Positions 1 to 64,000 of a DNA stretch of 64,000 nt are shown here, one piece after another. The notes beneath the pieces were generated by a model that worked only from the letters and a program-made list of their open reading frames with translations, was not told the origin of the DNA and made no database searches. Source of the DNA: Vitreoscilla filiformis (GTDB lineage Bacteria > Pseudomonadota > Gammaproteobacteria > Burkholderiales > Burkholderiaceae_C); contig NZ_CP022423.1 in the NCBI RefSeq assembly GCF_002222655.1, forward strand, positions 3,224,001-3,288,000, read 5' to 3'. Numbering within the stretch: position 1 is the first letter of the stretch; the number at the start of each line of letters is the position of its first letter. The position numbers and the translations under genes were made by a program.

Positions 1-737
1 ACCTTGGGCCGATGTTCGGCGATGAGCTGCTCCAACCGAACCAAGTCATACCCCTGCGGTGTGCGCGGCACCCCCACCAACTTGGCCCCCTGAAAACGCA
101 ATGAAAACAACAGGTTGGCGTAACCTGGATCGTCCACCAACACCGCGTCACCGGGCCGCACCAAGCGGCGCACCGCCAGATCGAGCGCCTGGCTCGACCC
201 CTGGGTCAACAGCACTTGGCCGACGCCGATGTGAACCTCCTGCTCGGCCAGCACGTCGGTGATGAACTGGCGCAAGGGCGGAAAACCTTTCGGGTCGCCG
301 TAGCCGCCCAGGTCGGCATCTTCGGCGGCGAGCACGCGCAGGGCGCGGCGCAGGCCGTCTTCAAACAGCCAATCGCCGGGCAGCCAGCCGCAGCCGGCTT
401 TGATCGCCAAATGGCGGTTCTCAAAAATTTTGCGCAGGTACCACATGGCGTCGAAGCCATCGCTGCGCGCTGCTTGCACCGCCGCCGGAGTGCCGTACGA
501 CGAACGCCGACGCACAAAAAACCCCGAGTGTGGCCGCGACACCAACCAGCCCTGCGCCACCAACCGGTCGTAGGCCTCCACCACGGTGAACACGCTGACC
601 TGATGAGCGTGCGCAAATTGGCGGATCGACGGCAACTTGGTGCCGGCGCGCAAGGCACCCTCCTCGATCTGGGCGCGCAGACCTTCGACGATCTGTGTCA
701 CCAGGGGCGTGCTGGCATGGGGCTGGAGCTGAAGCAT
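1..737 (-). CDS. MocR/GabR-type transcriptional regulator (GntR HTH + aminotransferase-like domain), 3' end cut by window edge
   Basis: An open frame runs from an ATG at 737 to the left window edge (245 codons) without a stop. The N-terminal third is a GntR winged helix (about residues 5-75, with GTKLPSIRQFAHAHQVSVFT as the helix-turn-helix core). It is followed by the start of a fold-type I PLP aminotransferase domain (LTQGSSQALDLAVRRLVRPG, then DDPGYANLLF). Known MocR proteins are PLP-responsive regulators that often control divergent aminotransferase genes. The gene diverges from gabT, so I infer a GabR-like regulator of GABA/polyamine use. The PLP-binding lysine lies outside the window. 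PdxR-like control of vitamin B6 genes is the alternative. The family call is secure and the target is inferred. Confidence 0.85.
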   Translation of the reverse strand, partial: MLQLQPHASTPLVTQIVEGLRAQIEEGALRAGTKLPSIRQFAHAHQVSVFTVVEAYDRLVAQGWLVSRPHSGFFVRRRSSYGTPAAVQAARSDGFDAMWYLRKIFENRHLAIKAGCGWLPGDWLFEDGLRRALRVLAAEDADLGGYGDPKGFPPLRQFITDVLAEQEVHIGVGQVLLTQGSSQALDLAVRRLVRPGDAVLVDDPGYANLLFSLRFQGAKLVGVPRTPQGYDLVRLEQLIAEHRPK

Positions 738-745
738 GGCGTGGA

Positions 746-774
746 CTGTACGCGCCCGGTGCGCCAAGCTGTAC
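746..774. promoter_or_regulatory. Direct repeat CTGTAC x2 in the regulator/gabT intergenic region
   Basis: CTGTAC occurs at 746-751 and 769-774, 23 bp apart in the same orientation, just upstream of the regulator start codon. MocR/GabR-type regulators are known to bind direct repeats, so an autoregulatory site is possible. The repeat is short and may be chance. Confidence 0.3.
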
Positions 775-824
775 TGGTGTGGCGGCCTGCACAGTGCACC
801 GGAAAAAGCGCGTGAGTGTGCATG

Positions 825-844
825 GTCACATGCACGTCACATGC
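825..844. promoter_or_regulatory. Direct repeat GTCACATGC x2 upstream of gabT, candidate operator
   Basis: A perfect 9-bp direct repeat, GTCACATGC, lies at 825-833 and 836-844. The copies start 11 bp apart, about one helical turn, and the pair is about 45 bp upstream of the gabT start. Direct repeats on one DNA face suit the head-to-tail dimers known for GabR/MocR proteins. No matching promoter hexamers could be assigned with confidence. Confidence 0.45.
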
Positions 845-886
845 CTACAGTCGCGGCCCGTGCCTCCCCTTGAAAGGTTCCTTCCC

Positions 887-2188
887 ATGCAACGCGATGC
901 CGATTTCACCAACGCCGCCCTGATGGCCAGCCGCCGCGCCGCCCTGCCCACTGGCATGGGCCAAGCTTACGAAGTGTTCGTCGAGCGAGCGCAAAACGCT
1001 GAAGTGTGGGACGTGGAAGGCAAACGTTACATTGACTTCGCCGGCGGCATCGCCGTGCTGAACACCGGCCACAACCACCCGAAGGTGATCGCCGCTGTCA
1101 AAGCCCAGCTCGACCAGTTCCACCACACTTGCTTCCAGGTGCTGGCGTATGAGCCCTACGTTGAGCTGGCCGAACGCCTGATCGCCAAGGCGCCGGGCGA
1201 CTTCGCCAAGAAGGCCATCTTCCTGTCCACCGGCGCGGAAGCGGTGGAAAACGCCGTCAAGATCGCCCGCGCTGCCACGGGCCGCCAAGCGGTGATCGCC
1301 TTCGGGGGTGGCTTCCATGGCCGCACACTGCTGGGCATGGCGCTGACCGGCAAGGTCGCGCCGTACAAAGCCGGTTTCGGCCCCTTCCCGGCGGAGATTT
1401 ATCACGCCGAATACCCGAACGCCCTGCACGGCGTGAGCGAAGCGGATTCGCTCAAAACCATCGAGCACATCTTCAAATATGACGTGGAAGCCTCGCGGGT
1501 GGCCGCCATCATTTTGGAACCGGTGCAAGGTGAAGGCGGTTTCTACGCCGCGTCGCCCGCGTTTGCCCAGGCGCTGCGCGCCCTGTGCGACCAACACGGC
1601 ATCGTGCTGATCGCCGACGAAGTGCAAACCGGCGCTGGCCGCACCGGCACCTGGCTGGCCAGCGAACAGTGGGGCGTGGCGCCGGATTTGATCACCATGG
1701 CCAAGAGCATGGCTGGTGGCTTCCCGATCTCCGCCGTGATCGGCAAGGCCGAGATCATGGACAAACCCCTGCCCGGCGGCCTGGGCGGCACCTACGCCGG
1801 CAACCCGCTGGCCTGCGCCGCCGCGCTGGCGGTGCTGGATGTGTTCGAAGAAGAACAACTGCTGGCGCGCTCCAACGCCATCGGCGAACGCCTGAAGGCC
1901 GGCTTGAGCGCCTTGGCCGAGCGTCACACCAGCATCGGGGATGTGCGTGGCCTGGGTTCGATGATCGCCATCGAGCTGTTCAAGAACGGCGACACGGCCC
2001 AACCCGACGCCGACCTGACCAAGCGCGTCTGCGCCGAAGCGATCAAGCGGGGTCTGGTGCTGCTGTCCTGCGGCGTGTACGCCAACGTCATCCGCATCCT
2101 GGTGCCGCTGACCGCTTCCGACGCGCTGCTGGACGAAGGGCTGGCCCTCATGGGCCAAGCCTTCGACGCCGCCACGGCCGCCGGCTGA
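887..2188 (+). CDS. gabT: 4-aminobutyrate aminotransferase
   Basis: This is a class III PLP aminotransferase of 433 residues. It moves the amino group of GABA to 2-oxoglutarate, giving succinate semialdehyde and glutamate in the cytoplasm. Visible marks are the PLP phosphate loop STGAEAVENAVKIARAATG, the HGRTLLGMALTGK segment, the aspartate in ADEVQTGAGRTG and the Schiff-base lysine K273 in TMAKSMAGGFP. The ATG at 887 was chosen because GAAAGG precedes it and MQRDADF begins the normal family N-terminus; the same frame is open further upstream. It is first in a run of six same-strand genes ending in gabD. 5-aminovalerate or another omega-amino acid could also be a substrate. Confidence 0.92.
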   Translation: MQRDADFTNAALMASRRAALPTGMGQAYEVFVERAQNAEVWDVEGKRYIDFAGGIAVLNTGHNHPKVIAAVKAQLDQFHHTCFQVLAYEPYVELAERLIAKAPGDFAKKAIFLSTGAEAVENAVKIARAATGRQAVIAFGGGFHGRTLLGMALTGKVAPYKAGFGPFPAEIYHAEYPNALHGVSEADSLKTIEHIFKYDVEASRVAAIILEPVQGEGGFYAASPAFAQALRALCDQHGIVLIADEVQTGAGRTGTWLASEQWGVAPDLITMAKSMAGGFPISAVIGKAEIMDKPLPGGLGGTYAGNPLACAAALAVLDVFEEEQLLARSNAIGERLKAGLSALAERHTSIGDVRGLGSMIAIELFKNGDTAQPDADLTKRVCAEAIKRGLVLLSCGVYANVIRILVPLTASDALLDEGLALMGQAFDAATAAG

Positions 2189-2261
2189 CCTTTCACCCAC
2201 CAGGGGCAGCGCCCAGGTGGCGCTTCCCCGCCACCTTCAAGAAGTACCGAGCTGCCCCGCC

Positions 2262-3356
2262 ATGAGCCCTGACAGCCCAACCCCCCTGGTGCGCTTTGCC
2301 GGCGTGCAAAAAACCTACGACGGCCTGAGTTTGGTCGTGCGTTCGCTGGATTTGGACATCCAGCGCGGCGAATTCCTCTCCCTGCTCGGCCCGTCGGGTT
2401 CGGGCAAAACCACCACGCTGATGATGCTGGCGGGGTTTGAATCCCCCACCGCCGGCGAAATTTTGCTCGACGGGGTGCCCATCACCCGCACCCCGCCGCA
2501 CAAGCGCAATTTCGGCATGGTGTTTCAAAACTACGCCCTGTTCCCCCACATGACGGTGGCGGACAACGTGGCTTACCCCCTGACCGTGCGCAAAGTGCCT
2601 CAGGCCGACATCGCCAAGCGCGTGGCCAAGGCGCTGGACATGGTGCAACTCGGCGCCAAGGGCGACCGCTACCCCAGCCAGCTCTCCGGCGGCCAACAGC
2701 AGCGCGTGGCGCTGGCCCGCGCCTTGGTGTTCGAACCGCAACTGGTGTTGATGGACGAACCGCTGGGCGCACTCGACAAGCAGTTGCGCGAGCACATGCA
2801 AATCGAGCTGAAGGAGCTGCACCGCCAACTGGGCGTCACCTTTGTGTACGTGACGCACGACCAGGGCGAAGCCCTCACCATGAGCGACCGCGTCGCCGTG
2901 TTCAACGATGGCCTGATTCAACAAATCGATCAGGTGGAAAAACTCTACGAAACCCCGGTGAACCGCTTCGTCGCCGGCTTCGTGGGTGACAGCACCCTCT
3001 TGACCGGCATCACCGCCCAAGCCGAACGCGATGCGTGCGAGCTGGTGTTGCCGTCGGGCGAGCGCCTGGCGGGCATCAACGTGAACCACGCGCTGCCGGG
3101 CACGCCCGTGGTGGCCTCGGTGCGCCCGGAGCGCATCGAAGCCCTGTTCGTGCCGCCCGAGAACATGCGCAACTGCCTGCACGCCGCCATCACCGACGTG
3201 ATTTATTTCGGCGACCACCTGCGCTTGCGCTGCGCCATCGCCGGACAGAAGGAAACCGCCACCGTCAAGCTGCCGCTGTCCAGCGGGGAGCAGCCGGTGA
3301 CGGGGCAGTCGGTGTGGTTGCACATCCCGACGCCGTACCTGCGCATCTACATCTAA
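2262..3356 (+). CDS. ABC transporter ATP-binding protein (spermidine/putrescine or GABA type)
   Basis: The protein has 364 residues. The nucleotide-binding domain carries Walker A (GPSGSGKTTT), Q-loop (NYALFPHMTV), signature LSGGQQQRVALARAL, Walker B (LVLMDEPLGALD) and the H-loop (VTHDQGEA). A C-terminal TOBE-like region (about 260-360) is typical of the PotA/CysA/MalK subgroup. It energises import at the inner membrane with the two permeases and binding protein encoded next. The ATG at 2262 was preferred over an upstream in-frame start at 2217 because MSPDSPTPLVRF fits the family. The neighbours gabT and gabD make a polyamine, putrescine or GABA substrate likely. Confidence 0.9.
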   Translation: MSPDSPTPLVRFAGVQKTYDGLSLVVRSLDLDIQRGEFLSLLGPSGSGKTTTLMMLAGFESPTAGEILLDGVPITRTPPHKRNFGMVFQNYALFPHMTVADNVAYPLTVRKVPQADIAKRVAKALDMVQLGAKGDRYPSQLSGGQQQRVALARALVFEPQLVLMDEPLGALDKQLREHMQIELKELHRQLGVTFVYVTHDQGEALTMSDRVAVFNDGLIQQIDQVEKLYETPVNRFVAGFVGDSTLLTGITAQAERDACELVLPSGERLAGINVNHALPGTPVVASVRPERIEALFVPPENMRNCLHAAITDVIYFGDHLRLRCAIAGQKETATVKLPLSSGEQPVTGQSVWLHIPTPYLRIYI

Positions 3357-3470
3357 TTTCACAGATTCCACAGACCGGGGCGGCTCCCCCTGCACGACCC
3401 CGGCACCGCGAGACAAACCGCTCGCTTTCGACTCCGACCCTTTTCCCACCCACCCCACTGGAGTATTGCG

Positions 3471-4508
3471 ATGAAGAAGACCTCCCTTGTCCTGGCTTCG
3501 GTTGCCGCCCTGATGGCCGCCACGCCCGTGTTGGCCCAGAGCCAACTGACCGTCGTCAACTTCGGCGGCGCCAACGGCGCTGCGCAAAAGAAGGCTTATT
3601 ACGAGCCGTTTGAAAAGGCGGGCGGCGCCAAGATCGTCACCGTGGAATACAACGGTGAGCAGGCCAAGATCAAGGCCATGGTCGAAACCAAGAAAGTGAC
3701 TTGGGATCTGGTGGAAGTGGAAAGCCCGGACGTGCAGCGCGGCTGCGATGAGGGTCTGTTCGAGAAGCTGGATTACAGCAAGATCATCCCCAAGGCCGAC
3801 CTGTTGCCGGCGGCTGTGAACGAATGCGGCGTGGGCTTCTTCGTGTGGTCCACCGTGATGGCCTACAACGGCGACAAACTCAAAACCGCCCCGACCACCT
3901 GGGCCGATTTCTGGGACACGAAGAAATTCCCCGGCAAGCGCGGCCTGCGCAAGGGCGCTCGCTACAACCTGGAATTCGCGCTGATGGCCGATGGCGTGGC
4001 GCCGAAGGATGTCTACAAAGTGCTGGCCACCCCGGCGGGTGCGGATCGCGCCTTCAAGAAGCTGACCGAGCTGAAGGCCAACATCCAGTGGTGGGAAGCC
4101 GGCGCCCAGCCGCCGCAATTCTTGGTGGCGGGTGACGTGGTGATGAGCACCGCTTTCAATGGTCGCATCGACGCGGCCCAGCGCGAAGGCAAAAACCTCA
4201 AAATCACCTGGACGGGCGGCATTTACGACCTGGATTACTGGGTGATTCCGAAGGGCGCACCGAACAAGGACGAAGCCACCAAGCTGATCGCCTTCGCCAT
4301 GAAGACGGAGAACCAAGCAGCTTACGCGCAAAACATCGCCTACGGCCCGACCAACACCAAGGCGCTGGCCAAGCTGCCGGCCAAGGTGCTGGCCGATCTG
4401 CCGACATCGAGCACCAACGCCAAGACCGCGCTGCAATTCAACGTGGGTTTCTGGGCCGACCAGGGCGAGGCGCTGGAGAAGCGTTTTGCCGCCTGGGCCG
4501 CACAATAA
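3471..4508 (+). CDS. Periplasmic polyamine-type substrate-binding protein
   Basis: The 345-residue protein is a PotD/PotF-like extracellular solute-binding protein. The first 22 residues form a signal peptide (MKKTSLVLASVAALMAATPVLA) with Ala-X-Ala-like cleavage before QSQLTVVNFGG. No lipobox cysteine is present, so it should be soluble in the periplasm. The mature start TVVNFGG and the segment WDLVEVESPDVQRGCDEG are typical of polyamine binders. A good GGAG lies about 10 bases before the ATG. It sits between the ATPase and two permeases of the same importer. The ligand (putrescine, spermidine or GABA) cannot be read from the sequence alone. Confidence 0.9.
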   Translation: MKKTSLVLASVAALMAATPVLAQSQLTVVNFGGANGAAQKKAYYEPFEKAGGAKIVTVEYNGEQAKIKAMVETKKVTWDLVEVESPDVQRGCDEGLFEKLDYSKIIPKADLLPAAVNECGVGFFVWSTVMAYNGDKLKTAPTTWADFWDTKKFPGKRGLRKGARYNLEFALMADGVAPKDVYKVLATPAGADRAFKKLTELKANIQWWEAGAQPPQFLVAGDVVMSTAFNGRIDAAQREGKNLKITWTGGIYDLDYWVIPKGAPNKDEATKLIAFAMKTENQAAYAQNIAYGPTNTKALAKLPAKVLADLPTSSTNAKTALQFNVGFWADQGEALEKRFAAWAAQ

Positions 4509-4528
4509 GCCTGTGAGGGACTGACGCG

Positions 4529-5812
4529 ATGACCGCTGCCGCCGTGCCCGATCACGCCCCACCGCCGCCGGTGGGCTCCTCCGAGTTGGCTCGCTCTTTG
4601 GCCCGTGCGCAACGCCGGCGTCATGCAGCGGCCATCGCGCTGACCTTGCCTTTGCTGGTGTTTTTGATCGTCACCTTCTTGGTGCCGATCGGCGCGTTGT
4701 TGATCCGCGCCGTGGAAAACCCCGAAGTGGCCGACGCCCTGCCGCGCACCGCGCAGGCGCTGGCCCATTGGGATCACAAAACCCTGCCCGCCGAAGCGGC
4801 CTTCGCCGCCGTGGTGGACGATCTGGCGGCCATGGACGACGGCTCTCAAGCCGGCGCCCTGGCCCGCCGCCTCAACACCGAACAGCCGGGGTCGCGCTCG
4901 TTGGTGATGTCCACCTACCGCGCCCTGCCGGATTTGCGCGGTGAAGCTGGCAGCGCCCGCCCCACCCCGGCGGTGCTCAAAGACAAACTGCTGGCGCTGG
5001 ACGCCCGCTGGGGCGAGCTGCCTTACTGGCAGGCCATCGGCAAAAACGCCGCCCGCTGGACGCCCGACTATCTGCTCACCGCCATCGACCTGAAGCGCAC
5101 GCCCGAGGGCAGCATCGCCCAGGTGGAACCGGAGCAGCGGGTGTTTTCGTCCATCCTGCTGCGCACGTTTGTGATCAGCGCTGTGGTGACGTTCTGGTGT
5201 CTGCTGCTGGGCTACCCGCTGGCTTACTGGCTCTCGACCCTCACCGCTCGCCAAGCCAACGTGCTGATGATTTTGGTGCTGGTGCCGTTCTGGACATCGA
5301 TCCTGGTGCGCGTGGCCGCTTGGATCGTGCTGTTGCAGCGCGAGGGGCTGGTGAACAGCGCGCTCATGGGCATCGGCCTGCTGAACGAACCGCTGACGCT
5401 GCTGTTCAACCGCACCGGCGTGGTCATCTCGATGACGCACATCCTGCTGCCCTTCATGATCTTGCCGTTGTACAGCGTGATGAAGAGCGTGCCGCCGACC
5501 TACTTGCGCGCCGCTGTTTCCCTGGGCAGCTCGCCGCTGGCGGCGTTCTTCCGGGTGTATGTGCCGCAAACCTGGCCGGGGGTGGGCGCGGGTGGGCTGC
5601 TGGTGTTCATCCTGTCGATTGGTTACTACGTCACCCCGGCGCTGCTGGGCGGCGCAGACGATCAGATGTTGAGCTACTACATCGCCCAATACACCAACGT
5701 CGATGTGAACTGGGGCATGGCCTGCGCGCTGGGTGCCATTTTGCTGGCGGCCACGCTGGTGCTGTATGGCATCTACCGCCGCGTCGTGAAGTCTGAACTG
5801 AGCCTGGGGTGA
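4529..5812 (+). CDS. ABC transporter permease (PotB/PotH type) with large periplasmic insertion
   Basis: A 427-residue inner-membrane permease of the polyamine importer family. One hydrophobic helix at about 36-58 is followed by about 145 mostly soluble residues (60-205), then five or so further helices. The cytoplasmic EAA-type loop that docks to the ATPase is visible as LRAAVSLGSSPLAAFFRVYVP. Classical PotB/PotH proteins are nearer 280-320 residues, so the long segment after helix 1 is an enlarged periplasmic domain. It starts 20 bases after the binding-protein gene and is followed after 7 bases by the partner permease. Confidence 0.9.
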   Translation: MTAAAVPDHAPPPPVGSSELARSLARAQRRRHAAAIALTLPLLVFLIVTFLVPIGALLIRAVENPEVADALPRTAQALAHWDHKTLPAEAAFAAVVDDLAAMDDGSQAGALARRLNTEQPGSRSLVMSTYRALPDLRGEAGSARPTPAVLKDKLLALDARWGELPYWQAIGKNAARWTPDYLLTAIDLKRTPEGSIAQVEPEQRVFSSILLRTFVISAVVTFWCLLLGYPLAYWLSTLTARQANVLMILVLVPFWTSILVRVAAWIVLLQREGLVNSALMGIGLLNEPLTLLFNRTGVVISMTHILLPFMILPLYSVMKSVPPTYLRAAVSLGSSPLAAFFRVYVPQTWPGVGAGGLLVFILSIGYYVTPALLGGADDQMLSYYIAQYTNVDVNWGMACALGAILLAATLVLYGIYRRVVKSELSLG

Positions 5813-5819
5813 GTCCGCG

Positions 5820-6650
5820 ATGAGCTTCTTCAACTTTCTCAAGCCGCAGTTTCCGGCCTACGCCACACCGCTGGACAAGGCCGGTTGGTGGGCGCTGCGC
5901 CTGGTCAGCCTGGGCGTGCTGTTTTACCTGCTGCTGCCGATTTTGGTGATCATGCCGCTGTCCTTCTCGGCCAGCTCGTTCTTGGCTTACCCGATGCCAG
6001 GCTGGTCGCTCCAGTGGTACGACAACCTCTTTCACTCGGAAGAATGGGCCCGTGCTGCGAAAAACAGCTTCATCGTCGCGCCCATCGCCACGTTGATTGC
6101 CACGGTGCTGGGCACGCTCACCGCCGTCGGTTTGGCGCGGGTGAACTTCCCCGGCAAGGGGCTGTTGATGAGCGTGTTGATTGCGCCGATGGTGGTGCCC
6201 ATCGTCGTCGTCGGGGTGGCCTGTTACCTGTTCTTCGCCAAGCTCGGGTTGGCGGACACCTACATCGGCCTGATCGTGGTGCATGCCGCGCTGGGGGCGC
6301 CCTTCGTCGTCACCACGGTGCTGGCCACGTTGCAGGGTTTCAACCACAACCTGGTGCGCGCCAGTTTGAGCCTGGGCGCCAGCCCGCTGGAAACCTTCTT
6401 CCGGGTGACGCTGCCGGTGATCGCACCGGGGGTGATTTCGGGGGCGTTGTTCGCATTTGCCACCTCGTTCGACGAAGTGGTGGTGACGCTGTTCATCGCC
6501 GGCCCCGAGCAAGTGACACTGCCGCGACAGATGTTCACCGGCATCCGCGAGAACATCAACCCGACGATTGCCGCCGTGGCCACGCTGCTGATTCTGTTCA
6601 CAACCGGGCTGATGCTGGTGCTCGAATGGATTCGTGGCCGCCGCGCCTGA
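5820..6650 (+). CDS. ABC transporter permease (PotC/PotI type)
   Basis: This 276-residue permease has six predicted membrane segments and the EAA docking loop [21 protein letters not shown]. Its length and the cytoplasmic N-terminal stretch before helix 1 match PotC/PotI. It would pair with the preceding permease to form the channel. The start lies 7 bases after the upstream stop, which indicates translational coupling. Its stop lies 40 bases before gabD. Confidence 0.92.
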
Positions 6651-6690
6651 TCCGGCCATCCTCCCTGCCGACTCGTTTTTGGAGACCCCC

Positions 6691-8169
6691 ATGGATTTGA
6701 GCCCGACCCCGCTCGCCTCGCTGAACGACCCTCACCTGCTGAAAACCGACGCTTTCATCAACGGTGAATGGGTGGGCGCGGCCAGCCGCTTCGACGTGAT
6801 CGACCCGGCCACCGGCGCCAAACTCGCCGACGTGGCCAACCTGGGCGCCGAAGCCACCCACGCCGCCCTGGCCGCCGCCGACGCTGCTTGGCCAGCCTGG
6901 CGTGCCAAGCCGGCCAAGGAGCGCGCCGCCATCCTGATGAAGTGGTTCCACCTGCTGCACGCCCACGCCGACGACCTGGCGCGCATCATGACCGCCGAGC
7001 AAGGCAAGCCGCTGGCCGAGGCCAAGGGCGAAGTCGGCTACGGCGCCAGCTTTTTGGAGTGGTTTGCCGAAGAGGCCAAGCGCGTTTATGGCGAAACCAT
7101 CCCGACCACGGATGCCAACAAGCGTTACTTGGTGATCAAGCAGCCCATCGGCGTATGCGCGGCCATCACGCCGTGGAATTTCCCGATTGCGATGATCACG
7201 CGCAAGGTCGCGCCGGCGCTGGCGGCGGGTTGCCCGGTGGTGATCAAGCCGGCGGAGGCCACGCCGCTGTCCGCCCTGGCCGTGGCCGAACTGGCGCAGC
7301 GCGCCGGGATGCCAGCGGGCGTGCTCAACATCATCACCGCCGATGGTGCCAACTCGATTGAGGTGGGCAAGGTGCTGTGTTCGTCGGACGTGGTGCGTCA
7401 CCTGTCCTTCACGGGTTCGACCGAAGTGGGCCGCATCCTGGCCGCGCAGTGCGCGCCGACGATCAAAAAGCTGGCGCTGGAGCTGGGCGGCAACGCACCC
7501 TTCATCGTGTTTGACGATGCGGACATCGACTCCGCCGTCGAAGGCGCGATGGTGAGCAAGTACCGCAACGCCGGCCAAACCTGCGTGTGCGCCAACCGTT
7601 TCTATGTGCAAGACGGTGTGTACGACACCTTTGTGGCCAAGCTGGCCGCCAAAGCCGCCGCGCTGAAAGTGGGCAACGGTTTTGAAACCGGTGTGACCAC
7701 TGGCCCGCTGATCGAAGGCGAAGCGGTGGACAAGGTCGAAGCCCACGTTGCCGACGCGCTGGCCAAGGGCGCCACGCTGGTGACGGGCGGCCAACGCCTG
7801 AGCGAACGGTTTTACACGCCGACGGTGCTGGCCAACGTCACCGCCGACATGCGTTGCGCCCGCGAAGAAACCTTTGGCCCGGTGGCACCGATTTTCCGTT
7901 TCAAGACCGAAGCCGAAGCCGTGGCCGCCGCCAATGCCACCGAATTTGGCCTGGCCAGCTACTTCTACAGCCGCGACATTGGCCGCATTTTCCGCGTGGG
8001 TGAAGCGCTGGAATACGGCATGGTCGGCATCAACACCGGGTTGATTTCGACGGCGGAAGTGCCGTTTGGCGGCGTGAAGCAATCCGGCCTGGGGCGCGAG
8101 GGTTCGCACCACGGCATGGACGATTACGTCGAGGTGAAATACCTCTGCTTGGGCGACATCCTCAAGTGA
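6691..8169 (+). CDS. gabD: NADP-dependent succinate-semialdehyde dehydrogenase
   Basis: The 492-residue aldehyde dehydrogenase oxidises succinate semialdehyde to succinate, completing GABA breakdown begun by GabT. Visible features are [20 protein letters not shown] (cofactor binding), the catalytic glutamate in [12 protein letters not shown], catalytic Cys298 in [11 protein letters not shown], and the C-terminal [18 protein letters not shown]. The two-cysteine CVC context matches NADP-dependent GabD. The ATG at 6691 was chosen because GGAGACC precedes it; an in-frame ATG at 6634 lies inside the permease gene. A glutarate-semialdehyde role is an alternative within the family. Confidence 0.92.
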
Positions 8170-8176
8170 CGTCGCC

Positions 8177-8197
8177 GGGGCGGCCTCAGGCTGCCCC
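8177..8197. terminator. Hairpin between convergent gabD and Cys-cluster gene
   Basis: GGGGCGGCC (8177-8185) pairs with GGCTGCCCC (8189-8197) across a TCA loop, giving a 9-bp stem with one G-T wobble. It lies where gabD and the minus-strand gene end and overlaps the latter's last codons. The following T run is weak, so intrinsic termination is only probable. Confidence 0.4.
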
Positions 8198-8542
8198 TTG
8201 GGACAGAGGCGGCAACCCGTGGCGCCGCCGCGCCCGAGCGCAAGCATCGTCGCCCCACCCCAAGGGGGCCAACTGGCCGAACTCGCGACACGGCGAGGGC
8301 CGCCATTCATAGATGCCACATTGCGCCTTTTGCCCCACCGTGCCCATCAAGGCCACGCAGCGGGGCTGGGCATGGTCGGTGCCGCGCATGCGACACAACG
8401 AACTGGTGATTTTGACCGCCAGCCCATCGGGCACCTGCCCCAGCTCGGACGCCAATTCATCACGCGAAAAATCCACGCGGAAGCTGGCGCAACAGGCGCC
8501 GCAGCGGATACAGGGGTTGTCGTTTTCGGAAGCCGTGCTCAT
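8186..8542 (-). CDS. YkgJ-family cysteine cluster protein
   Basis: A 118-residue protein with the N-terminal pattern CIRCGACC, a further cysteine in SSLCRMRG, and later C-GIYEWRPSPCREF. This is the CxxCxxCC signature of the YkgJ/UPF0153 family, thought to bind zinc or an Fe-S cluster; no reaction is established. It is the last gene of a five-gene same-strand run beginning near 14885, 68 bases after the preceding membrane protein. A role with that cluster is not demonstrated. Confidence 0.85.
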   Translation of the reverse strand: MSTASENDNPCIRCGACCASFRVDFSRDELASELGQVPDGLAVKITSSLCRMRGTDHAQPRCVALMGTVGQKAQCGIYEWRPSPCREFGQLAPLGWGDDACARARRRHGLPPLSQGAA

Positions 8543-8610
8543 GGCAGAAGTGTGCCTGAGGTGGCTGTGCGGCGAGAGTCCCTAGCCGCACAAACCCAGG
8601 CTCTCCCCCC

Positions 8611-10533
8611 TCAACGTGGACACTTGAACACCGACACCCGCCCACTGGGCACATCCCGGTAAGGCACGCGGGCATCGGCTTCGGGAATGTCAATGGACAA
8701 GAGCACGTAGTCCAGGATCGGGTCTTGGCACAAGGCCAAGATGTTGTTCGCGCCCAAGGTGCGCGCCGTGGCACTGAACTCCAGTTGGGCGCGCCAGCGC
8801 TGGATGTCGGGTTTCACGTCATCGTGCGTGTCTGGCACCTCGGGCACGGCGCCGATCATGCCGGCCCGCGCCAGCACTTCGAGCCGCCGCCGAAACTCCA
8901 TCGCCGCCTCGCGGGAAAACAGCGAGTTCGGCCCGTGGCTCATGGAAGCGTACTGCGAGCGGTGCAGCCGGAACCAGGTGTGGTCACTGCCGGCATCCCA
9001 GTACACCAGCGCCCCCTCGGGAACGATCTGCCGCAAGGGCGTTTGATCGTCCAGCGGGCGCTGTGCTCGCGCCACTTGGTCACTCCACGCACTCAGGGAC
9101 AGCACCCCCGGCACCAGCGCCAAACTCACCAACCCTGCGTACACCCAACGGGAACGGGCCCGCGACAAACCCACGAACAGGAGCAAGGCCACCGGCAAGC
9201 TCACCATCGGCTCCTTGGCCCAACTCACCCACCGGGCATGGGCCAGGTGATTGATGTGGTTGATGGTGTCGGCATACACCAGCGCGGGCCAGCGCACGGC
9301 CAACGCCATGAGCAAGATCATGCCCGCCAGCACCGGCAAGCTGCGATGCCAGGTTGGCCCCTCCAACCAAGGCCCGATTCGCCCGTGCATCACCAGCAGC
9401 GCCGGCCAGATCACGAACGTCAATGGTGCGCTCAAACTCAAAAGGGCCGCCGCCACCAGCAGAACGTGCGCCCACATCCGTGCATTCCAACGTGGCCACG
9501 CCGGCAGAACGCAGACCCACAGCGCAGGCGCCAGCAGTTGGGCCAGCCACAGCACACGCCACACCTGCAACTGCACCAGCAGCACATTGCGGGATTGGCA
9601 GGCCCACCACCAAGTCGCTAACAAGCCCAGCAGCAGCACCAGCAAGGCACGGGCCCACGTCCGCGCCCAGCCTGCCGAATGGGCACCCCAACCGACATAG
9701 GCCAGCAACGCGGCATACACCATGGGTTTGGCCCACCCCAAAGCCGGCCAAGACGGTGCCAGCGCATAGCCGGCCAGCACCAGGACACTCTCCCACCACA
9801 CCGGGTCGAAGGTTTGAAACAGGCGTACCAGGGGATCGACACCCCACGCAGCCCCGCCCAACACCGCCAGCAACCCCACGCCGATGCCCATGACGCGCAC
9901 ACGCGCAGGCTGCATCAGCAGCACCAGCCCCCCACCGGGGAGGGCGATCAGGGGATGCAAGGCCGCCGCCAGGCCGACCCCCAGCCATGCCCGTCCGATG
10001 CGGCCCTGCGATTGCTGGCCCAATGCCCACAGCACAGCGGCTTCGGCCCAACAGCGGGCCGTGACTTCGCTGCCAGCGTAGGCAAACAAGCCATGTCCGT
10101 CATAGGTGGCGGGCAGCAGCAGCATGAGCATGAAGGCCCACCAACGCCGCTCACCCCATCCGACCTGCACCCACCGGTACAGCGCAATCCACCACAGCAC
10201 CCGGCCTGTCGTGGACATCACCCACCCGGCCATCGGCAGCCCCAGCAGCGTCACCACTTGGGCGTACAGCGACCCAAACAGCGAGAAATTGCCTTGGGTT
10301 TGGCCCATGAAAAACACATCTTTGGCGAAGTTGTGCATTTCCAGGCGCCGCAGGGCTTCGCCGGAATACAGCGAGCCGTCATGGACGTTGAAGTGGAGGT
10401 AGGGGTTGGCGAGCCACCAGAGGCCCCACAAAGCCACCCCCATCACAACAGCCAAGAGCCGATCCGGGCGGATGACCGATGGTCCCGGGGTGTTTCCCGT
10501 CGCCGAATCAGCGGGCGTCAAAACAGGCTCCAT
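8611..10533 (-). CDS. Uncharacterised polytopic membrane protein (paralog of the 12951-14885 gene)
   Basis: This 640-residue protein has many hydrophobic helices over about residues 25-490 and a soluble C-terminal part. I do not recognise its family with certainty. Near the first extracytoplasmic loop it has DGSLYSGEALRRLEMHNFAK and DVFFMGQTQGNFSLFGSLYA. The C-terminus contains SREAAMEFRRRLEVLA, LCQDPILDYVLLS and VPSGRVSVFKC. The same motifs occur in the product of 12951-14885, so the two are paralogs. An acidic first loop after helix 1 and many helices recall GT-C glycosyltransferases, but this is only a suggestion. Its start overlaps the 3' end of matB by 26 bases, which indicates co-expression. 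Confidence 0.7.
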   Translation of the reverse strand: MEPVLTPADSATGNTPGPSVIRPDRLLAVVMGVALWGLWWLANPYLHFNVHDGSLYSGEALRRLEMHNFAKDVFFMGQTQGNFSLFGSLYAQVVTLLGLPMAGWVMSTTGRVLWWIALYRWVQVGWGERRWWAFMLMLLLPATYDGHGLFAYAGSEVTARCWAEAAVLWALGQQSQGRIGRAWLGVGLAAALHPLIALPGGGLVLLMQPARVRVMGIGVGLLAVLGGAAWGVDPLVRLFQTFDPVWWESVLVLAGYALAPSWPALGWAKPMVYAALLAYVGWGAHSAGWARTWARALLVLLLGLLATWWWACQSRNVLLVQLQVWRVLWLAQLLAPALWVCVLPAWPRWNARMWAHVLLVAAALLSLSAPLTFVIWPALLVMHGRIGPWLEGPTWHRSLPVLAGMILLMALAVRWPALVYADTINHINHLAHARWVSWAKEPMVSLPVALLLFVGLSRARSRWVYAGLVSLALVPGVLSLSAWSDQVARAQRPLDDQTPLRQIVPEGALVYWDAGSDHTWFRLHRSQYASMSHGPNSLFSREAAMEFRRRLEVLARAGMIGAVPEVPDTHDDVKPDIQRWRAQLEFSATARTLGANNILALCQDPILDYVLLSIDIPEADARVPYRDVPSGRVSVFKCPR

Positions 10534-12049
10534 GCTGTTGTCTCAGCCCATTTTTCTGCACTTTCCCCATGGTATTGCGCGGCAACTCCGGTGTGATGAA
10601 CACGGCTTTGGGGACTTTGAAATTCGCAATTCGCCCTTTGAGCGCAGCGATGATGGCTTCTGGCATTACCTTCGCCCCCGCACGCGGCACCACCACGGCC
10701 ACCACGCCCTCGCCAAAATCTGGGTGCGGCACACCAATGACGGCACTTTCCGCCACCCCTGGCAGCTCGTTGATGACCCCCTCGACCTCCGCCGGGTACA
10801 CGTTGTAGCCCCCGGTGATCACCAAATCCTTGCTGCGCCCCACGATGGTGACGTAACCATCGGCATCGATCTTGCCGACATCGCCGGTCTTGAACCAACC
10901 ATCGGCGGTGAATTCTTCTTTGGTTTTTTCCGGCATGCGCCAGTAGCCGCTGAACACATTGGGGCCACGCACTTGGATGTGTCCAATCTCCCCTGCGGCC
11001 ACCGCTTCGCCAGCATCATCATGGATGCGCACGCCCACGCCCGGCAGTGGGAAACCCACCGTCCCGCCCCGGCGCTCACCGCCTTCGGGCTGGCAGGGGT
11101 TGGACGTCAGCATGATGGTTTCGCTCATGCCGTAGCGTTCCAAGATGGTGTGGCCGGTGCGCGCCTGCCAAGTGCTGAAGGTTTCGATCAGCAAAGGCGC
11201 CGAGCCGCTGATGAACAGCCGCATGGGCGCGCAAGCGTCACGCGTCAGGCCGGCCTCGCCCAGCAAACGCACGTACAGCGTGGGCACGCCCATGAACACC
11301 GTGCCTTCGTTGAAACGCGCCAGCACGGCTTTCGGGTCGTACTTGGCGAACCAGATCATCTTGCTGCCATTGAGCAGCGCCCCGTGGCTGGCCACAAACA
11401 GCCCGTGAACGTGGAAGATCGGCAGGGCGTGAATCAGCACGTCGTCGGGTTGCCAGCCCCAATAGTCTTTCAGCACTTGGGCGTTGGACAGCAAGTTGCC
11501 ATGCGACAGCATCGCCCCCTTGCTGCGCCCCGTGGTGCCGCTGGTGTAAAGGATGGCGGCCAGATCACCGGCGCTTTTCTCGGCTGGGGTGTGGGTGTCC
11601 GCATGAAATGCCGCCCGCTCCAACAAGGTGCCGGTGCGGTCGTCATTCAGGGTGAAGACGTGGCGGGTGCCCGCCGCAAACGCCAAGCGGCTCACCCAGG
11701 TGAACGCAACGTCCGGGCAGACCACCACCGCCGGCTCGGCATTGCCAATGAAGTACTCGATTTCACTGGCTTGGTACGCCGTATTCAGGGGCAAAAACAC
11801 ATGGCCCGCACGCAACACCCCGAGGTAGAGCATGAGCGCTTCCACGCTTTTATCCACCTGCACCGCCACACAGCTTTCGGGTGGCAGATCGAGCGAATCC
11901 AGCAAATTGGCGATGCGGGCGGTGGCCGCGTCCAAGTCGGCCCAGGTGTAGAACAGCGGGGCGCCGGGGCCATCGGCGGTTTCGATCGCGGTGGCTGACC
12001 CATCCGCAGGAAACGCCGCCCGCAGGGCAGCAAACAAGTTCTGGTTCAT
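10508..12049 (-). CDS. matB: Malonyl-CoA synthetase
   Basis: A 513-residue ANL-superfamily adenylate-forming enzyme expected to make malonyl-CoA from malonate, CoA and ATP. Key motifs are the phosphate loop YTSGTTGRSKGAM, HALPIFHVHGLFVA, the adenine-binding ERYGMSETIM, the hinge region GDVGKIDADGYVTIVGRSKD, and the acyl-transfer lysine in PRNTMGKVQKN. The N-terminus (MNQNLFAALRAA) and the tail closely resemble characterised MatB proteins. The ATG at 12049 follows GGGAG; the frame is open five codons further. The neighbour is an enoyl-CoA hydratase/isomerase rather than the usual malonyl-CoA decarboxylase. Another short-chain acid is a possible substrate. Confidence 0.85.
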   Translation of the reverse strand: MNQNLFAALRAAFPADGSATAIETADGPGAPLFYTWADLDAATARIANLLDSLDLPPESCVAVQVDKSVEALMLYLGVLRAGHVFLPLNTAYQASEIEYFIGNAEPAVVVCPDVAFTWVSRLAFAAGTRHVFTLNDDRTGTLLERAAFHADTHTPAEKSAGDLAAILYTSGTTGRSKGAMLSHGNLLSNAQVLKDYWGWQPDDVLIHALPIFHVHGLFVASHGALLNGSKMIWFAKYDPKAVLARFNEGTVFMGVPTLYVRLLGEAGLTRDACAPMRLFISGSAPLLIETFSTWQARTGHTILERYGMSETIMLTSNPCQPEGGERRGGTVGFPLPGVGVRIHDDAGEAVAAGEIGHIQVRGPNVFSGYWRMPEKTKEEFTADGWFKTGDVGKIDADGYVTIVGRSKDLVITGGYNVYPAEVEGVINELPGVAESAVIGVPHPDFGEGVVAVVVPRAGAKVMPEAIIAALKGRIANFKVPKAVFITPELPRNTMGKVQKNGLRQQHGACFDAR

Positions 12050-12079
12050 GCGAGGGTCTCCCAAAGCAGGCTGAAACGG

Positions 12080-12874
12080 TCAGTCGAAACGAGCCGGGCG
12101 TTTTTCATTGAAGGCCGCCAAGCCTTCGCGATGTTCCTCGGAAGGCGCGTAGGCATAGTGGCCGTGACGCTCCTCACGCTGGCTGAACGGATGCGCCACG
12201 TTGGCAAAGCGCCGCAGCGCCTGTTTGTTCAGACGCATGGCTTGGGGTGACAGTTGCGCGATGCGCTCGGCGGTTTGGCGGGCTTCGATGTCCACCTGAT
12301 CATCCGCGACCACGCGGGTGACGAGGCCACGCTCGCGGGCTTCCTGAGCGGTCAGCACACGCGCATCGAGCAGCAGCTCGCGCAGGCAGGTTTCTCCGAT
12401 GACACGGGCCACGATTTCCACCTCCAGCGGCGCCATCGGGAAGCCCAGCTTGGCGATGGGCACCCCGAAACGGCTGCGGGTGCCGCAAATGCGCAGATCG
12501 CAGCACGCGGCAATCTCCAAACCACCGCCGATGCACGCGCCGTCGATCTGCGCCACCAAGGGCACATCGCAGTCGAGCAAGGCTTGCAGCGCCGGGGCAA
12601 CGACCTCTTCGTGAAAGGAGGCCAGCGTGTCGGCTTGGAAGCGGAACTGCGGGAATTCTTCGATGTCCCCACCCGCCACGAAGGTGCCGCCTTCGCCCTG
12701 GATCACGATCACACGCGGCAGCGGGCCCGTGCGGCCCAGCGCTTCGATGTGGCTGCGCAGCTCGTGCCACATCGCCACATTCAAGGCGTTGAGTTTGCCG
12801 GGATGGGAAATGGTGAGACGGGCGATGCCGTGATCATCGGCAGCATGGAAAAAAACACGACCAGAGGCGTTCAT
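12080..12874 (-). CDS. Enoyl-CoA hydratase/isomerase family protein
   Basis: A 264-residue crotonase-fold protein. The oxyanion-hole segments are visible as GEGGTFVAGGDIEEF and IDGACIGGGLEIAACCDLRI, followed by the FGVPIAKLGFP helix. The second catalytic glutamate position of true hydratases is not clearly conserved (PMAPLEVEIVARV), so hydration, isomerisation or thioester hydrolysis are all possible. It lies 30 bases upstream of matB in the same direction, suggesting joint action on a CoA ester. Confidence 0.82.
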   Translation of the reverse strand: MNASGRVFFHAADDHGIARLTISHPGKLNALNVAMWHELRSHIEALGRTGPLPRVIVIQGEGGTFVAGGDIEEFPQFRFQADTLASFHEEVVAPALQALLDCDVPLVAQIDGACIGGGLEIAACCDLRICGTRSRFGVPIAKLGFPMAPLEVEIVARVIGETCLRELLLDARVLTAQEARERGLVTRVVADDQVDIEARQTAERIAQLSPQAMRLNKQALRRFANVAHPFSQREERHGHYAYAPSEEHREGLAAFNEKRPARFD

Positions 12875-12950
12875 GGCGACACAGACGGCAAGAGCAAAGG
12901 GTTCAATTTAACCACTGCACCTGCCGACCCCATGCACGCCCCAACGCCCT

Positions 12951-14885
12951 TCAGCGCACGCACTTGAACACCGACACCACCCCCGAAGGCACCCCTTCAT
13001 AGGGCACACGCCAGGTGGCTTCGGGCAGGTCACGCGAGATGAGGACGTAGTCCAGGATGGGATCGCGGCACAGGGTTTGCGCTGCGTCAGAGCTCAAAGC
13101 CTGGGGACTGCCGAGCTGAACCCTTAATCTGGCAAAAGGAGAGCGTGTACCAATATCTCGTGGAATGGTGTAACCCGATGCTTGCAGCGGTAGTTTCTTC
13201 ACTTCGTCTTGGGAAACATCAGCCCCCAGTAATCCAACCTGCGCGACATGGGCCAGCCGCCGCCGAAACTCCATCGCAACCTCGCGTGAAAAAAGCGCCG
13301 CCGCTCCTTGGTAGGCAGAAATATAATGTCCCTGCCGTAAAAAATTCCAACTCCCACCGACATCTGCATCCCAGTAAATCAATGAATCACTCGGAATGAC
13401 AGCTCTTAGAGCCTCCGTAGAAGGTAAAGGCTGGAATATCTGTTTCGCCTGCCCTCCCAACACCCCCAAAAGTACGGCCCAAACAGGTAATAACAGCCCC
13501 CCCGCAAACACCCAGCGCCACACGCGCAGCTGGGTTGCTCCTACTAGAACGGCGACGACACAGAACAAGGGAAGCGTCCATAATGCTTCGCTCGCAACCC
13601 CCATCCAGAACCCATGAGGATGCCCATCCAGCTCGTAAATAAGCGCACGGGCCATGAACTCAGGAAACCGAACGGACAAACTCATCGCAAGCAGTATCAC
13701 GGAACCTGCCAAGAGTGCCTTTTTCAAACCACTCTTCTGAAGATAATGAACCACTCGCGGCCAAGAGAAGAACACACCCGGTAAAAACAGCCAAACCGTT
13801 GACAAACTATTCGACAGCACAGCCGCCATCACCAATGATACTTGAATACCATGCAGAACAGTCCATTCCCGCCAAGGTGGCAGAGAGCTCCACCACAAAG
13901 CAGGCGCCAGCAATTGGCACAACCACAGAACCCGCCATAGCTGAAGTTGAAGCAACAACACGCTGCGGGTTTCCTCTGCCAGCCACCACAACCCCAGCAT
14001 CAACAACTGAACCCCCGCCAAGGCACCTGCCCAACGGCGCATCAGTGGTTGCGGGTGCCACCGGGCCACAGCCAGTAACAAAAGAGCGATGCCCCCCGCT
14101 TTGACAAGAACCACAGGCCCCCAAGAGGCTGAAACGATTTGTCCGGCCAACACCACGGCACATTCCCACCACAGTGGATCAAATGCTTGGAACAAATACG
14201 CCAAGGGACCCACTTTAAACGTGGCGCCCATGAGCCCAACAACCAGAACACCCACAGTGCCCCAAACCCATTGATACCTGGGGAGAAGCAGCACCCACAA
14301 TCCCAGTCCCGGCAACGCCATCAATGGATGAAATGCCAACCCGAGCCCCAGCGCCACGACACTCCAAAGCCAACGTTCACGTACCCGAAACGCCAGGCAC
14401 CACAAAACCCATGCCTCCGCCCAAGTGCGCGGCGTCACATCAGCTGCACCGTAGAAGAACATGGTTTGGCTGTCGTAATTACTGGGAAGAAGGAGCATCA
14501 GCGCCAAACAAGCCCACCAACCGTTACTGCTGCTCTGACGCCACAATGCATGAGCCAACGCCACAGCTCCGCTGCCCCATAGCAAACGCCCGAGGGTTGA
14601 GATGAGCCATCCGGCTGGTTTGATATCCAGTACGCTGATCAGATGACCGTAAAGGCCCCCAAACAGCGAAAAATCTCCTTGTGTCTGAGCCAGAAAAAAG
14701 AGATCTTTAGAGAAAGCACTGGGGTTTTGCCGATACAGAGCATCCCCGGTGTAGAACAGTCCATCGCTGTTCATGGCCAGCGCTACATACTGGTCGGACA
14801 GCCACCACACTCCCAATAGCCATGCGAGAATCACCAGGGTTGGTGCTGCCGATTTTTTTCCATCGTGCGCAAACGTTTTATTCAT
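12951..14885 (-). CDS. Uncharacterised polytopic membrane protein (paralog of the 8611-10533 gene)
   Basis: The 644-residue protein has a dozen or so predicted helices and a soluble tail. It shares with the 8611-10533 product the loop GLFYTGDALYRQ plus AQTQGDFSLFGGLYG, and the tail motifs SREVAMEFRRRL, LCRDPILDYVLIS, YEGVPSGVVSVFKC. The ATG at 14885 was chosen because AAAGG lies 8 bases before it; a GTG five codons upstream is possible. The DNA from about 13050 to 14970 is visibly AT-richer than its surroundings, with runs such as TTTTTT and many A/T-ending codons. This suggests a different origin or relaxed selection. It is first in the run toward the hydratase and matB. No function is assigned. 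Confidence 0.7.
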   Translation of the reverse strand: MNKTFAHDGKKSAAPTLVILAWLLGVWWLSDQYVALAMNSDGLFYTGDALYRQNPSAFSKDLFFLAQTQGDFSLFGGLYGHLISVLDIKPAGWLISTLGRLLWGSGAVALAHALWRQSSSNGWWACLALMLLLPSNYDSQTMFFYGAADVTPRTWAEAWVLWCLAFRVRERWLWSVVALGLGLAFHPLMALPGLGLWVLLLPRYQWVWGTVGVLVVGLMGATFKVGPLAYLFQAFDPLWWECAVVLAGQIVSASWGPVVLVKAGGIALLLLAVARWHPQPLMRRWAGALAGVQLLMLGLWWLAEETRSVLLLQLQLWRVLWLCQLLAPALWWSSLPPWREWTVLHGIQVSLVMAAVLSNSLSTVWLFLPGVFFSWPRVVHYLQKSGLKKALLAGSVILLAMSLSVRFPEFMARALIYELDGHPHGFWMGVASEALWTLPLFCVVAVLVGATQLRVWRWVFAGGLLLPVWAVLLGVLGGQAKQIFQPLPSTEALRAVIPSDSLIYWDADVGGSWNFLRQGHYISAYQGAAALFSREVAMEFRRRLAHVAQVGLLGADVSQDEVKKLPLQASGYTIPRDIGTRSPFARLRVQLGSPQALSSDAAQTLCRDPILDYVLISRDLPEATWRVPYEGVPSGVVSVFKCVR

Positions 14886-15001
14886 CACTTGACCTTTCAC
14901 GCAACGACCGCAGCGGCAACTTCATGCTACGCGCCGGCTCTCGCAAAAACAAAGAAGAAACCGCCCACTTACAGTGGCCAGTATTTTGCTGCACTGCCCG
15001 C

Positions 15002-15745
15002 TCAAACCACCGGCGGGGTCAGGGTCGCTTGAATCGTGGCCCGCAGGCGCTCCGCCAAAGCGCGGCGATCCAGGGACGTGGCATCTTCAGGCGGTAAAAA
15101 ACACACTTCCACCGCCAGACCTCGGGCGCAGGCAATCCACCACAGGCTTTGTGCCAACGAAGTTTCACCCACATACACCGCCGCCTCGGCAAACGGCTGC
15201 CCCGGCTGGCGGTAGCGCAACACCACCGGCTGCACCGGCATCCGAGCGGCAATGGCTGCTTGCAGTAAATTGGCGTGAAACGGCAGCACCTGGGGGCCTT
15301 CGCCCGTGGTGCCCTCGGGGAATACAGCGACCAAGTCCCCCGCCTGCATCGCGGCGGCCATTTCATGCACCACCCGCATGGCGTCGCGTTTGCGCTCGCG
15401 TTCGATGAACAGGGTGCCGCCCTGGCGGATCAACCAACCCAGCAGCGGCCACTTCAGCACATCGGCCTTGGAGACAAAACGGGCGCGTGGGCAGGCGCTG
15501 TGGATCGCGGTGATGTCCAGCCACGATACATGGTTGGCCACCAACAACCCGGCGTGCGGCTGCGCCTGGCCGATCACGGTGAGCTGCACGCCCAGGTGGC
15601 GCAACAGCGCAGCACTCCACCCCTGGACACGGGCCTGGCGCTCGTTCAACCCCAAACGCTTGAACGACAGCGCCACGATGGCCATGCCGTGCAACAAGTG
15701 CCCCAGCACCCGCAGCAAACGGGCCACGCCCACCAGCGTCCGCAT
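15002..15745 (-). CDS. plsC: 1-acyl-sn-glycerol-3-phosphate acyltransferase
   Basis: A 247-residue lysophosphatidic acid acyltransferase of phospholipid synthesis, anchored to the inner membrane by a hydrophobic N-terminus. The catalytic HX4D motif is NHVSWLD and the glycerol-phosphate binding motif is FPEGTTG. Its ATG (15745) overlaps the stop of the dihydroorotase-like gene in a TGATG arrangement, so translation is coupled. It is the last gene of the pyr unit. Confidence 0.88.
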   Translation of the reverse strand: MRTLVGVARLLRVLGHLLHGMAIVALSFKRLGLNERQARVQGWSAALLRHLGVQLTVIGQAQPHAGLLVANHVSWLDITAIHSACPRARFVSKADVLKWPLLGWLIRQGGTLFIERERKRDAMRVVHEMAAAMQAGDLVAVFPEGTTGEGPQVLPFHANLLQAAIAARMPVQPVVLRYRQPGQPFAEAAVYVGETSLAQSLWWIACARGLAVEVCFLPPEDATSLDRRALAERLRATIQATLTPPVV

Positions 15746-17052
15746 CACGCCGCCTGGTAGGCCACCGTGCCCGCCACCAGCGTGTACTTGACCCGCCCTG
15801 GCAGCGCCGTGCCGCTGACGCTGAACTCAAACGGCGTGTGTTTGCCTTGGCTGCGCAGCACTTCGGGGCTGACTTGCCAGATCTCCGCTGGATCGAACAC
15901 GCACAAATCCGCCACACCGCCTTCGACCAGTTGCCCCGCGCTTTGCGCCAGCGAGCCCAGCGACTCACCCAGCACCTGCACCGGCTTGGCAGTGATGCGC
16001 GCCAAGGTATCGGCCAAGGTCAAGCCTTGTGCGTCACCCCACTTCAGCGTCAGGCTGAGCAGCAGCTCCAGACCGGTGGCGCCGGGTTCGGCTTCGGCAA
16101 ACGGCAGGGTTTTGGCGTCCGTGTCCACCGGGGTGTGGTCGGAGACGAGCGCGTCGATCGTGCCATCCGCCAAGCCGGCGCGCAGCGCTTGCCGATCGGC
16201 ATCGCGGCGCAGCGGCGGGTTCAGGCGCATGGCCGAGTTGAAGAAACCGATATCCACATCGGTCAGATGAAGTGAGTTGATGCTCACATCCGCCGTCACC
16301 GGCAGGCCTTCGGCCTTGGCGGCACGCACCAGCGCCACGCCCGCCGCGCTGGACAGGCGGCACAGATGCACCCGGGCACCCGTCACCCGCACCAGCTCAA
16401 AAATCGTGTGCAGGGCGATGGTTTCCGCCGCCACCGGCACGCCGGCCAGACCCAGGCGCGTGGCCATCGGGCCACTGGCGGCCACGCCCTTGCCGAGCCA
16501 GCCGTCCTGCGGGCGCAGCCAAACCGTGTAGCCGTAGGTGGCGGCGTACATCAGCGCCCGTTGCAGCACCAACGTGTCTTTCACTGGCACTTCGGCTTGA
16601 GAAAAACCGATGCAACCGCTCTCGGTCAACTCCGCCATTTCGGTGAGGGCTTCGCCCTTGAGGCCGCGTGTCAGCGCGCCCAGCGGGAACAGCCGGCAAC
16701 GGCTGAGTTTGCGCGCACGCAGCTTGAGCATTTCCACCAAGCCGGGTTCGTCCAGCGTCGGATCGGTGTCCGGCTGGCACACCAGGCTGGTGACACCCCC
16801 AGCCGCTGCCGCCGCCAGTTCGCTTTCCAACATGCCTTCGTGCTCGTGGCCGGGCTCGCGCAGGCGGGCAGCCAAATCCACCAAACCGGGGGCCACCACG
16901 CAGCCCGTGGCATCGATCACCCGGTGCGCGTCAAAGTCCGCCGAGACGTTGCCGATGGCGACGATGCGCCCCGAGGCCACCGCCACATCGGCCACTTCGT
17001 CGCGGCCCGAGGCCGGATCCACCACGCGGCCATTGCGAATCAAGATCTTCAT
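15745..17052 (-). CDS. Dihydroorotase-like protein lacking metal ligands (PyrC'/PyrX type)
   Basis: The 435-residue amidohydrolase-fold protein matches dihydroorotase over its whole length. However, the HxH metal motif after strand 1 is gone: residues 59-68 read DLAARLREPG where active enzymes have D-x-H-x-H-x-R-x-P-G. A later position reads LRPQDGW where a histidine ligand is expected. In pseudomonads an inactive PyrC' of this kind is a structural subunit that aspartate carbamoyltransferase needs to assemble. The gene follows pyrB by 21 bases, which supports that role here. A true dihydroorotase should be encoded elsewhere in the genome. Confidence 0.88.
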   Translation of the reverse strand: MKILIRNGRVVDPASGRDEVADVAVASGRIVAIGNVSADFDAHRVIDATGCVVAPGLVDLAARLREPGHEHEGMLESELAAAAAGGVTSLVCQPDTDPTLDEPGLVEMLKLRARKLSRCRLFPLGALTRGLKGEALTEMAELTESGCIGFSQAEVPVKDTLVLQRALMYAATYGYTVWLRPQDGWLGKGVAASGPMATRLGLAGVPVAAETIALHTIFELVRVTGARVHLCRLSSAAGVALVRAAKAEGLPVTADVSINSLHLTDVDIGFFNSAMRLNPPLRRDADRQALRAGLADGTIDALVSDHTPVDTDAKTLPFAEAEPGATGLELLLSLTLKWGDAQGLTLADTLARITAKPVQVLGESLGSLAQSAGQLVEGGVADLCVFDPAEIWQVSPEVLRSQGKHTPFEFSVSGTALPGRVKYTLVAGTVAYQAA

Positions 17053-17073
17053 GGGTACTTTCTCCGGCCCGAC

Positions 17074-18036
17074 TCAGGCGTCATTGCCCGCGATGATGGA
17101 CATCACCGCCATGCGCACCGCGATGCCGAACGTCACCTGCGGCAGGATCACGCTCTGGCGGCCATCGGCCACGCCGGACGCGATCTCCACACCCCGGTTG
17201 ATGGGGCCCGGGTGCATGACGATGGCGTCGGGCTTGGCCAGCGCCAGTTTTTCTTCCGTCAAGCCAAAGTTCTTGAAGAACTCGCCGGCGCTGGGCAGCA
17301 TCGCGCCGCTCATGCGCTCGTTTTGCAGGCGCAACATGATGATGACGTCGGCATCGCGCACGCCTTCGGCCATGTCGTGGCAGACGCGCACGCCCATCTC
17401 ACGCAAATCGCCTGGCACCAGCGTCTTGGGGCCCACGGCGCGGATTTCCGGCACGCCCAGCGTGGTCAGCGCGTGGATGTCCGAGCGGGCCACACGCGAG
17501 TGGACGATGTCCCCGACGATCGCCACCGTCAGGTTGTGGAACTCTTTTTTGTAGTGGCGGATGGTGTACATGTCGAGCAAGCCCTGCGTCGGGTGCGCGT
17601 GGCGCCCGTCACCGGCGTTGACGACGTGAACATGCGGCGCGCAGTGCTGCGCGATCAGGTACGGTGCGCCGGATTCGCTGTGGCGCACCACGAACACATC
17701 CGCATCCATCGCGCTCAGGTTGGCGATGGTGTCCAGCAAAGTTTCGCCCTTGGCGGTGCTGGAGCGGGCGATGTCCAGGTTGAGCACATCGGCGGAGAGG
17801 CGCTTGGCCGCGATCTCGAACGTGGTGCGCGTGCGCGTGCTGTTCTCAAAAAACAGGTTGAACACGCTTTTGCCGCGCAGCAACGGCACTTTTTTGACCT
17901 CCCGGTCATGCACCGAGAGGAAGGTGCCGGCGGTGTCGAGAATCTGCGTCAGCACCGCCTTGGGCAGCCCCTCGGTGGACAGCAGGTGAATCAGCTCGCC
18001 GTGGCGATTGAGCTGAGGATTGCGTTTGGAGAGCAT
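17074..18036 (-). CDS. pyrB: Aspartate carbamoyltransferase catalytic subunit
   Basis: This 320-residue enzyme condenses carbamoyl phosphate with aspartate, the committed step of pyrimidine synthesis. The carbamoyl-phosphate site [25 protein letters not shown] and the aspartate-binding [12 protein letters not shown] are present. The ATG at 18036 overlaps the pyrR stop as TGATG and has GGAG five bases upstream, so it was preferred over the GTG one codon earlier. It probably forms a dodecamer-like complex with the downstream inactive dihydroorotase homolog. Confidence 0.95.
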
Positions 18037-18542
18037 CACGGCTCCTGGTGAAGACTGAAAAGGAAACTGCCATCGTCCGCCCGCGCCAGCGACAGGCGCT
18101 GAGCCGCCGGCAGCGTGAAGCGAGCGGCGGCGAAAGCGGGTTCAATCGGCAGCTCACGCCCGCCCCGGTCGACCAACACCGCCAGTTCAACGCTGGCGGG
18201 GCGACCGAAGTCAAACAGCTCATTGAGCACGGCGCGCACGGTGCGACCGGTGTGCAACACATCGTCGATGAGCAGGATGTGGCGGCCATCGATGGAAAAC
18301 GGCAGATGGGTGACATCACGCGAATTGGACAGGCCACGCGCAGCGAAGTCATCGCGGTGCAGCGTGCTGGAAATCACGCCATGGCGGCCCGACAGGCCCA
18401 GATCGGCGTGCAGCCGCTCGGCCAGCCACGCCCCGCCCGACCACACACCCACCAACGAGGTGTCTGGCCGCAGCAGCGAGCGCACGCCGCGCAGCAGTTC
18501 GCTGTACAGCGCGGGGGCGTCCAGGGGAATGAAAGTCGTCAT
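18036..18542 (-). CDS. pyrR: PyrR pyrimidine regulatory protein / uracil phosphoribosyltransferase
   Basis: A 168-residue type I phosphoribosyltransferase. The PRPP-binding motif is [20 protein letters not shown], preceded by the IDGRHILL strand. In Bacillus PyrR is an RNA-binding attenuator; in proteobacteria its regulatory role is unproven and it may act mainly in uracil salvage. The ATG at 18542 overlaps the ruvX stop (ATGA) and the 3' end overlaps pyrB. I see no classical PyrR anti-antiterminator RNA upstream, but I did not fold the leader. Confidence 0.9.
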
Positions 18543-18964
18543 ACAAAGTGCTCGCGAAAAAATTGTTCGAGGATGAGCACGGCGGAGGCGCCATCCGCAT
18601 CGCGGGCGCCCGCCGCGAGGGCCTCGGTGGTGGTGTAACGCTCGTCCACCGCGTAGACCGGCAGTTTGAAGCGACCTTGCAACTGGCGGATGAAACGCCG
18701 GGCGCGCTGGGTGTTTTCGTGCTCCGCGCCATCGGGGTGAAACGGCACGCCGACCACCAAGGCTTGCGGCTGCCACTCCCGCAGCAGGGCTTGGATGGCG
18801 GTGAAGCGGGCGTCGCCCTGCGCGGTCAGGGTGCGCAACGCTTGCCCTTGGCGCATCAAACCGGTGCCCGTGGCCACGCCGACGCGCTTGAGTCCAAAGT
18901 CAAACGCCAAAAACGTGGAAGCTGTGGACACGCCGGGCAGTGCCACCCGTGGTGCCTCACTCAT
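18539..18964 (-). CDS. ruvX: YqgF/RuvX family putative Holliday junction resolvase / pre-16S rRNA nuclease
   Basis: The 141-residue RNase H-fold protein starts its catalytic strand with FLAFDFGLKRVGVA, has the glutamate-bearing VVGVPFHPDG region, and ends with VDERYTTTEAL and ASAVLILEQFF. E. coli YqgF is essential and acts in 16S rRNA 5' maturation; resolvase activity is suggested by fold. It overlaps yqgE upstream and pyrR downstream by 4 bases each, the usual betaproteobacterial arrangement. Confidence 0.92.
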   Translation of the reverse strand: MSEAPRVALPGVSTASTFLAFDFGLKRVGVATGTGLMRQGQALRTLTAQGDARFTAIQALLREWQPQALVVGVPFHPDGAEHENTQRARRFIRQLQGRFKLPVYAVDERYTTTEALAAGARDADGASAVLILEQFFREHFV

Positions 18965-19539
18965 GCGTGCCCCGCCTCCTGCGACAGCATGCGCACGTCT
19001 ACTCCCAACAGGGCGAGGGCGCGTTGGTAGCGCAGCTCAATCGGGGCGTCGAAGATCACGGCTGGATCGGCTGCGACGGTGAGCCAACTGTTGCGGCCAA
19101 TCTCCTCTTCGAGCTGGCCAGCGCTCCAGCCGCTGTAACCCAAAGCCACCAGCACCCGACGCGGGCCCGCGCCACCGGAGAGGGCTTCGAGCACGTCTTT
19201 GCTGGTGGTCATGGCCAAGCCGTTGGGCACGTCCAGGGAGGAGGCGTAGCCGGGGCCATCGGCGGGCAGGCGGTCATGCAGGACGAACCCGCGTTCCGGC
19301 TGCACCGGCCCCCCGAAGTACACGGGTTGCCCCGCCAATTCAGAGGAGGCCAGCGGCAGTTCGATTTTTTCGAACAAGCGGCCCAGGGTGAGATCCACGG
19401 TCTTGTTGACCACCAGCCCGAGCGCGCCTTTGGGGCTGTGCTCACACAGGTAGACAACCGAGCCGGCGAAGCGTTCGTCGGCCATGCCAGGCATGGCGAT
19501 CAGAAACTGGTTGGTGAGGTCGATCCCTTGCGCAGACAT
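18961..19539 (-). CDS. YqgE/AlgH family protein
   Basis: A 192-residue member of the UPF0301 (YqgE/AlgH) family. Typical segments are DLTNQFLIAMPGMADERFAGSV near the start, GALGLVVNKTVDLTLG, and GPVQPERGFVLH. AlgH is linked to alginate regulation in Pseudomonas, but the biochemical role is unknown. It is the first gene of the yqgE-ruvX-pyrR-pyrB-pyrC'-plsC unit, and its start faces the photolyase gene 64 bases away, so promoters of both lie in that short gap. Confidence 0.92.
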   Translation of the reverse strand: MSAQGIDLTNQFLIAMPGMADERFAGSVVYLCEHSPKGALGLVVNKTVDLTLGRLFEKIELPLASSELAGQPVYFGGPVQPERGFVLHDRLPADGPGYASSLDVPNGLAMTTSKDVLEALSGGAGPRRVLVALGYSGWSAGQLEEEIGRNSWLTVAADPAVIFDAPIELRYQRALALLGVDVRMLSQEAGHA

Positions 19540-19603
19540 GGGGGCATTCTATTTCAGGCCCTGCCCCGGCCCGGGAATGGCACCATGGCCGACACTCGCG
19601 CTC

Positions 19604-21103
19604 ATGCCTTCCCAACCGTTTCAACGTGCCCTGGTCTGGTTGCGCCGCGATCTGCGGGCGGACGACCACGCCGCCCTGGCCGCCGCGTGTACCCAAGCCG
19701 ATCAGGTGTGGTGCGCTTTCGTCTTCGACACCCCCCTTCTCGACCCGCTGCCGCGCCGGGATCGGCGTGTCGCCTTCATTCACCACAGCCTGACGCAACT
19801 CGACGCCGAGTTGGACGCGCTAGGCCAACGCCACGGCCACGCGCCCGGGGCGGTGCGGCTGATCGTGCAGCACGGCGTCGCCACCGAGGTCATCCCGGCA
19901 TTGGCGCGGCAACTGCGGGCCGATCTGGTCTGCTTGAACCACGACGATGAACCCGATGCGCTGCGCCGCGACGCCCAGGTGCGCGAGCACCTGCACGCAG
20001 CGGGCATCGTTTGCCAAAGCTTCAAAGACCATGTGCTGTTCGAGCGCAGCGAAGTGCTGACCGGCGCAAACCGCCCTTACAGCGTGTTCACACCCTACAA
20101 AAACGCTTGGTTGAAGCGCCTGCGCGCCCACCCCGAAGCGATGGCGCCGCACGCGGTCGCCCCGCACGCGCTGGCCTTGGCGCCGTGGCCCGAAGATTTG
20201 GGCACGCCGGGCATCCCGCCGCTGGCGGCGCTGGGGTTCGAGCCGATCGACGACACCCTGTTGCGCTTGCCCTGCGGCAGCGCGGGCGCTCGCACCCTGC
20301 TGGCGGATTTCCTCCCCCGCATCGACGGCTATGCCGACAAGCGCGATTTCCCAGCCTGCAAAGGCCCGAGTTACCTCAGCGTGCATCTGCGTTTTGGTAC
20401 GGTGTCCATCCGCGAATTGGTGCGCGAGGCTTGGGGGCGCGGTGCGGCTGACAACGCGCCAGGGCCAGCGACGTGGTTATCGGAGCTGATTTGGCGGGAC
20501 TTCTATCACCAAATCTTGCACCACAACCCGCACGTCGTCGGCCAGGCTTTCAAGCTGGAATTCGACAGCGTGTGCTGGGAAGAAGGCCCCGAAGCCGATG
20601 CGCTGTTCGACGCTTGGTGCCACGGGCGCACTGGTTATCCGCTGGTGGATGCGGGCATGCGCCAGCTCTGGCAAACCGGCTACATGCACAACCGGCTGCG
20701 CATGGTGGTGGCCAGTTTTCTCACCAAAGATTTAGGCGTCGATTGGCGCCGGGGCGAAGCATGGTTCGCGCTGCACCTGAACGATTTTGACCTGGCTGCC
20801 AACAACGGCGGTTGGCAGTGGGCCGCTTCGACTGGGTGTGATGCACAACCCTGGTTTCGCATCTTCAACCCCGTGACGCAAAGCGAAAAATTCGATCCAC
20901 AAGGCCGATTCATTCGCCGCTATGTGCCCGAACTGGCCAAGCTGGACGACCGCAGTCTGCACGCGCCATGGCTGGCCCCCGCCCTGAGTTTGGCCGCCGC
21001 CGGGGTGCGGTTGGGCACGGATTACCCGCATCCCGTGGTCGATCACGACGCGGCCCGGCAACGCACTCTGGCCCGCTTCGGCTCGCTCAAACCCGGGCGC
21101 TGA
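19604..21103 (+). CDS. phrB: Deoxyribodipyrimidine photolyase
   Basis: A 499-residue photolyase/cryptochrome family enzyme that repairs UV-induced cyclobutane pyrimidine dimers using light. The N-terminal antenna domain (ALVWLRRDLRADDHAAL) is followed by the FAD domain with ELIWRDFYHQIL, GYPLVDAGMRQLWQTGYMHN, RLRMVVASFLTKDL and NNGGWQWAASTG. The tryptophans of the electron-transfer region are present. The start at 19604 gives the family N-terminus; the frame is open 40 codons further, overlapping yqgE on the other strand. Confidence 0.93.
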   Translation: MPSQPFQRALVWLRRDLRADDHAALAAACTQADQVWCAFVFDTPLLDPLPRRDRRVAFIHHSLTQLDAELDALGQRHGHAPGAVRLIVQHGVATEVIPALARQLRADLVCLNHDDEPDALRRDAQVREHLHAAGIVCQSFKDHVLFERSEVLTGANRPYSVFTPYKNAWLKRLRAHPEAMAPHAVAPHALALAPWPEDLGTPGIPPLAALGFEPIDDTLLRLPCGSAGARTLLADFLPRIDGYADKRDFPACKGPSYLSVHLRFGTVSIRELVREAWGRGAADNAPGPATWLSELIWRDFYHQILHHNPHVVGQAFKLEFDSVCWEEGPEADALFDAWCHGRTGYPLVDAGMRQLWQTGYMHNRLRMVVASFLTKDLGVDWRRGEAWFALHLNDFDLAANNGGWQWAASTGCDAQPWFRIFNPVTQSEKFDPQGRFIRRYVPELAKLDDRSLHAPWLAPALSLAAAGVRLGTDYPHPVVDHDAARQRTLARFGSLKPGR

Positions 21104-21134
21104 AAACAAACAGCCCGGCGCGAGGCCGGGCTGT
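21104..21134 (-). terminator. Rho-independent terminator of the pil-chp operon
   Basis: A perfect 10-bp stem, ACAGCCCGGC (21110-21119) with GCCGGGCTGT (21125-21134), encloses a five-base loop. Read on the minus strand it is followed by TTTGTTTTC, a normal U tract. It lies 28 bases after the chpA stop and just past the convergent phrB stop, so it may serve both directions. Confidence 0.8.
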
Positions 21135-21161
21135 TGTGCATCCAGGGGATGTGCTGGGCCG

Positions 21162-27767
<6,606 letters not shown>

Positions 27768-27809
27768 GGGTGGGGTCTGCGCGGGAGTCTCAGGAAACGG
27801 CCAAAGTCA

Positions 27810-30140
27810 TCAGGCAATCTTGAATCGATCCACCGACTGGCGCAGCTCGTCAGCCGAGCGCGACAGATCGTGCACCATTTCAGCGGTCGAGCGTGTCCCT
27901 TCACCGGTTTGCTCGGTCACCGCAAAAATGTGCTGGATGTTGGCCGCCACGACGTTGGCGGATTCAGCTTCGCGGCGAGCTTCGTCCGAAATTTGTCCAA
28001 TCAGTTGGGCCAGTTCGCGTGTCACACGGTCAATGTCTGCCAGCGCGGTACCGGCAGCGTCAGACAGCCGCGCCCCCTGCACCACACCCTGCGTCGACTG
28101 CTCCATAGCGGCCACAGCGTCTTGCGTGTCGGTCTGAATGGTTTTCACCAGAGCGGCAATCTGCCGAGTGGCGTCAGCGGAACGTTCGGCCAGCCGCTGC
28201 ACTTCTTCAGCCACCACCGAGAAGCCTCGCCCGGCTTCACCCGCTGATGCGGCTTGGATGGCGGCGTTCAGAGCCAGCACGTTGGTCTGTTCGGTAATGT
28301 CCGAAATCAGCTCGGTAATTTCACCAATCTCTTGGGACGATTCACCCAGCCGCTTGATCCGCTTCGACGTTTCTTGGATCTGCTCACGCAGCGTGTTCAT
28401 GCCGCCGATGGTGTCCATCACCGCCTGACGACCCGACGCCGCCGCCGCCAGCGACTTGCGAGCCACTTCAGCGGTCTGTTGCGCTTGTGCAGACACGTCA
28501 TTGATGCGGCCGGCCATTTCGAGCACCGACTCACCGGTTTCACGAATTTCGCGCAGCTGCTCGGTCGAGGCGGCCAGCAGTTCCGTCGAGGTGGCTTCCA
28601 CCTGCTGCGTCGTGCTGGACACCCGTTCAGCGGTCATCTGCACCTGGGCCACCAGCGAGCGCAGTTCTTCCACCGTGTAGTTCACCGAGTCGGCGATGGC
28701 GCCGGTGATGTCTTCGGTCACCGTTGCTTGTTGGGTCAAATCGCCTTCAGCCACGCTTTGCAGTTCGTTCATCAAACGCAAAATGGCGGCCTGGTTGGCG
28801 TCGTTGATGCGCTTGGCTTCGCGTTCTTGCTCTTCAGCGGCCAACCGTTGTGCTTCAGCTTGTTGGGCCCGCAGCGCCTGGTTGCGCACGTACAGCCGCA
28901 GGAAGCCCGCACCACCGGCCAACACCGACAGCGCCGACAAGGCCAGCACAATGGCGTGAATCACCCCCAGCCCACCCTGGCGCTCCAACGCGGCCTGCAC
29001 CGATTCCAAGCCTTTGCGCAGCGGTTCGCTGTCGTTCAGGATGTTGGTCTGGGCCTCACGAGCGGACACCAAGCCCTGCAAGTTGCTCAAAATCGAGCTG
29101 GCCTGATTACGGGTTTCCTCGTACTGCTTGATCAGGAACTCCAGACGCTCACGCGTCTGCGGATCGTTGGTCGGAGGCAAGTGCAACTCGGGGTTGCCCT
29201 TGAGCAAGTTCTCGATCACTTCGCGGAACGAGTTCAAATCCTTACCCAGCAGGAACACGGCCTCAGGGCTCACGCCTTCCAGTGTCAAGAACTCGTTGGC
29301 GCTCTTGCCGATACGCTGGGTCAACATCACCAACTGACCCGCCGTCGATACCTCAATGGCGGAGGCATTGGCCTGCAACTTGAGCGAAGAAACGGTTTCG
29401 GAGGTTTCCAGCAGTTCTGTGGACTGGCGATTGATGGCCCGCAGCGCCTGACCGACTTGGGTCAACACAGCCTGCTGAGTCAAAATCACGGCGGCGTTCT
29501 TTTCCGCACGGTCGGCCAGCGGCAACAGCGGGTCGAGCACTTCCCGCACATTGGAGGGCACGGACGTCAGTTGATCGTTGCCGTTCTTCAAGCCCCGTGC
29601 GTTTCGGGCCAACACCTCGCTGCCCTCTTTCACTTCAGTGAAGGAAGCAGGCACCCCAATCAGCGCCTGGGTCACCGACTTGGCCAACCGTTGCGACTGC
29701 ATCAGCGCCTGACCCGTGGCACCCAACTGGGCCGCCCGCTGGTTGGCAGCCGTCAGCGCCAAAGCCCCCGACAACAGGAAGGCCACAGACCCCACACCGA
29801 CCAGCGCACCCAGCACGCGCTGCTGCACCACCGCAGAGCGCTTACCGATCAGGGGCAGCCCCGTGGACTCGTCGCCAAACGTCGAGGACGGCGCCAGCAG
29901 CGACACGTCGACATCCGTGTCTTGTGGGGGCACCGGCACGTTGTTGTCGCCACCCGACCAATCCCGCCCTCCTGCGGCAGCGGCCGCCCCGGGCTGCTTG
30001 GCAGCCAAGCGCTGGTCGATTTGGCTCAGCAACTGATCCATGTCCTGATGGTGCGGAGCCTCTGCGCCATCCATCGACGCATCCGGGTGCGCATCGGTGC
30101 GGTGACCGAACTTGTCCTTCAACTGATCAAGCAGGCTCAT
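27810..30140 (-). CDS. pilJ: Methyl-accepting chemotaxis protein of the Pil-Chp system
   Basis: A 776-residue receptor. After a cytoplasmic proline/glycine-containing stretch, helix 1 is at about 109-131 ([20 protein letters not shown]). A periplasmic PilJ-type sensor region follows to about 395, then helix 2 ([18 protein letters not shown]), a HAMP-like linker and the long signalling coiled coil with hairpin tip [20 protein letters not shown]. It should sense surface or pilin signals and control ChpA through PilI. It starts 65 bases after pilI. Confidence 0.93.
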
Positions 30141-30205
30141 CTCATCCTCTTTTCATCGGCGCATGCCAAGCAGCAGGCATGGCAGGGTTGGCATGTGTCG
30201 GGATT

Positions 30206-30742
30206 TCACGCCGCCACATCCAGAAACAACGGGTCGCGCACCAGCGCCACCAAATCCAGCTCATCCCATTGACGCCCCTGTGTGTCGCGCCACTGACGTG
30301 GTGCGAAAGGAGGGCGACCTCGGGAACTGTCCTCGGGTGCCAGCAACTCAAGCTGATCAGCGTCACGCAAACCCGCCAAGCGATCCACCAGCACCGCGCA
30401 ATTCACGCGCAACTGGGTGTTCAACGCGACCAGCTGAGCCCCTGAACGCAGGGGCGTGCCGGGAGTCTGGGGCGGACGCACGCGCAAGAACACCCCCAGA
30501 TCGAGCACCGCGTTGAGCTGGCCACGCACATTGGCCACGCCCAGCAGCCAAGGTTTAGCGTGAGGGACGGGGGTCACGGCGTGCGCTGGCTGGATCTCAC
30601 CGGCCTGCGTCAACGGCAGCAACAACCCCACCGAAGCACACTCCACCGCCAACCAACCGGAGCTGCGAGGGCGCTCCCGTGCAGCCTGAAGCCGGCTGGC
30701 CAGCCGAAGCTGCAACTCCCTGAGGGCATCTTTGTTTGACAT
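30206..30742 (-). CDS. pilI: CheW-like coupling protein
   Basis: A 178-residue CheW-domain protein that links the PilJ receptor to the ChpA kinase. The fold is recognisable by PWLLGVANVRGQLNAVLDLG (the GxxxxRG loop) and VLVDRLAGLRDADQLELL. Position between pilH and pilJ matches the pilGHIJ order of Pseudomonas. Confidence 0.9.
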   Translation of the reverse strand: MSNKDALRELQLRLASRLQAARERPRSSGWLAVECASVGLLLPLTQAGEIQPAHAVTPVPHAKPWLLGVANVRGQLNAVLDLGVFLRVRPPQTPGTPLRSGAQLVALNTQLRVNCAVLVDRLAGLRDADQLELLAPEDSSRGRPPFAPRQWRDTQGRQWDELDLVALVRDPLFLDVAA

Positions 30743-30770
30743 GTCGATCCCGGGATAGCGAGCGCGGGAC

Positions 30771-31136
30771 TCAGCCCAGGGCCTGGATCTTGGCCATCAG
30801 GTCGTTGGCGTCGACGGGCTTGACCACATAGTCGCGAGCCCCCTGACGCAACCCCCAGACGCGATCGGTTTCCTGGTTTTTGCTGGTACACATGATCACC
30901 GGCACGTCAACGAAACGCGGATCGCGCGTGATGGAGCGCGTGAGCTGAAAGCCATTGGTGCCCGGCATGACCACGTCCATGAGGATCAGATCCGGCTTGG
31001 CTTCTTCCAGGCGTCGCATGGCCTCTTCGCCGTTTTCAGCCGTGCGCACGCTGAAACCACGCTTGGTCAGGATGTCGGAAAGGTAGTGCAATTCCGTTTT
31101 GGAATCGTCAACCAGCAAGATGTTGTGAATGCTCAT
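30771..31136 (-). CDS. pilH: CheY-like response regulator PilH
   Basis: The single receiver domain has 121 residues: acidic pair in LLVDDSKTELHYL, phospho-aspartate in LILMDVVMPGTNGFQ, threonine/serine in VIMCTSKNQETD and lysine in YVVKPVD. No output domain is present. In Pseudomonas PilH dampens and PilG promotes signalling. It starts 62 bases after pilG. Confidence 0.92.
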   Translation of the reverse strand: MSIHNILLVDDSKTELHYLSDILTKRGFSVRTAENGEEAMRRLEEAKPDLILMDVVMPGTNGFQLTRSITRDPRFVDVPVIMCTSKNQETDRVWGLRQGARDYVVKPVDANDLMAKIQALG

Positions 31137-31198
31137 GGAGGTCCTTGTACGTCAGGCAATGATCTCAGGTGAAGTGCCACGGCAGCCGTGCGGCCCCA

Positions 31199-31606
31199 TC
31201 AAGCGGCAGCCCTGGTGCTGAACTGCGCGACCACAGTCAGCAGTTGATCTTTGGTGAAGGGTTTGGTCAGGTAGTCATCCGAACCCACCATCCGACCACG
31301 CGCTTTGTCAAACACGCCATCTTTCGAAGACAGCATGATCACCGGCACTTTGGTAAAACGGGGGTTGCGCTTGATGATGGCGCAGGTCTGGTAGCCATCC
31401 AGGCGCGGCATCAAAATGTCACAAAAGATGACGTTGGGTTCCAAGTCATTGACCTTGGCCAGCGCGTCGAAACCATCCTCTGCCAGCACCACCTCGTAGC
31501 CGCCTTGCTTGAGAAAGATTTCCGCGCTGCGGCGGATCGTGTTGCTGTCGTCAATGACGAGCACCCGGGTTGTTCCCGGCTTTCTTGCCAGACCTTGTTC
31601 GGTCAC
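31199..31606 (-). CDS. pilG: CheY-like response regulator PilG
   Basis: A 135-residue receiver-only regulator with LVIDDSNTIRRSAE, phospho-site IFCDILMPRLDGYQ, VIMLSSKDG and YLTKPFTKDQLL. It begins with GTG; GAGGGG about 7 bases upstream supports this start. It is the first pil gene of the operon and is the expected direct output of ChpA. Confidence 0.92.
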   Translation of the reverse strand: MTEQGLARKPGTTRVLVIDDSNTIRRSAEIFLKQGGYEVVLAEDGFDALAKVNDLEPNVIFCDILMPRLDGYQTCAIIKRNPRFTKVPVIMLSSKDGVFDKARGRMVGSDDYLTKPFTKDQLLTVVAQFSTRAAA

Positions 31607-31678
31607 CTTGCGCCCCTCAAGAGATGTGCACCCTGGGATGGGTCGATCCGGCCTGCACGGGCCGAGCCGACGGTCCTG

Positions 31679-31858
31679 TCAGATCTGAACCATTTCGAAG
31701 TCTTCCTTGCGGGCGCCGCACTCGGGACATGTCCAATTCATAGGCACATCGTCCCAGGCGGTTCCCGCAGGAATGTTGTGCTCGGGGTCACCCTCTGCCT
31801 CGCGATAAATCCATCCGCAGATCAGACACATCCAGGTTCGGGGTTCGCTCACGGTCAC
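31679..31858 (-). CDS. Rubredoxin
   Basis: A small iron-sulfur protein of 57-59 residues with two CxxC knuckles, WMCLICGWIY and TCPECGARKEDFE, that bind one iron as Cys4. It would carry single electrons in the cytoplasm. Two GTG starts (31858 and 31852) are possible and neither has a clear ribosome site, so the longer form is given. It lies about 70 bases upstream of pilG in the same direction. The region upstream to the divergent kinase gene (31859-32014) must hold promoters for both; TATACT at about 31893-31898 on the minus strand is the only recognisable hexamer. Confidence 0.88.
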   Translation of the reverse strand: MTVSEPRTWMCLICGWIYREAEGDPEHNIPAGTAWDDVPMNWTCPECGARKEDFEMVQI

Positions 31859-32014
31859 AACGCCAGATCACTACAATTGATTCTCTCGGAGTATAGCGAC
31901 GGCCTGTGCCCAAACGGCAAGGCCGAGTCGCCAACTTCGCTGCGACACCCGTCGTACGCACAGCCCAATGGCCTCGGTCGTGCTGTGCTTTTCCCACCGC
32001 TTCCCGGCTCTCCG

Positions 32015-32983
32015 ATGACCCACACCCTTTCCCCCGACACCGGCGCAGCGATGGATATCCCCCAAGACGCTTTGCCACCCGCCTGCGTGCTGTGCTTCAA
32101 CGCCAACGATCCCAGCGGCGCCGGCGGCGTGGGCGGCGACATGGCCACCATCGCGGCCATGGGTGCCCATGCACTGCCCGTGATCACCACCCTGTTGCTG
32201 CGCGACACGGCTGAAATTTTTGACCAGCACCCCATCGACGCCGAAGTCATCGTCGAGCAAGCGCGCAACATCTTGGAAGACGTGACCCTGTCCGGCTTCA
32301 AGGTGGGCTTTCTGGGTTCGGCAGAAAACATCAGCGCGGTGGCCGAAATTCTGTCGGACTATGCCGAGGTGCCGGTGGTGAGCTACCTGCCGAACCTGTC
32401 GTGGATGGACGACGACGCGCAGCAAAGCTATCTGGAAGCTTTCCGCGAGTTGATTTTGCCGGCCACCGAGGTGTTGATTGGCAACCACAAAACCCTCACC
32501 GACTTTCTGCTGCCCGATTGGGAGTCCGACCGCCCCGCCTCACCACGCGAGCTGGCCGTGGCCGCAGCAGAGCGAGGCACGCCGCTGCTGTTGGTCACCG
32601 GGGTGATGCTGCCTTTGCGTGGCGCCGGCGCCACCCAGTTCATCGACAACGTGTTGGCCTCCGCCCAAGGCGCCATCACCGGTGAAAAGTTCGAACTGTT
32701 CGAGGTGGGTTTCATCGGTGCGGGTGAAACCCTCTCGGCGGCCATGGCGGCATTGCTGTCTGTGGGCAGCGAGGTTCACGCTGCCGTCGGTGAGGCGCTG
32801 CAATTTTTGGATCAGAGCCTGGATGCCGGTTTCCGCCCGGGCATGGGCAATGTCATTCCGGATCGCTTCTTCTGGGCCATTCCACCCGAAGAAGAGGGCT
32901 TGGAAGGCGAAGAACTTCTCACGCCCGACGCCGCCAACGATCCCCCCAACAACAAAAACGGAGGCCCACGCCGTGTCCACTGA
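32015..32983 (+). CDS. Divergent ThiD-like (hydroxymethylpyrimidine kinase family) protein
   Basis: The 322-residue ribokinase-fold protein aligns with Thi[21 protein letters not shown] matches the substrate-binding N-terminus and [16 protein letters not shown] matches the anion hole. Two differences stand out. ThiD has a catalytic cysteine in GTGCTLS, but here the residue is Glu238 (GAGETLS), and the usual lysine-bearing KGGH segment is absent. It also has an acidic, asparagine-rich tail of about 25 residues. It may still phosphorylate a pyrimidine or have another substrate. The start could instead be the ATG at 32051. Its 3' end overlaps hemL. Confidence 0.72.
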
Positions 32984-34295
32984 TTCCCGCACAACCAACG
33001 CTCAACTGTTTGAGCGCGCCCAGCGCAGCATCCCCGGGGGCGTGAACTCGCCCGTGCGAGCCTTCCGCGCCGTGGGCGGCACGCCGCGCTTCATCGCCCG
33101 CGCCGAGGGGGCTTACATGTGGGATGCCGAGGGCACCCGCTACATCGACTACATCGGCTCCTGGGGCCCCATGATCCTGGGCCACGGCCACCCCGCCGTG
33201 TTGGACGCAGTGCTGAGCGCCGCCCGCGAAGGCTTCAGCTTCGGCGCCCCCACCGAGCGCGAGGTGGAGTTGGCCGAGGCCATCATCGCCCTGGTGCCCA
33301 GCATCGAGCAAGTGCGCCTGGTGAGTTCGGGCACCGAAGCCGGCATGAGCGCGATCCGCCTGGCACGTGGTGCCACGGGCCGCAGCAAGATCATCAAGTT
33401 CGAAGGCTGCTACCACGGCCACGCCGACGCCCTGTTGGTGAAGGCCGGTTCGGGTTTGGCCACCTTCGGCCATCCCACGAGTGCTGGCGTGCCGCCCGAA
33501 GTGGTGCAGCACACGCTGGTACTGGAATACAACAACATCGCGCAGATCGAAGCCGCATTTGCCGCCCACGGCGCCGAAATCGCCTGCGTGATGATCGAGC
33601 CCATCGCCGGCAACATGAACTTTGTGCGCGCCGCCGTGCCGTTCGTGAAGCGCATCCGCGAGCTGTGTGACCAGCACGGCGCCCTCTTCATCTTCGATGA
33701 GGTGATGACGGGTTTCCGCGTGGCGCTGGGTTCGGCGCAAAGCCTGTACGCACAAGCCATCCCCGGCTTCACACCCGACATTTCGGTGTTCGGCAAGGTG
33801 ATCGGCGGTGGCATGCCGCTGGCCGCGTTTGGCACCACGCGGCGCATCATGGAAAAGCTGGCGCCGCTGGGCCCGGTCTACCAAGCCGGCACCTTGAGCG
33901 GCAACCCGGTGGCCACGGCCTGTGGGCTGGCCACGCTGAAGGAAATCGCCAAGCCTGGTTTTTATGAGGCGCTGGCCGTCAAGACGAAGGCACTGGTGGC
34001 GGGCTTCCAAGCGGCAGCGGATGCCAACGGCATCCCGTTCTGCACCGACAGCCAAGGCGGCATGTTCGGTTTCTTCTTCGCCTCGGAGCTGCCGCAAAAC
34101 TACCCGCAGGTGATGGCCTCGCACCAGCAGCGCTTCAACCGCTTCTTCCACGGTTTGCTGGATCGCGGGGTGTACCTCGCGCCGGCGCTGTACGAAGCCG
34201 GTTTTGTCAGCGCCGCCCACACCGAAGCCGACATCGCGGCCACGGTCTCCGCTGCGCATGAAGTCATGGCCGCCGAAGCCGCGCTGGGTGCCTGA
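32973..34295 (+). CDS. hemL: Glutamate-1-semialdehyde 2,1-aminomutase
   Basis: A 440-residue PLP enzyme that converts glutamate-1-semialdehyde to 5-aminolevulinate in the C5 heme pathway. Family marks are [15 protein letters not shown] at the start, [29 protein letters not shown] and the PLP lysine in [17 protein letters not shown]. The GTG at 32973 was chosen because GGAGG sits 8 bases upstream and [16 protein letters not shown] is the expected N-terminus; it lies inside the last 11 bases of the preceding gene. Confidence 0.95.
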
Positions 34296-34298
34296 GCG

Positions 34299-35135
34299 AT
34301 GACGGTGCAACTCAGCGACTTCCAAGGCCAGCCCGCCCTGCGCCTGCGCGCCCCCGACGGCGCCCAAGCCACGGTGCTGCTGCATGGCGCACACCTCGTT
34401 TCGTGGGTGCCAGCCGGTGGCGAAGAACAGCTTTACCTTTCGCCCACCGCCCGTTATGGCGAAGGCACCTCGGTGCGCGGCGGCGTGCCGGTGATCTTCC
34501 CGCAGTTCAACCAACGCGGGCCGCTGCCGCGCCACGGCTTTGTGCGCAGCCGCGCTTGGCAACCGGTGGAGCAGGTGGTGCGCGGCGGTTGCGCCATCGG
34601 CGTGCTGCGGTTCGAGAGCGATGACACCACACGGGCGATCTGGCCGCACGATTTCAGCCTGGAACTAACCATCAGCATCACGGGCCGCGAGCTGGACATC
34701 GAGCTGGCCGTCACCAACACCGGCGAAACCGCCTTCGAGTTCACCGGCGCACTGCACACCTACTTGCGCTGCCTCGATGTGCTGCGCTTGCAGGTCGAAG
34801 GCCTGCAAAACGTGGCCTACGAAGACGCGGTGCTGAACCAGCCGGGCGAGCAATGGGGCGATGTGCTGACGGTGCTGGGCGAGCTGGATCGCATTTACTT
34901 CAATGTGCCTGGCCCGGTGACGCTGCGCGAACAAGGCCACCGCGTGCATCTCAGCCAAAGCGGCTTTGAAGATGTGGTGACCTGGACGCCCGGCACCGAA
35001 CGCTGCGCCGCCCTGCCCGACATGCCCGACGACGATTGGCGCCAGATGCTGTGCATCGAAGCGGCACAGATCGCCAACCCGGTGCGCGTCGCGCCTGGCG
35101 AGGAGTGGATCGGCATGCAACAACTGCGCACCTGA
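34299..35135 (+). CDS. D-hexose-6-phosphate mutarotase (YeaD type)
   Basis: A 278-residue aldose-1-epimerase-like beta-sandwich protein that interconverts anomers of glucose-6-phosphate. Typical segments are LLHGAHLVSWVPAGGEE, GGVPVIFPQFNQRGPLPRHG with the catalytic-site histidine, and LHTYLRCLDVLRLQVEGL. The start follows the hemL stop by 3 bases. The next gene starts one base after its stop, so the three genes are translationally linked. Confidence 0.88.
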   Translation: MTVQLSDFQGQPALRLRAPDGAQATVLLHGAHLVSWVPAGGEEQLYLSPTARYGEGTSVRGGVPVIFPQFNQRGPLPRHGFVRSRAWQPVEQVVRGGCAIGVLRFESDDTTRAIWPHDFSLELTISITGRELDIELAVTNTGETAFEFTGALHTYLRCLDVLRLQVEGLQNVAYEDAVLNQPGEQWGDVLTVLGELDRIYFNVPGPVTLREQGHRVHLSQSGFEDVVTWTPGTERCAALPDMPDDDWRQMLCIEAAQIANPVRVAPGEEWIGMQQLRT

Positions 35136-35136
35136 T

Positions 35137-36516
35137 ATGCACCTGCACATTCTGGGCATTTGTGGCACGTTCATGGGGGGCTTGGCCGCCCTGGCCCGCG
35201 AAGCTGGCCACACCGTCACCGGTTGCGACGCCAACGTCTACCCGCCCATGAGCGACCAGTTGCGTGCCCTGGGCATCGAGCTGATCGAGGGTTATGGTGC
35301 TGAGCAACTGGCTTTGAAGCCGGACGTGTTCGTCATCGGCAACGTGGTCACACGGGGTGAGCGCTTCCCGTTGATGGAGGCCATCCTCAACGCTGGCGCG
35401 GCCTACACCAGCGGCCCGCAATGGTTGGCTGAACATGTGTTGCATGGTCGTCATGTGCTGGCCGTGGCCGGTACGCATGGCAAAACCACCACCACGTCCA
35501 TGCTGGCGTGGGTGCTGGATCAAGCGGGTTTGCAGCCCGGCTTCCTGGTGGGTGGGGTGCCGCAAAACTTCGGTGTGTCGGCGCGTTTGGGGGCCTCCGG
35601 TGCGCCCTTCGTCATCGAGGCGGACGAGTACGACACCGCGTTTTTCGACAAGCGCAGCAAGTTCGTCCATTACCGCCCGCGCACGGCCATTCTCAACAAC
35701 CTGGAGTTCGATCACGCCGATATCTTTGCTGATTTGGCCGCCATCGAAACCCAATTCCACCATTTGGTGCGTACCGTGCCCGCGCAAGGGCGGGTGGTGG
35801 TGAACCTGCGCGAAGAAGCGCTGGCACGGGTGCTCCAACGCGGCTGCTGGAGTGAGGTGGTGCATTTCGGCGCGCGCAAAGAAGTGCCCGGCGCCTTGCG
35901 TGCCCGGGGCGAGCCGCACGCTTTTGATGTGCTGCGCGGCAGCTTGAAGGTCGGGCGGGTCGAGTGGGCGTTGCTGGGGGAGCACAACCAGTTGAACGCC
36001 TTGGCCACGCTGGCAGCGGCTGAGCACGTCGGCGTGGCACCGGATCGCGCAGCGGCGGCGCTGAACCGCTTTGCCAACGTGCGCCGGCGCTTGGAGCTGC
36101 GCGGCGAAGCCGGCGGCGTCAAGGTGTACGACGATTTTGCACACCACCCGACGGCGATCCGCACCACGGTGGAGGGGCTGCGCCGCAAAATAGGGCCGGC
36201 AGAGCGCCTGTTGGCGGTGTTCGAACCGCGCTCTAACACCATGAAACTGGGCACCATGAAAGCCCAGTTGCCCTGGGCGTTGGAAGGCACCGATCTGAGT
36301 TTTTGCCACAGCGGCGGCCTCGATTGGGACGCCCGTCAAGTCTTAGCGCCTTTGGGTCAACGGGCCCAGGTTTGCGCCAACATCGACGCCACTGTGCAAG
36401 CCGTGGTGCGCGCCGCCCGCCCCGGTGACCACGTGCTGTGCATGAGCAACGGCGGCTTCGGCGGCATTCACGCCCAACTGCTGACCGCCCTGTCAGCGCG
36501 GACGGGGGGAGGCTGA
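35137..36516 (+). CDS. mpl: UDP-N-acetylmuramate:L-alanyl-gamma-D-glutamyl-meso-diaminopimelate ligase
   Basis: The 459-residue Mur ligase attaches recycled murein tripeptide directly to UDP-MurNAc. It begins LHILGICGTFMGGLAALARE, has the ATP loop AGTHGKTTTTSML, the FVIEADEYDTAFFDKRSKF segment diagnostic of Mpl, and ends with FEPRSNTMK and LCMSNGGFGGIH. Together with AmpD at 57257 this shows a peptidoglycan-recycling pathway in the organism. Confidence 0.95.
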   Translation: MHLHILGICGTFMGGLAALAREAGHTVTGCDANVYPPMSDQLRALGIELIEGYGAEQLALKPDVFVIGNVVTRGERFPLMEAILNAGAAYTSGPQWLAEHVLHGRHVLAVAGTHGKTTTTSMLAWVLDQAGLQPGFLVGGVPQNFGVSARLGASGAPFVIEADEYDTAFFDKRSKFVHYRPRTAILNNLEFDHADIFADLAAIETQFHHLVRTVPAQGRVVVNLREEALARVLQRGCWSEVVHFGARKEVPGALRARGEPHAFDVLRGSLKVGRVEWALLGEHNQLNALATLAAAEHVGVAPDRAAAALNRFANVRRRLELRGEAGGVKVYDDFAHHPTAIRTTVEGLRRKIGPAERLLAVFEPRSNTMKLGTMKAQLPWALEGTDLSFCHSGGLDWDARQVLAPLGQRAQVCANIDATVQAVVRAARPGDHVLCMSNGGFGGIHAQLLTALSARTGGG

Positions 36517-36545
36517 GCGCGCCACCGCTGTCCGCGCTGCGCTCA
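36494..36545. repeat. Inverted repeats at convergent mpl / metalloprotease ends
   Basis: A perfect 10-bp inverted repeat, CAGCGCGGAC (36494-36503) and GTCCGCGCTG (36530-36539), spans the mpl stop codon. An alternative 7-bp pair TGAGCGC/GCGCTCA (36514-36520, 36539-36545) overlaps it. There is no U tract, so it may be a weak bidirectional terminator or an mRNA end-protecting hairpin. Confidence 0.45.
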
Positions 36546-36546
36546 C

Positions 36547-39327
36547 TCAGTTGCGCGTCATCCCGGCGGACAGGGCTTCGGACAGCCATTTCAAGCTGTC
36601 CGCATAGTGCGCCCGAGACATCAAGCTCAGCCCGCCCTGCGCCGCCGCACCCTTCAGCTCGGTTTGCAAACGCTGCGCATGCCAGCGCAGCAAACTGATG
36701 CCATCGGCTGGCAGCGCTTCCGGGTTGCGCAAACACAGCACCAGCAAACGCAGGTGCTCCCGCTGCAAATTGCGGCGCATCAGCTCAACTTCTTGGCGGT
36801 TGCGGGCCTCTTTCCAGATCGCGTCTTGCAGGGTTTGGAACACCTCATCCAAGCGCAACGCGGAAGCCCGCTGTGCAGCCGGCAGGTAGTTGGGCGTATC
36901 GAGCACGCGCTGCACCGTCCCCGCATTGAAGATGCGGCTGAGCGCTTGCGATTGGTACTGGAGCACCAGCGTCGGGATGCTCACAGGCGATGGACGCCCC
37001 CACTCCCGATACTCAGGCGCAATGGCCGCCAAGAATTCCGGCTTGAAGCGGAAACTGCCCACCTCGAACAGCTCGGTCGTCAGCAGCCGCAGCGCCTCAC
37101 GCTGGCGTGCGGCGTCAATGGGACGGTACAGCGGCCGCCCGGGCGCTTTGGGGTCTGGACGCTCCGCCGACATCCCCCCCACATGCTTGGCCAAAATCTC
37201 GGGAACACCTTGCAGGTGCCGGAATCCGCGCACCAATCCACGCCGAGCCCGTTGTACATCGTCACCCGGCTGGGGTTCGCGGTTTTGTACATGCGTCCAC
37301 AACTCACGCGCCAAGCGGATTTTGCGCTCGCTCCAGCCCATCGGGTCATTGCCCAGATCGTGGCGGTTGTCCCGGGGATCGACCGCATTGGGGCCATCCA
37401 CATCGGCATCGTCAGCGAAGGCCAACCCCGGCTCGTGGCTGCGCGAGGCAATGCGCTCCAACGCCTCGGCCTCTTGCTCAGGCGGTAACGGCTTGTAGGC
37501 GTACTCGATGGCCCAATAATCGTACGGCCCCAAGGTCGGCTGCACCATGGTCGTGCGGGGCTCGCCTCGCAGCGGCAGGTTGTAGGCGTTGTAATCCATC
37601 ACCGAGCCGGAAATGCCTTGCTCAGCCGTCAGCACTGGGTTGCGCAAATGGGCGGGCGAAAACGCCGTCGAAGCGCGGAAGTTGTGCTTCAGCCCCAAGG
37701 TGTGCCCCACCTCGTGCATGATGGTTTCCTTCAGCACCGACTGCACGAACGCATCCGCCTCCGGGCTGTCTGGCGTCAGCTCGCCCCGGGCTTCGAGGAT
37801 GTCCAGCGCAAAATGCATTTGCTGCGCAGCTTCGCTGGCGTAATGGCACTTGTCGCCGCTGTGATCGCGCTCCCACCAACTGCGCAGATTGGGCAGGGGC
37901 GGCGCGGGCGTGGCGTTCACGTCGTTCTCGACCAGCCACTGCCGGGGTGAGCGCGAAAACACGTCGGCCAACGCAATGTCAGCATCGATGATTTCGCCGC
38001 TGCGCGGATCGGCGTTGCGCGGCCCCACGGCCACCGAGGCATCCGACCCGATGTACCAACGGATCGAAGCGTGGTTGGCATCAAGGGTGTCAAAGTCCGC
38101 GCCCTGGGGCTGCTGGCGCACCTCAATGGCGTTTTTGAAACCGATGCGCTCAAACGCCTTGTTCCACTCCAGCACGCCCGCCGCCACCGCTGCACGGTAA
38201 CGCTCAGGAATGTTCTGATCCAACCAGTACACGATGGGCTGAACCGGCTCCGACAGCGCCGCCGCCGGGTCTTTCTTCTCCAGGCGCCAGCGGTTGATGA
38301 TGTAGACCTTCGGGTCGAACTTCTTCGGGTTGTGGCTGTAGTCGTGGTAGGCGTCGTTGAAGTGGCCGATGCGGCCATCAGCCACACGCGGGCGCATGGG
38401 TTGTTCGGGCAACTTGCGGAAGTTGTACACCACACCGACAAAGAAGCTGCGCGGATCGGGCAACGTCGATGGCAGCGACCACCCCGGTGCAGACGCCTGC
38501 TGCGACGGCGACGGCAAACGGGGCAGCACGTAATGCTGGCGCACGCTGATGCTGGTGGCGTTGTCTGTCCCTTGGGCCGACTCGATGCTCGAATTGCTGC
38601 GATCCAAACCAAAGGGCAGACGATAGGCCACCTCCACGGCGGAGCCATAGGCCATCAAGTCCCCCAGCAAGAAACCTGCGTCGATCAGCACCGATTTGCG
38701 TTCTGGGTGGGGCGCACTGGCCAGGGGCAAGGCGGCCAACAAGCTGTCCGAAAAGCTTTGGCTCACCGTGCGCTGCAAAGCAGGGTCATCTCCAGGACGA
38801 AAATCGGTGTTGCGGGCCAGCAACTGCATGCCACTGGGCGTGCGGCGGAACTCTATGAGCCAATTCGGCCCCATCTGCCCCGCGTACAGCCCCCGCTCCC
38901 CCGCCGACTGGCTGACGTTGACGCTGAACAACAGGGGTTGGTTGAGCAACTCGGCTGGAATTTCCAACCACACCCTGTCGTCCTTGCGCCACACGGGCAC
39001 CAAACCCGGGGTGCATTGGGCCTCTCGCACCACTTCGGCAAAAGGCTTGCCCGCTTCAGCGGAGGTGGGCGCCCGGGGTTTGGCAGCGGGCGTTCCCGAG
39101 GCCGGTGTGCTGGCCCCAGCCCCACTGGCCGGGGCGGCAACAGGCTCAGGTGGCAGCGCAGTGCATGCGGCCACGCCACTGGTGCGGGCAGATCCAGCAG
39201 CCCCTTCGACCGCCGATTGCGCACCACCCACCCTCGGCGTCAGAAGCCCTGCCACCATCATGATGGCCACGATTCGCAGCAAACGCGGCTGCGACAAGGA
39301 TGCAAAAAAGATCGGTACGGCTGACAT
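36547..39327 (-). CDS. Large secreted zinc-dependent metalloprotease (DUF5117/DUF4953 type)
   Basis: About 926 residues from this start. The N-terminus has a hydrophobic export segment (RLLRIVAIMMVAGLL) followed by an Ala/Pro/Gly-rich linker. The middle carries the metzincin-like zinc site MHEVGHTLGLKHNFRAS (first histidine about residue 538) and a Met-turn candidate SVMDYNAYNLP. The C-terminal 300 residues are helical. Proteins of this layout are known as DUF5117-DUF5118-DUF4953 putative metalloproteases of unknown substrate. The ATG at 39366 is an alternative start but would leave only about 15-30 bases to the divergent esterase gene. Periplasmic or extracellular location is inferred. Confidence 0.8.
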   Translation of the reverse strand: MSAVPIFFASLSQPRLLRIVAIMMVAGLLTPRVGGAQSAVEGAAGSARTSGVAACTALPPEPVAAPASGAGASTPASGTPAAKPRAPTSAEAGKPFAEVVREAQCTPGLVPVWRKDDRVWLEIPAELLNQPLLFSVNVSQSAGERGLYAGQMGPNWLIEFRRTPSGMQLLARNTDFRPGDDPALQRTVSQSFSDSLLAALPLASAPHPERKSVLIDAGFLLGDLMAYGSAVEVAYRLPFGLDRSNSSIESAQGTDNATSISVRQHYVLPRLPSPSQQASAPGWSLPSTLPDPRSFFVGVVYNFRKLPEQPMRPRVADGRIGHFNDAYHDYSHNPKKFDPKVYIINRWRLEKKDPAAALSEPVQPIVYWLDQNIPERYRAAVAAGVLEWNKAFERIGFKNAIEVRQQPQGADFDTLDANHASIRWYIGSDASVAVGPRNADPRSGEIIDADIALADVFSRSPRQWLVENDVNATPAPPLPNLRSWWERDHSGDKCHYASEAAQQMHFALDILEARGELTPDSPEADAFVQSVLKETIMHEVGHTLGLKHNFRASTAFSPAHLRNPVLTAEQGISGSVMDYNAYNLPLRGEPRTTMVQPTLGPYDYWAIEYAYKPLPPEQEAEALERIASRSHEPGLAFADDADVDGPNAVDPRDNRHDLGNDPMGWSERKIRLARELWTHVQNREPQPGDDVQRARRGLVRGFRHLQGVPEILAKHVGGMSAERPDPKAPGRPLYRPIDAARQREALRLLTTELFEVGSFRFKPEFLAAIAPEYREWGRPSPVSIPTLVLQYQSQALSRIFNAGTVQRVLDTPNYLPAAQRASALRLDEVFQTLQDAIWKEARNRQEVELMRRNLQREHLRLLVLCLRNPEALPADGISLLRWHAQRLQTELKGAAAQGGLSLMSRAHYADSLKWLSEALSAGMTRN

Positions 39328-39399
39328 GGCCCACAGTGTCGTGCAAGTTGGACTTCGAAGTGTCATTCATGCCTGAGCGCAATGGCTAAACTTGGTTCA

Positions 39400-40011
39400 A
39401 TGCATGCCCCGACCCATCTGCTTTATTTGCATGGTTTTCGCTCCTCACCCCAGTCGATGAAGGCGCAGCGGCTGGCCCGGTGGGTGGCCGAACACCGACC
39501 CGATGTGCAGTATTGGTGCCCCCAACTGCCGCCTTCCCCACGCGATGCGCTGGACATGGTGCTGGCCGGCACCGCCGACTGGCCCGCCGAACGCAGCGCC
39601 GTGCTGGGCAGTTCGCTGGGCGGGTTTTACGCTTGGGTGGTGGCCGAACAGCGCCCCACCTGGCGCGCCGTGGCGATCAACCCCGTGGTGAACGCCGCAC
39701 GTGACTTGGCCCGGCACATCGGCGAACAAAGCAACTGGAAAGACCCCACTGATCGGTTTTTCTTCCGCCCCGAGTTTGTGGACGCCCTGCGCGACATGGC
39801 CCCGTCTGCCCTCACCCGACCCGAACGCTACGCCGCCCTCATCGCCACCGGCGACGAAGTGTTGGATTGGCGCGAAATGCAGGCCCTTCATGCGCGAAGT
39901 CAGACACGCATCATCGAAGGCAGCGACCATGCGCTGTCGGATTTCGAGGCGCATCTGCCCTTCATCCTCCGTTTTCTCTCACTCCACGCCCCTGAGGCGT
40001 CTTGCTCATGA
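39400..40011 (+). CDS. YqiA/YcfP family alpha/beta-hydrolase (esterase)
   Basis: A 203-residue hydrolase. The oxyanion region is [19 protein letters not shown], the nucleophile elbow is [11 protein letters not shown], the acid is in [10 protein letters not shown] and the histidine in [13 protein letters not shown]. YqiA-type enzymes cleave short-chain esters; the natural substrate is unknown. The stop overlaps the next start by 4 bases (ATGA). A start six codons upstream (39382) is possible. Confidence 0.85.
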
Positions 40012-40754
40012 CTCAGCGTCTTTCTTCCAAAGTCAGCATCATCACCGGCGCCGCTCAAGGCATTGGCCTGGCCACCGCGCTGAAATTCGCCCGTGAGGGC
40101 GCCATCGTCATCGCCGTCGATTTGCAGCAAGAAGGCGTGGACGCCACCGTCGCCGCTTGCCGTGAACTGGGCGCCACCGCCGAAGGTTTCGCCCTGAGCG
40201 TGACCGATCGTCCGGCCATCAACGCCATGGTCGCTGCCGTGAAGGAAAAGTTTGGCCGCATCGATGTGCTGGTGAACAACGCCGGCATCACCCGCGATGC
40301 GCGCCTGCAAAAAATGACCGAAGAGCAGTTCGACGCCGTGATCGACGTGAACCTGCGCGCCGTCTTCCACTGCGGCCAAGCCGTGGCGGACATCATGGTT
40401 GAGCAAAAGTCGGGCGTGATCCTGAACGCTTCGAGCGTCGTGGGCGTGTATGGCAACTTCGGCCAAACCAACTACGCGGCCACCAAGTTTGGCGTGATCG
40501 GCTTCACCAAGACGTGGAGCAAGGAACTCGGCCCCAAGGGCGTGCGCGTCAACGCCGTGGCACCGGGCTTCATCCTCACGCCGATGGTCGCTGCCATGCC
40601 GGAGAAGATCACCTCCACCCTGGCCGCTGACGTGCCGCTGCGCCGCCTGGGCCAGCCGGAAGAAATCGCCAACGTCTACGCCTTCTTGGCCAGCGACGAA
40701 GCCAGCTACATCAACGGTGTGGTGCTGGAAGTCACCGGCGGCATGACGCTCTGA
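40008..40754 (+). CDS. SDR-family 3-oxoacyl-[ACP] reductase (FabG type)
   Basis: A 248-residue short-chain dehydrogenase with the NAD(P) motif [16 protein letters not shown] in [17 protein letters not shown], catalytic Ser in [14 protein letters not shown] and YxxxK in [11 protein letters not shown], and the C-terminal EVTGGM. The TRDxxxxxM segment is typical of FabG. GAGG precedes the ATG at 40008. It stands away from a fab cluster, so it may be a FabG paralog or act in polyhydroxyalkanoate or other ketone reduction. Confidence 0.85.
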
Positions 40755-40796
40755 GATCGCACCACGGGCGGCCCCATCGGCGACAATTCGCTGGTG

Positions 40797-42833
40797 ATGT
40801 ACGCCCTGTTCGATGATGCCGGCAAATTCCTCGCCGGCCGCGTGATGACCGAAGCCGACAGCTCGATGCAAATCGAGCTGGAGTCTGGCAAGCGCGTCAA
40901 AGTGAAATCCGCCAATGTGCTGCTGCGCTTCGACAAACCGCAGCCGGCACAGTTGCTCGCTGAAGCCCAAAAACAGGCCGTCGAGATCGACCTCGACATG
41001 ACCTGGGAATTCGCCCCCGACGGTGAGTTTGGCTTTGCCGAGCTGGCGCGGGATTATTTTTCCGCCAGTGCTGGCCCCGAGCTGCAAGTGGCGATGCTGC
41101 TGCGCCTGTTTGAAGCGCCGCACTACTTCCGCCGCGCCGGCAAAGGCGTGTTCAAAAAGCAGCCGGACGACATCGTCAAGGCCGCATTGGCTGGCATCGA
41201 GCGCAAAAAGCAGCTCGCCGCGCAGATTGAGGCGTGGGCCGAAGAACTCGTGGCCGGCACCTGCCCGGCACCGGTGCGCGAGCAGCTCTACAAAATTTTG
41301 TTCAAGCCGGACAAAAACGGCGCCGAATACAAAGCCGTGGTGGACGCCGCCAAACGCAGCCAGCGCGCACCGCTGGATTTGCTGAAGGACGCCGGCGCCA
41401 TCACCAGCCCCTACCAGTTCCACTGGAAGCGTTTCCTGTTTGAAACCTTCCCCAAGGGGGCCGGTTTCCCGCCGCTGCAAGCGCCCGAGATCACCGACGC
41501 ACTGCCGCTGGCCGCCGTGCAAGCGTTCTCGATTGACGATTCGCAGACGACGGAAATCGACGATGCGCTCTCCGTCACCGGCTTGGGCAGTGGCGAGATT
41601 GTGTTCGGCATCCACATCGCCGCCCCGGCCCTGGCCATCGCGCCGGATTCGCCGGTGGACAAGGTGGCGCGAGATCGACTCTCCACCGTGTACATGCCGG
41701 GCTGGAAAATCACCATGCTGCCCGACGAGGTGGTGCAACGCTACACGCTGATCGAAGGGCGGGATTGCCCGGCGGTGAGCCTGTATGTGCGCATGGACGA
41801 AGCCACGCTGGCAATTCGCAGCAGCGAAACCCGGCTGGAGCGCGTGCCCATCGCCATGAACCTGCGCCACGACCAGCTCGACGAGGTGGTGACCGAGGCC
41901 AGCTTGAGCGGCGACGCCGTGGCCGAGTACCCGTTTGCGCCCGAGCTGGCGTTTTGCTTCCGCCTGGCCAAACATCTGAAAGCCCAGCGCGAGGTGGTGC
42001 GCGGCAAGCCCGAGCTGTTCAACCGACCGGACTACAACTTCCGCCTGGAGCGCGACGACACCGAGCACGCGCCGGACGGCAGCGAAACCGTGCGCATCAC
42101 CGAACGCCGCCGGGGGGCGCCGCTGGACTTGATCGTGTCCGAAGCGATGATTTTGGCGAACAGCACCTGGGGCGGTTGGCTGGCCGAATGCGGCGTGCCG
42201 GGCATTTATCGCAGCCAAGCCAGCATGGCGCCGGGCGTGAAGGTTCGCATGGGCGTGAAACCCGCGCCGCACGCCGGCATGGGCGTGGCGCAGTACACCT
42301 GGGCCACCTCGCCGCTGCGCCGGTATGTGGACATGGTGAACCAGTGGCAGATCATCGCCTGCGCCCGCCACGGTCGCACCGCTGCACTGGTGGCGCCGTT
42401 CAAGCCCAAGGACGCGACGCTGTTTGCCATCATCTCCAGCTTTGACGGCGCTTATTCGGCGTACAACGGCTTCCAATCCAGCATCGAACGCTTCTGGACA
42501 ATGCGCTGGATCGAACAGCAAGGCGTCACCGAGCTGGACGCCGCCGTGATGAAGGATGGCCTGGTGCGCGCCGACACGCTGCCGCTGGTGTTCCGCGCCC
42601 TGGGCTGCGAAAACCTGCCGCGCCACGCCAAGGTGCGGGTGCGCATCACTGGCTTGGACATGCTGACGTTGGAGGTTCACGCCAACTTGCTGACGCGCTT
42701 GGATGACATCGCCGCCAGCGCCAGCGACGACACCGAGGACGAGGACGACGCCCCGACCACCGGCGCCATCACCTTGGCCATCGATGTAGCCGATGGCGCC
42801 ACCGAGGATCCTGCGTCCGCACCCGCCGCCTGA
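40797..42833 (+). CDS. RNB-domain exoribonuclease (RNase II/R family)
   Basis: A 678-residue protein whose central and C-terminal part is the RNB catalytic domain: the acidic cluster in TTEIDDALSVTG, then DSPVDKVARDRLSTVYMPG and the conserved SPLRRYVDMVNQWQI. The N-terminal 230 residues lack an obvious cold-shock domain and include YALFDDAGKFLAGRV. It would degrade RNA 3' to 5'. It lacks the basic C-terminal tail of RNase R and ends in an acidic stretch. Start is the ATG at 40797, with GTG one codon earlier. Confidence 0.85.
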   Translation: MYALFDDAGKFLAGRVMTEADSSMQIELESGKRVKVKSANVLLRFDKPQPAQLLAEAQKQAVEIDLDMTWEFAPDGEFGFAELARDYFSASAGPELQVAMLLRLFEAPHYFRRAGKGVFKKQPDDIVKAALAGIERKKQLAAQIEAWAEELVAGTCPAPVREQLYKILFKPDKNGAEYKAVVDAAKRSQRAPLDLLKDAGAITSPYQFHWKRFLFETFPKGAGFPPLQAPEITDALPLAAVQAFSIDDSQTTEIDDALSVTGLGSGEIVFGIHIAAPALAIAPDSPVDKVARDRLSTVYMPGWKITMLPDEVVQRYTLIEGRDCPAVSLYVRMDEATLAIRSSETRLERVPIAMNLRHDQLDEVVTEASLSGDAVAEYPFAPELAFCFRLAKHLKAQREVVRGKPELFNRPDYNFRLERDDTEHAPDGSETVRITERRRGAPLDLIVSEAMILANSTWGGWLAECGVPGIYRSQASMAPGVKVRMGVKPAPHAGMGVAQYTWATSPLRRYVDMVNQWQIIACARHGRTAALVAPFKPKDATLFAIISSFDGAYSAYNGFQSSIERFWTMRWIEQQGVTELDAAVMKDGLVRADTLPLVFRALGCENLPRHAKVRVRITGLDMLTLEVHANLLTRLDDIAASASDDTEDEDDAPTTGAITLAIDVADGATEDPASAPAA

Positions 42834-42867
42834 TCCGTTCCACCGCCCTTCGCTCTGCTTTCTCGCC

Positions 42868-43743
42868 ATGGCTTCGACTTCGCCCCGCTGGCGCCCCACC
42901 GCGATGCAAATCGCCCTCGCCTTGTCGGTGGGGGTGCATGGGGGGCTGTTGTCCCTGCGGCTGGCCGATCCGGAACGCTTCAATCGCTTGTTTGACGATC
43001 TGCCAATGCAGATCATCCTCGTCAATGCGCGCTCCGAAGAGGCGCCCATCGAAGCCCAGGCGGCGGCGCAGGTCAGCTTGGCCGGCGGAGGAGAGGCCGA
43101 GGAAGGCCGCGCCACCTCGCCCCTGCCCTCCTCAGAAACCGACACCCCCGGCGATGGCCCCGATGAGGCACAGCACAGCATCGCCCAGTTGCAGCAAATG
43201 CAAATGCAACTGCTGGCGCGGGTGCGCCAGGAGCTGGCCGACCTCGCGCCACCCGATCCCACCCGCACCTTAGACGCCAGCGAGCAAGCACGCCGCGAGG
43301 AGCTGCGCCGCCAGAAACTGCGCCAACTGGCGGAGATTGAAAAGCGCATCCAAGAGGAAAACGCCCGGCCACGCAAGCGTTTCATCAGCCCCGCCACACG
43401 CGAGGTGGTGTACGCGCTCTACTACGATGCGCTGCGCCGCAAAATCGAGGAACGTGGCACGCGCAACTTCCCCACCTACCAAGGGGAAAAACTGTACGGT
43501 GAATTGCTGATGAACTTCACCATCGATGCCACTGGGCGGGTGCGTCACGTCGAAGTCGTGAACCCCTCGAAAAATCCAGAACTGGATCGCCGGGCGCTGG
43601 CCATCGTGCAGACCGCCGCCCCCTTCGGCCCTTTCACCGAAGACATGCTGCGCGAAGCCGACGAAATCGTGGTGACCTCGCGCTTCCGCTTCACCCGCTC
43701 CGACCAGTTGGAAACCTCCCTCGGATCGTCGGATTCACGCTGA
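42868..43743 (+). CDS. TonB-like energy transducer (C-terminal TonB domain)
   Basis: A 291-residue protein with one N-terminal membrane helix (MQIALALSVGVHGGLLSL), a long periplasmic spacer that includes a charged coiled coil (ARREELRRQKLRQLAEIEKR), and a C-terminal TonB fold (GELLMNFTIDATGRVRHVEV). It is proline-poor compared with E. coli TonB, and no exbB/exbD genes are nearby. It may couple proton-motive force to an outer-membrane receptor or act in TonB-like envelope tethering. The ATG at 42868 lies just past the RNB gene; an in-frame start at 42793 is inside it. Confidence 0.8.
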   Translation: MASTSPRWRPTAMQIALALSVGVHGGLLSLRLADPERFNRLFDDLPMQIILVNARSEEAPIEAQAAAQVSLAGGGEAEEGRATSPLPSSETDTPGDGPDEAQHSIAQLQQMQMQLLARVRQELADLAPPDPTRTLDASEQARREELRRQKLRQLAEIEKRIQEENARPRKRFISPATREVVYALYYDALRRKIEERGTRNFPTYQGEKLYGELLMNFTIDATGRVRHVEVVNPSKNPELDRRALAIVQTAAPFGPFTEDMLREADEIVVTSRFRFTRSDQLETSLGSSDSR

Positions 43744-43746
43744 CCC

Positions 43747-44616
43747 ATGACGACCTCATCTTCCTCCACTTTGGCCCCGGATCGCTACGCGGTCATGGGT
43801 CATCCGGTGGCACACAGCCGCTCGCCTGCCATCCATGCTGCTTTTGCGCAAGCCACGGGTCAACACCTGACCTATGAGCGCGTGCTGGCCCCGCTCGACG
43901 ACTTTGCCAGCACGGTGCGCACGTTCGCGGCGGCTGGGGCGCGTGGGTGCAACGTCACGGTGCCGTTCAAGTTTGAAGCGTTCGCGCTGTGCCCACGCGC
44001 CACGGCGCGTGCCACCCTGGCGGGTGCGGCCAACACCCTGCGCTTTGACGCCGAAGGTTGGCTGGCCGACAACACCGACGGCGCCGGCTTGGTGCGCGAC
44101 ATCACCCACAACGCCGGCGTGCCGCTGGCGGGCCGGCGTGTGCTGCTGATTGGCGCGGGCGGCGCTGCCGCTGGCGTGCTTGGCCCCTTGCTGGAAACGG
44201 CACCCGCCGAACTGGTGCTGGCCAACCGCACCCTGGCCAAGGCCGAAACCCTGGTGGCCAGCCATGCCGCATTGGCAACCCACCACGCGGTGACACTGCG
44301 GGCCAGCACCTTGGAGGAATGTGGCGCGGGTTTCGATGTGGTGATCAACGGCACCGCCAGCAGCTTGGGCGGCCAAGGTATCCCCGTCGGCGCCGAGGTG
44401 CTGGCACCGGGCGCTCTGGCTTTGGACATGATGTACGGCCCCGCCGCCCGCCCGTTCCTAGACTGGGCACAAGCGCACGGCGCCCAGGGACGGGACGGGC
44501 TGGGCATGCTCGTGGAACAGGCGGCGGAAGCCTTCGCCGTGTGGCGCGGGATGCGTCCGGACACGGCTGCGGTGCTCCAAGCCCTGCGGGCCGATGTGGA
44601 TCAGGCCGCCCACTGA
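43747..44616 (+). CDS. aroE: Shikimate dehydrogenase (NADP)
   Basis: The 289-residue enzyme reduces 3-dehydroshikimate in the aromatic amino acid pathway. The substrate site [17 protein letters not shown], the catalytic lysine in [11 protein letters not shown], the aspartate in [12 protein letters not shown] and the cofactor loop [17 protein letters not shown] followed by NRT are all present. It begins 3 bases after the TonB-like stop and is followed by mtgA after 9 bases. Confidence 0.95.
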
Positions 44617-44625
44617 ACCCCGTCC

Positions 44626-45438
44626 ATGGCGCTGCCCACCCTTTCCCCACCCCGCCCCACGCCCCGCGTGCTGTTCTGGCAAGCCCTGCGGTTGATCGGC
44701 TTGCTGCTGCTGTGCGGAGTGTGTTTGCAGCTTTACTTTGTGGTGCGTGTCGCGTTGATGATCGTCATCGACCCGCAATCGACCACATTTGAGCGCAGTG
44801 AAATCTGGCGCCTGATGCGCGAACCCGACACCGCCCTGCAATGGCGCCAGACCTGGGTGGCGGACAGTGGCTTGTCCGTGCATCTCAAGCGGGCGGTGAT
44901 CTCCAGTGAGGATGCGTCGTTCATCGAACACAACGGCGTGGACTGGGACGCCCTGCGCAACGCCTGGGAACGCAATCGCCGCGCCGAAGCCCGCGCCGAG
45001 CGTCTGAATCAACAACTGGAGCGCCGCCAAGAGGCCACCGGCCAAACCAGCCCGAACAAGGTCAGCGCCAAGATCATTGGCGGCTCCACCATCACCCAAC
45101 AATTGGCGAAGAACTTGTTTTTGTCGGGTGAGCGCACATCGATGCGCAAGGCGCAGGAGTTTCTCATCACCTTCATGCTGGAGGGTTTGCTGAGCAAACG
45201 CCGCATTCTCACCATCTACCTGAACCACGTCGAATGGGGTGAAGGCGTGTTTGGTGCCGAAGCGGCGGCGCAGCGTTATTTCCGAGCTGCCGCCCATCAA
45301 CTGAACCCGAGCCAAGCTGCTCGTTTGGCGGTGATGCTGCCCGCCCCGAAACGCTTCGAAAAACAGCCCCGCTCGCCTTATTTGAACAACCGCACTGCCC
45401 TGATCATTGGCCGCATGGGTGCCGCCGACCTCCCTTGA
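44626..45438 (+). CDS. mtgA: Monofunctional biosynthetic peptidoglycan transglycosylase
   Basis: A 270-residue GT51 enzyme that polymerises lipid II, anchored by one helix (about 19-45). The catalytic glutamate E95 is in SSEDASFIEHNGVDW, and the GGSTITQQLAKNLFLS and RRILTIYLNHVEWGEGVFG motifs are intact. Between the first two motifs there are about 30 extra charged residues (117-148) absent from E. coli MtgA. The stop overlaps the next ATG as TGATG. Confidence 0.93.
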   Translation: MALPTLSPPRPTPRVLFWQALRLIGLLLLCGVCLQLYFVVRVALMIVIDPQSTTFERSEIWRLMREPDTALQWRQTWVADSGLSVHLKRAVISSEDASFIEHNGVDWDALRNAWERNRRAEARAERLNQQLERRQEATGQTSPNKVSAKIIGGSTITQQLAKNLFLSGERTSMRKAQEFLITFMLEGLLSKRRILTIYLNHVEWGEGVFGAEAAAQRYFRAAAHQLNPSQAARLAVMLPAPKRFEKQPRSPYLNNRTALIIGRMGAADLP

Positions 45439-46031
45439 TGTTCATGGATGACGATGACCTGCCCCTGGCCCACCACGCCGCCCGCTTGGTGGTCGAAGAA
45501 GGCTTAGAGTATGCCGAGGCCAAACGCAAAGCCGCACGCCAGTTGACCGGCGGAGGGCGTGGCCGTCGTGCCGAACTGCCCAGCGACGATGTGTTGGAAG
45601 ACGCCGTGCGCGAGTACCTGGCCATCTTCGCCGCCGACACCCAACCCGGTGAACTGCGCGCCCTGCGCGAGCTGGCCCAGCGCTGGATGCAACGGGTGAG
45701 TGAGTTTCGCCCGCACCTGGGTGGGGCCGTTTGGCGCGGCACGGCCACACGTTTGTCCAGCCTGCGCATCGACCTGTATTGCGACGAGCCCAAAATGGTC
45801 GAAATCGCTTTCCTCAACCAGGGCTGGGACTTTGACAGCCGAGGCGGCGAGCGCGAAGGCCCCTTCGTGCTGACCTTGGCGGCCCCGTGTCGCGCTTTGG
45901 GCGAAAGCGTCACCCTGCACTTCATCGTTCACGATGCCGACGCAGTGCGCGGCGCCCTTCAGCCCGATGCACGCGGCCAAAGCTGGCGCGGTGATCTCCC
46001 CGCACTGAACCGCCTGCTCGCAAGCACCTAA
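45438..46031 (+). CDS. Conserved hypothetical protein
   Basis: A 197-residue protein I do not recognise. The first half is helical and charged (LVVEEGLEYAEAKRKAARQL, then DDVLEDAVREYLAIF). The second half looks like a beta-rich domain (LRIDLYCDEPKMVEIAFLNQ, then VTLHFIVHDADAV). The N-terminus recalls small Burkholderiales proteins sometimes annotated with Mur-ligase names, which the sequence does not support. It overlaps mtgA by one base, so the two are translationally coupled. Confidence 0.7.
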   Translation: MFMDDDDLPLAHHAARLVVEEGLEYAEAKRKAARQLTGGGRGRRAELPSDDVLEDAVREYLAIFAADTQPGELRALRELAQRWMQRVSEFRPHLGGAVWRGTATRLSSLRIDLYCDEPKMVEIAFLNQGWDFDSRGGEREGPFVLTLAAPCRALGESVTLHFIVHDADAVRGALQPDARGQSWRGDLPALNRLLAST

Positions 46032-46168
46032 CCCAAGTCAATTGGACGTTGTTTTATTTTGAGCGACGTTCGTTGCCATAGGCTCCAATAAGCTAAAGTT
46101 CGGCACCCCGAAACCAGGCCGACCCACGCCGTGACGTGTCGTGCCCACCTTGATTGGAGTCTCCCCTC

Positions 46169-46621
46169 ATGGATCTGCGCAAGCTCAAAACCCTGATCGA
46201 CCTGGTCTCTGAGTCGAACATCGCCGAACTCGAAATCACCGAGAACGAAGGCAAAGTGCGGATCGTGAAGTCCGGCGGCGCCCCGGTGATGATGCAGGTT
46301 CAAGCCCCCGCCCCGATGGCCATGGCCGCCGCCCCCATCACCACCGCCCCGACCGGCGCGCCCGCTCCGGTGGCCCCGGCTCTGAGCGGCCATGTGGTCA
46401 AGTCGCCGATGGTAGGCACGTTCTACGCTTCGTCCACACCGGGCGGCAAGCCGATGGTGGATGTGGGCAGCGCCGTCAAGGAAGGCCAAGCGCTGTGCAT
46501 CATCGAAGCCATGAAGATCATGAACGAGATCGAGGCGGACAAGGCCGGCACCATCACCAAGGTCATGGTGAGCAACGGCCAGGCGGTGGAATACGGTCAG
46601 CCGCTGTTCATCATCGAATAA
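46169..46621 (+). CDS. accB: Acetyl-CoA carboxylase biotin carboxyl carrier protein
   Basis: A 150-residue BCCP. The N-terminal helix [20 protein letters not shown] is followed by an Ala/Pro linker (about 48-75) and the biotinyl domain with K116 in [12 protein letters not shown]. It carries CO2 between AccC and the carboxyltransferase for fatty acid synthesis. TGGAGT precedes the ATG. The 137-base gap upstream holds two GACGTT copies 20 bp apart (46045, 46065) and TTGCCA/TAAAGT with a short 15-bp spacer; I cannot call a firm promoter. Confidence 0.95.
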
Positions 46622-46634
46622 GGCGCGGCCCGTC

Positions 46635-47987
<1,353 letters not shown>

Positions 47988-48004
47988 TTGAAAGGAAATG
48001 GCCG

Positions 48005-48919
48005 ATGGCCCTGTATGAACTCGTGCTGACGACGCCGCAAGCGTTGGTCGAACCCGTCTGCGATGCGCTGATGGACGAGCTGGAGGCGCTGTCGGCTTCC
48101 GTGGAAGACGCCGATGCCGACACCGAAGACGAACAACCCTTGTTCGGCGAACCCGGCATGCCGGCCCCGCGCCCGGGCTGGGATCGTTCGGTGATCAAAG
48201 CCCTGTTCGAGAACACCGAACAGGCCGAGGCCGCCCTCACCCTGCTGTTGGCGCAGGACTGGACGGAGGGGTTGCACGCCCAAGGCCTGCACCCCGTGGA
48301 CGAACAGGACTGGGTGCGCCTCACCCAATCCCAATTCGCGCCGGTGGACATCACGCCCACGTTTTGGATCGTGCCGAGCTGGCACGAGGTGCCCGCCAGC
48401 GCGGAAAAAGTGCTGCGCCTCGACCCGGGTCTGGCCTTTGGCACCGGCACGCACCCGACCACGCGCATGTGCCTGGGCTGGATCGCCCACAACGCCCCCG
48501 CATTCGGCACCACCTGGCACCGTGTGCTGGACTACGGCTGCGGCTCGGGCATCTTGGCCATCGGTGCGGGCATGCACGGTGCGCAAGCTCTGGACGCGGT
48601 GGACATCGACCCCGCTGCTGTCGAAGCCACCACCGCCAACGCCGAAGCCAATGGCGTGGCGGTGAACGTCGGCCTGCCCGAGCTGGCGCAGGGGGAATAC
48701 CCGCTGGTGCTGGCGAACATCTTGGCCACGCCGCTCAAGCTGCTGGCGCCGTTGCTGTGCAGCCATGTGGCCCCAGGTGGGCACCTGGTGCTGGCCGGCA
48801 TTCTTGACCGCCAAGCCGATGAGTTGAAGCAGGCTTACGCCCCGTGGTTGCAGTTGGAAGTGCTGCAAGAACAAGAGGGTTGGATTCTCATGGGTGCCCA
48901 GCGTGCGCTGACCCACTGA
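48005..48919 (+). CDS. prmA: Ribosomal protein L11 methyltransferase
   Basis: A 304-residue SAM-dependent enzyme that trimethylates ribosomal protein L11. The N-terminal recognition domain (ALYELVLTTPQALVEPVCDA) carries an acidic insertion (about 38-48). The catalytic domain has LAFGTGTHPTTRMCL, the SAM motif VLDYGCGSGILAIGA and the NILATPLKLLAP motif. It follows accC by 17 bases, a common betaproteobacterial neighbour. Confidence 0.95.
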   Translation: MALYELVLTTPQALVEPVCDALMDELEALSASVEDADADTEDEQPLFGEPGMPAPRPGWDRSVIKALFENTEQAEAALTLLLAQDWTEGLHAQGLHPVDEQDWVRLTQSQFAPVDITPTFWIVPSWHEVPASAEKVLRLDPGLAFGTGTHPTTRMCLGWIAHNAPAFGTTWHRVLDYGCGSGILAIGAGMHGAQALDAVDIDPAAVEATTANAEANGVAVNVGLPELAQGEYPLVLANILATPLKLLAPLLCSHVAPGGHLVLAGILDRQADELKQAYAPWLQLEVLQEQEGWILMGAQRALTH

Positions 48920-48942
48920 GCGGCCATGGCATCATCCGCGCC

Positions 48943-50082
48943 ATGAGCCTTCTCACCCGCTGCCACGCCTGCCACATGGTGTTCCATGTGGTGCAAGACC
49001 AGTTGAAAGTCTCCGAGGGCTGGGTACGCTGCGGACGTTGCGGTGAAGTTTTCAACGCCCTCGAACACCTGTTCGAAGCCGACGCCGCCGCTCCCGCTGG
49101 TGCCCCCACGCCGACGCCCCTCGCCGGCACCTCGGCCACCGAACCCGACTCCCAGTTGCACACCGATTTCGGTGCCAGCACCTTGGCGGCGTCGGACTTC
49201 GGGCCATTGCCAGCCCCGTCACGCCAACCACCGACGTGGGATCTTCCGCCGTTGACCACCGCACCGCCGCCGGTGCCAGCGGTCACCGCTGTGGCAGTGC
49301 CCGTCCCCGCGCTGACGGTGGTGCTGCCTCAGCCGCCGACGGTCACGCCACCCGCCGCCGATGGGCCAGCGCCCGCACCCGCCACCGAAGCCCCCCCTCA
49401 GCCACCCGCGCCAGCGCCCGAGCAACCTCCCGCTGCGTCCCCTTCCCCTGTGACGCCGCCACCGTCCACCGAACAACCGCCCCCAGCGCCTCCGGTACCG
49501 CCAGAAGCCTCCTCCACAGCGGCTGAACCCGTGGCCGTGACGGCGGACACGGCTCCCACCGTCCATCCTGTGCCCGGTTTTTTGCAAGATCCAGCGGCAG
49601 CACGCTGGTATCACCGCCGCTGGGCCCGCTGGATGATGGCCTTGTTGGCGCCATTGCTGGTGCTGTTGCTGGGGCTGCAAGTGCTGGTGCAGTACCGCAA
49701 CGAACTGAGCACGCATTACACCGGCCTGCGCGGCTACTTGGTGAAGATGTGCAGTGTGGTGGGCTGTCAGTTAGAGAGTCCACGCGCTTTGGAACAACTG
49801 GTGCTGGTCAGCAGCAAAATTCAGCAGACCAGCGCCAAAAACGTGCTGCATCTGCGCGCCGAGCTGCACAACCGGGCACGCCATCCCGTGCGCACGCCAT
49901 CCCTGGATCTGACCCTGACCGATGCCTACGGCCAGGTGCTGGTTCGTAAGATGCTGCAACCACAGGAACTGCGCAGCCCGGGAGAGTCGATCCGGGGCAG
50001 CAACAGTTGGCAGATCAGCGCGTTCATTGATGTGGGCACCTTGCCCGTGGCCGGCTTCTCGCTGGTCTTGTTTTACCCTTGA
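48943..50082 (+). CDS. Zinc-ribbon and DUF3426 domain membrane protein
   Basis: A 379-residue protein. The N-terminus is an MJ0042-type zinc ribbon (CHACHMVFH...WVRCGRCGEVFNAL). A long Pro/Ala/Thr-rich linker (about 45-205) leads to one membrane helix (MMALLAPLLVLLLGLQVLV) and a C-terminal DUF3426 region (VLHLRAELHNRARHPVRTPS, then ELRSPGESIRG). The zinc ribbon should be cytoplasmic and DUF3426 periplasmic. Such genes commonly follow prmA; function is unknown. The ATG at 48943 lies 23 bases after prmA; an upstream in-frame start overlaps prmA. Confidence 0.85.
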   Translation: MSLLTRCHACHMVFHVVQDQLKVSEGWVRCGRCGEVFNALEHLFEADAAAPAGAPTPTPLAGTSATEPDSQLHTDFGASTLAASDFGPLPAPSRQPPTWDLPPLTTAPPPVPAVTAVAVPVPALTVVLPQPPTVTPPAADGPAPAPATEAPPQPPAPAPEQPPAASPSPVTPPPSTEQPPPAPPVPPEASSTAAEPVAVTADTAPTVHPVPGFLQDPAAARWYHRRWARWMMALLAPLLVLLLGLQVLVQYRNELSTHYTGLRGYLVKMCSVVGCQLESPRALEQLVLVSSKIQQTSAKNVLHLRAELHNRARHPVRTPSLDLTLTDAYGQVLVRKMLQPQELRSPGESIRGSNSWQISAFIDVGTLPVAGFSLVLFYP

Positions 50083-50097
50083 TGGCACCGATTCCCC

Positions 50098-51012
50098 ATG
50101 GCCAGTCTTGTCTGCGGTTCTCTTGCGTTTGACACCATCACCGATTTTCCCGGCCGCTTCGCCGAGCAAATCCTGCCTGATCAAGTTCACATCCTGAATG
50201 TTTCTTTTTTGGTGCCAACGCTGCGGCGCGAGTACGGCGGTTGCGCAGGCAACATCGCCTACAACCTGAATGCTCTGGGCGGACAGGCCGTGGTGCTGGC
50301 CGCCGTCGGGGGAGATGGCACGGGTTACTTGGCCCATCTGAGCCAACTGGGCATCGATGTGAGCGCCGTTCTCACCGACAGCGACAGCTACACCGCCCAA
50401 GCCATGATCATCACGGATCGGGACAACAACCAGATCACGGCATTCCATCCCGGTGCGATGCAATCAGCGCATCAAATCGGCTTGCCGGCCCGCGAGGACA
50501 TTCGCCTGGCCATCGTTGGCCCTGACGGTCGGGAGGCCATGCTGCGCCACGCCCGTGACCTGAAAGCGGCGGGCATCCCGTTCATTTTCGATCCAGGACA
50601 AGGCTTGCCCATGTTCAACGGTGAGGAGCTGCGGGCCTTCATCGCGCAAGCCACCTGGGTGGCGGTCAATGACTACGAAGCGCGCATGCTGTGTGAGCGC
50701 ACCGGCTTGAGTTTGGCGCAAATCGCCGACAGCCACCTGGAAGGCCTGCTGGTGACGTTGGGCGCGGAAGGCTGCGACGTGTGGGTGAAGGGCCACTGCA
50801 CCCGCGTGGCCGGGGTGAAGGCCGATGCGGTGGTGGATCCGACCGGCTGCGGCGATGCATTCCGGGGCGGCCTGCTCTACGGTTTGGAACAAGGCTGGCC
50901 GCTGGAGCGCTGCGTCGAGCTGGGCAACCGGCTGGGCGCGCTCAAGATCGGCCATCGGGGTGGGCAAAACCACCCCATCGACCGCGCAGCCTGGGGCTGC
51001 GCGCCGCGCTGA
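50098..51012 (+). CDS. PfkB-family carbohydrate/nucleoside kinase
   Basis: A 304-residue ribokinase-fold kinase. GGCAGNIAYNLNALGG is the substrate-side signature, and VVDPTGCGDAFRGGLLYGLE contains the catalytic aspartate and anion hole. The GCAGN variant and the context resemble adenosine kinase-like PfkB proteins, so adenosine or a sugar are both plausible substrates. It starts 15 bases after the DUF3426 gene and ends two bases before the convergent histone-like gene. Confidence 0.85.
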   Translation: MASLVCGSLAFDTITDFPGRFAEQILPDQVHILNVSFLVPTLRREYGGCAGNIAYNLNALGGQAVVLAAVGGDGTGYLAHLSQLGIDVSAVLTDSDSYTAQAMIITDRDNNQITAFHPGAMQSAHQIGLPAREDIRLAIVGPDGREAMLRHARDLKAAGIPFIFDPGQGLPMFNGEELRAFIAQATWVAVNDYEARMLCERTGLSLAQIADSHLEGLLVTLGAEGCDVWVKGHCTRVAGVKADAVVDPTGCGDAFRGGLLYGLEQGWPLERCVELGNRLGALKIGHRGGQNHPIDRAAWGCAPR

Positions 51013-51014
51013 TC

Positions 51015-51569
51015 TCAGGGCTTGTTGCCCGTCGGGAAAGGCCAAGCGGCGTTGGGGCTCAGCGTGGTCTTGGCCGAGGGCGCAGCGGCGGGGGCCGGTG
51101 CTGCGGCAGCCTTCTTGGTGGCTGCGGCTTTCTTGGGCGCTTTGGCCGGGGCGGCGGCCTTGGGAGCTTCGTCCACAACGGCGGCGGGGGCCGGTGCTGC
51201 GGGTTCCGGCGTCACTTCGGGGACGGCTTCGGTCACTTTCTTGGCACTGGCGCGCTTGGCAGTGCTCTTGAGCGTGGGCTTGACCGGCGTCGCCGAAGCT
51301 TCTGCGATCACCGGAGCCGCTGCCTTTTTCTTAGCCGCTGCCTTCTTGGGAGCAGCCTCAGGTTCAACGGGTGCCGGTGCCACAGCGGCGGGTGCTTCAA
51401 CAACAGCCGGTGCCTCCACGGCGGCCGGGGCAGCCGCCACCGTCTCGGTCACAGCGGCCTTGGCCACGCGCTTGGACGACTTCAGCGTCGGCTTGACCGG
51501 CGTGGCCGAAGCCTCAGCCAGCACAGGCGCGTCTGCGGTTGCGGTTTTGGTTGTCTTCTTGGTCGCCAT
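51015..51569 (-). CDS. Alanine/lysine-rich histone H1-like protein
   Basis: A 184-residue low-complexity protein built from Ala, Lys, Pro and Val. Lysine clusters (KKAAAKKKAAA, then KKAAATKKAAAA) resemble the C-terminal tail of histone H1 and bacterial H1-like proteins. The segment EASATPVKPTLKS occurs twice (about residues 19-31 and 88-100), pointing to an internal duplication. The conserved-looking tail is NAAWPFPTGNKP. GGAG precedes the ATG at 51569. It lies 46 bases downstream of nrdB. DNA binding is inferred from composition only. Confidence 0.8.
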   Translation of the reverse strand: MATKKTTKTATADAPVLAEASATPVKPTLKSSKRVAKAAVTETVAAAPAAVEAPAVVEAPAAVAPAPVEPEAAPKKAAAKKKAAAPVIAEASATPVKPTLKSTAKRASAKKVTEAVPEVTPEPAAPAPAAVVDEAPKAAAPAKAPKKAAATKKAAAAPAPAAAPSAKTTLSPNAAWPFPTGNKP

Positions 51570-51614
51570 GAACAAACTCCTTGAGAGAAATTTCGGGGAA
51601 TAACAAGCCAGGGT

Positions 51615-52733
51615 TCAATCCCAGCTCAGGGCACCACCCGACTGGTACTCGATGACGCGAGTTTCGAAGAAGTTGCGCTCCTTCTTCAAATCGATCATTT
51701 CGCTCATCCAGGGGAAGGGGTTTTCCTCGTTCGGGAACAGCGGATCGAGGCCGATCTGAGTCGCACGCCGGTTGGCGATGTACCGCAGATAACCCTTGAA
51801 CATCGCTGCGTTGAGCCCGAGCACGCCACGCGGCATGGTGTCTTCGGCGTAGGCGTATTCCAAATCGACGGCACGCAGGAACAGCGAGGTGATCTCGGCT
51901 TTGAACTCGGCGGTCCAGAGGTGCGGATTTTCCAGCTTGATTTGGTTGATGAGGTCGATGCCGAAGTTGCAGTGCATGGACTCGTCGCGCAGGATGTACT
52001 GGTACTGCTCGGCAGCGCCCGTCATTTTGTTCTGCCGACCCAGCGCCAAAATTTGCGTGAAGCCGACATAGAAGAACAGCCCTTCCATCAAGCAGGCAAA
52101 GACGATGAGCGAGCGCAGCAGCGTCTGATCGGCCTGCGGGGTGCCGGTCTTGAACAGGGGGTTCATGATCGCGTCGATGAACGGGATCAGGAACTCGTCC
52201 TTGTTCCGAATCGAGGGCACCTCGTGGTAGGCGTTGAAAATTTCGCTCTCATCCAGCCCCAGGCTTTCCACGATGTACTGGTAAGCGTGGGTGTGAATGG
52301 CCTCCTCGAACGCCTGGCGCAACAAAAACTGGCGGCACTCGGGCGCCGTGATGTGGCGATACGTGCCCAGCGTGATGTTGTTGGCGGCCAGTGAGTCGGC
52401 GGTGACAAAAAAGCCCAGGTTGCGCTTGATGATGCGGCGCTCATCGTCGCTCAAGCCGTGCGGGTCTTTCCAGGTGGCGATGTCCCGGCTCATGTTGACT
52501 TCCTGCGGCATCCAGTGATTAGCGCAGGTGGCGAGGTACTTTTCCCAGGCCCATTTGTACTTGAACGGCACCAACTGGTTGACGTCGGTTTGGCCGTTGA
52601 TGATGCGCTTGTCGGCCACGTTCACCCGACGCTGGCCGGGTGCCAAGTTGTCAGACTGAAGCGTGGCCGCAGAAGGCGACATGGCCGGGGAAGTCCCGCC
52701 CAGCGGGAAATCGTCATCGTCGAAGTTCAACAT
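51615..52733 (-). CDS. nrdB: Ribonucleoside-diphosphate reductase beta subunit (class Ia)
   Basis: A 372-residue diiron protein that generates the tyrosyl radical needed by NrdA. The radical-site tyrosine is Y151 in [15 protein letters not shown]. Iron ligands are in the EEAIH helix and the [10 protein letters not shown] helix, and the C-terminal LSWD tail may dock to NrdA. The bases before the ATG are pyrimidine-rich (CCTCCCT) with no Shine-Dalgarno sequence, which is unusual for this genome segment. It lies 90 bases after nrdA, separated by a hairpin. Confidence 0.95.
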
Positions 52734-52772
52734 AGGGAGGGCGAATTATCGTGATTCAGGGGGTTTTGACAA

Positions 52773-52812
52773 CGGCCAAAAAGGGCAAAACCCACGCCCC
52801 GAAGGCCGTGGG
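52773..52812 (-). terminator. Intrinsic terminator/attenuator between nrdA and nrdB
   Basis: On the minus strand a stem CCCACGGCC-TTCG-GGGCGTGGG (one internal mismatch, UUCG tetraloop) is followed by TTTTGCCCTTTTT. It starts about 12 bases after the nrdA stop. It should reduce readthrough into nrdB or protect the nrdA mRNA end. A second possible pairing, GGGTTTTG with CAAAACCC (52761-52768, 52786-52793), overlaps it. Confidence 0.65.
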
Positions 52813-52823
52813 TCGCCCCGCCG

Positions 52824-55800
52824 TCACTGACAGGCTTCGCAGGTGGGATCGTCCACACCGCAGAATTTGATGTCGGTGGCCGGCACCGAGGCACTGGCCG
52901 CTGCCAGCATGGCTTGGGCCTGACGCGCCACCGCATCAAGCGCCGCTGACATGCCACCGCTCGAACCGGCCCCACCACCTTGGCTGGGCACCGCATTCAG
53001 CGCCCCGGCGGAGATGGTGGACTTCTCAGCGTGCGTCGCCCCCATGGTGCGCAGGTAGTAGGTGGTTTTGAGGCCACGCGTCCACGCCAGCTTGTAGGTG
53101 TCGTCCAGCTTTTTGCCTGAAGCGCCCGCGATGTAGATGTTGAGCGACTGCGCTTGGTCGATCCACTTCTGGCGCCGCGATGCAGCCTCCACCAACCAAC
53201 GGGCATCGACCTCAAAGGCCGTGGCGTACAAGCGCTTGATTTCCTCGGGCACGCGGTCGATGCGACGCAAGCTGCCGTCGTGGTGTTTCAAGTCCATCAC
53301 CATGACGCTGTCCCACAGGCCCAACTTCTTGAGGTCACGCACCAGGTACTCGTTGACCACGGTGAACTCACCCGACAAGTTGGATTTGACCGACAGGTTG
53401 CCAAAACACGGCTCGATGGACGCATCCACGCCGATGATGTTGGAGATGGTCGCCGTGGGCGCGATGGCCACGCAGTTGCTGTTGCGCATCCCGAACTGAG
53501 CGATGCGTCCGCGCAGCGCCGCCCAATCCATCGTGCTGCTGCGATCCACCTCGACATAACCGCCGCGTGCCTGGGCCAGCAGCTCCAGCGAATCCAGCGG
53601 CAGGATGCCTTGGCTCCACAGCGAACCCTCGTAGGTGCTGTAGCGGCCCCGCTCGGCGGCCAGATCGGTGCTGGCCCAATAGGCGTAGTAGCACAGTGCT
53701 TCCATGGAGCGGTCGGCGAACTCCACCGCTGCGGCACTGGCGTAAGGCGTGTGCAGTTGGTACAGCGCGTCTTGGAAGCCCATCACGCCCAGACCCACCG
53801 GACGGTGGCGCATGTTGGCAGTGCGGGCCTTGGCCACGGCGTAGTAGTTGATGTCGATGCCGTTGTCGAGCATGCGCATCGCTGTCGAGACGGTGCGCTT
53901 GAGCTTGTCGTGATCGATTTCCTTGCCGTTGGCGCCGTCCTTCAAATGCTGCGCCAAGTTCACCGAGCCGAGGTTGCAGACGGCGATTTCTTCCTCGTTG
54001 GTGTTCAGGGTGATTTCGGTACAGAGATTGCTTGAATGCACCACGCCGACATGCTGCTGCGGGCTGCGCAGGTTGCAAGCGTCCTTGAAGGTGATCCAGG
54101 GGTGGCCGGTTTCAAACAGCATGGTCAGCATCTTGCGCCACAGGTCTTTGGCCGGCAGACGCTTGAACAGCTTGATCTCGCCACGATCCACCGCCGCTTC
54201 GTAGGCCACATAAGCCTGCTCGAAGGCCGTGCCGATCTTGTCGTGCAGATCCGGGCAGGTGGAAGGTGAGAACAGCGTCCACTGGCCACCTTCCATCACC
54301 CGCTTCATGAACAGGTCGGGCACCCAGTTGGCGGTGTTCATGTCGTGGGTACGACGACGGTCATCCCCCGTGTTTTTGCGCAGCTCCAGGAATTCTTCGA
54401 TGTCCAGGTGCCAGGTTTCCAAGTAGGCACACACCGCACCCTTGCGCTTGCCACCGTTGTGCGCCAGACCGGCCACGGTTTGGTAGGACTCGTCGGTGTC
54501 CACCTTCAAATCGACCACCAGGGCCTTGGGGGTGATCGGGCGCACCGAGCGCACCCGCGAGAACACCACCCCTTCGTGCTCGATCCAATTGCGCTTGCTC
54601 AGCGCTTGGCAGCCCAGGCGCTCGGCCAGCTCGGGCACGGCGGGAATGCGCAGGTCAATGCTGGTGGATTCACCGTCAAAGTGAGCCACTGAGCCATCAC
54701 TGCGCACGCCATCATGCTGATGCTGGCGGGTGCGTTTCTGGCCCGACACGGGCACGCCCAGGCGCAGCATCTGATACCGCACGCCATGCGCCAGCGCCTC
54801 GGATGCCGACGTGAACGTCAGCTCCTTGCCGCGTGACACACAGCCATCGGTTTCCAACAAACCTTGCACCAAGGCCAGCGTCTGGGTGCGCGGCAGGTGC
54901 GAAAAACGCCGCGCAATGCGCTTGGCGTGGTGGCGGTCGTACAGGTCGGCATACTCGAACGGCAGCGTCGGGGCACCGGCGCCGGTGATGCGGCCCGTGG
55001 TGCCATCGCGCAGTGCGCCACGGCCAGATGCCCAGTGGATTTGCAGGTAGCTGTCCCCGCGTGCGGTTTCCCAGAAGTGGATGCCACGCTCGCTCAGGTA
55101 AGCCCGCACGAACGCCAAGTGCTCATCACGCTGCGGGTTGCCGGACACGCCCCATTGCATCGCGTCTTTGGACAGATGGCCGTCACCCAACAAAATGCCG
55201 TAGAGCCGCGCATCGTCCTCGGTGAAACCAGGCACCGACACCACTTCACGCGGGATGGCAAACCCCACGTAATCGCCCGCCACGAGCCGGCCCGACTCCA
55301 CCCAAGCCGGCTGCACCTTGCCCTTGGTCAGCCACGCCTGGGTGCGCTCGCCCGCTTGTTCCATCGGCACGCCTTGCAGCGCCCAGAACGGGTGCGCGTC
55401 GGTCACTTCGATGGGTTCGATGCTGTGTTTGATGTCCAGCGCCAGCATCGGGTCGGTCTGGTTGTAGACCATCCGTTCGGTGATCTCGCGATACTGGCCG
55501 CTGTGGCCCAGCACCAAGTCACCGGGGCGCAAGTCACGGATCGGGCGGGCACCCTCGGCGGTTTGCACCAGGGTATCGGGCGCAAAACATTGGTTGACCG
55601 CCACCGCCGTGTCGTTCACCACCTTGAGGAACGGCACCACGCCTTGGCTCTTGCCGTTCGTGCCCTTGATGTAACTGCCCAGGGCGCGCACGTTCGACCA
55701 ATCGTTGCCCAGACCGCCGGCAAACTTGGACAGCAGCGCGTTTTCCTTCAGCGCCTCGTAAATGCCTTCCAGATCGTCCGACACCGTGGTCAGGTAGCAG

Positions 55801-56909
55801 CTCGACAACTGCGAACGCCGCGTCCCCGCGTTGAACAGCGTGGGCGTGCTCGACATGAAATCGAAGCGAGAGAGCACGTTGTAGAACTCGATGGCCCGGG
55901 CCTCGCGCTCCTCTTCGTTGAGAGCCAAACCCATCGCCACCCGCATGAAGAACGCCTGCGGCATTTCGATGCGGCGCTCGCCAATGTGCAGGAAGTAGCG
56001 ATCAAACAGGGTTTGCAGGCCAAGGTAATCGAACTGCAAGTCGCGCTCGGGTTGGAGCGCAGCGCCCAGGCGAGTCAGGTCAAAACTCAGCAGTTTTTCA
56101 TCCAGCAGCTCGGCATTCACGCCTTCTTGGATGAACTGCGGGAAGTAGCTGGGGTAGCGCGTGGCCATTTCTTCCTGCGTCACCTCTTGGCCCAGGATGT
56201 TCTGGCGAATGGTGTGCAGCAACAGGCGGGCAGTGGCGCGGGTGTAGGCCGGATCGGTTTCGATCAGCGTCCGCGCAGCCAGAATCGCAGCCTTGTAGAC
56301 CTCCTCGATGGGCACACCGTCGTAAAGGTTGCGCAGGGTTTCCGCCAGGATGGGCTCGGGGCGCACGTCTTCACCCAAGCCCGCGCAAGCCGACGACATC
56401 AGGACAGCCAACTTGGCCTCATCCAGCGGCTGACGCTGGCCGTTCACCACCACATGCAGCACGCGCTTGGCAGCGGCAGCCGCCGCCGCTGCGGCGGCAG
56501 CCTCAGCGGCCAGGCGGGCGCGCTCTTGGGCGTGGCGTTCGCGGTAGAGCACGTAGGCCCGGGCGACATCGTGGTAGCCGCCGCGCATCAGGCTCAACTC
56601 GACGTGGTCTTGCACGTCTTCAATGTGGAAGGTGCCGCCGGTCGGGCGCGAGCGCATCAGGGCGCGCACCACGATTTGCGTCAACTCCTCGACGGCTTCG
56701 CGCACCGTGACCGACGCTGCGCCTTGCGCGCCACGCACCGCCAAAAACGCCTTCATCAGCGCGGTGGTGATCTTGTGAGGCTCGAAACTGGCCACTGCGC
56801 CATTGCGGCGAATGATGTGGTAGTTCGCGTAAAGATTGGCGGTGACAGCCGGCTTGGTGGCCGGACGCTCGGCTTCAGCCACGTCGGAGCTGTAGGCGGA
56901 CGATTGCAT
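52824..56909 (-). CDS. nrdA: Ribonucleoside-diphosphate reductase alpha subunit (class Ia) with in-frame intein
   Basis: The precursor has 1361 residues; without the intein the enzyme is 983, a normal length for NrdA with two ATP-cones. Cone 1 is near 28-120 and cone 2 near 148-240, joined by a linker with 11 alanines. The catalytic barrel has FNAGTRRSQLSSCYLTTV (redox cysteine), HSSNLCTEITLN (thiyl radical cysteine) and AVCNLGSVNL. The C-terminal shuttle cysteines are in DPTCEACQ. An intein (residues 441-818) interrupts the loop AVAVNQ/GGKRKGAVCAY. AAGGGG precedes the ATG. Two NrdR boxes lie about 280 bases upstream. If the intein cannot splice, no active NrdA would form from this gene. Confidence 0.93.
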   Translation of the reverse strand: MQSSAYSSDVAEAERPATKPAVTANLYANYHIIRRNGAVASFEPHKITTALMKAFLAVRGAQGAASVTVREAVEELTQIVVRALMRSRPTGGTFHIEDVQDHVELSLMRGGYHDVARAYVLYRERHAQERARLAAEAAAAAAAAAAAKRVLHVVVNGQRQPLDEAKLAVLMSSACAGLGEDVRPEPILAETLRNLYDGVPIEEVYKAAILAARTLIETDPAYTRATARLLLHTIRQNILGQEVTQEEMATRYPSYFPQFIQEGVNAELLDEKLLSFDLTRLGAALQPERDLQFDYLGLQTLFDRYFLHIGERRIEMPQAFFMRVAMGLALNEEEREARAIEFYNVLSRFDFMSSTPTLFNAGTRRSQLSSCYLTTVSDDLEGIYEALKENALLSKFAGGLGNDWSNVRALGSYIKGTNGKSQGVVPFLKVVNDTAVAVNQCFAPDTLVQTAEGARPIRDLRPGDLVLGHSGQYREITERMVYNQTDPMLALDIKHSIEPIEVTDAHPFWALQGVPMEQAGERTQAWLTKGKVQPAWVESGRLVAGDYVGFAIPREVVSVPGFTEDDARLYGILLGDGHLSKDAMQWGVSGNPQRDEHLAFVRAYLSERGIHFWETARGDSYLQIHWASGRGALRDGTTGRITGAGAPTLPFEYADLYDRHHAKRIARRFSHLPRTQTLALVQGLLETDGCVSRGKELTFTSASEALAHGVRYQMLRLGVPVSGQKRTRQHQHDGVRSDGSVAHFDGESTSIDLRIPAVPELAERLGCQALSKRNWIEHEGVVFSRVRSVRPITPKALVVDLKVDTDESYQTVAGLAHNGGKRKGAVCAYLETWHLDIEEFLELRKNTGDDRRRTHDMNTANWVPDLFMKRVMEGGQWTLFSPSTCPDLHDKIGTAFEQAYVAYEAAVDRGEIKLFKRLPAKDLWRKMLTMLFETGHPWITFKDACNLRSPQQHVGVVHSSNLCTEITLNTNEEEIAVCNLGSVNLAQHLKDGANGKEIDHDKLKRTVSTAMRMLDNGIDINYYAVAKARTANMRHRPVGLGVMGFQDALYQLHTPYASAAAVEFADRSMEALCYYAYWASTDLAAERGRYSTYEGSLWSQGILPLDSLELLAQARGGYVEVDRSSTMDWAALRGRIAQFGMRNSNCVAIAPTATISNIIGVDASIEPCFGNLSVKSNLSGEFTVVNEYLVRDLKKLGLWDSVMVMDLKHHDGSLRRIDRVPEEIKRLYATAFEVDARWLVEAASRRQKWIDQAQSLNIYIAGASGKKLDDTYKLAWTRGLKTTYYLRTMGATHAEKSTISAGALNAVPSQGGGAGSSGGMSAALDAVARQAQAMLAAASASVPATDIKFCGVDDPTCEACQ
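54456..55589 (-). mobile_element. NrdA intein with LAGLIDADG homing endonuclease
   Basis: A 378-residue intein starts at Cys1 (CFAPDTLVQTAEG, block A). It has the block B TxxH as T63-H66 (EVTDAHPFW), the endonuclease motifs LYGILLGDGHL (Asp136) and LVQGLLETDG (Asp248), block F (ALVVDLKVDTDESYQTVAGL), and ends with His377-Asn378. Both endonuclease acidic residues are kept, suggesting an active or recently active element. The residue after Asn378 is Gly, where standard inteins need Cys, Ser or Thr. Excision in frame would restore VNQGGKRKG exactly as in intein-free NrdA. Confidence 0.93.
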
Positions 56910-57190
56910 GAGACCCCTTCAGTTCAGGAAAACGACAACACCCGGGCCACCCCATGCCAGCAGCAATGCCATGGATGGGCCAGGAAAACAGTGGGAAATA
57001 GGGAAACTCGGCTGCTCTTGCGAAAAGGGCAACCCGCGTCAGTTCCGGAGCAGAACGCTCACGGCCCCGCACATAAGGGAGAGAGGGCACGCCCGACAAC
57101 AGCGCACAAAAACGCGGCAAAACAACGGTGAATGTGTGCGGTAGACATGGCGGCGATTCCGAAGCAGAAGGTTAGCACAGCCAGGCCCAG
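56910..57190 (-). other. Long untranslated leader/gap upstream of nrdA
   Basis: About 280 bases separate the nrdA start from its NrdR boxes. I see no convincing gene; one 81-codon frame with a TTG start (57120 to 56875) overlaps nrdA and has no recognisable protein. No B12 riboswitch core was recognised. A CCATG/CATGG hairpin near 56953-56975 is small. If transcription starts near the boxes, the nrdA mRNA has an unusually long leader. Confidence 0.4.
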
Positions 57191-57237
57191 ACACTACATC
57201 TGGTGTCCGCCAACCCTAGAAACACTAGCGCTAGCGT
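57191..57237. promoter_or_regulatory. Paired NrdR boxes upstream of nrdA
   Basis: Box 1 is ACACTACATCTGGTGT (57191-57206) and box 2 is ACACTAGCGCTAGCGT (57222-57237). Both fit the NrdR consensus acaCwAtATaTwGtgt in the outer half-sites, with divergence in the centre. They start exactly 31 bp apart, the spacing of about three helical turns typical of NrdR box pairs. NrdR is an ATP/dATP-sensing repressor of ribonucleotide reductase genes; its own gene is not in the window. Confidence 0.8.
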
Positions 57238-57256
57238 CACAGTCTCTTGACAAGCC

Positions 57257-57880
57257 TCAGCCAAACCGCTTGGCTTCCTCAGAAACAACGGCAGCCGACA
57301 GGCTGGCAAAGCACGCCGCTGGCCAATCGAGATGAGCGCGCAATTGGGCCCAGTCAAAGCCTGGGCCTGGGTCGGCCTTGCGCCCAGGGGCCACATGCTC
57401 ATGTCCCGCCACAGCCCGCAACGACGGATACCGCCGCGCCAGCGCCAACAACAAGCGCACCAAACTGGCGTACTGAGCGGGCTCAAACACGTCCCCTTCC
57501 AAGCCTTCCAGCTCGATACCGACGGCGTAATCGTTGCAATTGTCCCGCCCCTGCCACGACGAGCGTCCCGCATGCCACGCCCGCCGATCGGTGGCCACAC
57601 ATTGCACCACCTCGCCATCGCGGCGCACGAAAAAGTGCGCCGACACCTCCAAGCCCCGGATTTGCTCAAAAAACGGATGGGCTGTCCAATCCAACTGATT
57701 CTGAAAAAACGCTTCGACCTCGGGGCCACCGTACGTCCCCGGTGGCAAGCTGATCGAGTGCAACACCACCAAATCCACCCCGGCCTCCGGTGGACGCGGC
57801 CCATGATTCGGGGACGGCACCCAACGGGCACCGAACCACCAACCGGCGTCATTCCAAGTGTCAGAGGTCATGGGTGTCAT
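57257..57880 (-). CDS. ampD: 1,6-anhydro-N-acetylmuramyl-L-alanine amidase
   Basis: A 207-residue zinc amidase of the N-acetylmuramoyl-L-alanine amidase 2 family that splits anhydro-muropeptides in the cytoplasm during murein recycling. Zinc ligands are the histidine in LVVLHSISLPPG, one in GHEHVAPGRKADPGPGFDW and the aspartate of DPG. The longer ATG at 57880 overlaps the pilR stop by 20 bases; an ATG three codons later is possible. AmpD loss is known to raise AmpC expression in some bacteria. Confidence 0.93.
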   Translation of the reverse strand: MTPMTSDTWNDAGWWFGARWVPSPNHGPRPPEAGVDLVVLHSISLPPGTYGGPEVEAFFQNQLDWTAHPFFEQIRGLEVSAHFFVRRDGEVVQCVATDRRAWHAGRSSWQGRDNCNDYAVGIELEGLEGDVFEPAQYASLVRLLLALARRYPSLRAVAGHEHVAPGRKADPGPGFDWAQLRAHLDWPAACFASLSAAVVSEEAKRFG

Positions 57881-59387
57881 CGACGCAATCGTCTGCGGTA
57901 ATGCCCAGCCGGGCCATGCGATAGCGCATTTGTCGCAGGGTCAGGCCCAAACGCTGCCCTGCCGCCGTTCGATTGAAACCATGCTCCTGCAAAGCACGAA
58001 CCAGGATGCCTCGTTCGACGTCGTCCAAATAACGCTCCAAATTGCAGGGCAGGCTGTCTGCACGGGTGGCGAACGCTGGTTCGGCTGCCGCAGGCACTGG
58101 CGGTGAAGCGATGAGCCGTGCCACCACGTCCTCTTCGGGCGGCAGCACCCACAGCCCCGCTTGTGGGGTCGAGAGAGGATCAAGCGGAAGCTCTGCGGCA
58201 CCTGGCTCCGCCTCGTCCAAACCGAGATCGGCGACTTCGATCACGGCATGATCCCCCAACGCCATGGCGCGCATGAGCATGTTTTCTAACTCGCGCACAT
58301 TGCCGGGAAAATCGTAGGCTTTGAGGGCCTCCTGCGCAGGCGGCGACAACGCAGGCACCATGCCCAACCCAGCCTCCTGGGCCAGGCGCGCCAGCAACGC
58401 TGCGGCCAGCAATGGCACATCGTCCCGACGCTCACGCAAGGCCGGTACGGTAATGGCGATGACGTTCAGCCGATAAAACAAATCCTGCCGAAAACGCCCA
58501 GCCGCAACTTCCACCGCCAGATCGCGATGGGTGGCGCTGACGATGCGCACGTTCAGCGGCATCTCCATCACCGCCCCAACAGGCCGCACCGCCCGCTCTT
58601 GGATGACCCGCAACAGCTTGGCTTGCATGGTCAAGGGCAAGTCGCCAATCTCGTCCAGAAACAACGTGCCATGGTTGGCGGCCTGGAAAAACCCCTCTCG
58701 GTCTTCTTGAGCCCCGGTGAACGCCCCTCGCCGGTAGCCAAAAAACTCTGCTTCGAGCAGATTTTCAGGAATCGCCCCGCAGTTGACCGCGATGAAAGGC
58801 AACGTGGCCCGCACACTGACTTCATGGATGGCCCGCGCCACCAACTCCTTGCCGGTGCCCGACTCGCCATGCACCAGCACAGGCGCCATGCTGCGCGCCA
58901 CCTTTTGAACCAAGCTGCGCACTTGGCACATGGCTTGTGAAGCCCCCACCAAACGATCCAGCGCAATGCTGCGCACAGCGGTGGCCGCTGGGGCTGGGGT
59001 CTGTCCGCTCTTGCGTCCCATCGCGGCGGACACCACCCCCCGCAACTGCCGTAAATCCACGGGTTTGGTGAGATAGTCGAACGCCCCGGCTTTGAGGGCA
59101 CTGACCGCGTTTTCCGCTGAACCGTACGCAGTGACCACGATCACGCGCTCCGCACGCCCGGCCTCCTCCAACCGGCGCAGCAACACCATGCCCGACTCGT
59201 CGGGCAAGCGCATGTCGGTGATCACCAGTTTGAAGCGCCGGGTTTGCAACTGCCGCCACGCTTCTTGAACACTGCCGGCAGTCTCCACCGTGTAGCCCTC
59301 ACGCAGCAGGGTCAACTCGTACAACGTCAGCAGATCGGGTTCGTCATCCACCACCAGGATGGCATCGGCGCGGGAAATGTCAGTCAT
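57861..59387 (-). CDS. pilR: Sigma-54-dependent response regulator PilR
   Basis: A 508-residue NtrC-type activator. The receiver domain has phospho-site D58 in LVITDMRLPDESGM. The AAA+ domain has Walker A GESGTGKELVA, the sigma-54 contact loop GAFTGA and Walker B GTLFLDEIGDLPL. The C-terminal Fis-like helix-turn-helix is in RTAAGQRLGLTLRQMRYRM. PilR activates pilin (pilA) transcription in Pseudomonas. GAGGAGG lies just before the ATG at 59387, which overrides the longer frame. Confidence 0.92.
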   Translation of the reverse strand: MTDISRADAILVVDDEPDLLTLYELTLLREGYTVETAGSVQEAWRQLQTRRFKLVITDMRLPDESGMVLLRRLEEAGRAERVIVVTAYGSAENAVSALKAGAFDYLTKPVDLRQLRGVVSAAMGRKSGQTPAPAATAVRSIALDRLVGASQAMCQVRSLVQKVARSMAPVLVHGESGTGKELVARAIHEVSVRATLPFIAVNCGAIPENLLEAEFFGYRRGAFTGAQEDREGFFQAANHGTLFLDEIGDLPLTMQAKLLRVIQERAVRPVGAVMEMPLNVRIVSATHRDLAVEVAAGRFRQDLFYRLNVIAITVPALRERRDDVPLLAAALLARLAQEAGLGMVPALSPPAQEALKAYDFPGNVRELENMLMRAMALGDHAVIEVADLGLDEAEPGAAELPLDPLSTPQAGLWVLPPEEDVVARLIASPPVPAAAEPAFATRADSLPCNLERYLDDVERGILVRALQEHGFNRTAAGQRLGLTLRQMRYRMARLGITADDCVDDTHDL

Positions 59388-59420
59388 GGCCTCCTCAAGA
59401 CGTTGCAGGCGCGCACGCAC

Positions 59421-61136
59421 TCAGCGAGCCCCAGGCCACGCTGCCCGCCGCATGACCACGCTGAACACATTGGGGTGCGATGTGTCAGGGCGGTGTTGGT
59501 AATCGATCATGGCACCATGCCGCTGGCACAGCTCACGGCAGATGTACAGCCCCAGCCCAGTGCCCCGGCTGCGCGTCGAGTGGAAAGGCTCGAACAAGTA
59601 ACGCTCCACATCGGGCGCGATGGGCTCACCTTGGCTCCCGACCCACAAGCGCACATGCGCCACGCCCTCATCGGACACCCCCAACCACACCGCCTCCGGT
59701 GCGGATGCGGTATGACGCCGTGCGTTGTCCAGCAGGTTCACCACCACACGGCGCAAATGGTGAACATCGAAGAACACCCCGACCGGCCCAGGGGGCAGCG
59801 TCAGCCGCAGCAGGCTGCCTGGACTGCGTGCCACCCCGGCGGTGCGGCACCACTCCTGCACGATGGCCTCGGTTTCAGTCGCCAAGTCCAGCACGCTCGA
59901 CGCCACGCTGCCAGCAGGCGCCGCCTCCAACACGTCCTCCACGATGCGCTTGAGCCGCTCGACGTTGTCCGCCACGATGCGCCCGAGCAATTGCTGATCA
60001 GGGCGCAACTCGTCCTCCATGAACAACTCATTGGCCTGCGCAATGGCGGCCAACGGGTTGCGAATCTCATGCGCCACACTGGCGGCCATGCGCCCCATCG
60101 TCATGAGGCGCTCCTGCCGCTGGCGCGCTTCCACGCTGCTGGACTCTTCCAAAAACACCACCGCCAACCCCTGCGGATCGGCCGGCGGCGCCCCCGACAC
60201 ACTCGATGCCACTGGTCGCTGCGTACAACGGATGCGCATGCGAATGGCGCGGGGTGGATGGTGCTCGTAGGTCAACGTCAGATCGGTGCCCACAGGAGGC
60301 CAGTGCCCCGAAGAAAACGCCCGTTCCACATCACGCCACAGCATCCACCAGCCTGGCCGATCCTGCAACGAAAACGGTGCCTCGGGGCCATCCCCCTCCC
60401 CTTGTTCAGCCAGCAACGCCCGGGCTGCCGGATTGGCCACCCGCACACTGGCTTGAGCATCCACCACCAGAATGCCTTCGGCCATTTCATCGATCACCAA
60501 CCGGTTGAGTTCGGCTTGTTGCCGCGCCATCGCCAGGCTGTGGAAGGCCGTTCGTTCTTCGCTGGCGGCCCAGTTGGCCAACTGTCCGGCCACCAGGGTG
60601 ATGATGAACAGCCCCCCGCCCGCCAAACCCGATTGCATCAACAAGCCCGCCACATCCCCGCCCTGAGCGGCGCGATCCAGCGCCACGCCCAGCATCACCA
60701 GCGTCACCGCAGCGGAGGTGGCCAGGGCGGGCAGCCAAGTACACAGCACCCCAGCCATCAGCACGGGCAACACCAGCAACGCAGCGAAGTTGAAGGAGGA
60801 GTTGTTGTCCAGCGCGTGCAAGGCACTGAAGACCAAGACATCGGCCCCAATCGTCAGCCACCACTGGCGCATGTCGATGCGGCCACGCACCAGCGTGCGC
60901 ACCTTGGGCCACAACCACACCCCCAGCGCCTGCGCAGCATAAGCGCCACAAATGAGCAGCGAGGCCCCCGGTTCACCACGCCGCAGCACGAACCAAGGCA
61001 GCACCTGCATCACCACCAGCGACAACCCCAGCACCGCCCGGGCTGACACATACGTCGCCAACAGCTCGTGAATCTGCTCTTCTGAGCGCCAACTGCGGGA
61101 CAGCAGGTTGTCAGGCAAGGCCGATGGCGTACTCAT
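59421..61136 (-). CDS. pilS: Membrane sensor histidine kinase PilS
   Basis: A 571-residue kinase with about six N-terminal helices (25-210), a PAS-like domain (about 215-325) and a kinase core. The phospho-histidine is H356 in SVAHEIRNPLAAI, and the ATPase boxes are VVNLLDNARRH and RGTGLGLYICREL. It pairs with PilR 33 bases downstream. PilS is known to respond to pilin in the membrane. Confidence 0.92.
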   Translation of the reverse strand: MSTPSALPDNLLSRSWRSEEQIHELLATYVSARAVLGLSLVVMQVLPWFVLRRGEPGASLLICGAYAAQALGVWLWPKVRTLVRGRIDMRQWWLTIGADVLVFSALHALDNNSSFNFAALLVLPVLMAGVLCTWLPALATSAAVTLVMLGVALDRAAQGGDVAGLLMQSGLAGGGLFIITLVAGQLANWAASEERTAFHSLAMARQQAELNRLVIDEMAEGILVVDAQASVRVANPAARALLAEQGEGDGPEAPFSLQDRPGWWMLWRDVERAFSSGHWPPVGTDLTLTYEHHPPRAIRMRIRCTQRPVASSVSGAPPADPQGLAVVFLEESSSVEARQRQERLMTMGRMAASVAHEIRNPLAAIAQANELFMEDELRPDQQLLGRIVADNVERLKRIVEDVLEAAPAGSVASSVLDLATETEAIVQEWCRTAGVARSPGSLLRLTLPPGPVGVFFDVHHLRRVVVNLLDNARRHTASAPEAVWLGVSDEGVAHVRLWVGSQGEPIAPDVERYLFEPFHSTRSRGTGLGLYICRELCQRHGAMIDYQHRPDTSHPNVFSVVMRRAAWPGAR

Positions 61137-61152
61137 CCGACATCCACCCCGA

Positions 61153-61953
61153 TCATTGCGCCCGGTGCAGCAGCACTTCCATCACGAACCGCGAGCCCAC
61201 GTAAGCCAGCAGCAGCAGCAACGCCCCGGCGTAAATCCAGCGCGTGGCCCGTCGTCCGCGCCAGCCACGCCAAATGCGCCCGGCCACCAAGTGGGCGAAG
61301 GTCATCCACCCCAGCAGGGACAGCACCGTCTTGTGATCCCAGCGCCACTGCCCGGAAAACACCCCCAGCAACAGCGCCGCCGTCAGCACGGCAAACCCAG
61401 CTTCAACAAAACGGAACGTCAAGCGCTCCAAACGCAGCAAAGGCAGGCCGAACGTGGCCGTCACCGGGGCATGCGACTGGCGCTGGCGCAAGTGGCGGTC
61501 GGTGGTGTCCAGCATCAGGGCATGCAACACAGCGGCGCCGAACAGGCCATACGACGTCAGGCCCAACAGCCAGTGCAAGGGCGCTAGGCTGGAATGCGCC
61601 ACCATCGGCAGCTCCCCCGGAAAGACCCAGGCCAAGCCGACCACCACGACCCCGCCCACCGCCAACGCCCGCCGCACCCCCGCCACGGGCAGCAGGTGGC
61701 TCTCGATGCCATGCACCAACAGCACCAGCCACCCAGTGAGCGACAACACCGGCGCAAAACCGATGCGCCAGCCCGCTTGCGTGGCATCAAACACACCGGC
61801 AGACACCAGCAGCACCACACCGTGCAGCAACCAGCCCAAATGCAGAGCCCGGACGGGCCAGGCACGTTCAGCCGCAACCGGTGCCGCTGCCGCCGCGTAG
61901 GCCAACAGCGTCAAAGCAACCCAGGGCGTTCCAGGGGGGGCAGATAAAATCAT
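61153..61953 (-). CDS. CcsA/YpjD-like cytochrome c assembly membrane protein
   Basis: A 266-residue protein with about eight membrane helices. The conserved core is GLTSYGLFGAAVLHALML with the histidine and the later WRWDHKTVLSLLGWMTFA, a WWD-related heme-handling region of the CcsA/CcmC/YpjD group. In betaproteobacteria this gene is commonly divergent from ffh, as here. It may take part in heme or cytochrome c handling, but YpjD-type (CorE-like) ion transport is a reported alternative. A GTG two codons upstream is possible. Confidence 0.82.
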   Translation of the reverse strand: MILSAPPGTPWVALTLLAYAAAAAPVAAERAWPVRALHLGWLLHGVVLLVSAGVFDATQAGWRIGFAPVLSLTGWLVLLVHGIESHLLPVAGVRRALAVGGVVVVGLAWVFPGELPMVAHSSLAPLHWLLGLTSYGLFGAAVLHALMLDTTDRHLRQRQSHAPVTATFGLPLLRLERLTFRFVEAGFAVLTAALLLGVFSGQWRWDHKTVLSLLGWMTFAHLVAGRIWRGWRGRRATRWIYAGALLLLLAYVGSRFVMEVLLHRAQ

Positions 61954-62025
61954 CGCCACAGTTTACTGGCGCCCATGAGCCGCACCGTGTGTCTCAGGCG
62001 TTGCAGTGCAGCAACCGCTCACCTC

Positions 62026-63405
62026 ATGGCCTCTTCACTCACCGAACGTCTATCGCGCCTGGTCAAAACCATGCGCGGCCAAGCCCGCATCACCGAAGAC
62101 AACGTGCAGGACATGCTGCGCGAAGTGCGCATGGCGCTCCTCGAAGCCGACGTGGCCTTGCCCGTGGTGCGGGACTTCATCGCCCGCGTCAAGGAAAAGG
62201 CGCTGGGCCAAGAAGTGATGGGCTCGCTCAACCCCGGCCAATTGCTGGTGAGCATCGTTCACAAAGAACTGGCCACCACCATGGGCGAAGGCGTGGCAGA
62301 CATCAACCTCGCCGCCCAGCCGCCCGCCATCATCCTCATGGCTGGTCTGCAAGGCGCGGGTAAAACCACCACCACCGCCAAGCTTGCCAAGCACCTGATC
62401 GAAAAGCGCCGCAAGAAGGTGTTGACCGTCTCGGCGGACGTGTACCGCCCCGCCGCCATTGAGCAGCTCAAGACCGTCACCAAACAAGCCGGGGCGGAAT
62501 GGTTCCCCTCGCAGCCGGATCAAAAGCCGCGTGACATCGCCCTGGCCGCCGTCGATTACGCCAAAAAGCACTACTTCGACGTGCTGCTGTTCGACACCGC
62601 TGGCCGCCTGGCCATCGACGAAGCGTTGATGGCCGAAATCCGCGACCTGCACGCCACCCTGAAGCCGGTAGAAACGCTGTTCGTGGTGGACGCCATGCAG
62701 GGCCAAGATGCGGTCAACACCGCCAAGGCCTTCAAGGAAGCGCTGCCGCTGACCGGCATCATCCTCACCAAACTCGATGGCGACTCGCGTGGTGGTGCGG
62801 CCCTGTCGGTGCGTCAAATCACTGGGGCGCCGATCAAGTTTGCGGGCGTGTCGGAAAAGATTGACGGGCTGGAAGTCTTCGATGCCGACCGCCACGCTGG
62901 GCGCGTGCTGGGCATGGGGGACATCGTCGCCCTGGTCGAGGAAGTGCAAAAGGGCGTCGATCTGGACGCGGCCAAGAAGCTGGCCGACAAGATGCGCTCG
63001 GGCGACAACTTCGACCTGACCGACTTCCTCTCCCAACTCGGGCAGATGAAGAAGATGGGCGGTTTGTCCAGCCTGGTGGACAAACTCCCGACCCAACTCG
63101 CCGCCAAAGCCGGCCAAGCCGACATGGCCCGCGCCGAACGCGACATGCGCCGCATGGAAGGCATCATCCTGTCAATGACGCCACTGGAGCGCAGCAAACC
63201 CGAACTGATCAAGGCGAGCCGCAAACGCCGCATCGCGGCCGGGGCGGGCGTTCAGGTGCAGGAAGTCAACCGCCTGCTCAACCAGTTTGAGCAGATGCAA
63301 GGCATGATGAAGAAGATCAAAGGCGGCGGCTTGATGAAAATGATCAAGCGCATGGGCGGCATGAAAGCCATGAAAGACATGCTGCCGCCCGGCATGGGCC
63401 GATAA
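62026..63405 (+). CDS. ffh: Signal recognition particle protein Ffh
   Basis: A 459-residue SRP54 GTPase that, with 4.5S RNA, delivers nascent membrane proteins. The N domain is LTERLSRLVKTMRGQ; GTPase motifs are GLQGAGKTTTTAKLAKHL, DVYRPAAIEQLK, LLFDTAGRLAID and TKLDGDSRGGA. The methionine-rich M domain (about 300-459) ends with MKAMKDMLPPGMGR. The ATG at 62026 gives the standard N-terminus. It ends 23 bases from the convergent ftsY. Confidence 0.96.
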   Translation: MASSLTERLSRLVKTMRGQARITEDNVQDMLREVRMALLEADVALPVVRDFIARVKEKALGQEVMGSLNPGQLLVSIVHKELATTMGEGVADINLAAQPPAIILMAGLQGAGKTTTTAKLAKHLIEKRRKKVLTVSADVYRPAAIEQLKTVTKQAGAEWFPSQPDQKPRDIALAAVDYAKKHYFDVLLFDTAGRLAIDEALMAEIRDLHATLKPVETLFVVDAMQGQDAVNTAKAFKEALPLTGIILTKLDGDSRGGAALSVRQITGAPIKFAGVSEKIDGLEVFDADRHAGRVLGMGDIVALVEEVQKGVDLDAAKKLADKMRSGDNFDLTDFLSQLGQMKKMGGLSSLVDKLPTQLAAKAGQADMARAERDMRRMEGIILSMTPLERSKPELIKASRKRRIAAGAGVQVQEVNRLLNQFEQMQGMMKKIKGGGLMKMIKRMGGMKAMKDMLPPGMGR

Positions 63406-63428
63406 AGGCCCACCCCTGCACACCCCAA

Positions 63429-64000
63429 TCAGCTCAGCAGCGCTTTCGCAAACTCGCGGGCGCTGAAGGTTTGCAGGTCTTCCAGCTTCTCGCCCACACC
63501 GATGAAGTAAACCGGGATCGAACCGAGCTGGCGCTCGCGTGACCACAACGCGATCGCCGCCAGCACGCCACCCTTGGCGGTGCCGTCCAACTTGGTGACG
63601 ACGAGGCCGGTCAGCGTCAACGCTTCATCAAACGCCTTCACTTGGTTGAGCGCGTTTTGGCCGGTGTTGCCATCGACGACCAAGAGCACTTCGTGCGGCG
63701 CGGTGGCGTCCGCCTTGGCGATGACGCGGCGCACTTTGCGCAGCTCTTCCATCAGGTGCAACTGCGTCGGCAACCGGCCAGCGGTATCGGCGATCACCAC
63801 GTCGCAGCCGCGTGCGCGGCCAGCGTTGACGGCGTCAAAACTCACCGACGCCGGATCGCCGCCCTCTTGGGAGACGATTTCCACGCGGTTGCGATCCGCC
63901 CACACCGACAGTTGCTCCCGTGCAGCGGCGCGGAACGTGTCCGCTGCGGCCAGCAGCACACGGCAGTCGGCTGCCGCCAAATGGTGGGTGAGTTTGCCGA
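63429..64000 (-). CDS. ftsY: Signal recognition particle receptor FtsY, 5' part outside window
   Basis: The C-terminal 190 residues of FtsY are visible, reading in from the right edge as GKLTHHLAAADCRVLLAAAD. GTPase motifs DTFRAAAREQL, VVIADTAGRLPTQ and VTKLDGTAKGGV are intact, and the protein ends with VGEKLEDLQTFSAREFAKAL. It is the membrane receptor partner of Ffh. The N and A domains and the start codon are beyond the window. Confidence 0.95.
   Translation of the reverse strand, partial: GKLTHHLAAADCRVLLAAADTFRAAAREQLSVWADRNRVEIVSQEGGDPASVSFDAVNAGRARGCDVVIADTAGRLPTQLHLMEELRKVRRVIAKADATAPHEVLLVVDGNTGQNALNQVKAFDEALTLTGLVVTKLDGTAKGGVLAAIALWSRERQLGSIPVYFIGVGEKLEDLQTFSAREFAKALLS

Follow-up and report, generated by a model that had tools for sequence, protein, structure and literature searches.

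An endonuclease-bearing intein beside a conserved glycine in loop 2 of the ribonucleotide reductase NrdA, and its probable splicing without a +1 nucleophile

In a 64,000-nucleotide stretch of the Vitreoscilla filiformis genome (the window), the class I ribonucleotide reductase (RNR) gene nrdA is interrupted by an intein whose first downstream residue is glycine. We put at roughly 65% the probability that the element, a mobile intein whose one insertion site abuts a host glycine in loop 2 of the enzyme, splices without any side-chain nucleophile at +1, by way of a Cys1 thioester, Asn cyclisation and ligation by the glycine amine. In the textbook mechanism, splicing needs a Cys, Ser or Thr as the +1 residue; ligation without such a nucleophile has so far been ascribed mainly to bacterial intein-like (BIL) domains, as a weak activity. 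An intein family that sits beside Gly in a DNA-synthesis enzyme, and seems to ligate in this manner well enough for life, makes directly testable whether the HINT fold can ligate efficiently via a main-chain amine. It could also yield a tool for ligation with no Cys/Ser/Thr scar left behind, and suggests that a host constraint, the conserved loop 2 Gly, can drive an intein to other chemistry.

Results

The nrdA precursor gene (52824..56909, minus strand, as are all features below) is a single open frame of 1361 aa encoding the class I RNR alpha subunit together with the intein; its product matched NCBIfam PRK07207 at 1733 bits (cut-off 965), as well as the Pfam families Ribonuc_red_lgC, Ribonuc_red_lgN and ATP-cone. 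The N-extein (residues 1–440; 55590..56909) ends in AVNQ, the 378-aa intein (precursor residues 441–818; 54456..55589) consists of a HINT splicing domain with an inserted LAGLIDADG endonuclease, and the C-extein (residues 819–1361 plus stop; 52824..54455) begins GGKRKGA and contains the motif SSNLCTE. The flanks read AVNQ/CFAPDT...AGLAHN/GGKRKGA (slashes mark junctions), and NrdA without the intein has 983 residues. Within the intein we located Cys1, the proposed thioester residue (55587..55589; codon checked), block B TxxH with Thr63 and His66 (55392..55403), two LAGLIDADG motifs bearing the catalytic Asp136 (55179..55214) and Asp248 (54843..54878), the block F Asp360 (54510..54512) and the C-terminal His377-Asn378 (54456..54461), after which the +1 residue, Gly819, opens the C-extein (54453..54455). 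An initial annotation had described exactly this element; its coordinates, 54456–55589, proved exact, and Cys1, TxxH, both LAGLIDADG acids, His-Asn and the +1 Gly are all there. The tryptic peptide across the joined junction is predicted to be VVNDTAVAVNQGGK, with K before and R after it.

Just downstream of nrdA lies an intact open frame of 372 aa (51615..52733), which from its sequence we take to encode an nrdB-like small subunit. Beside it is a Lys/Ala-rich frame of 186 aa (51015–51575), histone H1-like by eye.

The intein occupies one fixed NrdA site with a patchy distribution, being present in 1 of 16 genomes of the genus. In all 15 others, NrdA matches stop at residue 440 and restart at 818 with no intein between, and the 11 congener loci that were read all show ...Q-GGKRKGA uninterrupted (one with TQ for NQ). 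This empty-site sequence is restored only by Q/C...N/G, so the junctions are unambiguous, and an intein boundary shifted towards a Cys, Ser or Thr is ruled out. Such patchiness is characteristic of homing inteins of the LAGLIDADG type, as are the two LAGLIDADG motifs with their acids inside the HINT domain, supported here by the fold and by Asp136 and Asp248 in 207/207 aligned inteins. Across a sample of 398 genomes of the phylum, the intein was seen only in the source genome, and one scan of viral contigs with the V. filiformis intein found no phage carriers. One congener lacking the NrdA intein (G307) has, at G307:C1:87573-87878, a weak match (41%) to the intein's first part, perhaps another HINT domain.

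The interruption falls directly after human RRM1 Gln288: query residue 440 corresponds to position 308 of structure 5d1y (offset by 20 from 3hnc), and the match resumes at 289 in 3hnc and likewise at 289 in the yeast structure 1zyz. According to PMC3267527, yeast Q288 belongs to loop 2, a flexible loop that passes the allosteric signal to the substrate and whose Gln reaches to the substrate. With the insertion point in this specificity loop, the glycine at +1 belongs to the host and is thus outside the intein's choice, and the unspliced precursor should be inactive.

To follow the junctions among homologues, we used two protein searches, one with the V. filiformis intein region and the other with the distant intein of Thiothrix fructosivorans (46% identity); each reported 954 matches, of which the best 120 were used, and the matches so listed comprised 219 distinct proteins. 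The C junction was readable in 218 of these 219 (the exception, P0116, is an incomplete protein), and all 218 have Asn followed by +1 Gly. The +1 glycine, whose generality at this NrdA site the initial annotation had left to alignment, is therefore the rule among the listed homologues, and this pattern, together with the intein-free congener loci, rules out a frame or sequencing error near the junction. The penultimate residue was His in 203, Ser in 14 and Lys in 1 of the 218. With a search pattern that left residue 1 free, Cys1 was recovered in 212/212 listed homologues; with one that required Cys, it was recovered in 217/219, and the remaining two proteins begin inside the intein. Genome loci with readable junctions show the same Cys1 and Asn/Gly pattern. 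Among 207 aligned inteins, Cys1, Thr63, His66, Asp136, Asp248, Asp360 and Asn378 are present throughout (207/207), while Cys1 is the only invariant cysteine (position 250 is Cys in 49/207 and position 327 in 189/207).

Two residues of the C-extein were considered as substitutes for a +1 nucleophile and rejected. The Cys at +9 is missing in 2/218 listed homologues, occurs in intein-free NrdA too, and would lie far for a simple shift; a Lys at +3 acting as in the Tetrahymena domain BIL2 would be expected to give a branched product, not NrdA.

Two variants were seen among the homologues. A Thiothrix-type subgroup (L053, P0124–P0135 and relatives) carries Ser before the last Asn (14/218), and so has neither a penultimate His nor a +1 nucleophile. 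Eleven listed NrdA precursors (P0012, P0016 and nine more) contain a second intein of 363–366 aa with +1 Thr, directly after SSNLC, so that certain NrdA precursors must undergo two splicing reactions that differ in their +1 residue.

We then considered how far carriers depend on the interrupted enzyme. Strong matches to the V. filiformis intein defined 31 distinct carrier genomes, and all 31 were checked for their RNR content. In 16 of them (completeness 95–100%), no RNR catalytic subunit other than the intein-bearing NrdA was found: PF02867 matched this one protein alone, NRDD gave no match and RTPR none above cut-off (G038, G384, G407, G460, G613, G1066, G1071, G1083, G1084, G1086, G1092, G1093, G1095, G1098, G1103 and G1104). 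Below-cut-off RTPR matches in these genomes fall in NrdA itself, except in G460, where a weak match (E 0.05) with a stop lies elsewhere, and G407 has a further fragment, of 89 positions, in a 137-aa frame. The family of G384 accounts for thirteen of the 16, which are therefore not independent, and most are drafts, G1093 being a single contig. A second RNR is present in six carriers (G000, G058, G400, G445, G666 and G1080) and a class III enzyme in four (G1094, G1100, G1101 and G1102); the RNR picture is unclear or partial in G1065 and G1088, and G1058 and G1085, which are less than 70% complete, were left out of the RTPR test. Two carrier genes look broken, either through assembly error or through decay: at locus L044 the intein junctions lie in different frames, and in G366 (L035) the 3' part of nrdA is disrupted.

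The source genome (G000) itself also encodes a class II RNR, NrdJ, and no NRDD was found in it. The view that NrdA is essential, on which the initial annotation had built, is weakened accordingly: with NrdJ present, NrdA is not proven essential in V. filiformis, and the argument from dependence stands on its relatives. NrdJ is interrupted by an intein of its own, of 252 aa (G000:C1:312249-313004, locus L002; NP/CVTADT...GLVTGQ/CAEQ), which has a Gly-Gln end and a +1 Cys without the usual His-Asn; both RNRs of the source genome seem to depend on atypical inteins.

The intein evolves under constraint similar to that on the adjoining host sequence, with dN/dS of 0.08–0.24 for the intein and 0.08–0.24 for the C-extein (28 pairwise comparisons among 8 of 24 extracted genes; simple NG86 estimates, with dS often near or above 1). 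In G1092 and G1104, two sole-RNR genomes of one genus, the intein is 315 aa long, having lost part of its endonuclease together with the two LAGLIDADG acids; at loci L074 and L075, catalytic Asp136 and Asp248 are lost. With these acids gone, homing can hardly sustain the 315-aa intein, yet Cys1, TxxH, the block F Asp, His-Asn and the +1 Gly all remain. Between the two genomes, the first HINT half has accumulated 1.5 non-synonymous and 9.5 synonymous changes (dN/dS 0.04), the second half 0 and 5 (0.00), and the endonuclease remnant 9.5 and 18.5 (0.15, so constrained too); these counts are small, and both copies may share one event.

Discussion

Purifying selection, the sole RNR in 16 of 31 carriers, and copies in two genomes that are dead for homing yet conserved for splicing lead us to infer strongly, from comparative sequence data, that the intein-bearing NrdA precursor is productively processed. 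Splicing of some kind by the NrdA intein appears very likely. The initial annotation had favoured an unusual splicing route resembling that of type A BILs, while suggesting that C-terminal cleavage could dominate. The first part stands, in that the intein is real and its non-nucleophilic +1 residue is general, whereas the comparative evidence on sole RNRs and homing-dead copies points away from dominant cleavage.

In the route that we favour, the N-extein would be moved onto Cys1 as a thioester, with TxxH assisting. Cyclisation of Asn378 would cleave the Asn-Gly bond, which is unusually labile, and the free, unhindered alpha-amine of Gly819, kept near by the HINT fold, would attack the thioester to form a Gln-Gly peptide bond. 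These steps and their order are proposed by analogy with the BIL precedent, and the same precedent weighs against them: published BILs yield mainly cleavage products, and A-type BILs are unable to ligate according to PMC7765530. The concentration of 13 of the 16 sole-RNR genomes, mostly drafts, in one family, the broken genes at L044 and in G366 (L035), NrdJ in the source genome, and the constraint on the endonuclease remnant of the homing-dead copies (dN/dS 0.15, on small counts) also count against this reading.

An alternative is that some other intein residue accepts the N-extein as an ester ahead of ligation, in the manner of the block F Cys of class 3 inteins. Several Thr, Ser and Tyr residues are near-invariant and could serve (for example Thr371 in 205/207 and Tyr369 in 207/207), and yet we consider this unlikely, since Cys1 is the sole invariant Cys among the 207 aligned inteins, and the first eight C-extein residues lack Cys, Ser and Thr in 212/218 listed homologues, the Cys at +9 being missing in 2/218 and present in intein-free NrdA. 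The class 3 block F position is presumably Asp360 in the NrdA intein, which also speaks against it.

Conservation of Cys1 and Asn alone is also compatible with cleavage at both ends of the intein, the two NrdA pieces then functioning as a non-covalent pair. BILs often cleave, loop 2 is flexible, and phage Aeh1 NrdA functions as two chains (PMC3267527). However, such a cut would fall within loop 2, immediately behind the substrate-reaching Gln, in the sole RNR found of 16/31 carriers; this argument from position makes us regard such reassembly as improbable. It is highly improbable that the intein is decaying in an NrdA no longer produced while NrdJ supplies the cell, a reading suggested by NrdJ in the source genome and by the broken-looking carriers L044 and G366, given purifying selection, intact nrdA and downstream nrdB-like frames, 16/31 carriers with no other RNR found, and the interruption of NrdJ itself.

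We see even odds that the NrdA intein represents a separate mechanistic class, an amine-ligating intein family in which nucleophile-free ligation is efficient and obligatory, having evolved because the loop 2 site must be Gly, and on which several proteobacteria would rely for all de novo dNTP synthesis.

Comparison with known systems

The NrdA intein resembles class 1 inteins in its Cys at residue 1 (Cys or Ser in that class), block B TxxH and terminal Asn, but endonuclease-bearing members of that class, such as TliVMA (7qsu), have Cys, Ser or Thr at +1, in contrast to Gly in 218/218 readable listed homologues. Class 3, distinguished by the lack of Cys or Ser at residue 1 and by a block F Cys (WCT motif), does not accommodate it either, with Cys1 in 207/207 aligned inteins and no other invariant Cys.

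The type A BIL of C. thermocellum (2lwy) is alike in its Cys1, His-Asn end and absent +1 nucleophile, the penultimate His being kept in 203/218 listed homologues of the NrdA intein. The V. filiformis intein and 2lwy share the HINT fold at 1.5 Å over 129 residues with 27% identity, and the sequence match (E 0.17) is not significant alone. Dassa 2004 and Aranko 2013 are the primary reports of BIL splicing. BILs, however, measure 130–155 aa (PMC9185962), compared with 378 aa and an endonuclease here, and occur in variable regions of non-conserved proteins (PMC7765530), unlike the fixed enzyme-core site of the NrdA intein; in published work they mainly cleave, and ligation without a +1 nucleophile has been published for them (as cited in PMC4031507). 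In Tetrahymena BUBL BIL2 (6y75), the new bond is likewise made by an amine (PMC8616854), but there a lysine side chain forms an isopeptide bond, whereas the main-chain amine in NrdA would give a normal one.

Related inteins occur in Azotobacter. An nrdA intein has been reported in A. chroococcum (Achr_15980) and A. vinelandii (Avin_33290), alike in its class I NrdA host and LAGLIDADG-3 endonuclease, and the accessible part of that report (PMC4465626) makes no remark on the +1 Gly or on mechanism. A homologue from Azotobacter salinestris (P0084; 67% identity) has identical junctions, AVNQ/C...HN/GGKRKG. In the InBase list, an RIR1 element of Azotobacter vinelandii is reportedly classed as a BIL, in which case the oddity at +1 was noticed earlier. 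No intein family combining an endonuclease, +1 Gly in every member and a site in an enzyme core was found among the open-access papers listed. The Azotobacter nrdA intein and nucleophile-free ligation by BILs are thus already known, and what is apparently new is an endonuclease-bearing family with +1 Gly throughout, set in the core of an enzyme.
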